A stretch of DNA of 36,245 bases from a virus: the IMG/VR virus record IMGVR_UViG_3300011440_000019, positions 1-36,245 of that record. One strand, written 5' to 3'. The translations under genes were made by a program, and so were the position numbers. Positions within the stretch are counted from its first letter, which is position 1; each line of letters begins with the position of its first letter. Below the pieces are notes generated by a model that searched no databases, was not told the DNA's origin, and saw nothing but the letters and a program-made list of their open reading frames with translations. Below, piece by piece: positions 1 through 36,245 of this stretch.

Positions 1-123
1 CCACACAGGGCACGGCAGCTACGAGCACACCGATACGGCGTGGCCGTCCTGTTTCGAGGACAGCGTCGTGGTCATCGTGGTGAGCAAGTGGAGTAACAGC
101 AACCAGGTTGCTGTCCGACCGGC
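1..123. repeat. Terminal direct repeat, left copy
   Basis: Bases 1-123 are identical to bases 36123-36245. The repeat lies inside one reading frame that continues across the joint, so it is best explained as assembly overlap of a circular or circularly permuted molecule. That makes the unique length 36,122 bp. A true short terminal repeat of a linear virion is less likely because the repeat falls within a coding sequence and far from the terminase genes. Confidence 0.95.
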
Positions 124-163
124 GTTGAGTTGCGCTGCCACTGATGATTTGTACCTGCCGTGA
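2..163 (+). CDS. Small secreted protein, 3' part (wraps the joint)
   Basis: This is the C-terminal part of the gene that begins with GTG at 36058; joined across the circle it encodes 75 residues. The N-terminus (MRRLLVALG, then a hydrophobic stretch ending near VAVAH) looks like a signal peptide with cleavage around residue 22. The mature part has a His-containing start (HTGHG) and two cysteines, C39 and C66, that could form a disulfide. The stop at 161-163 overlaps the GTG of the tail chaperone gene by 4 nt, so the two are translationally coupled. It sits among tail genes but resembles no tail family I recognise. Function unknown. Confidence 0.75.
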   Translation, partial: HTGHGSYEHTDTAWPSCFEDSVVVIVVSKWSNSNQVAVRPALSCAATDDLYLP

Positions 164-471
164 AGGTAACCGTGTACGACGCCGCCGGTGGGTCGGTAAT
201 CACCGACGTGGATTTCAATGGTGTCCAGTCGTTGACCTCGAGACAGATGGTGAAATTCCAACGGGCGCTCGGCAACGACGCCTTCGACGACTTCATGTCA
301 GCCTCGATGAAGGGGATTCCCCGCCCGGATGGGACGGCGGCGATGGTGTGGGTGTTGCTCTCCGACGAGTTCCCCGACTCCACTGTCGACGACATTGATT
401 TCGATTACGCCGACATGGCCGGTGACGAGGGTGACCCGGGAAAAGTCGAAGAGATCCTCGACGTGAGTTGA
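160..471 (+). CDS. Tail assembly chaperone, gpG-like
   Basis: This 103-residue acidic protein lies two genes before the tape measure gene, the usual place of the lambda G/T-type tail chaperones that coat the tape measure during tail assembly. A GGGAAAA heptamer at 438-444 lies in phase for -1 slippage (G GGA AAA), near the 3' end as in lambda G-T. A shift there joins codon 95 to the next ORF and gives a fusion of about 151 residues. GTG at 160 is chosen because it overlaps the preceding stop by 4 nt. The family is inferred from position, size and frameshift site rather than from sequence identity. Confidence 0.75.
   Translation: MKVTVYDAAGGSVITDVDFNGVQSLTSRQMVKFQRALGNDAFDDFMSASMKGIPRPDGTAAMVWVLLSDEFPDSTVDDIDFDYADMAGDEGDPGKVEEILDVS
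438..444 (+). promoter_or_regulatory. Programmed -1 frameshift slippery site GGGAAAA
   Basis: The heptamer is read G GGA AAA in the frame of the gene starting at 160, which is the X XXY YYZ form needed for tandem -1 slippage. Lambda uses GGGAAAG at the same place in its G-T genes. After the shift the frame runs through about nine linker codons into the ATG at 471 without a stop. Confidence 0.8.
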
Positions 472-614
472 TGCGGGTGGCCCCGGAGCTCGCCCGCATC
501 TATCACCTGTCATGGTCCGAGTTGTATGACATGCCCGGTGATGTGCTTGCCGCGTACCTGGACGACCACCGGCGCCTTGTCCAAGAAGAACAGCGCGCGA
601 TGCGGGGGAGGTGA
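471..614 (+). CDS. Tail chaperone extension, gpT-like
   Basis: A 47-residue ORF (MRVAPELARIYHLS...) begins with an ATG whose A is the last base of the upstream stop (TGATG). It could be made alone by coupling, but its frame is exactly the -1 frame reached from the GGGAAAA at 438-444. It is therefore probably expressed mainly as the C-terminal extension of a G-T fusion. The LSWSELYDMPGDVLAAYL segment, with its helical Trp/Tyr-rich pattern, resembles the short T-like parts of other actinophage chaperones. In lambda the T part recruits the major tail protein; that role here is inference. Confidence 0.75.
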   Translation: MRVAPELARIYHLSWSELYDMPGDVLAAYLDDHRRLVQEEQRAMRGR

Positions 615-617
615 CCG

Positions 618-2078
618 TTGGCTTCGTCGATGGACCGTGCCCTGAAAGTGGTCATCACCGGTGACGCCACCTCGGCGGAGCGGGCGCTCCGCGGGTTGCA
701 AAGCTCGGCGCAAACAACCGGTGCCCGGATGCGGAAGATGGCTACCGGGATGGTATCCGCCGGGAAGGCGATGACTCTCGGGCTCACCCTCCCGATCGTC
801 GCTGGTGCCGCGTTCGCGGTGAAAGCTGCGATGGAAGAGCAGCAGCAGATGGAAGTGCTCGCGAACACGCTCCGTGAGAACCTTCCCAATGCCACCGACG
901 AGACGATCGCGGCGAACGAAGAGTGGATCACGTCGATGCAGAACGCCACCGGCGTCGCCGACGGTGAGCTGCGTGATGCCATGCGGCACCTCGTACTGTC
1001 CGGCATGGACTTGGAAACGGCGCAGGCCAACCTGACGATCGCGATGGACATCGCCGCTGCTAAAGGGCTCGACCTCGAGGCGGTCACGAACGCGATGGCG
1101 AAAGCCAACCGCGGCAACGTGGGCGCCCTTGGCAGGTTGGGTATCGCGACCAAGGATGCCGAGGGCAACACGCTCACCTTCGAGCAGGTGATGGCGAACG
1201 CCGCCGACACAATGGGCGGCGCCGCCGCCGCCGCGGCGGACACCGCTGCCGGGCGCATGGCCATCATGACCGCCAGGATCGCCGACCTGACGGAAACCAT
1301 CGGGATGATGCTGTTGCCGGTGGTGGAGAAGATGGTTGGGTGGTTGTCGTCGGTGACGGCGACGTTCCAGAACCTATCGCCGAGGATGCAGAAGGTCATC
1401 GTGATATTCGCCGGGGTGGTTGCTGCCATCGGCCCGGTGCTGTTCGTCGGCGGGAAACTCATCCTGATGTTCGGGGCCATCCGAAAGGCGTTCATCGCAT
1501 TGCAACTGCTGTTGATGACGAACCCGTGGCTCCTTCTCATCGCTGCCACCGTTGCCCTGGTCATCATCATTGTGAAGAACTGGGACAAGATCGTCGGGTT
1601 CGTGGCTGCTGCCCGTGACAAGATCGCCGGGGTCCTGCAGTCGATACGGGACTGGTTTAACAAACTGTCGCCATGGATCAAGTATGCGCTTATCGGGATC
1701 GGTGCGGTCATCATGGGCCCGTTCACCGTGGCGCTTGCCGCGGTGATGGCGGCCATCTCAGGCGTGAAGTTGGCTTGGATGAGTCTGATGGATCTGATCA
1801 ACCAGGGTGTCCCGAAGGGGTACGGCGGGATCGTCCCGAAGTACACGCCACCTGCCGGGTTGTCCGGGCTCTCCGGGTTGTCGTCGCTCGGGTTCGGCAC
1901 CGCGGCTGCCGGGGTTGGTGGCACGGTGGTTATCAACAACCCCACCATCTTCGGGGCGATGGATCTGCAGTCGATGGTGGTCACCGCACTGGACAAGGCG
2001 GAGCGTGGCGGCCGCTTGTCGGTGGCTGCGGAGCGGGGCCGCCGGCTGCCACCCCGCGGCATCGGGACGTTGGCGTAA
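618..2078 (+). CDS. Tail tape measure protein
   Basis: This 486-residue protein is the longest in the tail module. It has an alanine-rich helical N-terminal half and three long hydrophobic segments near residues 258-283, 293-319 and 356-382, typical of tape measure proteins that fill the tail tube and help deliver DNA across the membrane. A Gly/Ser-rich region near 405-435 precedes a short C-terminal domain. TTG at 618 is chosen because GGGGGAGGTG (604-613) sits at ribosome-binding distance; ATG at 630 is the alternative. It follows the chaperone pair and precedes minor tail genes. The length is short for the class and implies a short flexible tail, roughly 70 nm by the usual 1.5 Å per residue rule. 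Confidence 0.9.
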   Translation: MASSMDRALKVVITGDATSAERALRGLQSSAQTTGARMRKMATGMVSAGKAMTLGLTLPIVAGAAFAVKAAMEEQQQMEVLANTLRENLPNATDETIAANEEWITSMQNATGVADGELRDAMRHLVLSGMDLETAQANLTIAMDIAAAKGLDLEAVTNAMAKANRGNVGALGRLGIATKDAEGNTLTFEQVMANAADTMGGAAAAAADTAAGRMAIMTARIADLTETIGMMLLPVVEKMVGWLSSVTATFQNLSPRMQKVIVIFAGVVAAIGPVLFVGGKLILMFGAIRKAFIALQLLLMTNPWLLLIAATVALVIIIVKNWDKIVGFVAAARDKIAGVLQSIRDWFNKLSPWIKYALIGIGAVIMGPFTVALAAVMAAISGVKLAWMSLMDLINQGVPKGYGGIVPKYTPPAGLSGLSGLSSLGFGTAAAGVGGTVVINNPTIFGAMDLQSMVVTALDKAERGGRLSVAAERGRRLPPRGIGTLA

Positions 2079-3572
2079 ATGGCGACCCCCACCTACGAGG
2101 TACACATCGACTGGGGGGACGACGGCACGTTCGCCGCTGGCGACGCCGTCACCACCTTCGTGCAGGGGGAGGTGACGATCGAACGGGGCCGGGACACGGC
2201 CCGGTCGTTCTCGCCGCCGATGGCCGCCACCGCCGAGGTCACGCTGGACAACTCGGATCGCCGCTTCTCGAGGGACTACGCGTCGTCGCCGCTGTTCCCT
2301 GATGTGCGGTCCGGGCACGCCTTGCGTATCCGTGCCGTTCACAGCTCGATCACCTACCCGCTGTTCCAGGGCCCGGTGCAGTCGATGCCCCTTGACGTGG
2401 TGGGCCGCACCGTGCATGTGGAGTCGTTGGCGGGGGTGTCCGCCCTGGTCGGGGTGACCATCTCCACCGACCTATATGAGGGGATCCGCACCGGGGAAGC
2501 GATCGACGTCATCCTCGATGAGATCGGGTGGCCGGTAGGCACCCGACAGATCGACTCGGGGTCGACGGTGTTGCCGTTCTGGTGGGAGGACGACGCCGGC
2601 GCCCTCGAATCCATGCTGCGCCTGGTCGCCTGCGAGGGTCCGGGTTCCCGCATCGACATCAACGCCGACGGCGACTTCATCTTCGAGGACCGGTACCACC
2701 GGCTACTCAACTCGGGGACGTCGCAGGCGACGTTCGCCGACGCCGGCCCCCTGTACATGGCGCAACCGGTGGAGGTCGACGACGGTGAATCCCTGGTCGT
2801 GAACGACGTGTCGATCCAGGTGAGAACCAGGACGAAGCAGCCGCTCGGGCAGATCTGGGCTGATGACGAATCCGCCTCCTATCTGGTGGAACCCGGGGAG
2901 ACCAAGGCGTTCCACGTCACGTTGGATGCGCCGGCGGCCAACATCCAGGTGCCGGACGTCGGCGAATTCGACTTCTCCTACATGACGCCGATCATCCTGG
3001 CCGGGTTCGCAGGCCCCGCCAGTGTCACCATCTCGAGGACATCCGGGCAGTCGGTGATCGTGGTGTTCACCGCCGACCCGGTCGACAAGCTCCTCCTGTG
3101 GGGTGTCCGGTTGCGGGGCCAGTCGGCTCCGATCGTCGCCGAGACGAGTGTTGCCGCCGAGGACGCCACCTCGATCACGACGTGGGGGCCGCGTGGCCTG
3201 CCGTCCGGGTGGGATGCCCCGTTCCTCGACGAGCTCCACGCCGAAGCGATCGCCGCGGCGTGGCTTCACCAGTACGCGGACCCGGTGTCGTCGGTGACGT
3301 TCGCCATCGACTCCGGCAGCTCGGACACACACCGGGTGCAGATCCTGGCCCGTGACGTTTCCGACCGGATAACGGTCACAGAGACAGTGTCTGCGATGGC
3401 GGCGGTGGATCACTTCATAGAGAAACTGCAGCACCGCATTCACCCGACCGGCCTGTGGCACACGTTGCAGGTGTGGGCGGAACGGGTGGTGGCACCGGTG
3501 GTGCCGGCGAACCAGATCTTCATCCTTGGGCACGCCACCCAGGGGAAGGTCGGAACGGGGAAGCTCGGATGA
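2079..3572 (+). CDS. Minor tail / baseplate hub protein
   Basis: This 497-residue protein directly follows the tape measure gene with no gap. Its N-terminus (YEVHIDWGDDGTF, then RSFSPPMAATAEVTLDNSDRRFS) matches a pattern seen in many actinophage minor tail proteins of the distal tail or hub. The middle has gpD/hub-like features (LFQGPVQS, then repeated beta-strand stretches). The position suggests it takes the combined role of Dit and hub at the tail tip. No enzymatic motif is visible. The exact structural role is inferred from order and general similarity. Confidence 0.75.
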   Translation: MATPTYEVHIDWGDDGTFAAGDAVTTFVQGEVTIERGRDTARSFSPPMAATAEVTLDNSDRRFSRDYASSPLFPDVRSGHALRIRAVHSSITYPLFQGPVQSMPLDVVGRTVHVESLAGVSALVGVTISTDLYEGIRTGEAIDVILDEIGWPVGTRQIDSGSTVLPFWWEDDAGALESMLRLVACEGPGSRIDINADGDFIFEDRYHRLLNSGTSQATFADAGPLYMAQPVEVDDGESLVVNDVSIQVRTRTKQPLGQIWADDESASYLVEPGETKAFHVTLDAPAANIQVPDVGEFDFSYMTPIILAGFAGPASVTISRTSGQSVIVVFTADPVDKLLLWGVRLRGQSAPIVAETSVAAEDATSITTWGPRGLPSGWDAPFLDELHAEAIAAAWLHQYADPVSSVTFAIDSGSSDTHRVQILARDVSDRITVTETVSAMAAVDHFIEKLQHRIHPTGLWHTLQVWAERVVAPVVPANQIFILGHATQGKVGTGKLG

Positions 3573-3862
3573 CACCGGTGTTCTACGACAACGCCCCAGG
3601 GTACAAGCAGATCGACCGGGGGTGGATCGTGCTGTGCGCCACGCCCGATTGCACCGGTGCGGAACGCCCCCGCATCGGTGCCTCCACCATGACCTGTGTC
3701 GCCTGTGACACCACGTGGCCCATCACCTGGCCGGTTGACCGGGCGGACATCGAGAGGGTGTTGGCGGATCGCCCGGTGCCGGCGACCCGGGCGTGGCTCC
3801 CCACCGAGACGGTGGCTGACCTGGCCGCTGAGAACGCGGCCCACGGGATCGCGGGTTACTGA
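3569..3862 (+). CDS. Small zinc-ribbon protein in the tail module
   Basis: This 97-residue protein has two cysteine pairs, LCATPDC and TCVACDTTW, about 20 residues apart, which fits a single zinc ribbon. The C-terminal half is helical and ends near AAHGIAGY. ATG at 3569 overlaps the previous stop as ATGA, and the stop overlaps the next ATG as TGATG, so the gene is tightly coupled to tail genes on both sides. It may be a small tail accessory or assembly factor. No family was recognised. Confidence 0.7.
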   Translation: MTPVFYDNAPGYKQIDRGWIVLCATPDCTGAERPRIGASTMTCVACDTTWPITWPVDRADIERVLADRPVPATRAWLPTETVADLAAENAAHGIAGY

Positions 3863-4455
3863 TGGCGTGGGCTTCCCTGTCGATCCTGGCCAACGGTGAC
3901 GTGCTCACCCACACGCACATGAACCAGATCCGGTTGAACCAGCTCGAGGGCTGCGCCGCGAACGCCACCACTGTCGGGGACACGTTCCGGGCCGACGGTG
4001 CCAACAGCGTGGTCCGTGTGCCAATTGGGTCATCTGGCGACTACCTGCGGGTGGCGTCAGGGGTGCCGGCGTGGGTGAACGCTCACACACTAGTTGCAAT
4101 GAACAACTCGGATTCGGGTTCGTTCTCGACGGTGGGGACATTGAAGACGTCGTTCACGATGCCGATCCCGGCGGCGTGGTCTACCGGGTGGTCGGTGCGG
4201 TTGTCCGGGTCGATCAGGCTGATCTTCAACGGCACCGCCTCAACCGCGTTCTATTCCGCCTACATCGCGGGGGCGCAGTCGCTGGGGTCGCCGCACAACC
4301 TGACCACGGCGTCGTCGCAGATCCCGGTACCGGTCACCGGTGGCGCCACTGGGCGCACTGACACCGGGTCTATCAACTTCGGGTTGTACGTGGAGGGGAA
4401 CGGCACCGGCGACTACGCGGACGCGAAGCTCGAAGCCACAGCGGTGCTCGACTGA
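3862..4455 (+). CDS. Minor tail / tail-tip structural protein
   Basis: The 197-residue protein starts with a short helical segment (THTHMNQIRLNQLEG) followed by Gly/Ser/Thr-rich beta-strand sequence. That architecture is common in short tail fibre or receptor-binding proteins: a trimerising N-terminus followed by a beta-sandwich. It lies between the hub protein and the amidase, where actinophages often carry host-interaction proteins. Receptor binding is inference only. Confidence 0.6.
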   Translation: MAWASLSILANGDVLTHTHMNQIRLNQLEGCAANATTVGDTFRADGANSVVRVPIGSSGDYLRVASGVPAWVNAHTLVAMNNSDSGSFSTVGTLKTSFTMPIPAAWSTGWSVRLSGSIRLIFNGTASTAFYSAYIAGAQSLGSPHNLTTASSQIPVPVTGGATGRTDTGSINFGLYVEGNGTGDYADAKLEATAVLD

Positions 4456-4470
4456 TTCGGGGGTGACGGT

Positions 4471-4665
4471 ATGCCGGATCAGCGGGCCCCGTTGCGCCGC
4501 CACGTGTGTGTCGGCTCCAAGTCGACGGTGCTTGTCACGGAGATCTTGTCGGGGGTTGACGGCCCGTGGGGTGTGTTGGCGGCGCAGTGGGTGCGGAACC
4601 CGGACCGGGTCACCGAAGAGCTACAGCCTAGGGACCTTGGCCTGATCGCGGAGGCATCACGGTGA
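4471..4665 (+). CDS. Hypothetical 64-residue tail-region protein
   Basis: Starts at ATG 4471 behind a purine-rich GGGGGTGA stretch. The protein (MPDQRAPLRR...) has a short beta-rich core (VGSKSTVLVTEIL, WGVLAAQWV) and a single cysteine. Its stop overlaps the GTG of the next gene by 4 nt. No family recognised; probably a small virion or assembly protein because of its place in the tail operon. Confidence 0.6.
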   Translation: MPDQRAPLRRHVCVGSKSTVLVTEILSGVDGPWGVLAAQWVRNPDRVTEELQPRDLGLIAEASR

Positions 4666-4856
4666 CCGCCGCCCTCGACCATCTGTCGTTGGAACGGTTG
4701 CATCAGGAGTTGCAGATCCAACGCGAGTTCGCTCCCGCCCTGTGGCCGGCGTTGTCCCACATGAACGACCAGTGGGAGATGGCGTTGGTACGCATCCAGG
4801 TGATCGAACAGCGGATCGAGAAGAAGCGGCGTGAGCTGGTGAAGGCGGTGCCCTGA
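4662..4856 (+). CDS. Small coiled-coil protein upstream of the amidase
   Basis: A 64-residue, almost wholly helical protein. The segment from about residue 10 to 60 (LERLHQELQIQ ... RIQVIEQRIEKKRREL) has heptad-like spacing and a basic C-terminus. GTG at 4662 and the stop at 4856 both make overlaps with neighbours (GTGA and TGATGA), so it is co-translated with the amidase. It could be a tail-tip oligomerisation or chaperone factor, or an i-spanin-like lysis helper, though no membrane segment is visible. Confidence 0.6.
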   Translation: MTAALDHLSLERLHQELQIQREFAPALWPALSHMNDQWEMALVRIQVIEQRIEKKRRELVKAVP

Positions 4857-5779
4857 TGACCGCCGCTGCGCTCGAGGCTGCGATGCGTGCCGCCTGGCCA
4901 AAAGTCGAAACGTACACCGGGTGGGCGACCCGTGGCGGGGCGTGGGAGTTCGGTGAACCCATCGGGATCATGGAGCATCACACGGCGCCACCGGTCCCGT
5001 ACCCGGTGAGCAACCTGGCCGGGGTGTCCGACGGGAACATTAAGTGCAATGTGAACACGAAGCCGGATGGCACCGTGTGGCTGGTCGCGTATGAGGCGTG
5101 CAACTTCTCGTCGGGTGGCGGCATGAACCAGGTGCGCCAGGAAGTGTTGGCCGGTACCCCACCGACAGCGAACGCCGTTGACCGGGGTTGGGATTCGGAT
5201 GGGTCGGATGACAACGACAACGGCAACGACCTGTTCTGGAATTTTGAGAACGACCACGCCGGCAACGGCACCCCGATACCGGCGGTGCAACTCGAGGCGA
5301 TTGTGACCGCGTCGCTGGTGGTCGCTGACCATTTCGGGTTGTCGTGGCGGAATGTGCTGTCGCACGCTGAGTGGACGGCCCGTAAGGGTGACCCGTTTTG
5401 GAACGGTGACCGGCGTTGCATCGAAATGGTCCGGCAGCTTATGGAGGATGACATGGCATTGCCAGCTGAGGTGGAGGCGTTCGTGATCGCCATGTACAAC
5501 CGGGCCGTCGAGGTCGGGGTGGAGGCGAATGAGATGCCCCGTGGGGAGCAGTTGTTCCGTTCGTTGAAGACGAAGCTGAACCTTGGTGACGTGTCTACTG
5601 ACAAGGTCGCTGAGGTGCTCGCCACCGGGGTCACCGGGCCGGCTGGCCCGAAGGGTGACAAAGGTGACAAGGGGGCGACAGGTGCCGCTGGCGCTGCTGG
5701 TGCCGCCGGCCCTGCCGGCCCTGCCGGTGCCGCCGGTGCCCCGGGCCCGTCGCCTGTGTCCGCCGAGTTCACCTACTAG
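4856..5779 (+). CDS. N-acetylmuramoyl-L-alanine amidase with collagen-like tail
   Basis: The 307-residue protein has an amidase_2/PGRP-type domain in residues 1-200. The zinc-ligand set is H41/H42 in MEHHTA, H170 in LSHAEW and D179 in RKGDP, and K177 is in the place of the catalytic lysine. This enzyme class cuts the lactyl-alanine bond of peptidoglycan. A helical linker (about 203-255) leads to 14 Gly-X-Y triplets (about 258-299), a collagen-like trimerising stretch unusual for an endolysin but usual for tail fibres. It is followed by small holin-like genes, which supports a lysis role. The collagen tail leaves open that it is a virion-associated tail-tip lysin. Confidence 0.85.
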   Translation: MTAAALEAAMRAAWPKVETYTGWATRGGAWEFGEPIGIMEHHTAPPVPYPVSNLAGVSDGNIKCNVNTKPDGTVWLVAYEACNFSSGGGMNQVRQEVLAGTPPTANAVDRGWDSDGSDDNDNGNDLFWNFENDHAGNGTPIPAVQLEAIVTASLVVADHFGLSWRNVLSHAEWTARKGDPFWNGDRRCIEMVRQLMEDDMALPAEVEAFVIAMYNRAVEVGVEANEMPRGEQLFRSLKTKLNLGDVSTDKVAEVLATGVTGPAGPKGDKGDKGATGAAGAAGAAGPAGPAGAAGAPGPSPVSAEFTY

Positions 5780-5790
5780 AAGGAGTCGCA

Positions 5791-5871
5791 ATGGAAGTCA
5801 CCCTCATCAACGTCCTGATCGTGTTGGCGATCATCGCCCTTGTCGTGTGGCTCATCCGGGCGTTCCGCTAA
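5791..5871 (+). CDS. 26-residue single-span membrane peptide
   Basis: ATG at 5791 has a good ribosome site (AGAAGGAG, 5778-5785). The peptide MEVTLINVLIVLAIIALVVW, then LIRAFR, is one hydrophobic helix with a basic end. It lies between the amidase and a two-span holin-like gene, so it is probably part of the lysis cassette, for example a holin partner or antiholin. The function is inferred from position and topology only. Confidence 0.65.
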   Translation: MEVTLINVLIVLAIIALVVWLIRAFR

Positions 5872-6033
5872 ATGGACGAGACGTCCTGGTCGCCGAACCG
5901 GAAGATCGTCGCCGCCGCCCTCGCCACCCTGTTGGTGTGGGCGGCGCAACAGTTCGCTGGTTTGGATATCCCGGTGGGGGTGGAGGGTGCGTTGGCTGTG
6001 GTGGTCGGGTATCTGGTCCCGGAACGGGGCTGA
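5872..6033 (+). CDS. Holin-like small membrane protein
   Basis: This 53-residue protein starts directly after the stop of the 26-residue peptide. A short basic N-terminus (SPNRKIV) leads to helix one (about 11-29, ALATLLVWAAQQF). A GLDIPVGVE turn follows, then helix two (about 38-49) and a YLVPER end. This layout is frequent in small actinophage holins placed right after an amidase. Such proteins form membrane lesions that release the endolysin at a fixed time. Assigned from topology, motif and neighbourhood. Confidence 0.75.
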   Translation: MDETSWSPNRKIVAAALATLLVWAAQQFAGLDIPVGVEGALAVVVGYLVPERG

Positions 6034-6064
6034 TTTGTTGAGCTCACCGAAGGGGGCTTTGTAG

Positions 6065-6622
6065 ATGGCTGGTCGGTTGGTTGACAGAAACGACCTCCCC
6101 GGTCCCGGGGTTGATGCCGCGGGTCGGCCGGTGATCGACCCAACTGAGAACGTCAAGTCGTTGACTGAGGCGGCGGTGCGTCGGCTCGATGACCTGGCCA
6201 ACATGCGCACCCACTACTCGGACAGGTTGGAAGCTCAACGCTCCATCTTTGAGTCGCGGCTTCGTGAAGCCGACCGGGAGTTGCGCAAAGCTGAGTCGGA
6301 TCGGATCGACGCCATCCGCGCCGTCGATGTCGGGGCGGTGCAACGGGCCGCTGAGGTGTCAGCCGCTCAGGCTGAGGCGCTCCGCAACACCGTCGCCGCT
6401 GCCGCCGCAGCGGCAGCCACCGCACTCGGTGCCGCGCTCGACCCGATCCAGAAAGACATCGCTGATCTGCGGCGCGCCCAGTACGAGGCGCAAGGCCAGA
6501 AGGCTCAGGTGGTGGAAACCCGGGCGTCGGCTGGTTCCGTGTACGGGCTGATCGGCGCCGTTGGTGGGCTCATCCTGCTCGCTATCGCAGTTGTCGGGTT
6601 CGTCATCACCAACAGCCCATAA
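6065..6622 (+). CDS. Coiled-coil protein with C-terminal membrane anchor
   Basis: The 185-residue protein has a long, charged helical segment (about 30-90, including RRLDDLANMRTHYSDRLEAQ), an alanine-rich stretch (about 108-122) and a single membrane helix near the C-terminus (about 159-182, VYGLIGAVGGLILLAIAVVG). An AGGGGG-type ribosome site precedes ATG 6065 (AAGGGGGCTTT). It lies inside the lysis region. Proteins of this type in actinophages are often annotated only as membrane proteins; a role in holin control or envelope disruption is plausible but not shown. Confidence 0.7.
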   Translation: MAGRLVDRNDLPGPGVDAAGRPVIDPTENVKSLTEAAVRRLDDLANMRTHYSDRLEAQRSIFESRLREADRELRKAESDRIDAIRAVDVGAVQRAAEVSAAQAEALRNTVAAAAAAAATALGAALDPIQKDIADLRRAQYEAQGQKAQVVETRASAGSVYGLIGAVGGLILLAIAVVGFVITNSP

Positions 6623-6634
6623 GGGTGGTGCCCT

Positions 6635-6757
6635 GTGTGGATTGGTGACCATCAGTTGCATTGGTGGCGTGTCCTGATGGGTGTCGCCGCCGCCGCGGTG
6701 GCGTTCGTGCTCGGGTCCCGCCGCCCCAAGTCCCCTCCGAAATCCCCCCGTCAGTAG
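6635..6757 (+). CDS. Small membrane protein in the lysis region
   Basis: The GTG at 6635 opens a 40-residue frame (MWIGDHQLHWWRVLMGVAAA...) with one hydrophobic helix at about 13-27 and a very basic Pro/Lys-rich tail (SRRPKSPPKSPRQ). AAGGGTGG at 6621-6628 serves as ribosome site. It lies between the anchored coiled-coil gene and a secreted protein gene. A one-span protein with a basic cytoplasmic tail in this place may be another holin or antiholin element. Short, so confidence is moderate. Confidence 0.55.
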   Translation: MWIGDHQLHWWRVLMGVAAAAVAFVLGSRRPKSPPKSPRQ

Positions 6758-6770
6758 GAAGGTTCATCCC

Positions 6771-7796
6771 ATGCGCAGACGCGCCTCTTGGATCGTCGCG
6801 GCCGTGGCCGCCCCTTTGTTCGTCGCAGCGGTGGTGGTCGCCCAGGCCCCTGATAGCTCATTGGTTATCACCGACGCTGAGGGTGACACCGTCACCCTCG
6901 AGCTTCCAAGCAACGTTGATGTGATCGTGGACGACACCACAACCACACAGACGCCCACGACAACCACGGAGACGCCCCCTACGACCACCACGGCGCCACC
7001 GACTACTACGACACAGGTGCCACCCACAACGACCACTGAGGACCCGGGTGTGGTGCTCGGCCCTGATCCGGCGTCAGCGAACAACAACCAGGTGTGCGCC
7101 CCCGGTTCAGGGATCAACGACTTCTGCCACTGGGACGTGTACTTCGGTGCCGCCCACAACGAAGGCACCCCACGCACCCGGATGCTCGAAGCCCCGTACT
7201 CATGGCGCTCCGCTGTCGGCGCCCCCCTGTGGTTCCCCGGCACCCGCGACGGGTACTCGGCGCAGTGGCAGTTCCTCGAGTGCGACGGCACCCCCGGGTT
7301 CGAGGGGCGCACCGCGTTCCGCATGGGGTACGGCAGCATTGATTCGTTCCAGATCGGTGACCGGGGTGGCAACGAGGGTGTCCGCATGTGGGACGGCACC
7401 CCTGCCAGCCCGCAGGGTCGGGAGACTGGTGACAAGCCCCGTGACCCGGTGCAGGCCGGCCCCAACATTGTTGGCCCGTCCCGGCCCCCCACCTTCCGGC
7501 TGTACAACACCACCACCGGGCAGGTGTGCGAGGTACGCGACTACGAGCTCGCCGAGGACTTCCACTCCCACGGCTCCGACCCGTTCGACCCGCCACCCGC
7601 CAACGTCAAGTTCGCTGTCGACGAGGACGCCTCCACCGACGAGACGTTCACCGACTCCCGGGCCTTCATCACCGAGCCGTTCCAGGTGTACGGCGAGAAG
7701 GTGGTCGTGATGTACCTCGACAACGTGGAAGCCGCCCGCGGCTACTACACGTCAATGGATGAGAACTGGGAATGGGACTGGGAACAGGCGCCGTGA
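6771..7796 (+). CDS. Secreted protein with Thr/Pro stalk
   Basis: ATG 6771 has a clear ribosome site (AGGAAGG) and gives 341 residues. Residues 1-25 form a signal peptide or anchor (RRRASWIVAAVAAPLFVAA). After a short extracellular segment comes a stalk of TTTT and PP blocks at about 56-89, then a folded domain from about 100 to the end, rich in Gly, Trp and acidic residues with a few cysteines. The Thr/Pro stalk is a typical surface-exposed linker of actinobacterial secreted proteins. Encoded next to the lysis genes, it could act outside the host cell or be a lysogenic conversion factor. The folded domain was not recognised. A frame-compatible start further upstream at 6681 overlaps the previous gene and was not used. 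Confidence 0.75.
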   Translation: MRRRASWIVAAVAAPLFVAAVVVAQAPDSSLVITDAEGDTVTLELPSNVDVIVDDTTTTQTPTTTTETPPTTTTAPPTTTTQVPPTTTTEDPGVVLGPDPASANNNQVCAPGSGINDFCHWDVYFGAAHNEGTPRTRMLEAPYSWRSAVGAPLWFPGTRDGYSAQWQFLECDGTPGFEGRTAFRMGYGSIDSFQIGDRGGNEGVRMWDGTPASPQGRETGDKPRDPVQAGPNIVGPSRPPTFRLYNTTTGQVCEVRDYELAEDFHSHGSDPFDPPPANVKFAVDEDASTDETFTDSRAFITEPFQVYGEKVVVMYLDNVEAARGYYTSMDENWEWDWEQAP

Positions 7797-8215
7797 CGGT
7801 CCTCGACCGCTTTGAGGCGAAGTACATCCGCTCCGAAGACGGCTGTTGGGAATGGACCGGTATACGGGCTGGTGGTCGGCCCGGTCGCCGGTACGGGTAC
7901 TTCTACTTCAACGGTCGGAACCAGCCCGCCCACCGGGTGGCTTACGAGATGTTCGTTGGCCCGATCCCTGAGGGCCTCACTATCGATCACCTCTGTCGCA
8001 ACCGCGGGTGTGTCAATCCCGACCATCTCGAGCCGGTGACCAATCGGGAGAACTCGCTGAGGGCCCGGCGCACCCATTGCGTTCACGGTCACCCGTTCGA
8101 TGTCGAGAACACCGGGGTGCAGAGGGCGTCGGGGCGTTTCGATCGCCGCCGCTGCCTCACTTGCAGTCGTCTGGCACAGCGTCGCTACCAGGCCAAGAAC
8201 AAGGCGGTGTCCTGA
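7793..8215 (+). CDS. HNH homing endonuclease (HNH_3 type), copy 1
   Basis: The 140-residue protein carries the classic phage HNH_3 signature: CWEWTG, YGYFYF, AHRVAYE, then GLTIDHLCRNRGCVNPDHLEPV with the catalytic His/Asn set. A zinc-like end follows (HCVHGHPFD ... RRRCLTCSR). Such free-standing nucleases cut one site and promote their own spread. GTG 7793 overlaps the previous stop by 4 nt. A second gene of the same family is at 13397; the protein cores are similar while the DNA differs widely, so they are not a recent duplication. Confidence 0.9.
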   Translation: MTVLDRFEAKYIRSEDGCWEWTGIRAGGRPGRRYGYFYFNGRNQPAHRVAYEMFVGPIPEGLTIDHLCRNRGCVNPDHLEPVTNRENSLRARRTHCVHGHPFDVENTGVQRASGRFDRRRCLTCSRLAQRRYQAKNKAVS

Positions 8216-8445
8216 TGAAGCACGGCGCGCTCCTTCTCGCCTTCATGGTGTTGGTGGCCGTCTGCGTCCCGATGATCCTGGCGCCTGCGCCGGCGGAGGC
8301 GCACACGCCCCCGTGCAAGTCGGCGTATCCGTGGATTCGGTATCGGACCACGGTCTACGTGCTGCCCGATCTGTTCTGGGCATGGTTCTACAACGCGTCC
8401 ACCGGGGCCACCCACAAGCACGCTTGCTACGCGTGGCAGCTGTGA
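8215..8445 (+). CDS. Small secreted protein
   Basis: The 76-residue protein begins MKHGALLLAFMVLVAVCVPM and has a signal peptide ending at APAEA, with predicted cleavage before HTPPC. The mature part of about 47 residues has two cysteines (C34 and C71) and several aromatic residues (WIRYRTTVYV, FWAWFY). ATG 8215 overlaps the HNH stop by 1 nt. Nothing links it to a known family. A small exported disulfide protein in a phage late operon may modify the host surface; that is inference. Confidence 0.7.
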   Translation: MKHGALLLAFMVLVAVCVPMILAPAPAEAHTPPCKSAYPWIRYRTTVYVLPDLFWAWFYNASTGATHKHACYAWQL

Positions 8446-8449
8446 CCGC

Positions 8450-8626
8450 ATGGACGGGAACGTGGCGGTCGGTTACGTGTGCCCCCAATGCGCCAGCCTC
8501 GGGCCCCACACCATCACCGCGTGGATCCTCGAGGACGGGTTCACGATCGGGCCGTTGCTGCATTGCATGTCCTGTGAGTGGGGTTTCACACCGGAGGAGC
8601 ATCAGCGAATGAGCGACGTCGACTAG
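8450..8626 (+). CDS. Small zinc-ribbon protein
   Basis: A 58-residue frame from ATG 8450 contains two CxxC knuckles, VCPQCA near residue 11 and HCMSCEW near residue 39, the spacing of a rubredoxin-like zinc ribbon. It lies 4 nt after the secreted protein gene and 20 nt before the ClpP-like gene. No further motif is visible and the function is unknown. Confidence 0.6.
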   Translation: MDGNVAVGYVCPQCASLGPHTITAWILEDGFTIGPLLHCMSCEWGFTPEEHQRMSDVD

Positions 8627-8646
8627 ACCGGAAGGTGGTAGGTGGG

Positions 8647-9345
8647 ATGGGTAAACAACGCACCGCAGCTGAGCAGGAAGCAGAGGCCGCGAAGCTCAAC
8701 GCCGAAGCGGCGAAGCTCAACGCCGAAGCCGCGAAGGCGCTAGCTGAGGCGAGGGAAGCCGCGGCGAAAGCAACGAAGGCGGAGCTCGAGCAGGAGAAGT
8801 CGGCGGAGCAGTACGCCGCTGACCGGGCCGGCGACGAGTGGCATCACGTGTACCGGTTCGTCGGTGCCGTTGGTGAAGTGTCGGTTCGGGAGGGGATCAA
8901 GAAGCTCACCGAGTGGCATCGCCGCGACCCGGGGTGCGACATTGAGATCATCTTCCAGTCTCCGGGTGGTGAGGTGATCGCCGGGTTCGCCCTGTTCGAC
9001 CACATCCTGTGGTTGCGGTCGCAGAATCACACGGTGACCACTGGGTGCACCGGGATGGCGGCCAGCATGGCCGGGATCCTCATGCAAGCTGGTGAGCACA
9101 GGTGGGCGTCGCCGCAGTCGTGGTACATGATTCACCGGGCCGCGTTCGGGGTGTTCGGTAAGACGTATGAGGTTGAGGATCAGGTCGAGTGGGTGAAGCG
9201 CATCGAGAAGCGCATCATCGACATCTTCGTGTCCCGGTCCAACCTGACCCCGGCGAAGATCAAACGGAACTGGGAGAGGAAAGACTTCTGGATTGACGCT
9301 GATGAGGCGTTGGAACTCGGGCTCGTAGACGAGATACGGGCGTGA
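8647..9345 (+). CDS. ClpP-like serine protease with N-terminal coiled coil
   Basis: The 232-residue protein has a ClpP fold from about residue 64. Catalytic residues are Ser140 in GMAASMAG, His163 in MIHRAAFG and probably Asp213 in RKDFW, followed by the family end ADEALELGLVDEI. SPGG near 105 is the oxyanion-region motif. In front sits a helical repeat (AEAAKLN twice, then AEAAKALAEA) not present in cellular ClpP. A separate HK97-type prohead protease lies at 27064, so this enzyme is unlikely to be needed for capsid maturation. Its place at the end of the late block suggests degradation of host or signalling proteins. ATG 8647 is chosen over an upstream in-frame start because it follows a GGTGGG site. 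Confidence 0.85.
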   Translation: MGKQRTAAEQEAEAAKLNAEAAKLNAEAAKALAEAREAAAKATKAELEQEKSAEQYAADRAGDEWHHVYRFVGAVGEVSVREGIKKLTEWHRRDPGCDIEIIFQSPGGEVIAGFALFDHILWLRSQNHTVTTGCTGMAASMAGILMQAGEHRWASPQSWYMIHRAAFGVFGKTYEVEDQVEWVKRIEKRIIDIFVSRSNLTPAKIKRNWERKDFWIDADEALELGLVDEIRA

Positions 9346-9626
9346 CCGTCCCGCCAGCCGAAGATGGCGGGCCCCTCGAGGACGACTTCCTCGCAGAAGT
9401 GAAAGCGGTAGCTAGACACCCCGGTGGTGTATGTGGGGTGGCTCGCATCCTGGCGTTGCTCGACGGTGACCCGTTGCAGTGGAAGGTGCAACAGGCGTTG
9501 GACGACCCGGTGTATGTGGGTATCGCGATTGCCCGGGTGCTCACCACCCGTGGTTACCCGGTGTCGGATTACACGGTGAACCGTCACCGTGGGTTGAAGT
9601 GCGCGTGTGCGCGGCGGCCAACATGA
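9342..9626 (+). CDS. Hypothetical protein coupled to the phosphoesterase gene
   Basis: This 94-residue protein starts with GTG overlapping the ClpP-like stop and ends overlapping the ATG of the phosphoesterase. The C-terminal half (IARVLTTRGYPVSDYTVNRHRGLKC) looks like a small helix-turn-helix with a basic recognition helix, ending in CACARR. Similar short proteins occur next to metallophosphoesterases in other actinophages, as I recall. A DNA-binding partner is plausible but unproven. Confidence 0.65.
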   Translation: MTVPPAEDGGPLEDDFLAEVKAVARHPGGVCGVARILALLDGDPLQWKVQQALDDPVYVGIAIARVLTTRGYPVSDYTVNRHRGLKCACARRPT

Positions 9627-10645
9627 ACGACTTCCTCGACGACGTCGCCGACGCTGACACCATTGAGCAGTTGCGGGCCACGAACCGGCGCCTGGCGCAC
9701 CAGTTGGCGGCGAGGGAACACACCCAGTCGGAGCAGGCCGCCGCGTTGCTGCAAGGTATGCGTGATGCCTTTTCCGTTATCAGTATCCCCCCGGTTCCAC
9801 CACCCCCGAAACGGGGTAAGAACCGGAACAAGGATGTTGGGATCCTGTTGCTGTCCGATTGGCAGCTTGGGAAGGTCACGTCCTCCTACGACTCGGGGAC
9901 GGTGGCGGAACGCATCGGGCGGCTCCTGACCATCGTCGATGTGTTGGTGGATGAACGCAGGCAGGCCCGGGCGTTGGACCGTATCGCCATCTGTCTCGCC
10001 GGCGATGTCGTTGAAGGCGAATTGGTGTTCCCTGGGCAGGCGCACCTGATCGACGCATCCTTGTACCGACAGGTGGTGACCGGGGCGGAGATCATCGCTG
10101 AGGTGGTGCGGTGGGCGTCCTCGAGGTTCCCGAAAGTGGAAGTGCATAGTGTGTACGGCAACCACGGGTTCCTTGCTGGGCGACAACGCCGGGAGATGCA
10201 CCCGGAGTCGAACGCTGACACGTTCGCCTCATGGGGTGCCGAGCTCGCCACCAAAGGGCTACCCAACGTCACATGGAACGTGGCGCTGGACTGGCACACC
10301 ATCATCGACCTCGGTGACAAGTGCCGGTTCCTGATGGTCCACGGACACCAGGTGAAAGGGTGGGCCGGGATCCCCTGGTACGGGTGGGCACGCAAGGTGT
10401 TGGGGTGGGGGTCGTTGGATCGGATCTGGGACGGGTTCGACTTCGACCATGTGCTCGCCGGTCACTTCCACACCCCCACCTCCATGTATCTGAATGGGCG
10501 CCGGGTGTGGATCAACGCCTCCACGGAGTCACACAACGCCTATGCGGCGGAGAACTTGGCGGCGGCGGGTGAACCGGCTCAGTGGTTCCTGGTCGCGACC
10601 CCCGGTAAGGGTGTCACCGCTGAGCACCTGATCTCCCTGACATGA
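9623..10645 (+). CDS. Calcineurin-like metallophosphoesterase
   Basis: The 340-residue protein starts with a short coiled coil (about 12-45) and a Pro-rich linker, then a metallophosphoesterase domain. Metal-ligand motifs are D79 in LLSDWQLG, D128 in LAGDVVEGE, N180-H181 in YGNHG, H240 in MVHGH and the GHFH at 280-283. The first motif reads DxQ where DxH is usual. These enzymes cleave phosphodiesters; phage members include DNA exonuclease or DNA-processing enzymes and nucleotide phosphatases. Substrate cannot be told from the sequence. The ATGA overlap couples it to the preceding small gene. Confidence 0.85.
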   Translation: MNDFLDDVADADTIEQLRATNRRLAHQLAAREHTQSEQAAALLQGMRDAFSVISIPPVPPPPKRGKNRNKDVGILLLSDWQLGKVTSSYDSGTVAERIGRLLTIVDVLVDERRQARALDRIAICLAGDVVEGELVFPGQAHLIDASLYRQVVTGAEIIAEVVRWASSRFPKVEVHSVYGNHGFLAGRQRREMHPESNADTFASWGAELATKGLPNVTWNVALDWHTIIDLGDKCRFLMVHGHQVKGWAGIPWYGWARKVLGWGSLDRIWDGFDFDHVLAGHFHTPTSMYLNGRRVWINASTESHNAYAAENLAAAGEPAQWFLVATPGKGVTAEHLISLT

Positions 10646-10652
10646 CGCGGCA

Positions 10653-10696
10653 GACCCCCCGCCGAAACGAGGGGTCGCCCTTCCCGCCAAGGCGGG
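10653..10696 (+). terminator. Pair of hairpins after the phosphoesterase gene
   Basis: Two stems follow the stop at 10645: GACCCC (10653-10658) with GGGGTC (10671-10676), and CCCGCC (10683-10688) with GGCGGG (10691-10696). There is no T-tract, so any termination would be partial or Rho-assisted. The 115-bp gap holds no other gene. Confidence 0.5.
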
Positions 10697-10760
10697 GGCA
10701 AGAGCTACTGCCCGGGTCGTGTTGCCCAGGGGTCACGTCCGCGTCTCCATAGTAGCAGGG

Positions 10761-11018
10761 GTGACCACGGTGCGTGCGTCGGTGGTGTGTGAGCATGGGA
10801 CGGTGGTGGATTGGGGCGGGTACGGGCCCTGTCAGGATCATGTGTGGCATCCGGTGGGTGGGTGCCCGAACCTGGTGGTGTGCCCCCAGTGTTTCCCCGA
10901 GTGGCCTGACCCGGTGACAATGCCGTTCACCCCGAAACCGGGGTGGGTGCCGCACGAACTCCCCAACGCGGGGACCCGAATCAGGAAGGTGGGTGGTGGC
11001 GGTGGGTACGATCGGTGA
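10761..11018 (+). CDS. Cys-rich hypothetical protein
   Basis: GTG 10761 follows AGCAGGGG and gives 85 residues. Cysteines and histidines occur as VCEHG, PCQDHVWH, GCPN and VCPQC, a pattern that could bind one zinc. The C-terminal part is Pro-rich, then basic and glycine-rich (RKVGGGGG). It comes after the hairpin pair and overlaps the next gene by 17 nt. No family recognised. Upstream in-frame starts exist but lie inside the hairpin gap. Confidence 0.55.
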   Translation: MTTVRASVVCEHGTVVDWGGYGPCQDHVWHPVGGCPNLVVCPQCFPEWPDPVTMPFTPKPGWVPHELPNAGTRIRKVGGGGGYDR

Positions 11019-11124
11019 ACCTGAGCGGGTGTGGATCGTGGAACCCGCCGAAGCCCCGGTGCCGGACACTGTGCCGGCTGAGGTGCCGGCGGAGGCCCCG
11101 GAGCCGGTGCGGGTGCCGGCGTGA
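11002..11124 (+). CDS. Pro/Glu/Val-rich 40-residue peptide
   Basis: GTG 11002 opens a short frame, MGTIGEPERVWIVEPAEAPV, continuing as a run of VPAE/EAPEP units with no aromatic or cysteine residues. A GGTGGTGG purine stretch lies just upstream. Short PERV...EP-rich proteins with this look occur in many actinophages near small-gene clusters, as I recall. The stop overlaps the GTG of the next gene by 4 nt. Unstructured; function unknown. Confidence 0.6.
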   Translation: MGTIGEPERVWIVEPAEAPVPDTVPAEVPAEAPEPVRVPA

Positions 11125-11495
11125 GGTGGCCGTGGCGGGACATGGCCCACGCCAAGCAGATCGCCGAGTCACCGGAGCCGATGGCGGACCCCGGCCTGAC
11201 AGCGTGGCGGGTTGACTGGGTCGCCAACATGCGGCACCAGCCTGTGGCCCACTGGTTCACGGCCCGGTGTGAAGCGGAGGTGCGCCTCGGCGACGCCTGG
11301 CGGCGGCTCAAGCTCCCCGACCATGACGCACCGTACGCGCCGTGCACCTGCGGGTTCTACGCCCGTAAGGAGGTGGCGTGGTGGTGGCCGTGGCTGTTCT
11401 TCCACCAAGTGTGGCGGGTCGAGCTCGCCGGTGTCGTGGTGGAACATGAACATGGTTGGCGGTCGGAACGCATCCGCTACCTGTACCAAGTGTGA
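11121..11495 (+). CDS. Hypothetical protein with CxCGFYA motif
   Basis: This 124-residue protein is rich in Trp and contains PYAPCTCGFYARKE, followed by an aromatic WWWPWLFFHQVW stretch and a beta-rich end (VELAGVVVEHEHGWRSERI). The combination of CxCGxYA and V.L.G.V.EHE..GWR is a pattern I associate with a small family in actinobacteria and their phages with no assigned function. It is the last gene of the rightward late block, followed by a strong hairpin. Confidence 0.65.
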   Translation: MRWPWRDMAHAKQIAESPEPMADPGLTAWRVDWVANMRHQPVAHWFTARCEAEVRLGDAWRRLKLPDHDAPYAPCTCGFYARKEVAWWWPWLFFHQVWRVELAGVVVEHEHGWRSERIRYLYQV

Positions 11496-11539
11496 CCGTG
11501 ACGCGGGGCGACCCCCCACCAATCGTGAGGGGCCGCTCC

Positions 11540-11557
11540 CCCACCCAAATGGGTGGG
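11540..11557 (+). terminator. Hairpin ending the rightward late block
   Basis: CCCACCC (11540-11546) and GGGTGGG (11551-11557) form a 7-bp GC stem, extendable to 8 bp by A-T closing, with a 2-4 nt loop. It lies 45 nt after the last rightward gene. A T-tract is lacking, as is common in high-GC actinobacterial terminators. Confidence 0.6.
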
Positions 11558-11668
11558 CCTGTCACCTAGCTGCGCGTCAACACTAGCCCGGTGAACCGCT
11601 TCTAACAACCGAACAGTGTGAAGGTTCCCCCTGCCCGCCCCCCTGTCTGGGCCGGTTAGGGGTTGCCC

Positions 11669-11716
11669 GATGCCCCCCTGCGGCTGCCGCCCCACCCGGC
11701 CCCGCAGGGGGGCATC
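11669..11716 (-). terminator. 15-bp inverted repeat ending the lysogeny operon
   Basis: Bases 11669-11683 and 11702-11716 are perfect reverse complements (arms GATGCCCCCCTGCGG), with an 18-nt loop. It starts 8 nt beyond the stop of the leftward lipoprotein gene and sits between two converging operons, so a bidirectional terminator is the simplest reading. Part of a phage attachment site is a weaker alternative, since it lies downstream of the integrase. The remaining noncoding bases 11558-11668 show nothing clear. Confidence 0.65.
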
Positions 11717-11723
11717 ACCGCGT

Positions 11724-11840
11724 CTACGGCGCCGCCGTCGTAGCAGGCTTCGGATTGATGCCGCTGTAACCCTTCGCCACATCGTCACCGCATCCGGCGA
11801 CGACAAGGACGACAAGGACGGCGGCTACGAATCTGCGCAT
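11724..11840 (-). CDS. 38-residue lipoprotein in the integrase operon
   Basis: On the minus strand an ATG at 11840 follows a GAGGAAC ribosome site that overlaps the end of the integrase gene. The product is MRRFVAAVLVVLVVAGCGDD, then a short polar tail ending PATTAAP. It has two N-terminal arginines, a hydrophobic core and a lipobox VAGC with C17 as the lipidated residue. Mature length is only 22 residues. Lipoproteins beside integrase and repressor genes of temperate phages of Gram-positive bacteria (for example TP-J34 ltp) block DNA entry of related phages. The same role is inferred here. The gene is followed by the inverted repeat at 11669-11716. Confidence 0.7.
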   Translation of the reverse strand: MRRFVAAVLVVLVVAGCGDDVAKGYSGINPKPATTAAP

Positions 11841-11847
11841 AGGTTCC

Positions 11848-12642
11848 TCAGGTTAGGTAGTCGAGAGCGTCGGACACGTCGCGTAGCCGTTGCCGCCGGG
11901 TGCGGGTGTACCCGGCGGTGGTGTCCGGTCGGGTGTGACGGGCGAACGTCTGCACCGCCCGCAGATCCCCGAGCCGGTCGTTCGCTGTCGCCAACGCCGT
12001 GTGACGGAGACGGTGCGGTTGGACATGCCCGATCCCGGCGTAAGCAGCCACCTGGTCAATGTACACCCCAACCGTCGCCGCAGCGCAGTGGTCCCCCTGA
12101 TATCGGCCAGGGAACACCCACGGTGACCGGCGTGGAACCCCGTCGAGCTCGCCGGCAAGCACCGGGTGGACCGGTAGCGTCGCCGTCCTCTCCCCCTTCC
12201 CGGTCACCCGGTACCATCCCGGTTCGTACCGGTCCCACTCCGCGACAGCGATCTCCTGGCGACGTAACGCCAGGTACAAGCCGAGGAGCACCATGAGCCC
12301 GTGCGGGTACCACCCCACCGCAGCCTTCACCAGTGCCACCGCTTCGTCATCCTCGAGGGCGCGACACACCATTTCCGGTTGCGGTGGCACCCTCACCGCT
12401 CTGTCCGGGCCGTGCACACCCCGCCACTGGAACCAGTGGGTGAGCGCCGACCGGAACTGACCCCTCGTCGAGTTCGACCACGCCAGGGTTGCCGTGTAGT
12501 CGACGACATGTTGCGCTGTCGCCGTGTCCAACGTCACCCCTTGGGCGACCATCCAGGTTTCGGCGCGGGTGACGTGTGCCACGTACACCCGGACAGTGTT
12601 CGCCGCCTTCCCACGGCACAGCAGGTAGCTCGTGAAATCCAC
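11848..12642 (-). CDS. int: Tyrosine recombinase (phage integrase)
   Basis: The 264-residue protein has a SAM-like core-binding domain (about 1-80) and a catalytic domain. Active-site residues are R127 in LALRRQEI, K149 in VTGKGERT, H210 and R213 in PHRLRHT, H236 in FARHTRP and the nucleophile Y245 in AGYTR. It would insert and excise the phage at attP/attB. It is rather short, lacking a long arm-binding N-terminus, so attP may be simple. GTG at 12642 has a GGGGGGAGA site in front. It follows the repressor gene in the same direction and is followed within 7 nt by the lipoprotein gene. Confidence 0.92.
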   Translation of the reverse strand: MDFTSYLLCRGKAANTVRVYVAHVTRAETWMVAQGVTLDTATAQHVVDYTATLAWSNSTRGQFRSALTHWFQWRGVHGPDRAVRVPPQPEMVCRALEDDEAVALVKAAVGWYPHGLMVLLGLYLALRRQEIAVAEWDRYEPGWYRVTGKGERTATLPVHPVLAGELDGVPRRSPWVFPGRYQGDHCAAATVGVYIDQVAAYAGIGHVQPHRLRHTALATANDRLGDLRAVQTFARHTRPDTTAGYTRTRRQRLRDVSDALDYLT

Positions 12643-12712
12643 GGTGGTGGTCTCCCCCCCACTGCCCGCACGCTACCGGCGGACTGGTAGGGGTTGGAAT
12701 GGGTCGGACGGA

Positions 12713-13060
12713 TCAAGCCGCCAAGGGGACCGGGAGGAACCTACGCCACCAACTACGCGATAGCCCCATATCGCGGTTCAGATCACCGAGCAACCAGATT
12801 AGTGGCCGCTCGGTGATCTCCGCCTCGATCAGGGCGTCGCCGGTCAACGCGGCGACGGTACGGACGTAGCCGACCTCGGCGTCCCGTTCACCGGCTTCGA
12901 CCCGGCGCACGAAGTCCCGTGAGACCGGCTGGTCTGTTGCACGGGTCCATTGCCGGGTAATCAACTCTGCCAGGGCATCTCGGCTGATGCCGAAGGCGTC
13001 CCGAGCCGCCTTAAGACGCTTGCCTTGCGCCTGTCTGCGGGTCGCCTCTGCAGTTGTCAT
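12713..13060 (-). CDS. XRE-family repressor, candidate immunity repressor
   Basis: This 115-residue protein starts at ATG 13060 behind a perfect AAGGAGG site. A helix-turn-helix of the Cro/C1 class spans about 15-60 (RLKAARDAFGISRDALAELI, then DFVRRVEAGERD). The C-terminal half has AALTGDALIEAE and a Trp-rich end (SRSWWRRFLP). It is transcribed away from the Cro-like gene at 13191, with operator-like repeats between them, and in line with the integrase. This is the usual geometry of a lysogeny switch. No protease domain for LexA-like self-cleavage is visible. A longer in-frame start at 13255 would overlap the promoters and was rejected. Confidence 0.82.
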   Translation of the reverse strand: MTTAEATRRQAQGKRLKAARDAFGISRDALAELITRQWTRATDQPVSRDFVRRVEAGERDAEVGYVRTVAALTGDALIEAEITERPLIWLLGDLNRDMGLSRSWWRRFLPVPLAA

Positions 13061-13097
13061 GTCTGCGCCTCCTTGCGCATCCCCCTGTACGCGGCGC

Positions 13098-13126
13098 AAC
13101 GTACCCCCCCGTGCGCCAAGTGTCAA
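13098..13126 (-). promoter_or_regulatory. Leftward repressor/integrase promoter
   Basis: Read leftward, TTGACA (13126-13121), a 17-bp spacer and TACGTT (13103-13098) match a SigA-type promoter (TAnnnT). Transcription would start near 13091 and leave about 30 nt of leader carrying the AAGGAGG site of the repressor gene. Confidence 0.7.
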
Positions 13127-13188
13127 ACGATTTCGGGACCGATCACACAAGGGCTTGACAACTGGCGCACAGGTGCGCATAATGCGCC
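13111..13188. promoter_or_regulatory. Operator region of the lysogeny switch
   Basis: Two 16-bp arms, 13111-13126 and 13155-13170, are inverted copies matching at 14 of 16 positions; each contains a -35 box plus GTGCGCC/GGCGCAC. Between the second -35 and the Cro-like ATG are more half-sites: GCGCA (13165), TGCGC (13174) and the 13-bp palindrome GCGCATAATGCGC (13175-13187), which covers the -10. Repressor or Cro bound here would block both promoters. Confidence 0.65.
13155..13183 (+). promoter_or_regulatory. Rightward early promoter, probably leaderless
   Basis: TTGACA (13155-13160), a 17-bp spacer and CATAAT (13178-13183) form a near-consensus promoter. The ATG of the Cro-like gene begins at 13191, only 8 nt after the -10 box, exactly where transcription should start. 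No ribosome site precedes it, so the mRNA is probably leaderless, a common arrangement in actinobacteria. Confidence 0.8.
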
Positions 13189-13190
13189 AT

Positions 13191-13400
13191 ATGGCAACGT
13201 CGACCCTCCGGGCACTCGTCGAACAAGAACTCAACCAGCGAGGCACCACCCTCACCGCCTACCTCGCCGCAGCCGCCGCCGAAGGCCGCTCCCTCCGAGC
13301 CACCGCCCCAGACCTCGCCCACATCACCGGCATCCCCATCGCCACCCGCACTCTCTACCGCTGGGCCGCCAGCCTCGACCTCGAGCAGGTGGCGTCGTGA
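13191..13400 (+). CDS. Cro-like DNA-binding protein, first early gene
   Basis: The 69-residue protein has a helix-turn-helix-like region at about 33-62 (GRSLRATAPDLAHITGIPIA, then TRTLYRWAAS), with the pattern of short actinophage Cro or excise proteins. It is divergent from the XRE repressor and transcribed from the strong promoter at 13155, so it should be the first gene expressed in lytic growth. ATG 13191 is chosen because it coincides with the expected transcription start; ATG 13182, three codons upstream, is inside the -10 box. The stop overlaps the GTG of the next gene by 4 nt. Whether it acts as Cro, excisionase or both is not decided by sequence. Confidence 0.75.
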   Translation: MATSTLRALVEQELNQRGTTLTAYLAAAAAEGRSLRATAPDLAHITGIPIATRTLYRWAASLDLEQVAS

Positions 13401-13861
13401 TCCGCAAGCCCTTGCTAGAGCGCCTGTTATATCGCGTCGAGCGCCGATCCGACGGGTGCTGGCAGTGGACCGGGGCGACCGACGGACACGGATACGGACG
13501 GATCAGCCTCGGACGCCGCGGCGACGGTCACGCCAAAGCCCATCGAGTCGCCTATGAGTTCTACGTCGGTCCGATTCCTGATGGTCTAACGATCGACCAC
13601 CTCTGCCGTAACCCGTCCTGCGTCAACCCTGATCACCTCGAGCCGGTGACGCATCGAGAGAACGTTCTGAGGGGTACCGGGTTCCCGGCGCGAAACGCCC
13701 AGAAGACGCACTGCAAGAACGGACATCCGTTCGACGCCGACAACACCCTCATCCGTGAGGTTCCAGGACGCCTCCCTCATCGGCAGTGCAGAACGTGCAT
13801 CACCATCAGCCAGAGGGCGAAGTACTACCGCAGGAAGCTCCGCACCAAGGCCGCGTCGTGA
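13397..13861 (+). CDS. HNH homing endonuclease (HNH_3 type), copy 2
   Basis: The 154-residue protein has CWQWTG, AHRVAYEFYVG and GLTIDHLCRNPSCVNPDHLEPV, followed by a zinc-like CKNGHPFDADN...RQCRTC end. It belongs to the same family as the gene at 7793. It is wedged between the Cro-like gene and the first small early genes and overlaps both neighbours by 4 nt, so it is expressed as an early gene. Its core is slightly longer through an FPARNAQK insertion. Homing activity is inferred from the family. Confidence 0.9.
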   Translation: MIRKPLLERLLYRVERRSDGCWQWTGATDGHGYGRISLGRRGDGHAKAHRVAYEFYVGPIPDGLTIDHLCRNPSCVNPDHLEPVTHRENVLRGTGFPARNAQKTHCKNGHPFDADNTLIREVPGRLPHRQCRTCITISQRAKYYRRKLRTKAAS

Positions 13862-14037
13862 CCACTGACACCCCTGCTGCGACGCATCTGCGGCACGGCC
13901 AGTGGCCCGGGTGGACGCTGTGCACCAAACGCATCACCTTTCAGCGTCTCCTCGCCGACACCGGCGCCCACGTGTGGCACGAGCTTGTGGTCGCCGCCGA
14001 CCCGACATGCCCCAAATGTCTCAGGTTGCAACCGTGA
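13858..14037 (+). CDS. Small Cys/His protein of the early block
   Basis: GTG 13858 overlaps the HNH stop by 4 nt and gives 59 residues (MTTDTPAATHLRHGQWPG...). It contains TLCTK and a C-terminal PTCPKCLRLQP knuckle, enough for a small zinc site. The stop again overlaps the next GTG. A Trp-rich, His-containing N-terminus is seen. No family recognised. Confidence 0.6.
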   Translation: MTTDTPAATHLRHGQWPGWTLCTKRITFQRLLADTGAHVWHELVVAADPTCPKCLRLQP

Positions 14038-14210
14038 CCCCCCGCCTGTACAGGTTCACCCGCACCGGGTTGGGTGTCATCGCCGCCGTATACGCCGCCC
14101 TCGCAGTGGAGGCGGTTGTGTCCGGGTCCGGGTGGTGGGTCGCCTACTTCGTGTCCGTAGCTGCGGCCGCCTTCTGGGGTGCCCGCGAATTCATGGCGGC
14201 GTTCCGATGA
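14034..14210 (+). CDS. Small two-helix membrane protein
   Basis: The 58-residue protein starts with a basic segment (MTPRLYRFTRTG) followed by two hydrophobic stretches, about 12-29 (LGVIAAVYAALAVEAVV) and 34-52 (WVAYFVSVAAAAFWGA). A Gly/Trp-containing turn joins them. It overlaps its neighbours on both sides by 4 nt. An early membrane protein of this size could act in superinfection control or host takeover. No direct evidence. Confidence 0.6.
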   Translation: MTPRLYRFTRTGLGVIAAVYAALAVEAVVSGSGWWVAYFVSVAAAAFWGAREFMAAFR

Positions 14211-14392
14211 AGACCATCTCGACGTCGACCTTGCTCGCATTGGACGAAGCAATCCGCGCGGCGGTCCGTCGCACTGAGGTGGACGAGATGCTTGACCGCG
14301 CGGCCACCGAACTGATCCCGACGCTTGAGCGCATCGCCGACCATGAAGGCGCGCTGCGACGACTCGCGGCGGCAACCAGGCGGCAGCGATGA
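14207..14392 (+). CDS. Small helical protein
   Basis: A 61-residue helical protein (MKTISTSTLLALDEAIRAAV...) with alternating acidic and basic residues and no cysteine. ATG 14207 overlaps the upstream stop as ATGA, and its stop overlaps the next ATG. The composition suggests a short coiled coil or helical bundle. Unknown function; coding status is supported mainly by the unbroken chain of overlaps. Confidence 0.55.
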   Translation: MKTISTSTLLALDEAIRAAVRRTEVDEMLDRAATELIPTLERIADHEGALRRLAAATRRQR

Positions 14393-14571
14393 CCGCCACC
14401 GTCGTTGCGTTGAAGCCGGGTGATGTGGTGCGGCGTTACGGGGGCCGGGACCGGTTCATCCTCACCGGGGCCCCCTACACCTCGGCCGGTGTCCCATGTT
14501 GGGACGCACGGAATCTGCGCACCCACGGGTTGCACACGCTGCGTGTCGACGACATCCGGCGCACCCGATGA
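14389..14571 (+). CDS. Small beta-barrel-like protein
   Basis: The 60-residue product begins MTATVVALKPGDVVRRYGGR, followed by RFILTGAPYTSAG. The KPGDVV...F.LTG pattern is typical of small SH3-like or beta-barrel domains found in phage hypothetical proteins. One cysteine (PCWDARN) is present. It overlaps both neighbours by 4 nt. The role is unknown. Confidence 0.55.
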   Translation: MTATVVALKPGDVVRRYGGRDRFILTGAPYTSAGVPCWDARNLRTHGLHTLRVDDIRRTR

Positions 14572-14795
14572 CCACCCGCGCCGTCGATGACCGTGGGTAC
14601 GTGTGGGTGTGTTACCGGATCGGCGAGTTCGACCCGACCATCGAACGTGAAGCCTGCGGCCCACTTGACCCGCACCCTGAGTGCCGTTGGGTGCTCGAAA
14701 CAACCCCCGACCGCGGCGGCGGGCGGTGGGACGACACCGGGGCCCCGGCCCCCCTCAACCGGGACCCCGGTGCCGCAACCCAGGTGACGCCGTGA
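14568..14795 (+). CDS. Hypothetical early protein
   Basis: The 75-residue acidic protein has a beta-rich start (RGYVWVCYRIGEFDP) and Pro/Gly-rich end. Three cysteines occur (VCYR, EACGP, ECRW), without a clear knuckle spacing. ATG 14568 overlaps the previous stop as ATGA and its own stop overlaps the following GTG. No family recognised. Confidence 0.5.
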   Translation: MTTRAVDDRGYVWVCYRIGEFDPTIEREACGPLDPHPECRWVLETTPDRGGGRWDDTGAPAPLNRDPGAATQVTP

Positions 14796-15037
14796 GGGTT
14801 TGCACCATCGACGGCTGCGACCGTCGGCACTCCGCCAATGGTCGCTGCGCCAGCCATAACACTGAGGCGTGGAGACGTGAGAACCCCGACTACAACCGCG
14901 AATACGCCCGCGAGTCACGTTGGCAAACCCGGTACAACGAGGGACGGATCCGGGTCACCATCGTCGCCACCGAAGCATCCCTGTTGGCGGCGTTAAACAA
15001 ACCGGAGGTATTCGCCACCCCTGGAGCGACACCGTGA
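14792..15037 (+). CDS. Small zinc-finger-like protein
   Basis: The N-terminus MRVCTIDGCDRRHSANGRCA, then SHN, has the C-x4-C-x3-H...C-x2-H spacing often found at the N-termini of phage HNH and WhiB-linked proteins; a similar motif precedes the WhiB domain at 18369. The remaining 60 residues are charged and helical, with a short beta stretch (RIRVTIVATEASLL). It may be a DNA-binding helper or the remains of a larger HNH-type gene, since the nuclease part is missing. Confidence 0.6.
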   Translation: MRVCTIDGCDRRHSANGRCASHNTEAWRRENPDYNREYARESRWQTRYNEGRIRVTIVATEASLLAALNKPEVFATPGATP

Positions 15038-15249
15038 TCCCTTTCTTGCATGAGTTGCAGGTCATGTACGCGGCGGACCGGCGGCGCCTCACCATCGAAC
15101 CTTGCTGCCCATGCTGCGGGGATTTGCGCCGGGTCGTGGATGATCAGGGCCTGTCGTTTCGGTGCCCGCATTGCACCGACACCGTCAACTGGTGCCCCAT
15201 TTGCTCCACCGTCCCCCACCACGAACCCACCGAAGAGGAGACACCGTGA
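15034..15249 (+). CDS. Small multi-CxxC zinc-ribbon protein
   Basis: Of 71 residues, seven are cysteines, grouped as CCPCC, RCPHC and WCPIC. This fits two zinc sites. A helical start (MIPFLHELQVMYAADRRRL) precedes the metal domain. It ends acidic (HHEPTEEETP), and that end overlaps an AGGAGACACC ribosome site for the next gene. Likely a nucleic-acid- or protein-binding zinc ribbon. Function unknown. Confidence 0.6.
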   Translation: MIPFLHELQVMYAADRRRLTIEPCCPCCGDLRRVVDDQGLSFRCPHCTDTVNWCPICSTVPHHEPTEEETP

Positions 15250-15428
15250 CGTTGCCTCGTCTCGGCGGGTGGTTGCGTTCACTCCTGCACCGGTCAACCC
15301 CGGACGATCACCGCTGTTGGTGGGGTGTCGCCAACGGCGCCGCCCGCTGCCCCCACCCCGTCGACGGACCCCACCTTTTCTGCCGCCCGCATCTTGACCT
15401 CACACATCACATCAACCAACTCCACTAA
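15246..15428 (+). CDS. Small His/Cys-rich protein
   Basis: The 60-residue product has HRCWWG, RCPHPVDG, FCRPH and a HHINQLH end, again a possible zinc site. GTG 15246 has the AGGAGACACC cassette directly in front, the same 10-mer used by three starts near 22215-22409. It precedes a secreted protein gene by 9 nt. No family recognised. Confidence 0.55.
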   Translation: MTLPRLGGWLRSLLHRSTPDDHRCWWGVANGAARCPHPVDGPHLFCRPHLDLTHHINQLH

Positions 15429-15437
15429 GGGGAACCC

Positions 15438-15974
15438 ATGCTACGCCGAGCCCTCATATTGACCGCCGCCACCTTCACCCTGTTGCTTGCCGCAGCTGTG
15501 GTGCAAGCCGACGACCGGTTCACCGTCACCGCATGCTACGAATCCGGGCGCGGCGGAGGCGACCTCATCGCCATCACCGCCGAAGGCAAAGCCGCCGGCC
15601 TGTACGTGCAGATCGTCGGCCTCGACCGGAAACCCACCACGTTCATCCTGGTGCTCCCAGGGGAAACCTGGCAGGTCACCGACGGGCAAACCGTGGTCGC
15701 CTCCGGCACCGTCGACATCTCCGACTGCGACAGCACCACCACCGAACCCCCTGAGGAAACGACCACTACGCAGCGGCCACCGATCGACGGCTGCGACAAC
15801 CATGTCGAATGTCCTGAGCCGCCTCCGACCACGACCACGCAGCCGCCCGTCAACCCGCCGACAACGACTGAGCCGCCGTTCACGCCCCCGACCCCGGACG
15901 CCGAAGGTGAATGCCCTCCCGGGTACCACAACATCGGAGCCGGCCGTTGCCTGGCGAACGAAGAAGGTGGCTGA
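15438..15974 (+). CDS. Secreted protein with Thr/Pro linkers
   Basis: ATG 15438 follows AAGGGG. The 178-residue protein has a signal peptide (LRRALILTAATFTLLLAAA, cleavage near VQA) and a beta-rich domain at about 25-97, with cysteines C33 and C97. Two Thr/Pro-rich stretches (about 98-115 and 127-155) follow. A short Cys-containing end carries ECPPGYHNIGAGRC, which resembles a small EGF-like or host-surface binding module. It is the second stalked secreted protein after that at 6771, but here in the early block. Function unknown. Confidence 0.7.
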   Translation: MLRRALILTAATFTLLLAAAVVQADDRFTVTACYESGRGGGDLIAITAEGKAAGLYVQIVGLDRKPTTFILVLPGETWQVTDGQTVVASGTVDISDCDSTTTEPPEETTTTQRPPIDGCDNHVECPEPPPTTTTQPPVNPPTTTEPPFTPPTPDAEGECPPGYHNIGAGRCLANEEGG

Positions 15975-15976
15975 CA

Positions 15977-16477
15977 TTGACTGCACCAGCGAAACGCAGC
16001 ATCGACCCCCGGTACGTCAAGGACCTCGAGAACACGACGTTGGCGTTGAAGTCCCGGGTCGACGAGCTCATGGATTTGGGCCCGATGCCGACCCGCACCA
16101 GGGAAGCCCTCACGCATCTCAAAATCCTGGTGCATGGGTTGGCGTTAGCTGCGGACCCGTGGGGTGACGGGAAACCCCAAGAAGGTGGCGGTGGTGGTAC
16201 CCGCCGCAAATTCGACCAACCCTATCCGCATCGCACCACCAACGAAGGCCACGCCAACCGGGTGCTCGCACAGGTGACCGCCGATTTGGAGCATGTGATC
16301 CGCAACGGTGAGTGGCGGTGGGAAGGACCACCCCGCAACGGCGACACCAAACGCAGACGCCGCCCGGAGTGCCCGTCTACACCGCCGTGCCGCAACGCCC
16401 GGGGCGGGACCAGGCGGCAGGGTAACGGTGACGTGTTCTGCGGTGGCTGCGGCACCCCATACCCGGACACGACATGA
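15977..16477 (+). CDS. Helical protein with C-terminal zinc knuckle
   Basis: TTG 15977 follows GAAGAAGGTGG and gives 166 residues. The first 60 residues are helical (YVKDLENTTLALKSRVDELM). A Gly-rich linker (GGGGGTRRK) and a second helical part follow (HANRVLAQVTADLEHVI). The C-terminus is basic (TKRRRRPECP) with cysteines arranged as PECP...PCRN...FCGGCG, a probable zinc ribbon. It lies just before the resolvase-like gene and overlaps it by 4 nt. DNA binding is plausible. The ORF can be extended upstream, but that would overlap the secreted protein gene. Confidence 0.6.
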   Translation: MTAPAKRSIDPRYVKDLENTTLALKSRVDELMDLGPMPTRTREALTHLKILVHGLALAADPWGDGKPQEGGGGGTRRKFDQPYPHRTTNEGHANRVLAQVTADLEHVIRNGEWRWEGPPRNGDTKRRRRPECPSTPPCRNARGGTRRQGNGDVFCGGCGTPYPDTT

Positions 16478-16776
16478 GCGGCATGAGCAGGAGGAAAGGC
16501 CGCAGAGGGGAGAACGAGTTGGCCGCGATCCTGGCCGAGCTCGACGCCCGCCGTGTCTCCGAGGCCGGGTCGCCGGGCCCTGATATTGCTCTCGGGTCCG
16601 GGCATCTCATCGAAGTGAAACGCCGGGCCACCACCGACGGGTTCTCGTTGCCGGAACGCCTGTTGCGTGACAACTCCATTGTCGCTTTACGCGCCGACCG
16701 GCATGAGTGGGTGCTGTGTATGCGACCGGAAACGTTCATCGACATCTACTTGGGGTATCCGCATGAGTTGGCGTAA
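16474..16776 (+). CDS. Holliday junction resolvase-like PD-(D/E)XK nuclease
   Basis: This 100-residue protein has the archaeal Hjc-like core: basic N-terminus (SRRKGRRGENELAAIL) with the first glutamate, PD in SPGPDIAL, and EVKRR as the ExK motif. Those form a metal-dependent endonuclease site. Phage members resolve branched DNA from recombination and replication before packaging. It lies in the early block, near RecB-like and primase genes, which agrees with a role in DNA metabolism. Confidence 0.78.
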   Translation: MSGMSRRKGRRGENELAAILAELDARRVSEAGSPGPDIALGSGHLIEVKRRATTDGFSLPERLLRDNSIVALRADRHEWVLCMRPETFIDIYLGYPHELA

Positions 16777-16954
16777 CCCCCGCCGCGGTGACCCGGTGGA
16801 AGCCTGCTCAACGTGTGGCGGGTCCGGCACCAGTTACCGCCTGGATGAACACGACCGCCCTGAGGCCACTTGGCACCGGGACGGCACCGGCACCCCGTGC
16901 CGCGACTGCCGAGGCACCGGGTTGGATTTGGACGCCCAATGGGGGCCACGGTGA
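16763..16954 (+). CDS. Mini DnaJ-type zinc-finger protein, copy 1
   Basis: The 63-residue product carries two CxxCxGxG-type knuckles, ACSTCGGSG and PCRDCRGTG, separated by about 29 residues. These are the repeats of the DnaJ central zinc domain, here without J-domain or substrate domain. ATG 16763 lies 14 nt inside the resolvase gene. Such stand-alone fragments occur in phages; binding unfolded protein is a possibility only. Confidence 0.65.
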   Translation: MSWRNPRRGDPVEACSTCGGSGTSYRLDEHDRPEATWHRDGTGTPCRDCRGTGLDLDAQWGPR

Positions 16955-17142
16955 CTGACCGAGTGCCGGGACACTTTGCCATTGAATATCGCCAACGTGT
17001 TATCCGTAACCATTCGGTCGAGGTGTCGCTGCTCGATGCCAAGTGCGCCTGCGGCGAATGGCAATGCCTTGGTGCCTTAAGCAACGCGGCGTTGATCGAT
17101 GCCTTCATGGTTCACGCTTACGAGGTGGGGGCAAAGGCGTGA
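16951..17142 (+). CDS. Hypothetical early protein with CxCGxWxC motif
   Basis: GTG 16951 overlaps the previous stop by 4 nt and gives 63 residues. It contains KCACGEWQC and a helical C-terminus (ALSNAALIDAFMVHAYEVG). An upstream in-frame ATG at 16939 is possible. It sits between two mini DnaJ-type zinc proteins and may share their biology. Family not recognised. Confidence 0.55.
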   Translation: MTDRVPGHFAIEYRQRVIRNHSVEVSLLDAKCACGEWQCLGALSNAALIDAFMVHAYEVGAKA

Positions 17143-17294
17143 CTGACTGGTTCCGGGTGCCGTGCCCCACCTGCGACGGGGACGAACCTGTTGACGGTGA
17201 AACCTGCCCCGAATGCAAAGGCGACGAATGGGTGTTCATGCACCGCGACGAACTCAACGACCCCCCCGAAACATGGGAAACGGAGCTGCGATGA
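17139..17294 (+). CDS. Mini DnaJ-type zinc-finger protein, copy 2
   Basis: A 51-residue protein with PCPTCDGDEPVDG and TCPECKGDEWVF, two knuckles spaced closer than in copy 1 and with acidic residues in place of the last glycine. The C-terminus is acidic (DELNDPPETWETELR). GTG and stop overlap neighbours by 4 nt. It may be a diverged sister of the protein at 16763. Confidence 0.65.
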   Translation: MTDWFRVPCPTCDGDEPVDGETCPECKGDEWVFMHRDELNDPPETWETELR

Positions 17295-17584
17295 AGGCGA
17301 CAGATCTGCAATTCAGAGTGACCACGACCACCGGCAAGATGATGGTTAAACAGCGGTACTACGACGACACCTATTTGCTAGGGGATGGTAGCCCATTGCT
17401 GTTTGTTCTCGACGCTGCGTTGATTGAGTATCCATCGGGGAGCGTCAGGCTCCGCACTAAGCGGGACGTGTTGGAGTTCCCTGACGTGCCGACGATGCTC
17501 GACGCTGTTGTCAGCGGTAAATGGGAGGTAGCCCCGGTGGAAGATCGGGGCTGGAAGCCAAAGGTGGAAGATCTACGCACATGA
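17291..17584 (+). CDS. Hypothetical early protein
   Basis: The 97-residue product is beta-rich (QFRVTTTTGKMMVKQRYY, then LFVLDAALIEYPSGSVRL). It has no cysteine and ends with a basic segment. ATG 17291 and the stop both overlap neighbours as ATGA. It directly precedes the RecB-like nuclease gene and may be co-translated with it. No family recognised. Confidence 0.6.
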   Translation: MKATDLQFRVTTTTGKMMVKQRYYDDTYLLGDGSPLLFVLDAALIEYPSGSVRLRTKRDVLEFPDVPTMLDAVVSGKWEVAPVEDRGWKPKVEDLRT

Positions 17585-18372
17585 CGATCCTGACACCGAG
17601 GGTGGAGGTGCCGCGGGACCGGTTCGGGCGCCCGTTGATCACCCCACCCGACGGCGGCCAACCCGTCCCGTACGTCAGAGCGACTACGTGGGCGAAAACG
17701 CTCGATGACATGTGGGGGCTCACCAACTGGAAGCTGCGCCAAACCGCTGTCGGTCTTGCTGATCGTCCCGACCTGATGCTTGCAGTTACCACTCAACGCG
17801 ACGACAAGAAGGCGTTGGATGCGACGGTGCAGGAGGCGATGGAAGCGGCCAAGTCAAAGGCCGGGGCCACAACCGGGACGGCGCTACACAAGCTCACCGA
17901 GTATGTCGACCGAGGGGAAGACCTGCCCACCATCCCCCCCGAGACGCTTGCCGACCTGGCCGCATACGAGGACGCTACGAAGGGGCTCGAGGTGGTGGCG
18001 ATCGAACAGTTCGTTGTCGTCGATGACCTACAGGTAGCAGGCACATTCGACCGGATCGTCCAGTGGCAGGGCCGCAACTACATCGCTGACCTCAAAACTT
18101 CACGAACCGTCGACTACGGGATGGGTTCAATTGCGATCCAGCTCGCTCTGTACTCCCGGGGCGCCCTATACGACCACCTCACCGGGACACGGGACCCGCT
18201 CAACGTGGACCAAGACAAGGCGCTGGTGTACCACCTCCCGGCCGGAAGCGGCCAATGCCGCATCCTCACCGTTGACATCAACCTGGGATGGGCCGCGGCT
18301 CTACTCGCCGGGAGGGTCCGCAAGTTCCGCACCTTCGCCAAACAGGGCCTCCGCTACGAGGGCACACCATGA
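17581..18372 (+). CDS. RecB/Cas4-like PD-(D/E)XK exonuclease
   Basis: The 263-residue protein fits the RecB/Cas4-type nuclease group common in actinophages. Motifs in order: TGTALHKLTEY (H103), IEQFVVVDDLQVAGTFDRIV (E142, D157), YIADLKTSR (D170 and K172) and the QLALYS signature (Q187-Y191). D157, D170 and K172 would hold metal and catalyse hydrolysis. No helicase part and no four-cysteine iron-sulfur cluster is visible. Such enzymes process DNA ends for recombination or replication. It overlaps the WhiB gene by 4 nt. Confidence 0.8.
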   Translation: MTILTPRVEVPRDRFGRPLITPPDGGQPVPYVRATTWAKTLDDMWGLTNWKLRQTAVGLADRPDLMLAVTTQRDDKKALDATVQEAMEAAKSKAGATTGTALHKLTEYVDRGEDLPTIPPETLADLAAYEDATKGLEVVAIEQFVVVDDLQVAGTFDRIVQWQGRNYIADLKTSRTVDYGMGSIAIQLALYSRGALYDHLTGTRDPLNVDQDKALVYHLPAGSGQCRILTVDINLGWAAALLAGRVRKFRTFAKQGLRYEGTP

Positions 18373-18806
18373 CTCGCACGCAGGTGGGTGAGTGTGTGTA
18401 CCGGGGTTGCCGCAAACACCAGTTCTCCCGGCACCTGTGCTCCGCGCATTACAGCGAATGGTGGCGGGGTGGGGCCAAAGGGTGGAAGTACAACCCGGCC
18501 GGCATGCGCCTCCCGATCCCGACACCAACCACGATCCCGGTGGATGGTGAATGGCGGGACCTCGCCGCCTGCAAAGGCACCGACCCGGACATGTGGTTTG
18601 CTAAGGAGGCCGGTTGCCACTACGACGACGAATGGTTCGACCGGGCACGCAACATGTGCGCCGACTGCCCCGTACTCACCAACTGCTACCAATGGGTGCT
18701 CGGGTTGGCATGGGAACAGGATGTGGCCGGGATCATCGCCGGCATGGACCCCGGGCAACGCACCTACCACCGCCGTGTGCGCCGCAACAATGGCCGGGAC
18801 CGCTGA
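18369..18806 (+). CDS. whiB: WhiB-family iron-sulfur regulator with extra zinc-like N-terminus
   Basis: Residues about 60-145 show the WhiB pattern: LAACKGTDPDMWF, then NMCADCPVLTNC, with cysteines C68, C97, C100 and C106 as cluster ligands. GIIAGM takes the place of the beta-turn GVWGG motif, before a basic tail. WhiB proteins bind a 4Fe-4S cluster and contact the sigma factor; they are confined to actinobacteria and their phages, which fixes the host group. The first 35 residues add ECVYRGC...HLCSAHYSEW, a Cys/His motif not part of WhiB and similar to the start of the protein at 14792. Phage WhiB proteins can inhibit host WhiB, as TM4 WhiB does with WhiB2. Confidence 0.88.
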   Translation: MTRTQVGECVYRGCRKHQFSRHLCSAHYSEWWRGGAKGWKYNPAGMRLPIPTPTTIPVDGEWRDLAACKGTDPDMWFAKEAGCHYDDEWFDRARNMCADCPVLTNCYQWVLGLAWEQDVAGIIAGMDPGQRTYHRRVRRNNGRDR

Positions 18807-18826
18807 CACCCATTCACTCGAAACCC

Positions 18827-18844
18827 ACCCGGAACCCTCCGGGT
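18827..18844 (+). terminator. Short hairpin between WhiB and SSB-like genes
   Basis: ACCCGGA (18827-18833) and TCCGGGT (18838-18844) form a 7-bp stem with a 4-nt loop, 21 nt after the WhiB stop and just before the ribosome site of the next gene. No T-tract follows. It may act as a partial terminator or RNA stability element. Confidence 0.4.
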
Positions 18845-18860
18845 CTATGAAAGGAAACGC

Positions 18861-19355
18861 ATGACAATCCAAGGACCGGCACCCGCCACGACAACCGACA
18901 ACGGGGACCGACTCGACTGGTCAACCCTCGTCGGGTCGCTGCTACTCATAGACGTCGGATCCCTCGAGGTGGGGATCGTCACCCAGTACGGGTCAGCTGA
19001 CGCCGTCAGGTGCGACGTCACCAACCTCGACACCGGCCAAGTGTGGGAAAACACCCTCGCGTGGGGCACCGTGCTCATCACCCAACTCACCCCCCGGCAA
19101 GGTCAAAAGGTGTGCGCCAGGCTCGCCTACGGGACCGCCAAAGCTGGCAGGTCGGCGCCGTACATTCTCACCGACCCCACCCCCGCCGAACTGGCTGTAG
19201 CCCACGGATACGTCGCGCAACGACACGCTCCGCAGGCCCCCGCCCCACTCGTCCCAGTGGTGCAGAACCACCCCACCCCCGGTGGCACCTCCGTGTACCA
19301 GCTGCAACAGCAGGCGGCCGCCGCCAAGGCTGGTGCCCCGGAACCGCCGTTCTAA
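18861..19355 (+). CDS. Single-stranded DNA-binding-like protein
   Basis: The 164-residue protein has a beta-rich core at about 17-90 (LVGSLLLIDVGSLEVGIVTQ, then WENTLAWGTVLITQL). It resembles OB-fold proteins found beside replication genes in actinophages. The C-terminus is Pro/Gln/Ala-rich and flexible, with a short PPF end; acidic tips usual for bacterial SSB are missing. The best ribosome site of the region (AAAGGAAA) is in front of ATG 18861, suggesting high expression, as expected for an SSB. Assigned from general pattern and location, not from a diagnostic motif. Confidence 0.5.
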   Translation: MTIQGPAPATTTDNGDRLDWSTLVGSLLLIDVGSLEVGIVTQYGSADAVRCDVTNLDTGQVWENTLAWGTVLITQLTPRQGQKVCARLAYGTAKAGRSAPYILTDPTPAELAVAHGYVAQRHAPQAPAPLVPVVQNHPTPGGTSVYQLQQQAAAAKAGAPEPPF

Positions 19356-19360
19356 ACCCG

Positions 19361-19723
19361 ATGACAGTGGACCGGTGCGTGTCAACGGTGCGCGCCGACG
19401 AGCATGGTGGACCGTTCGAGTTCGCCATCCACATCTACACCAACGGTGACCGGATCATCCGCCGCCGCTGCCAAGGATGCGGGAAACTTGTCGGCTCTGC
19501 CTTGGCGCGCCACCGGTTCACCGGTGACGAACTCGACGCTATGCCGATCGCCCGGGACTCCACCAAGGAACGGCCACCCTGTGTGCGGTGCGGTGCATGG
19601 GGCTCCGAAGAGCATCATTGGGCGCCGCGCGCCCTGTTCACCGACGCTGACCTTTGGCCCACCTCATGGCTGTGCCGCTCATGCCACCGCCTGTGGCATG
19701 ACGTCACCGGTGTCGCCATCTAA
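19361..19723 (+). CDS. HNH-like zinc protein
   Basis: The 120-residue protein has CQGCGK, then PCVRCGAWGSEEHHWAPRAL and LCRSCHRLWHD. Two CxxC pairs around an HH pair with a final H match the zinc-stapled beta-beta-alpha core of HNH nucleases of the HNH/McrA type, although the middle Asn is not obvious. It lies directly before the primase gene and shares a TAATG junction with it. It could be a nuclease or a zinc-dependent helper of the primase. Confidence 0.65.
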   Translation: MTVDRCVSTVRADEHGGPFEFAIHIYTNGDRIIRRRCQGCGKLVGSALARHRFTGDELDAMPIARDSTKERPPCVRCGAWGSEEHHWAPRALFTDADLWPTSWLCRSCHRLWHDVTGVAI

Positions 19724-21981
19724 TGCCCACCCACGACACTGTCACCGCCGCCGCTGTGGCCGCCTGCGAAGCCGGTTTAGCGGTGATGCCACCCCGCGAA
19801 GACGGCACCAAGAGACCCTTGGGTGAATGGAAACACTGGCAAACCGAACGCCCAGGGTTAGAGCAGATCGCCACCTGGTACGCCACCCCCCGCACCGGTA
19901 TCGGACTCATCTGCGGGCAAGTGTCCGGTGGGCTCGAAGTGCTCGAACTCGAAGGTGCCGCCGTCCAGCAAGGGTTCCAACATGAGTTGCGTGCCGCGGC
20001 GCAAGCAGCCGGGATCGAAGACGTACTCGACCGGGTCCTCAACGGGTGCCTAGTGCAATCACCCTCCGGCGGGTACCACCTCATGTACCGGTGCCCCACA
20101 CCGGAAGGCAACCAGCGGCTCGCCACCACCCTCGACCCGGGAACCGGTGAACTCACCCTCATCTCCGAAACCCGCGGTGAAGGCGGGTACATCGTCACCG
20201 CCCCCACCAACGGCGCGGTGCACCCGTCAGGGCAACCCTGGACACAGATCACCGGGTCCCTGGCCACCATCGCTGAACTCACCCAACCCGAACGTGACGC
20301 CCTACTAGCCGCAGCCCGCACATTGCACCAGGAACCCGTCCAGAAGCCCGCCACAACCCGTCACGTGCGTTCTAACGACCTCAGACCGGGTGACGAGTAC
20401 AACCAGGCCACCACACCCGACACCACCTTGGCGCTGCTCGAGCGTCACGGCTGGCAAACCGTCACCGCCACCAGCGACAACTGGTTTCTGCGCCGGCCCG
20501 GCAAAAACGAAGGGCACTCAGCCACATTGCATCGCCAAACCGGTGTCCTGTACGTGTTCACCACCTCCACCGTGTTCGCCCCAGGCGGCCACTCCCCGTT
20601 CCACGTCCTGGCTGTGCTCGAGCACGCCGGTGACCACTCCGAAGCCGCCCGTGGACTCAGACCCTCCGACCCGTCGAGACCCGCGGTCAACGTCGCCCCC
20701 AAACAGGGCACAAACCTGCCCAACGACTTCTGGGAAACCCGCCCCGAGCTCGACTGGATCCGGCAAGCCGCGCATTCCCGTAACCGGTCCGCTGACACTG
20801 TCCTCCACTCCGTCCTGGCCCGTATCGCCGCGCACATCCCCCACCACTACCACCTCCCCCCCATAGTCGGGGCACCCGCTGCCCTAACCCTCCTCGTTGC
20901 CATAGGAGGCCCATCCGGCACCGGCAAATCCTCCGCCTACCACATCTCAACTGAACTGCTCCCCACCCCACCGAAAGGGCCGGCGGTCCTCGACGGGCTA
21001 CCCATCGGGTCCGGTGAAGGACTCGCCGAAACGTTCTTCACCTGGCAACCCGACCCCGACAATGCGAAAAGGAAGATCCGCACACAAACACATCACAACG
21101 CCATGTTCTACGTCGATGAAGGCGCCGCCCTCGCAGCCATCGGAGGGCGCCAAGGCTCCACCCTCCTCGCCACCCTACGCACCGTGTTCACCGGAGGCGC
21201 CACCGGGCAAACCAACGCCTCACAGGAAACCCGCCGCATCCTCCCCGCCCACACCTACACCATCGGGCTCGTCGCCGCCATCACCCCCGACGCCGCCTCC
21301 AAGCTCCTCGACGACGCCACCGGAGGCACCCCCCAACGATTCACCTGGGTGTCACCCATCGACCCCGCAACCGGTGACGCCACCTGGCCAGGGCCCCTCG
21401 GCTGGCAACCACCCGCAGCCACGCTCATCACCGGAGCCACCGGCACCCCCATCGGGATCCCCACCGACATCGCCACCGAAATCCGTGACCACGACCTCGC
21501 CCGCATACAAGGCACCATCGCCGTGCCACTCCTCGACTCCCACGCCCCCCTCGTCAGACTGAAACTCGCCGCCCTACTCAACCTCCTACAAGAACAACCC
21601 GGAATCGACCATGAAGCATGGCAACTCTCCGACACCATGCTCGACACATCCAACGCCGTGCGAACATGGACCGCTGAGCTCGCCGGCCACGACGCCGCCG
21701 CCCGCAACCAAGCAGCCGGGCACCGCCAAGCGCAACGCGACCACGCACGCGACCAAGTCACCGAAGCGCTCACCACCGCCGACCTCGCCAAATGGATCAC
21801 CGACCGCGCCCACACCAACCCAGGCACCACCACCCGCGACCTACGCCGCGCCACGACCAAAAGACGGCGACCACACTTCGACGCAGCCCTCGACTACGCC
21901 ACTACACACGGGTGGGTTGAGGTGCGTGAAGTGCCCGGGGAACGAGGAGGTTCACCCAAACGAGAAGTGTGGCTACGGTGA
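19723..21981 (+). CDS. Primase-polymerase/ATPase replication protein
   Basis: The 752-residue protein combines an AEP prim-pol domain (about 10-200) with a C-terminal P-loop ATPase (about 330-600) of the DUF3987 or helicase type. The prim-pol part has motif I-like LEVLELEG (E75 and E77 where DxD/DxE is usual) and motif II SGGYH (S115 to H119). The ATPase has Walker A GGPSGTGKSS (395-404) and Walker B MFYVDEGA (461-468). A basic, winged-helix-like C-terminus follows (TTKRRRPHFD). It would prime and unwind DNA at the phage origin. It stands immediately upstream of the inverted-repeat region at 21982-22175, which is the likely origin. Confidence 0.85.
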   Translation: MPTHDTVTAAAVAACEAGLAVMPPREDGTKRPLGEWKHWQTERPGLEQIATWYATPRTGIGLICGQVSGGLEVLELEGAAVQQGFQHELRAAAQAAGIEDVLDRVLNGCLVQSPSGGYHLMYRCPTPEGNQRLATTLDPGTGELTLISETRGEGGYIVTAPTNGAVHPSGQPWTQITGSLATIAELTQPERDALLAAARTLHQEPVQKPATTRHVRSNDLRPGDEYNQATTPDTTLALLERHGWQTVTATSDNWFLRRPGKNEGHSATLHRQTGVLYVFTTSTVFAPGGHSPFHVLAVLEHAGDHSEAARGLRPSDPSRPAVNVAPKQGTNLPNDFWETRPELDWIRQAAHSRNRSADTVLHSVLARIAAHIPHHYHLPPIVGAPAALTLLVAIGGPSGTGKSSAYHISTELLPTPPKGPAVLDGLPIGSGEGLAETFFTWQPDPDNAKRKIRTQTHHNAMFYVDEGAALAAIGGRQGSTLLATLRTVFTGGATGQTNASQETRRILPAHTYTIGLVAAITPDAASKLLDDATGGTPQRFTWVSPIDPATGDATWPGPLGWQPPAATLITGATGTPIGIPTDIATEIRDHDLARIQGTIAVPLLDSHAPLVRLKLAALLNLLQEQPGIDHEAWQLSDTMLDTSNAVRTWTAELAGHDAAARNQAAGHRQAQRDHARDQVTEALTTADLAKWITDRAHTNPGTTTRDLRRATTKRRRPHFDAALDYATTHGWVEVREVPGERGGSPKREVWLR

Positions 21982-22175
21982 CGTTAGGTATCGTTCCCAG
22001 TGTCGGCCCAGTGGCGGTCATTTACACCCCCCCGTTGACCGCCACTGGGAAAACCCGTAAGACAGACAACATACATATATATAAAGTATCACTGAGAGTA
22101 CGCACGCGAGGCAGAGAGCCAACCCCAGTGGCGGTCGCCGCCACTGGACCGACACTGGGACAACGATACCTAACG
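21982..22175. repeat. Nested inverted repeats, candidate replication origin
   Basis: Outer arms 21982-22017 and 22138-22175 pair over 35 of 36 positions, with one 2-nt bulge. The first block is a perfect 14-mer, CGTTAGGTATCGTT with AACGATACCTAACG. Each arm can also fold alone: 22007-22020 pairs perfectly with 22036-22049 (14 bp), and 22125-22134 pairs with 22138-22147 (10 bp). The decamer CCAGTGGCGG occurs four times in alternating orientation. The centre is AT-rich. Location right after the prim-pol gene and this iteron-plus-AT layout fit a replication origin; a recombination or resolution site is an alternative. Confidence 0.7.
22069..22090. other. AT-rich core within the inverted-repeat region
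   Basis: These 22 bases consist almost only of A and T, with a TATATATA centre, in an otherwise very GC-rich genome. The stretch lies between the two sets of inverted repeats and is the natural candidate for the duplex-unwinding element. Confidence 0.6.
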
Positions 22176-22214
22176 ATCACACCACCCTTCGACATCGCCC
22201 CCTAAGGAGACACC

Positions 22215-22397
22215 GTGACCGACCTGTGCCGATGCGGATCAGACCTGCCCCACAACACCGACCTCGAAGGAGACACCATGACCGACCTCACAGACTTCAT
22301 CTGCGTCGAGTGCCGAGAGGCGAACCGGACACACGACACTCACCCCGGTCAGATGCACCTTCCCGGCATCTGCGACTGCCCATGCCGCGACCAGTAA
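22215..22397 (+). CDS. Small Cys-rich zinc-binding-like protein
   Basis: GTG 22215 with an AGGAGACACC site gives 60 residues. Cysteines occur as LCRCGSD, ICVECRE and CDCPCRD. A second start, ATG 22278, has the same AGGAGACACC and the same next codons (ACC GAC CT) in the same frame. The gene could therefore produce a 60- and a 39-residue form, or have arisen by duplication of a start region. It is the first gene after the candidate origin. Function unknown. Confidence 0.55.
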   Translation: MTDLCRCGSDLPHNTDLEGDTMTDLTDFICVECREANRTHDTHPGQMHLPGICDCPCRDQ

Positions 22398-22408
22398 CAG
22401 GAGACACC

Positions 22409-22615
22409 GTGAACGAACCACGTATCGGCCTCATCATCACCACATGGATCACCCTCGCCCTCGTAGCCGCCCTCATCGGCGGTACCACAGGTGCCGTCCT
22501 TCTCATCGCCGCCTTCCCCATCGCCGCCTGGATCGGTATCGCAGAAGCCGACTACCGACACGCCCGCTACGTCGCCAAACTCGAGCTTGCACGCAAACAC
22601 CCTGATTCTATGTAG
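22409..22615 (+). CDS. Small membrane protein
   Basis: The 68-residue protein has two hydrophobic helices (about 6-24, RIGLIITTWITLALVAALIG, and 26-44, TTGAVLLIAAFPIAAWIG), then a charged cytoplasmic-like tail (EADYRHARYVAKLELARKH). GTG 22409 carries the third AGGAGACACC site of this short stretch. It ends the early operon before a new promoter at 22654. Role unknown. Confidence 0.6.
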   Translation: MNEPRIGLIITTWITLALVAALIGGTTGAVLLIAAFPIAAWIGIAEADYRHARYVAKLELARKHPDSM

Positions 22616-22653
22616 ACCTATGCACGCCCCGAAACCCATGCCACACAAGACAC

Positions 22654-22683
22654 TTGACAAACGCACCGCCGTGCACATACAAT
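22654..22683 (+). promoter_or_regulatory. Promoter of the GIY-YIG gene region
   Basis: TTGACA (22654-22659), an 18-bp spacer and TACAAT (22678-22683) form a near-consensus SigA-type promoter in the 102-bp gap before 22718. It could also feed the HNH and terminase genes downstream. Transcription should begin near 22690, leaving a short leader. Confidence 0.7.
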
Positions 22684-22717
22684 CACGCACAGCGGAGACA
22701 GGTGTGCCCGAAACCCC

Positions 22718-23332
22718 ATGAACCGTGACCCCTGCGCCGAATCCCGCGACTGTGTATGGCGCTCCTCCCGCCGCCTCACCAACACCGGACGCGCCACCAC
22801 CCCCCAAGACCTGTGCATCGCCATCGGCGACACCGGGCAACCCTGCGGACGCAAGGCCACCACCCACCTGGCGGCCCACTACGACGAAGACGGGCAACCC
22901 GTACCAGGGCAACCCTTCTGCCAATACCATCACCAGCTCATCTTCGAAGCCATCGCCGAACCCTGGTTCGGTACAGCCTCACTCGCAGAGATAGACCAAC
23001 TCCAAGCCGAACGGGCCCGTGCACTCCAACGCATCAAACCATCCCGCGGTAAACCCGTCTCACAATGGGTGTACTTCGTAGCCCGCGGCGACAAGGTCAA
23101 GATCGGGACCAGCGTCAACCCGACGAAACGGATACGTGACCTCGAGTGCGCCGGCGGCAGCGCCTTCGACCAGGTCGTGCTCACCCCCGGCAGACAAGCC
23201 CTCGAGAGCCGGTACCATCGCCAGTTCGCTGAGCACCGCCTAGTCGGCGAATGGTTCACCCTCGCTCAACCCATCCGGTTGGAGATGCACCGGCTCCGCA
23301 TCGAACAAGAACGCAGCGACCAACTCAGGTGA
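22718..23332 (+). CDS. T5orf172/MUG113-type GIY-YIG nuclease-like protein
   Basis: The 204-residue protein has a Cys/His part (DLCIAIGDTGQPCGRKATTH and PFCQYHH, at about 33-72) followed by a GIY-YIG superfamily domain at about 115-195. Its motifs are WVYFVARGDKVKIGTSVNP, a conserved Arg pair (R138, R140), E163 and H167, and VGEWF. This subgroup, T5orf172, occurs widely in phages, often combined with DNA-binding parts. It has its own promoter. ATG 22718 overlaps the end of a tiny upstream frame (MPETP), which may tune its translation. Biochemical function is not established for the group. Confidence 0.78.
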   Translation: MNRDPCAESRDCVWRSSRRLTNTGRATTPQDLCIAIGDTGQPCGRKATTHLAAHYDEDGQPVPGQPFCQYHHQLIFEAIAEPWFGTASLAEIDQLQAERARALQRIKPSRGKPVSQWVYFVARGDKVKIGTSVNPTKRIRDLECAGGSAFDQVVLTPGRQALESRYHRQFAEHRLVGEWFTLAQPIRLEMHRLRIEQERSDQLR

Positions 23333-23598
23333 CTGCCACCCGCCGCCCCCGCCGGCGCCCCTGGTACCGCTGGCCCAAGGGTCTACGCCAAGCCATCCTC
23401 GAGCGTGACAACCACCTCTGCCAGATCCGGTTACCCGGCTGCACCATGACCGCCGACACCGTCGACCACATCCGCCCCGTCTCCCAAGGCGGCGCATGGT
23501 TCGAACCCACCAACCTAAGGGCAGCCTGCCGATGGTGCAACACCAGTCGAGGCGACGGGCGACCCACCTCCGCCCCCACCCAGTCACCCAACTGGTGA
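23329..23598 (+). CDS. HNH endonuclease of the packaging module
   Basis: The 89-residue protein shows a compact HNH: LCQIRLPGC, then DTVDHIRPVSQGG, NLRAACRWCN. Asp-His and the final Asn are present, as are two zinc-binding cysteine pairs. Small HNH proteins just upstream of terminase genes are conserved in HK97-type cos phages and are needed with the terminase for cutting at cos (shown for HK97 gp74). GTG 23329 overlaps the preceding stop by 4 nt. It is thus likely a packaging component rather than a mobile nuclease. Confidence 0.82.
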   Translation: MTATRRPRRRPWYRWPKGLRQAILERDNHLCQIRLPGCTMTADTVDHIRPVSQGGAWFEPTNLRAACRWCNTSRGDGRPTSAPTQSPNW

Positions 23599-23629
23599 CG
23601 TCAACCGCGACTCGTCAGAAGGAGATGGG

Positions 23630-23815
23630 ATGATGGTGGTTCGTGACTGTTACGACGAGGCCGCGATGCGCCAGGCCATCGCCCGGTTCGACGACGAATG
23701 GGGTGGTGTCTTCGTGGATCACGAGCTAGCCGAGGCGATGGCGGACGCTGCGACAGCACCACAACGAGAGCGCTGGTACACCGCTGACGAGATCGAGGCA
23801 ATCCTCCTCGACTAG
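23630..23815 (+). CDS. Small acidic protein before the terminase
   Basis: The 61-residue acidic protein (MMVVRDCYDEAAMRQAIARF...) has an AGAAGGAGA ribosome site before ATG 23630; ATG 23633 is an alternative. Two helical stretches end in ERWYTADEIEAILLD. It lies between the HNH gene and the AT-rich region upstream of the terminase. No family recognised. Confidence 0.6.
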   Translation: MMVVRDCYDEAAMRQAIARFDDEWGGVFVDHELAEAMADAATAPQRERWYTADEIEAILLD

Positions 23816-23904
23816 CGGTTCATACGCGTATGCAATTTTTTTAGTGTGAATATCGTCTCAGGACCCACTTCTTCGTCCTTTTTTTCGCTACGAGTGGAGA
23901 CCTT
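23816..23904. other. AT-rich region, candidate cos site
   Basis: This 89-bp gap separates the HNH/small ORF pair from the terminase genes, where cos lies in many HK97-like phages. It contains a perfect 12-bp palindrome CATACGCGTATG (23821-23832), two T7-8 tracts and GTATGCA at 23828-23834. The inverse TGCATAC occurs twice just beyond, at 23906-23912 and 23918-23924. Repeated 7-mers next to the terminase gene could be small-subunit binding sites. Short hairpins (AGGAC/GTCCT plus T-tract, about 23860-23884) could also end transcription from the early side. Confidence 0.45.
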
Positions 23905-24345
23905 ATGCATACCGCGGTGCATACTTCGACGCCGGTTTGCGGGTGGTGCGGCCGCCCGTTGACGGGTAGCAAGCGGAAGTGGTGTTCGCCGGCGCATCGC
24001 GCCCAGTCGGTGCGCCGGGATGCCCGGGTTGCTGAGCGTGCCGAGGTTCTCGAGGCTTCCGCTGAGGTTGGCGCGAATCGGTTGGCTGCTGAGGTGACTG
24101 TGGAGGCTTTGCGGGATTTGGGCCGGCTCGAGGTGGTGGATTCGGCGCAGGTGACGGCGTTCTTAGAGCTCGCTTCGGCGGTGGATGTGAAACCGACGGA
24201 TGCGGGTCTGTGGCGGGAGTACCGGGCGGCGGAGGGTGCGTTACGGGGGGTGGGTGCTGGTGCCGACCCGGACGCAGCTGAGCAGTTCATCAGGTTCCTC
24301 AACGATGACGGCGCAACCCAGGTTCGCGACGCCGCGGAGGGTTGA
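23905..24345 (+). CDS. terS: Terminase small subunit
   Basis: The 146-residue protein begins with a zinc knuckle (VCGWCGRPLTGSKRKWCSPA), followed by a helical part. The end, GLWREYRAAEGALRGV...FLNDDG, matches a common actinophage small-terminase pattern. Its gene overlaps the large-terminase start by 41 nt. The protein would recognise the packaging site, and the zinc knuckle is a plausible DNA-binding element. ATG 23905 has GGAGA at 23896-23900. Assignment rests mostly on order, size and the C-terminal pattern. Confidence 0.75.
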   Translation: MHTAVHTSTPVCGWCGRPLTGSKRKWCSPAHRAQSVRRDARVAERAEVLEASAEVGANRLAAEVTVEALRDLGRLEVVDSAQVTAFLELASAVDVKPTDAGLWREYRAAEGALRGVGAGADPDAAEQFIRFLNDDGATQVRDAAEG

Positions 24346-25735
24346 GCGCCCGTCGTTCGGTGGTCGGGTGTTGCAGGCGATGCGGGGTCTCGGGTATGAC
24401 CCGATGCCGCATCAGGTTCACATCGCGATGGTGGGTGGCGAATACGACCCGGTGACGGGGTTGCCGTTCTTCGAGCAGATTGTGGCGATTGAGCCCCGTC
24501 AGTCGGGGAAGACGTCTCTGAATCAGGGGTTCGCGTTTGAGCGGTCGATGCGGTCCGGGTTCCGGCGTAGCGACCCGGGTGGTTCCGGTGAGTTGTTGTG
24601 GGTGCCGGGGCCGCAGCGAATCGCGTACACGGCACAGACCGGGGTGAAGGCCCGGGTGCAGTTGTTGGATCCCCCGGATGGGTGGCTTCCCAGGTTCAGG
24701 GACCGGGTGCCGTTCCTGTTGGCCCGTGAGGTGTTGTCGGCTGGTCGTGAGTCGATCCGGTTTGTGAACGGGTCGATGATCGCCATTGAGTATGGCGGTG
24801 AGGGGGTCGCCCACGGGACCACCAACCATCTGACGTTCCGTGACGAGTTGTGGGCCGACCATGACGATCTCCGGGATCAGGGGTTGGCTCCGACGACGTC
24901 AACTGTGGAGGACTCTCAGGACATTGTGACTTCGTCGGCGGGGACGATGGCGTCGACACCGTTGTTGCGGATCCGTGATGAGGGGCGGGCCCGGTTCGAT
25001 GACCCGTCGTCGACGGTGGCGTATTTCGAGTACTCGGCACCGGATGACGCTGACCCGGATGACCCTGCGACGTGGCGGGCGTGTATGCCGGCGTTGGGGT
25101 TCACACAGACGGTGCGGAAGATCCGTGGGTATCGGGAGCGGTTGACTGACGGGGAGTTCCGCCGCGCCTACTTGGCGCAGTGGGTTGACGGTGACGACGA
25201 CGAGATCCCGGCCTCGTTGTGGCGTGCCGCGGTGTCTCCGGGTGTGGTTGCGGTGCCGCCGTTGGTGTACGCGGTGGACGCGTCCCGTGATTTGTCGGCT
25301 GCGGCGGTGGCGGTCGCTGATATCGGTGGTCGGGTTGAGCTCGGTGAGCATCGCTCCGGGGTGGCGTGGCTCGATGATTACCTGATCGAGTTGTGGGGGC
25401 GTCACGGGTCACCGATCGCGTTGGATGCCCGTGGCCCGGTGGGCGGGTTGGGTGACCGCCTCGAGGCGGCTGGTGTGAAGGTGATCCGGTTGGATACCCG
25501 GGGTGTGCAGTTCGCGTGCCAGTGGTTCCGCACCGCGGTGTATGACGGGAAGGTGCGGGCGGCGCCGTCACCTGATTTGGATGACGCTGTGAAGGACGCG
25601 GCGCGGCGCCCGATGGGTGATGCGTGGATGTGGGTGCGGTCGGGGGGGTCTGCGCCGTTGCTGGCCGCAACGTTCGCGTTGCATGCGGCCCGTGGGGACG
25701 GTGACTCACGAACAATGGACCAGCGTGTCTGGTGA
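24305..25735 (+). CDS. terL: Terminase large subunit
   Basis: The 476-residue protein has an N-terminal packaging ATPase with Walker A PRQSGKTS (64-71) and Walker B HLTFRDE (175-181). The C-terminal RNase H-like nuclease has D325 in VYAVDASRD, D374 in ALDARG and an acidic pair at D426-D427 in PDLDDAVKD. It cuts and pumps DNA into the prohead. ATG 24305 lies inside the small-subunit gene; an earlier in-frame start was rejected because it overlaps too much of it. Length is usual for the HK97-like class. Confidence 0.93.
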   Translation: MTAQPRFATPRRVERPSFGGRVLQAMRGLGYDPMPHQVHIAMVGGEYDPVTGLPFFEQIVAIEPRQSGKTSLNQGFAFERSMRSGFRRSDPGGSGELLWVPGPQRIAYTAQTGVKARVQLLDPPDGWLPRFRDRVPFLLAREVLSAGRESIRFVNGSMIAIEYGGEGVAHGTTNHLTFRDELWADHDDLRDQGLAPTTSTVEDSQDIVTSSAGTMASTPLLRIRDEGRARFDDPSSTVAYFEYSAPDDADPDDPATWRACMPALGFTQTVRKIRGYRERLTDGEFRRAYLAQWVDGDDDEIPASLWRAAVSPGVVAVPPLVYAVDASRDLSAAAVAVADIGGRVELGEHRSGVAWLDDYLIELWGRHGSPIALDARGPVGGLGDRLEAAGVKVIRLDTRGVQFACQWFRTAVYDGKVRAAPSPDLDDAVKDAARRPMGDAWMWVRSGGSAPLLAATFALHAARGDGDSRTMDQRVW

Positions 25736-25749
25736 CAGGAGGAACGCTG

Positions 25750-25896
25750 GTGCTTTCCACGATCGTCGAATCCTGCGGGTTGGTTGCCATTGTCGCCGGT
25801 GTGTTGGTGGTCGCCGGCGTCGGGTTGGCGCTGATCGTCGGCGGTGTGTTGGCTGTGGTTTGGGCGGTGGCCGCTGATCGTGGGGGAACCGGATGA
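25750..25896 (+). CDS. Small membrane protein between terminase and portal
   Basis: GTG 25750 with an AGGAGG ribosome site gives 48 residues, almost entirely hydrophobic (LVAIVAGVLVVAGVGLALIV, then GGVLAVVWAV). An in-frame GTG at 25732 overlapping the terminase stop is an alternative. The stop overlaps the portal ATG by 4 nt. Small membrane proteins at this place occur in other actinophages, as I recall; the function is unknown. Confidence 0.6.
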   Translation: MLSTIVESCGLVAIVAGVLVVAGVGLALIVGGVLAVVWAVAADRGGTG

Positions 25897-27056
25897 GTGT
25901 TCTCGCCGGGTTCAGCCGCGACCGTGGCGTGCAACGCCAAATCGACCCCCCGTGGTTGCCGTGGGATCATGGCGGCCTGTCGCCGAGTGTCGTGTCGGCT
26001 GCCACCGCGTTCGGGTTGGATGTCGCCTGGTCATGTGTGACCCGTATCTGTGACACGATCGCGGGCCTCCCGGTTGATGTGTTCACTCGCACCGCCGATA
26101 CCCGGGTGCCGGTTGAACCGCTCCCGATGGTGGTGGGCCGGCCGCAACCGGATCGCACCCGCCGCGAGTGGGTGTGGGGTGCGGCGTGGTCGATGGCGTG
26201 GTGGGGTAACACGTACGGTCGGATCACCGCTGTTGACCGGTTGGGGTTCCCGGAGACTGTTGATTTGTGGCACCCCGACAAGGTGACTGTGGATCGGTTC
26301 TCCGGGTTCGATCGGTACCGGTTCGAGGGTCGCGAGGTTGACCCGGATCAGGTGATGCATCTGCGCCGTTACCCGACACCCGGTGACGCCAAGTCGCCGG
26401 CCCCGTTGGAGACCCACAAGTTGACGTTTCGGCTCGCCGCTGTCGCTAAGAGTTACGCGGCGGACTGGTTCGACAACGGCGCCCATCCAACCGCGATCTT
26501 CTCCGACGAGTCCGGGGCTGTCATCCCCAACGACGACGTCGCGGAGAAGGTGAAGACCCGGATCCGGCACGCGTTGCGGAGACGTGGCGAACCTTTGGTG
26601 CTGTCCCGCATCAAGTACACACCGGTGCAGCTTGGCCCGGATCAGGCCGGGTTCACCGGCACCGAGGAGAAGGTTGGGTTGGCGGTGTGCCGTGTGTTCA
26701 ACACGCCACCGGAGCGGGTGGGGCTCGCCGCTACCGGGTCGTCGATCACGTACGCCAACCGGGTTGATTCCAACACCGACCATTTGCAGCAGACGTGTGG
26801 CCCGTGGATGGCGCCGTTTGAGGACTGGTGGAACGACTCGTTGCCGGCCAGGCAGCGGGCCAAGTTCAACGCCGACTCGTATCTGCGTGCCGACACGAAA
26901 ACCCGGGCCGATATCGCGTCGTCCCGTATCCGGTCCGGTACCCAAACAGTGAACGAGGCCCGGATGCTCGAGGATGAACCACCTGTCGACGGTGGTGACG
27001 TGACCCTGTGGCCACCGTTCCGGGCGTTCAAGACCACCGAAGACGAGGAAGGCTGA
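25893..27056 (+). CDS. Portal protein, HK97 type
   Basis: The 387-residue protein follows the terminase and shows the HK97 portal pattern. It opens with WSCVTRICDTIAGLPVDVF, continues with WVWGAAWSMAWWGNTYGRI and the LWHPDKV segment, and ends with TRADIASSRIRSGTQTVNEA before ED-rich residues. It would form the 12-subunit ring at one capsid vertex for DNA entry and tail joining. ATG 25893 overlaps the preceding stop by 4 nt. Length agrees with the family. Confidence 0.92.
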   Translation: MSVLAGFSRDRGVQRQIDPPWLPWDHGGLSPSVVSAATAFGLDVAWSCVTRICDTIAGLPVDVFTRTADTRVPVEPLPMVVGRPQPDRTRREWVWGAAWSMAWWGNTYGRITAVDRLGFPETVDLWHPDKVTVDRFSGFDRYRFEGREVDPDQVMHLRRYPTPGDAKSPAPLETHKLTFRLAAVAKSYAADWFDNGAHPTAIFSDESGAVIPNDDVAEKVKTRIRHALRRRGEPLVLSRIKYTPVQLGPDQAGFTGTEEKVGLAVCRVFNTPPERVGLAATGSSITYANRVDSNTDHLQQTCGPWMAPFEDWWNDSLPARQRAKFNADSYLRADTKTRADIASSRIRSGTQTVNEARMLEDEPPVDGGDVTLWPPFRAFKTTEDEEG

Positions 27057-27063
27057 GGCTCTG

Positions 27064-27927
27064 ATGTCGCGTCCTGAACAGTTCACCGCTGAACTCGGTC
27101 CCGGTGGTCTCGAAGCCAGAGGCTACGTCGCTGAGGTGCGGGCCGAAGGCGACGCCGGTGCCCCCCGGATCACCGGGTACGCGTCCGTGTACAACCAGGC
27201 GACCACCATCGACGGCTGGTTCATGTCATGGGATGAGGAAGTCGCCGCTGGGGCGTGGGCCACCGCCCTGAAACCCGACGCCGATGTGCGGTCCATGTTC
27301 AACCACAACACCGATCGGCTACTCGGCCGCACCACCGCCGGCACCCTCATCCTCGAAGACCAAACCTACGGGTTGCATTACGACGTGGCCATCAACCCGG
27401 ACGACCCGAACGCCATGTCCGTTCACGCCCAGATCGCCCGCGGTGACGTCACCGGTTCCTCCGTGTGGTTCTATGTCACCTCGGAGCGGTGGGATGAACC
27501 CACCGAAGACAACGGCTTGGAACGATCGAAGCGCACCATCCTGTCCGGTGAACTGTTCGAGGGTGGCCCGGTCGTGTTCCCGGCGTTCCCGCAAACCACC
27601 TCCGAGGCGGTAGCGATGCGTGGCCTCGGATACAACCGTGATCAGGTGGTCGCCGTGGAAGGCGCTGTCCGGGCCGCTGGCGCCACCAAAGCTTTGACTG
27701 TTGCCCGGCACACCGCCGGGATCCTTCTCGACCCTTCCCAAGCTGAAACCCAGCTGAGGGACCTGATCGCTCGACGCCCCGCTCTGCGGGACGCCGTGTG
27801 CGCTGCCGGAGCCGCCGCCGCCGAGTCACCGCCGGGTGATGGAGCCGCCGCCGCCGAGGACCTCGAGCGCGTCAACCGCAACCGCCACGCTCACGCGTTG
27901 GCCATCCTTGCCAGGAGAACATCATGA
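27064..27927 (+). CDS. HK97-type prohead maturation protease
   Basis: The 287-residue protein is an S78/U35-type serine protease. Motifs are ITGYASVYN, H81 in MFNHNTDRLLGR, the catalytic serine in GSSVWF (about 132-133) and GGPVVFPAFPQT. It degrades the capsid scaffold after assembly. An Ala/Glu-rich C-terminal extension (about 195-287) is longer than the protease core and may act as a scaffold; the major capsid protein has a short delta domain of its own. The stop overlaps the capsid ATG by 4 nt. Confidence 0.92.
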   Translation: MSRPEQFTAELGPGGLEARGYVAEVRAEGDAGAPRITGYASVYNQATTIDGWFMSWDEEVAAGAWATALKPDADVRSMFNHNTDRLLGRTTAGTLILEDQTYGLHYDVAINPDDPNAMSVHAQIARGDVTGSSVWFYVTSERWDEPTEDNGLERSKRTILSGELFEGGPVVFPAFPQTTSEAVAMRGLGYNRDQVVAVEGAVRAAGATKALTVARHTAGILLDPSQAETQLRDLIARRPALRDAVCAAGAAAAESPPGDGAAAAEDLERVNRNRHAHALAILARRTS

Positions 27928-29159
27928 GCAAACTGCTCACTGATCTCATTGAGCGGCGTGCCCGCTTGTGGGAGAAGACCAAAGCCCACCTCGACGCCAC
28001 CGACGCCGCCGAGTTCGACGGCCAGGCCCAGGAAACCTGGGTTGGTATGAACGGTGAACTGATCGAGCTCGACGCCCGCATCGACGAGATCGGCGCCGCT
28101 GAGGAGCGCACCAAGCGTCTCGCTGACAGGCGGGTCGAGTCCGGTTCCGGTGACCTGCCCGACGGGCAGCACCAGACAGGCCCGTCCGCCGCCGACAAGT
28201 TCCGGGCCCTCGCCCGGGGCGAAATCAAGAGTGTCGATTTCAAGGCACCCGGCGCCTACCAGTCGGCGTTGAAGAGGTGGCACGGTGAACGCCGTGACGT
28301 CCTCATCTCCGGCACCGCCGGCGCCATCGTCCCCGACTCGTTCCTGGGTCGCCTGTACGAGCACATGATCGACAGCTCGGCGATTCGGCAAACCAACGTC
28401 ACGGTGCTCACCACAGCCGGTGGCGAGGATCTGCAGGTCCCGAAGACGACCGCGTACTCGGCTGCGACGATCATCGCTGAAGGCGCACCAATCACCGAAT
28501 CCGACCCGGCGTTCGCCCAGGTCGTGCTCGGCGCGTTCAAGTACGCCATCTTGGTGCAGGTGTCGTCGGAGGCGCTCACCGACAACGGCATCGAGGACCT
28601 GGAAGGGTTCCTCGCCCGTCAGGGTGGGCAGGCGTTGGCGAACGGTTCCGGCGCCCACTTCATGACCGGCACCGGTGCGGCTCAGCCCCTCGGGGTTGTC
28701 ACCGCTTCCACCCTTGGGGTGACCGGCGGCGCCGCTGTCGTTGGTGCGTTCACCGCTGACAACCTGATCGACCTGGCCTACTCGGTGATCGAACCGTACG
28801 CAGGTCGGGCCACATGGATGATGCGGCGAGCCACCGAAGGCGCAGCCCGGAAGCTGAAGGGCTCCGACAACAATTACCTGTGGCAGCCCGGTCTCGTGGC
28901 CGGCACACCGAACACCCTGCTCGGCAGGCCGGTTGTGTCCGACCCGAACGTCGCCGCGGTTGGCTTGGGAGCCAAGTCGGTGATCTTCGGTGACATGTCT
29001 ACCTACTACATCCGGGACGTGTCCGGTGTTCGGGTGGAGCGGTCCGACGAGTTCGCGTTCAGCACCGACCTGGTGACGTTCCGGTTCATCCTGCGCACCG
29101 ACGGTGACCTGATCGACACGAGCGGCAGCGTCAAACACTACATTGGAAATGCCGCTTAA
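27924..29159 (+). CDS. Major capsid protein, HK97 fold
   Basis: The 411-residue protein begins with a charged helical delta-like domain (about 1-75, LLTDLIERRARLWEKTKAHL) that the protease would remove. The HK97 core follows from about residue 100 (GAIVPDSFLGRLYEHMIDSS), with the P-domain region, WMMRRATEGAARKLK and the family end RVERSDEFAFSTDLVTFRFI. It builds the icosahedral shell. Position after portal and protease and length agree with the family. Confidence 0.93.
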   Translation: MSKLLTDLIERRARLWEKTKAHLDATDAAEFDGQAQETWVGMNGELIELDARIDEIGAAEERTKRLADRRVESGSGDLPDGQHQTGPSAADKFRALARGEIKSVDFKAPGAYQSALKRWHGERRDVLISGTAGAIVPDSFLGRLYEHMIDSSAIRQTNVTVLTTAGGEDLQVPKTTAYSAATIIAEGAPITESDPAFAQVVLGAFKYAILVQVSSEALTDNGIEDLEGFLARQGGQALANGSGAHFMTGTGAAQPLGVVTASTLGVTGGAAVVGAFTADNLIDLAYSVIEPYAGRATWMMRRATEGAARKLKGSDNNYLWQPGLVAGTPNTLLGRPVVSDPNVAAVGLGAKSVIFGDMSTYYIRDVSGVRVERSDEFAFSTDLVTFRFILRTDGDLIDTSGSVKHYIGNAA

Positions 29160-29203
29160 ATAGCGCTTCCATGTAAGCGGAAACAGGTAAGGTCGGCTAG
29201 TAT

Positions 29204-29725
29204 GTGGGGATGCCTACATACGGACGGAACCCTGCCTCTGGGCTCCCGGCCCGCACCTGTCCGGTGTGCGGCCGGGAGTACCAGCCATACCGCTCTAACC
29301 AACGTGCATGCTCGAGGTTATGCGTCAACCGGTTACCCGATCGACGTGAAGCAGCCCGACGGCGGCAGGCTCGACCCGAGGCCAAGGAACGTAAGAACGC
29401 TGCCCGTAGGGTGACGTCTAATCCAGGCCGGCGGGCAGTCAATCTGGCCCGGCAACTCAGCAGATATGGTCTGACCGTCGAAGAGTTCGAAGCGATGCGT
29501 GCGACGCAAGGGAACCGGTGCGCCATCTGTGGTGACGAACCGGACCCGAACGGAATCAAGGCAGCCAGTCGCCTCCACGTTGATCACTGTCACACCACTG
29601 GTCGAAACCGAGCTCTGTTGTGTGGTCGATGCAACATGGGTATCGGCTACTTCCGGGACCGGCCGCCGCTGCTGCGAGCTGCCGCTGAGTACATCGAACA
29701 GCATCGGCTAGGAGGAACCAGGTGA
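29204..29725 (+). CDS. Endonuclease VII-like HNH nuclease next to the capsid gene
   Basis: The 173-residue protein has an N-terminal zinc knuckle (TCPVCGREYQPYRSNQRACS), a very basic middle and a recombination endonuclease VII core: YGLTVEEFEAM, RCAICGDEP, LHVDHCHTTGRNRALLCGRC, NMGIGYF. It stands alone between capsid and next head gene, a classic landing place of mobile nucleases. GTG 29204 is used; ATG 29210 fits if a TAGTAT box at 29198-29203 drives a leaderless mRNA. It overlaps the next gene by 4 nt. Confidence 0.85.
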   Translation: MGMPTYGRNPASGLPARTCPVCGREYQPYRSNQRACSRLCVNRLPDRREAARRRQARPEAKERKNAARRVTSNPGRRAVNLARQLSRYGLTVEEFEAMRATQGNRCAICGDEPDPNGIKAASRLHVDHCHTTGRNRALLCGRCNMGIGYFRDRPPLLRAAAEYIEQHRLGGTR

Positions 29726-29979
29726 AGGTCACAATGAACATCGAGATCGTGGGTGGCTGGCATGACGAAGACGGTTACCACGAGTACCCGCCCCGTGGTG
29801 TACCCGCTGATCTGCCCGCTCGGATGGTCGCGGACCTGGTTGCGCAAGGCTACGCCGAGACACCTTCCTTGCCGCCGAAGGCGGAGAAGGCGACGGCGAC
29901 ACCTGGCGGGGAGAAGCGTACGGCCCCGGCGGTTGCGCCGAGGCGGGGCCCGGGTCGTCCCAGGAAGGACGGGAACTGA
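29722..29979 (+). CDS. Small head-region protein with AT-hook-like end
   Basis: The 85-residue protein has a beta-rich core (EIVGGWHDEDGYHEYPPRGV, then MVADLVAQGYA) and a Lys-rich disordered tail ending RRGPGRPRKDG. GRPRK within Gly/Pro is an AT-hook-like DNA-minor-groove motif. The core resembles the small protein at 34452 (LAQGW with Lys-rich tail). Such proteins follow capsid genes in many actinophages. A head-completion or DNA-contacting role is inference. Confidence 0.65.
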   Translation: MKVTMNIEIVGGWHDEDGYHEYPPRGVPADLPARMVADLVAQGYAETPSLPPKAEKATATPGGEKRTAPAVAPRRGPGRPRKDGN

Positions 29980-30410
29980 TGTCCGGGTTTGTTGACACGA
30001 TGGAACAGTCGATTCTGAACCTGTTTCTGCGGACGACGGCGTGGACGTTGCCGGCTGCTTTGCATTTCGGGTTGTCGACGACGACCCCGACGGAGGCGGC
30101 GGGGAACTTCACTGAGCCGGTGGGGAACAACTATGCCCGGGTGTCGGTGACCCGGGGCACTGGCGAGTTCACTGCGGCGACGGGTACGGCACCGGCGGTG
30201 GCTGATAACACGAACGTTATCCAGTTCCCGGTGCCGTCGGGGGCGTGGGGGACGATCACGCATATTGGGGCGTTTGATGCGTCGTCGGCGGGGAACCTGA
30301 TTTGGTGGGCTGCGCTCACTACCCCGCAGGCGGCCGGTACCGGTAACGATGTTGAGGTCGCCGCGGGTGCCCTCGATTTCAAGATCGGCGACCCGGGTGA
30401 TTCGTTCTGA
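29979..30410 (+). CDS. Structural protein, Gp80-like tail fibre/decoration type
   Basis: The 143-residue protein is Thr/Ala-rich and beta-stranded, with ALHFGLSTTTPTEAAGNFTE, NYARVSVTRG, and ITHIGAFDASSAGNLIWWA. This pattern is frequent in phage structural proteins annotated as tail fibre or head decoration (phage Gp80-like, as I recall). Located straight after the capsid module and before connectors, it is more likely attached to the head than to the tail tip. The TGATG junction couples it to neighbours. Confidence 0.65.
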   Translation: MSGFVDTMEQSILNLFLRTTAWTLPAALHFGLSTTTPTEAAGNFTEPVGNNYARVSVTRGTGEFTAATGTAPAVADNTNVIQFPVPSGAWGTITHIGAFDASSAGNLIWWAALTTPQAAGTGNDVEVAAGALDFKIGDPGDSF

Positions 30411-30760
30411 TGCGCGCCATTCGCACCGCCGCTGTTGTTCTGTTCGGGTTGTTGTTGGTCGCCGGGTACGTGCAACCGGTGGTCACGGTGCCGGCGAACG
30501 GGTCGCTCACCGTGGCTGTGGCACCGGGTGTGGTGTCGTACGGTTGGCATGGGACGAGGCACGGGTCGGAGAATCGGCATGTGACGGTGCCGGTGTGCCC
30601 GAACAGCGATGAGGCGCTGGTGTTGTCGAACGATGATTCGTTTGCCCGGCCGGTGAAGATCTTCCTCGAGCCCAATTCGCTGCGGACACCTATCAAGGGC
30701 ACGGATACGTCGATCACTGTGGTGGCGACGTGTGACCCGGCGGCGACCCCGATACCGTAA
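30410..30760 (+). CDS. Protein with signal peptide in the head module
   Basis: The 116-residue product starts MRAIRTAAVVLFGLLLVAGY, a signal peptide or membrane anchor, followed by a beta-rich part with two cysteines (PVCPNS and ATCDPA) that may form a disulfide. An exported protein among head and connector genes is unexpected. It could be a late-expressed surface protein rather than a virion part. No family recognised. Confidence 0.6.
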   Translation: MRAIRTAAVVLFGLLLVAGYVQPVVTVPANGSLTVAVAPGVVSYGWHGTRHGSENRHVTVPVCPNSDEALVLSNDDSFARPVKIFLEPNSLRTPIKGTDTSITVVATCDPAATPIP

Positions 30761-30770
30761 GGGGGGTCCT

Positions 30771-31472
30771 GTGGCTGTTGGGATCACGCTTCTCGGTGAG
30801 GACAACTCGACCGCTAACGCTACTTCGTACACCGATGTGGAGTCGACGCAGCCGTCGGCTAACAGCGGGTTGTTGTTGTCGGTGTGGCAACGGGGTTCGA
30901 CCCCGGTGGCGCCCACGTCGATCACCGCTTACGGGGCGACGTGGGCCAAGCGGAGCGAGATTGCTTCCGGGACCGTGGCGCGGATGTCCCTTTGGACCGC
31001 TTACGCGGGTGCTTCGCCGTCGGCGTCGAACTACCTCATCACCATGCCCGCCGGCAACATCGGGTGCATCTCGTTCATGTTGCAGATCACCGGGATGGAT
31101 TTGACCGACTTCATAGTGCAAACGGTGCCTAATTCCGGGGCGTCGGGCACTACCGCCACCGCCACTCTGGCCGCCCTCGCTGACGCTACGAACAACGCTC
31201 AGGTGATGGTGACGGGCAACTCGGTGGGTTCGGCTATCACCCCTGACGCCACCGGCGGATGGACCGAGCTCGCTGACCGTAACAACGGTTCCCCGTTGAC
31301 CGCCTCCGAAATCCAGTGGCGCACCGGTGCGGATTTGACTTGTACGGCGACGTGGACTGGTTCGGTGGCGTGGACGGCGATCGCTGCTGAGATCAAGATG
31401 GCGTCGGCGGCGGCACCCGGTCGCCCGGTCCGGCGTCGGCGTTCGAGTTGGCCTATTTCGTTAGGAGCATGA
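30771..31472 (+). CDS. Structural/surface protein with jelly-roll-like sequence
   Basis: GTG 30771 behind AAGGGGGG gives 233 residues. The sequence is Ser/Thr/Ala-rich with alternating beta strands (TSYTDVESTQPSANSGLLLS, and LTCTATWTGSVAWTAIAAEI) and ends in a basic RPVRRRRSSW tail. It looks like a trimeric or jelly-roll surface protein such as a head fibre. The stop overlaps the next ATG by 4 nt. Carbohydrate binding is possible but there is no motif for it. Confidence 0.6.
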   Translation: MAVGITLLGEDNSTANATSYTDVESTQPSANSGLLLSVWQRGSTPVAPTSITAYGATWAKRSEIASGTVARMSLWTAYAGASPSASNYLITMPAGNIGCISFMLQITGMDLTDFIVQTVPNSGASGTTATATLAALADATNNAQVMVTGNSVGSAITPDATGGWTELADRNNGSPLTASEIQWRTGADLTCTATWTGSVAWTAIAAEIKMASAAAPGRPVRRRRSSWPISLGA

Positions 31473-31948
31473 TGCGCATTTACTCTGTCGTGTTCTCAGC
31501 GCAAACGGTCGCGACCGCGTCCGGTGACTATGAGCTGTTCGAGTTGGACCCCGCCGACGACAAGCAGATCGAGGTTTACGCCCTGAACTTGGCGACCACT
31601 TCGGAGCTCGCTGAGGCGCAGGAGGAATGGGTCAACCTGCTGGTGGTGCGTGGTCACGCCACGGACGGGACTGGTGGGACGTCGACGACACCCCGCCCGT
31701 TGAACGCTGGTGACGCGGCGGCGACGTTCACCGCTGATGTGCTTCGCACCGCGATCGCTTCGACTGGTACCCCGGTGAACCTGCACGCCGACGGTTTCAA
31801 CGTCCGCGCCGGGTACGCCTGGGGTCCGGTTCCTGAGGGGTACGGGTGGGGGTGCAAGGAAGCCGACGGGTTGCTGGTGATTCGTATGACTACGACGTTC
31901 GCTGATGATGTGACCATGTCCGGGACGGCGTATGTCCGTGAACTCTGA
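31469..31948 (+). CDS. Hypothetical structural protein
   Basis: The 159-residue protein starts at ATG 31469 with AGGAG in front and overlaps the previous stop. It is beta-rich with an acidic N-terminal half (DYELFELDPADDKQIEVYAL) and GDAAATFTADVLRT later. Similar sequences occur in actinophage virion-associated proteins. It sits between two surface-like proteins and likely belongs to the same structure. No enzyme motif. Confidence 0.55.
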   Translation: MMRIYSVVFSAQTVATASGDYELFELDPADDKQIEVYALNLATTSELAEAQEEWVNLLVVRGHATDGTGGTSTTPRPLNAGDAAATFTADVLRTAIASTGTPVNLHADGFNVRAGYAWGPVPEGYGWGCKEADGLLVIRMTTTFADDVTMSGTAYVREL

Positions 31949-32949
31949 TGCGTTGGTGGCGGCCGTCTGATCTCAGGTTCACCCCTGCCCGTCGCCGCCG
32001 TCTGGTCCCCGGGGCGCCGGCGGCGGGCATTGTTTCCCTTGCCGGTCACGGTGACACCGCTTCGGCTGGTTCCGGTGCGCTGAGCTCCGCTGCCCGTGTG
32101 GTGGCGCACGGTGACGCGGCGAACGCCGGGACTGGTGTTCTGGTTTCCGCTGCTCGCCTGGTGGGTCACGGCGACACCGCTGCTGCGGGCACTGGGGTGG
32201 CGTCGGTTAAGGCCCCGTTGGCGGCTCACGGTGACACCGCCGCGGCGGGCACCGGTGCCGCCACTGTCACCTCGTCGCTGGCCGCGCACGGCGACACGGC
32301 GACGGCGGGGTCCGCTGACTTGACCTCGACCCCACCGGGTGCGGTGTCGTTGAGTGGCCACGGTGACACCGCCAACGCGGGCACCGGTGCGGTGACGGTC
32401 ACCTCGAGCTTCGCCGCGCATGGCGACACGGCGAACGCCGGTTCAGGGGTTCTAACAGTCCGGGTGTCAGTTACCGCTCACGGTGACACTGCCTCGGCTG
32501 GTTCCGCTGATCTGACGTCGACCCCACCGGGCGCGGTGTCACTGGCCGGGCACGGTGACACTGCCAACAGTGGCACCGGGGCGCTGACGGTCAAGGTGTC
32601 GGTCGCCGCGCACGGCGACACCGCGAGCGCTGCCAGTGGCGTTCTAAGCGCCGGTGTGGTGTTGACGGGTCACGGTGACACCGCGAACACCGGATCGGCT
32701 TTAGCGGCCGTTTCTGTGGCTCTCACGGGACATGGTGACACTGCCGCCTCCGGGTCTGTCACGTTGACACCGTTGTCGTTCCCGCCGGCCCGGATCGAAG
32801 GCGCCACCACGCTACGGGTGATCGAGGGTGACGCTGTCGCGGCATGGGCTGCCGGGTTGGCGGTGCTCGACCTCATCGAGGGTGGGTCGCTGGTTGGGGT
32901 GTCGGGTGGTGCAGGGTCGATCAACCGGACGGAGGGTGAGCAGGGATGA
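31948..32949 (+). CDS. Tandem HGDTA-repeat structural protein
   Basis: The 333-residue protein contains twelve repeats with core HGDTA-x-AG-[ST]-G. Their His residues are at 34, 54, 74, 94, 114, 138, 158, 178, 202, 222, 242 and 262. The period is 20 residues except for two of 24, which contain TPPG. A basic N-terminus (RFTPARRRRLVPG) precedes them and a separate region (about 280-333) follows. Such a regular period suggests a beta-solenoid or fibre. DNA repeats (CACGGTGACACCGC-like) make the unit number open to slippage. Located in the structural block, it may be a head fibre or decoration. Function unknown. Confidence 0.75.
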   Translation: MRWWRPSDLRFTPARRRRLVPGAPAAGIVSLAGHGDTASAGSGALSSAARVVAHGDAANAGTGVLVSAARLVGHGDTAAAGTGVASVKAPLAAHGDTAAAGTGAATVTSSLAAHGDTATAGSADLTSTPPGAVSLSGHGDTANAGTGAVTVTSSFAAHGDTANAGSGVLTVRVSVTAHGDTASAGSADLTSTPPGAVSLAGHGDTANSGTGALTVKVSVAAHGDTASAASGVLSAGVVLTGHGDTANTGSALAAVSVALTGHGDTAASGSVTLTPLSFPPARIEGATTLRVIEGDAVAAWAAGLAVLDLIEGGSLVGVSGGAGSINRTEGEQG

Positions 32950-33851
32950 GACTCAACGCCCTGGCTGGAACCGGACCGCTCACCGCCACCAAGATCTATC
33001 AGCCGAACGGCACCCAGGACGACGCCGGGGATGTCACCGTGTCGGTGCTCGACCCGAACGCGGTTGTCGCCTCGTCCGGTGCCGCGACGAAGACCGGGGC
33101 TGGGGACACCACCGCTTACAGCTTCGTGCTGTCGTTGCCGGTGCTGGCCACCCCGACCTCGCACCGGGTCACCTGGACGAGGGCGACGGGTGGGATCATC
33201 CCGGTGGTGGACACGCTCGAGGTGTCGGAGAACGGTCTGTTCACCGAGGACGACGCCCGTAACTACACCATCGGCGGGGCACAGAAGCCGCTCGGTGGCG
33301 ACGATGGCCCTACCGACTACCCGGACCAGGTGATTGCTGCTGCTCGTCTCGCCATCGGTGAGATGTTCGAAGACCGCACCGGGCGATCCTGGTATGCCCG
33401 CTACTGCCGCCGCGAAATCTCCCCCATCCATGCCACCAAGTATGTGCGTTTGGTGGGGCCGTGTCGCCGCGCCGACGGGTACCGGGTCGCCGGCCCCGGC
33501 GCCGCCCAAGACCTCATCCGTATTCTGAGTTGCAAGATCAACGGCGACGTTGTCCCATCCGATGAGTTGTATTGGGATGAGGGTGGGGTGTTCTGGTCCG
33601 GTGGGTACTTCCCCGCCGGGTCGGGTACCGCACCGTTCCCGGTGGTGATCGAGTACGTGTACGGGATGGACCCGGTGCCGTGGGAGGCCAGGGACATGGC
33701 GTTGCGGATGCTCCTCGCCAACCTGGTGCCTTCCGACATCTCTGGTTACGCGACGTCGTTGTCGAACGAGGACGGGACCTTCCGGCTCACCACGTTCCCC
33801 CGGCAGGTGGAGGAGTGGTTGAGATTCCACCGCCCGGCCGGGGTCGCCTGA
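32946..33851 (+). CDS. Head-tail connector (adaptor) protein
   Basis: The 301-residue protein has an N-terminal beta domain (about 1-95) and a C-terminal part. The latter carries TEDDARNYTIGG, then DQVIAAARLAIGEMFEDRTG and MALRMLLANLVPSDISG, the helical layout of gp6/gp15-type adaptors that join portal and tail. The extra N-terminal beta domain is larger than in the family. It precedes the tail terminator gene by one base after the stop. Assignment from pattern and order. Confidence 0.65.
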   Translation: MRLNALAGTGPLTATKIYQPNGTQDDAGDVTVSVLDPNAVVASSGAATKTGAGDTTAYSFVLSLPVLATPTSHRVTWTRATGGIIPVVDTLEVSENGLFTEDDARNYTIGGAQKPLGGDDGPTDYPDQVIAAARLAIGEMFEDRTGRSWYARYCRREISPIHATKYVRLVGPCRRADGYRVAGPGAAQDLIRILSCKINGDVVPSDELYWDEGGVFWSGGYFPAGSGTAPFPVVIEYVYGMDPVPWEARDMALRMLLANLVPSDISGYATSLSNEDGTFRLTTFPRQVEEWLRFHRPAGVA

Positions 33852-33852
33852 C

Positions 33853-34344
33853 ATGTCCGACTGGACTGCACCGGCGTTCATCGACCTGTTGCAAACAAGG
33901 CTCCTGGCCCGTGCCACGTTGACGGCGATGGACCCGCCGGTCGCGGTGTTCACCTACGACCCGAACCCGGATGACACGGTCACCGACCGCCTCGTGATCG
34001 GTTACCGGGTCGCCGATGAGAACGAACCTGCCGCGTTGGGGCAGGGGCGGTACGAGGAAACGGTGACGGTCAACTGCGAGATCATGGTGGTGCGTGCCGG
34101 CGCCGGTGACGTGAAGGCCGCCGCTGCCCGCACCCGTGCCGCTGACATTCTCGGTGAGCTCGACAACGAGTTGCGCACCGACCCGTTGCCGCAGGTGGGC
34201 GACCAGACGACGCACGCCCAGATCGCGAAGCGGGAGATGATGCAGTTCCCGTCCACCTACGGCACCGCGGGTGCAGGGGTGCGGGTGTGTGTGATCCGCC
34301 TTGATGTTGTGTACACGGCGCGGACGTCGCCGGCCAGCACCTAG
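33853..34344 (+). CDS. Tail terminator / completion protein candidate
   Basis: The 163-residue protein (MSDWTAPAFIDLLQTRLLAR...) has alternating helices and strands, with VTVNCEIMVVRAGAGDVKAA and AQIAKREMMQFPSTYG. Size, position before the major tail protein and alpha/beta pattern fit gpU-type tail terminators. A strong hairpin follows at 34354, ending this transcript segment. No sequence motif proves the role. Confidence 0.6.
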   Translation: MSDWTAPAFIDLLQTRLLARATLTAMDPPVAVFTYDPNPDDTVTDRLVIGYRVADENEPAALGQGRYEETVTVNCEIMVVRAGAGDVKAAAARTRAADILGELDNELRTDPLPQVGDQTTHAQIAKREMMQFPSTYGTAGAGVRVCVIRLDVVYTARTSPAST

Positions 34345-34353
34345 TGCGCGAAG

Positions 34354-34377
34354 CGGCCCACCAGTGATGGTGGGCCG
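34354..34377 (+). terminator. Strong hairpin before the major tail protein genes
   Basis: CGGCCCACCA (34354-34363) and TGGTGGGCCG (34368-34377) form a perfect 10-bp stem with a GTGA loop, 9 nt after a stop codon. It may be a terminator or an mRNA processing point that allows stronger expression of the tail protein. The 75 bp after it contain no convincing promoter. Confidence 0.65.
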
Positions 34378-34451
34378 TTCACCCCTCATGCCGTTGAGGC
34401 GTTCTTCGTGCGTCATACGCAAACCGGCGGACCCCCACGATAGGAGTTCTC

Positions 34452-34622
34452 ATGTTGCTTGTCTACCCCGGGCCTGGCGACGGCGTAGACGTACCCGGCG
34501 TCGGCGTGACCGCCGTCGCGGGTGAACCCGTCGAGATCCCCGACCCGGATGTGGCGAAATCGTTACTGGCGCAGGGTTGGTTGAAGGCTGAGAAGCCCAC
34601 GAAGGCGAAGAAGGAGACATAA
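34452..34622 (+). CDS. Small acidic/lysine-tailed protein before the tail tube gene
   Basis: ATG 34452 has AGGAG in front and gives 56 residues: a beta-rich core (LLVYPGPGDGVDVPGVGVTA), the segment DVAKSLLAQGW and a Lys-rich tail (EKPTKAKKET). It shares the LAQGW/LVAQGY element and tail type with the protein at 29722, so the two may be related small virion proteins. The TAATG junction links it to the tail tube gene. Confidence 0.65.
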   Translation: MLLVYPGPGDGVDVPGVGVTAVAGEPVEIPDPDVAKSLLAQGWLKAEKPTKAKKET

Positions 34623-35596
34623 TGGCTATCCCGTCGGGCATCTCGGCGCAACTGGGCATCAAGACGGAAACCACCGCCGGCTCCGGTGTGGTGGTTGACC
34701 GGTTCTACGAGTTCAACAACGAGTCGATGATGTTCAACATCGAACGCCTCGAGTCTGCGGGGTTGCGGGGCGGGAACCCGGTGCTGCCGTCAACCATGTG
34801 GACCCCCGGCGGCCAGTCGGTGTCCGGTGACGTCAGCCTGGAGCTCCACCAGAAGTCGATGGGCTTGTGGTTCCAGCACATGTTCGGGACGGTGGCGACC
34901 ACCACCCCCGGTGGTGGCACCCTCTCCCGGGACCACACGTTCACCCCCGGCGATCTTCCGGTCGGCTTCACCATGCAGATCGGTAAACCGGATTCGCTTG
35001 GTGTGGTGCACCCGTTCACGTTCACTGGGTGCCGGGTAGCCACCTGGGAGCTGGCGAACACGGTCGGTGAGATCGGGATGCTCAACCTCAGCATCGTCGG
35101 CATGTCGTCCACGACCGCGACCGGGCTCGCCACCGCCACGTACCCGACCGCGGACGCCCTCTTGGTGTTCCGGCAGGCCACGTTGAACGTGGCGGGTTCA
35201 CCGATCGACGTTCGCGGTATGACCATCTCGGGCGACAACGGGTTGAACCCTGACCGCCCGGTGCTTGGTTCGGCTGTCCCGAAGGTGGCGACCGAGGCGA
35301 CGATGAAGAACTACACCGGCACCATCGACGCGTACTTTTCGGGGCTCACCGCGTACACCCGGTTCGTGAACGGCACCGAAGCTGCCCTGGTCGCCCTGTG
35401 GACCGGGTCGATCATTGAGGCGGCGATCGCTTTCAAGATCCAGTTGACGTGCAATGTGCGGTTCGACGGTGACACCCCGACCGTGTCCGGGCCTGAGGAG
35501 GTTGGGCAGCCGTTGCCGTTCAAGGCTGTGCGTACCGGTGCCGGCACCGGCACCGCCATAACAGCTGTCGTAACCAACACCGATACGGCCCCCTAG
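34622..35596 (+). CDS. Major tail (tube) protein
   Basis: The 324-residue protein has the pattern of siphophage tube proteins: a start of MAIPSGISAQLGIKTETTAG, then GDVSLELHQKSMGLWFQHMF, and VRGMTISGDNGLNPDRPVLG with NYTGTIDAYF later. A C-terminal segment rich in Pro/Thr (about 290-324) may form a surface domain. It follows the strong hairpin and good ribosome site, as expected for a protein made in high amounts. The sequence NGTEAALVAL is also typical. Confidence 0.85.
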   Translation: MAIPSGISAQLGIKTETTAGSGVVVDRFYEFNNESMMFNIERLESAGLRGGNPVLPSTMWTPGGQSVSGDVSLELHQKSMGLWFQHMFGTVATTTPGGGTLSRDHTFTPGDLPVGFTMQIGKPDSLGVVHPFTFTGCRVATWELANTVGEIGMLNLSIVGMSSTTATGLATATYPTADALLVFRQATLNVAGSPIDVRGMTISGDNGLNPDRPVLGSAVPKVATEATMKNYTGTIDAYFSGLTAYTRFVNGTEAALVALWTGSIIEAAIAFKIQLTCNVRFDGDTPTVSGPEEVGQPLPFKAVRTGAGTGTAITAVVTNTDTAP

Positions 35597-35598
35597 CC

Positions 35599-36039
35599 GT
35601 GAACATGATCAGGGTCCGGGTCGATGGCCTGGACGAGTTCAAGGCGGCCATGTCCCGGGCCGACCTCGAGGACCGGATCAAGGACGTCAACTATGAGGTG
35701 TCCCGGTACGTGGCCGGCCGGGCGGGGATCCGCCGGGCCGCCTTGTCGATGCGATACCCCTCCTATGGGCATGTCACATTGAAAGCGGAGCGCCTGCTCT
35801 CCGGTGCCGCCGTGGTTGTCGGACCTGTTGGGCAGGCGTACGCGGCGGAGTACGGCACCCATGTGCACCCGGTGTACGGGCGCCGCACCCCCGCAGCTTC
35901 GATGCAGCGGAGGGTGTGGCCGTCGCATTCCACTGACGGGCAGATGGTGTGGCCCGTCATCAAATCCGACGATCGACAGATCGTCGAACTTTACGACAAG
36001 GCGCTGGCCGCCGAGTTGCGGCCGGGGTTCCCTGACTGA
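35599..36039 (+). CDS. HK97 gp10-like connector/neck protein candidate
   Basis: The 146-residue protein starts at GTG 35599 (ATG 35605 possible). It has a start of RVRVDGLDEFKAAMSRADLE and a middle of AAEYGTHVHPVYGRRTP, recalling the VEFGT...P element of HK97 gp10-like proteins that act at the head-tail joint. Finding it after rather than before the major tail gene is unusual. It may have another tail role. Moderate confidence. Confidence 0.55.
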   Translation: MNMIRVRVDGLDEFKAAMSRADLEDRIKDVNYEVSRYVAGRAGIRRAALSMRYPSYGHVTLKAERLLSGAAVVVGPVGQAYAAEYGTHVHPVYGRRTPAASMQRRVWPSHSTDGQMVWPVIKSDDRQIVELYDKALAAELRPGFPD

Positions 36040-36057
36040 GAAAGGTGGAGATTCACT

Positions 36058-36245
36058 GTGAGACGTTTGTTAGTGGCGTTGGGAATCGTGGCCGCGGTTA
36101 GCGGTGCCGGTGTTGCTGTAGCCCACACAGGGCACGGCAGCTACGAGCACACCGATACGGCGTGGCCGTCCTGTTTCGAGGACAGCGTCGTGGTCATCGT
36201 GGTGAGCAAGTGGAGTAACAGCAACCAGGTTGCTGTCCGACCGGC
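36058..36245 (+). CDS. Small secreted protein, 5' part (wraps the joint)
   Basis: GTG 36058 behind AAAGGTGGAG starts a frame that is open to the window end and continues at base 124 on the left side, giving 75 residues in all. The visible part contains the signal peptide (MRRLLVALGIVAAVSGAGVA) and the start of the mature chain (HTGHGSYEHTDTAWPSC). It is described in full at the left entry. The opening of the circle inside this gene explains why both parts look truncated. Confidence 0.75.
   Translation, partial: MRRLLVALGIVAAVSGAGVAVAHTGHGSYEHTDTAWPSCFEDSVVVIVVSKWSNSNQVAVRP
36123..36245. repeat. Terminal direct repeat, right copy
   Basis: Identical over 123 bases to positions 1-123. It marks the point where the circular sequence was opened. 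Confidence 0.95.

Follow-up and report, generated by a model that had tools for sequence, protein, structure and literature searches.

A probable replication origin of mirror-image site clusters directly behind a prim-pol/helicase gene and its counterparts in actinobacterial phages

The inverted-repeat structure located directly behind the primase-helicase gene of the phage genome analysed here is very probably the phage replication origin onto which that protein is loaded, the steps from binding to priming being those that we infer further below. The genome was analysed as a single stretch of 36,245 nucleotides (hereafter referred to as the window), and the reading of positions 21982-22175 as an origin, which the original prediction had put forward as probable, is well supported by sequence comparison: the position and the layout of the structure are conserved among relatives, the sequences of its sites track the C-terminal domain of the adjoining protein, and the initiator and the repeats have been replaced jointly in a sister phage. 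With less confidence, we consider it likely that the structure represents a widespread and hitherto undescribed class of actinobacterial phage origins, in which a dyad of three plus three sites would load two facing MCM-like prim-pol rings, the core would hold a conserved element (ATATccgCAGGTCAGA) and a readable code would relate the winged helix to the sites, and that the PICI-type layout is general to phage-borne MCM-like initiators.

The structure begins at the first base past the stop codon of the initiator gene (21982). Its outer arms (21982-22017 and 22138-22175) are matched at 35 of 36 positions with a 2-nt bulge (GT) in the right arm, in agreement with the earlier description; the pairing is perfect over the first 14 of 14 positions and, after the bulge, 21 of 22 positions are matched as far as 22017/22138. 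Both of the perfect inner hairpins described previously were also recovered, the left one (22007-22020/22036-22049) with 14 bp and a loop of 15 nt and the right one (22125-22134/22138-22147) with 10 bp and a loop of 3 nt. The structure is the top-scoring ungapped inverted repeat of the entire window, with a score of 20, whereas 100 shuffles averaged 12.9 and never exceeded 16, and the segment folded as DNA yields z-scores of -11.3 (top strand) and -11.2 (bottom strand), with none of 200 shuffles as good.

The decamer CCAGTGGCGG is present in four exact copies of alternating orientation, as had been observed, at 22008(+), 22039(-), 22125(+) and 22138(-). Two further copies carrying one mismatch (CCAGTGTCGG), at 21997(+) and 22149(-), were absent from the first list, and the exact and the one-mismatch copies taken together have the order >>< core ><<. 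With the looser pattern GTRKCG, eight sites are found within approximately 180 nt, compared with a window average of about one per 200 nt, in the order >>>< core ><<<, and the outermost 14-bp arms probably constitute a degenerate fourth site (GTATCG), one per side. Three to four sites are located on either side of a core of 74 nt (22050-22123), the earlier description of which as almost pure A/T was overstated: its A+T content is 57%, rising to 77% in the richest 30 nt (start 22071), and pure A/T is confined to ATATATATAAA. The spacer of the left cluster is long, the words of sites L2 and L3 starting 33 nt apart as against mostly 8-18 nt in relatives. The 8-mer iteron score of the window itself is unexceptional, being equalled by 2 of 14 control stretches, and the case for an origin in the window is made by the inverted repeat, the strict 3+3 signature described below and the position. 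The features are listed in the table.

Table. Features of the initiator gene and the putative origin in the window
Feature	Position	Strand	Remarks
Initiator gene, 752 aa	19723..21981	+	prim-pol (AEP), predicted MCM-like AAA+ helicase of DUF3987 type, C-terminal winged helix
Putative replication origin	21982..22175	.	two dyad-related clusters of putative initiator sites around A+T-richer core
Outermost left arm CGTTAGGTATCGTT	21982..21995	+	perfect partner 22162-22175; GTRKCG match at 21988; putative role as site
Site L1 CCCAGTGTCGG (>)	21996..22006	+	
Site L2 CCCAGTGGCGGTC (>)	22007..22019	+	
Site L3, inverted CCCAGTGGCGGTC (<)	22037..22049	-	
Core with CATACATATATATAAAGTAT, putative melting/priming region	22050..22123	.	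57% A+T
Site R1 CCCAGTGGCGGTC (>)	22124..22136	+	
Site R2, inverted CCAGTGGCGG (<)	22138..22147	-	
Site R3, inverted CCCAGTGTCGG (<)	22149..22159	-	
Outermost right arm	22162..22175	-	pairs with 21982-21995
Right-hand recombination junction versus sister contig L004	22405	.	99.2% identity rightwards; leftwards, initiator and origin missing from L004

The initiator protein carries an N-terminal Prim-Pol domain (PF09250, Pfam E 5.7e-14; PHROGs match: DNA polymerase/primase). DUF3987 is matched by 36 of 39 aligned helicases, the window protein itself giving an E-value of 0.004, which is under the curated cut-off, and the helicase half can on sequence similarity be placed near DUF3987. In the AF2 model of this half (pLDDT 94), an AAA+ domain, a long helix and, in the last ~50 residues, a winged helix are predicted. 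The best Foldseek matches of the model are MCM2-7 subunits (E 8e-6, probability 1.0, TM 0.41), with Cdc6/Orc1 ranked lower among its neighbours; the modelled fold is thus MCM-related, the protein being by sequence no member of the MCM family. The nearest relatives of the prim-pol half are in Arthrobacter phages (Bridgettevirus), which have a differing helicase half and no such repeats behind the gene, and the helicase half most resembles those of Nonomuraea plasmid III and of mycobacterial prophages; judging from these similarities, the initiator looks like a mosaic of the two halves. In the Arthrobacter phage Eileen, with which the prim-pol domain alone is in common, no such repeats are present directly behind the gene. 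The early region of the window also includes a gene for a WhiB-like transcription factor (18288-18806), which overlaps the end of the upstream exonuclease gene.

The first comparisons, with a Nonomuraea phage-like plasmid (L006), a Streptomyces plasmid (L009) and a prophage of M. abscessus (L010), revealed short repeats in mirror-image clusters flanking a core, directly behind the prim-pol genes. In the Streptomyces plasmid (4210-4540), which has the prim-pol half joined to another helicase type, the mirror-image clusters behind the gene are GCAGGGAC and GTCCCTGC, which suggests that the layout extends past the present helicase type. Relatives were collected from an alignment of five helicase halves, giving 80 viral and 80 genome loci, the sources of which, where named, are nearly all actinobacterial. 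For each of 157 loci, the 450 nt behind the helicase stop were compared with up to 60 other, mostly coding, stretches of the same locus. In 76 of the 157 loci, it was the post-stop stretch that held the top inverted repeat. After redundancy reduction at 80% protein identity to 119 clusters, the top repeat is found directly behind the initiator stop in 54 clusters (2.5 expected), and an independent iteron score ranked this stretch first in 67 clusters (8 expected). Either score was positive in 75 of the 119 clusters, and in the other 44 no structure behind the helicase gene was detectable by either score. Dulem virus 32 and Gordonia phage Reyja were considered as exceptions and rejected as such, repeats being present beneath an annotated gene that covers the post-stop stretch.

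The commonest site order, >>< core ><<, is that of 20 clusters, the window included. Scanning of whole loci for the strict 3+3 signature identified it in 34 loci, in 32 of them just behind the stop and in two overlapping the end of the gene (L022, L136), and in none of the shuffled loci; in the window it occurs at one place only. The median inner length is 119 nt, and the A+T content of the core is above that of the gene in 52 of 53 relatives (averages 0.49 and 0.31, respectively). The layout of the relatives is conserved in position, with site letters that differ. A DNA search of the window region against phage records gave no match, and for the window prim-pol protein alone no close relative was found among viral or genome contigs. 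As far as can be judged from sequence, dozens of distantly related phages and prophages of actinobacteria carry this layout, spelled in other letters, at the corresponding position.

These comparisons also bear on the proposal that the structure is a miniature inverted-repeat transposable element (MITE) inserted behind the gene, to which its perfect 14-bp ends and its length of ~194 bp would be suited. In relatives, a structure with different letters occupies the corresponding position behind the gene, there is no second copy in the window, and no convincing target duplication was found. The search for the decamer in relatives, named earlier as a check, did not trace the site itself to related genes: the exact site pair is represented elsewhere in IMG/VR by six strays, none of which adjoins a prim-pol. 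With neither multiple copies nor target duplication found, identity as a MITE was rejected, and practically no probability is assigned to it.

A motif search in the cores of 52 relatives identified ATATccgCAGGTCAGAgg (short form ATATccgCAGGTCAGA), which occurs in both orientations between the site clusters, with a log-likelihood of 175; none of six shuffled sets gave more than 73. The motif is also given as CAGGTCAGA; relatives that carry it include L047, L098, L026, L088 and L132, and in the window it is weak (AAACCCGTAAGACAGACA). One may guess that it serves as a priming or melting signal.

The original prediction further held that the DNA is able to alternate between a single long cruciform and two separate hairpins. 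Such a switch is physically possible, but what has been conserved is the sites: among 31 relatives sharing the site order of the window, complementarity just outside the outermost sites starts at 0.77 and has fallen to background (0.28) after ~8 nt, and the left and right spacings agree in only 14 of 32. Since pairing outside the sites is at background in relatives, long continuous stems look like a by-product of the mirror-image site order, and the repeats are better read, on this comparative evidence, as oriented protein-binding sites than as a cruciform. An origin acting through extruded DNA, the initiator reading the shape of a long stem or of two hairpins as proposed for pRN1 and phage BIP-1, would be in keeping with the closely matched arms (35/36) and the strong fold (z = -11) of the window, and also with findings on pRN1, where replication was rescued by a compensatory mutation in the stem and no sequence-specific binding was seen (PMC4234260). 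However, the loss of pairing outside the sites and the often unequal spacings argue against such an origin, as does the correlation of site sequence with the C-terminal domain, and it is regarded as unlikely. The nearly continuous stem is unusual to this window, and DNA shape might therefore play some role here.

The relation between the sites and the protein was examined in 70 non-redundant loci. With the helicase core controlled for, loci with more similar C-terminal domains also have more similar sites (partial r 0.28, permutation p 0.001), a relation that binding of the sites by the winged helix would produce, although the correlation may retain some phylogenetic signal; in the converse control, no such correlation with the helicase core was detected in the same loci (partial r 0.05, p 0.13). 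The sister contig L004 (IMGVR_UViG_3300009609_000093) is nearly identical to the window rightwards of the junction given in the table and is without a match to it between 19341 and 22405. In this contig the initiator and the repeats are jointly replaced by a different module with an ATPase that we take to be RepA-like, a label read from the translation and not taken from a database match; the end of the replaced unit lies a little behind the repeats. Many GGGGACCAC-like repeats are located at the end of and behind this ATPase gene (L004 7296-7480), in an array that ends in the inverted repeat GGGGACCAAGGGGGCTACC / GGTAGCCCCTGGTCCCC, and they are perhaps the origin of the replacement module.

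To the right of the structure, the window encodes a T5orf172/MUG113-type (GIY-YIG-like) protein (22718-23332) and an HNH endonuclease (23251-23598) in overlapping frames, which sit between the origin and the terminase gene. GC skew, which had been named as a further check, does not point to the structure: the window minimum is at 23.6 kb rather than at 22.1 kb, and relatives are without a skew switch at the structure. Between 19000 and 26500, where the main genes are co-directional, the skew is strong and of opposite sign, about -0.25 to -0.32 at 20-23 kb and +0.24 at 24-26 kb, and its turning point at ~23.6 kb lies 1.5 kb to the right of the putative origin.

A location directly behind a stop codon together with a strong fold might also indicate a transcription terminator or an mRNA-processing structure of the early operon. 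Yet no terminator-like site at the structure and no Rfam match were found, the long arms stand 120 nt apart around an A+T-richer core, and the oriented 3+3 sites and their link with the C-terminal domain would be left unexplained, so that this function is considered very improbable indeed. Palindromic site pairs might likewise bind a repressor, and the structure could then be no origin at all but an operator, serving autoregulation or the binding of a phage repressor; iteron origins commonly have a double role as origin and operator. An operator of this kind is very unlikely in view of the location downstream of the gene, where no promoter-like site was found at the structure, of the A+T core and dyad layout, which fit an origin, and of the site sequence, which follows the initiator itself.

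In the preferred reading as an origin, the C-terminal winged helix of the prim-pol/MCM-like helicase would bind both clusters of oriented sites, and the mirror-image arrangement of the clusters would lead two rings to assemble face to face around the core. The helicase would melt the A+T-richer core, the prim-pol domain would lay primers in it, and host enzymes would extend these, probably in both directions. If true, this would supply a simple rule by which to locate origins in a large group of phages, prophages and phage-plasmids of actinobacteria; genetic work on these bacteria would gain ready-to-use replicons, and the loading of MCM-like rings in facing pairs could be modelled in a small bacterial system with a single protein.

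Among known systems, the PICIs have their origin in the region immediately 3' of rep, always with two iteron sets flanking an A+T-rich region and with a positive plasmid test, and it was stated by the authors that no other known bacterial replicon has this origin layout (PMC6092414). Binding by the PICI/SaPI initiator helicase takes place through the C-terminal domain and apparently involves two hexamers (PMC6092414, PMC7581432). The window is similar in that the putative origin is directly 3' of the initiator gene and its site sets flank an A+T-richer core. It differs in having its own terminase, portal, head protease and major head protein genes, and is therefore a phage and no PICI satellite; in its primase, which is an AEP prim-pol joined to a helicase of predicted DUF3987 type; in its host group, the Actinobacteria; and in the 3+3 dyad, which is the common site order of the present group. 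The occurrence of a layout once stated to be unique to PICIs as a common feature of full-size actinobacterial phages appears to be new with respect to the open-access literature searched and would, if the origin reading is true, contradict the published claim that confines it to PICIs.

In pRN1, a stem-loop 3' of the prim-pol gene is required, and a similar stem-loop has been noted in phage BIP-1 (PMC4234260). The likeness of pRN1 and BIP-1/BPP-1 to the window comprises an AEP prim-pol with a helicase and a C-terminal winged helix, and an inverted repeat directly 3' of the gene (PMC4234260), which in the window is likewise large. On the other hand, pRN1 has been described as having a single ~100-nt stem-loop, no iterons and no detectable specific binding, whereas here oriented repeated sites are conserved and a continuous stem is not, pairing outside the sites being at background in relatives. 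The Cch2/Cch proteins of SCCmec resemble the present initiator in its proposed role, being self-loading MCM-like/AAA+ helicases, the C-terminal domain of which binds repeats downstream of their own gene (PMC7581432), and differ in having a separate primase and three direct iterons, inverted repeats being dispensable for binding there. A helicase function has been predicted for DUF3987 ATPases joined to AEP primases, with origin recognition as a possible role of their winged helix, and the PrimQH/all3500-type proteins have the combination of AEP, DUF3987 ATPase and winged helix that is predicted here (PMC5862659); in the available text of that source no origin DNA is described for them, and the present survey offers a candidate DNA partner. 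The alpha protein of phage P4, with its ori/crr, is likewise a primase-helicase with a C-terminal winged helix, which in P4 reads short repeats, according to its citation in PMC4234260, and differs by its TOPRIM-type primase. By analogy with these systems, the window would have an origin that works like that of the PICIs, served by a protein of the pRN1/AEP type.
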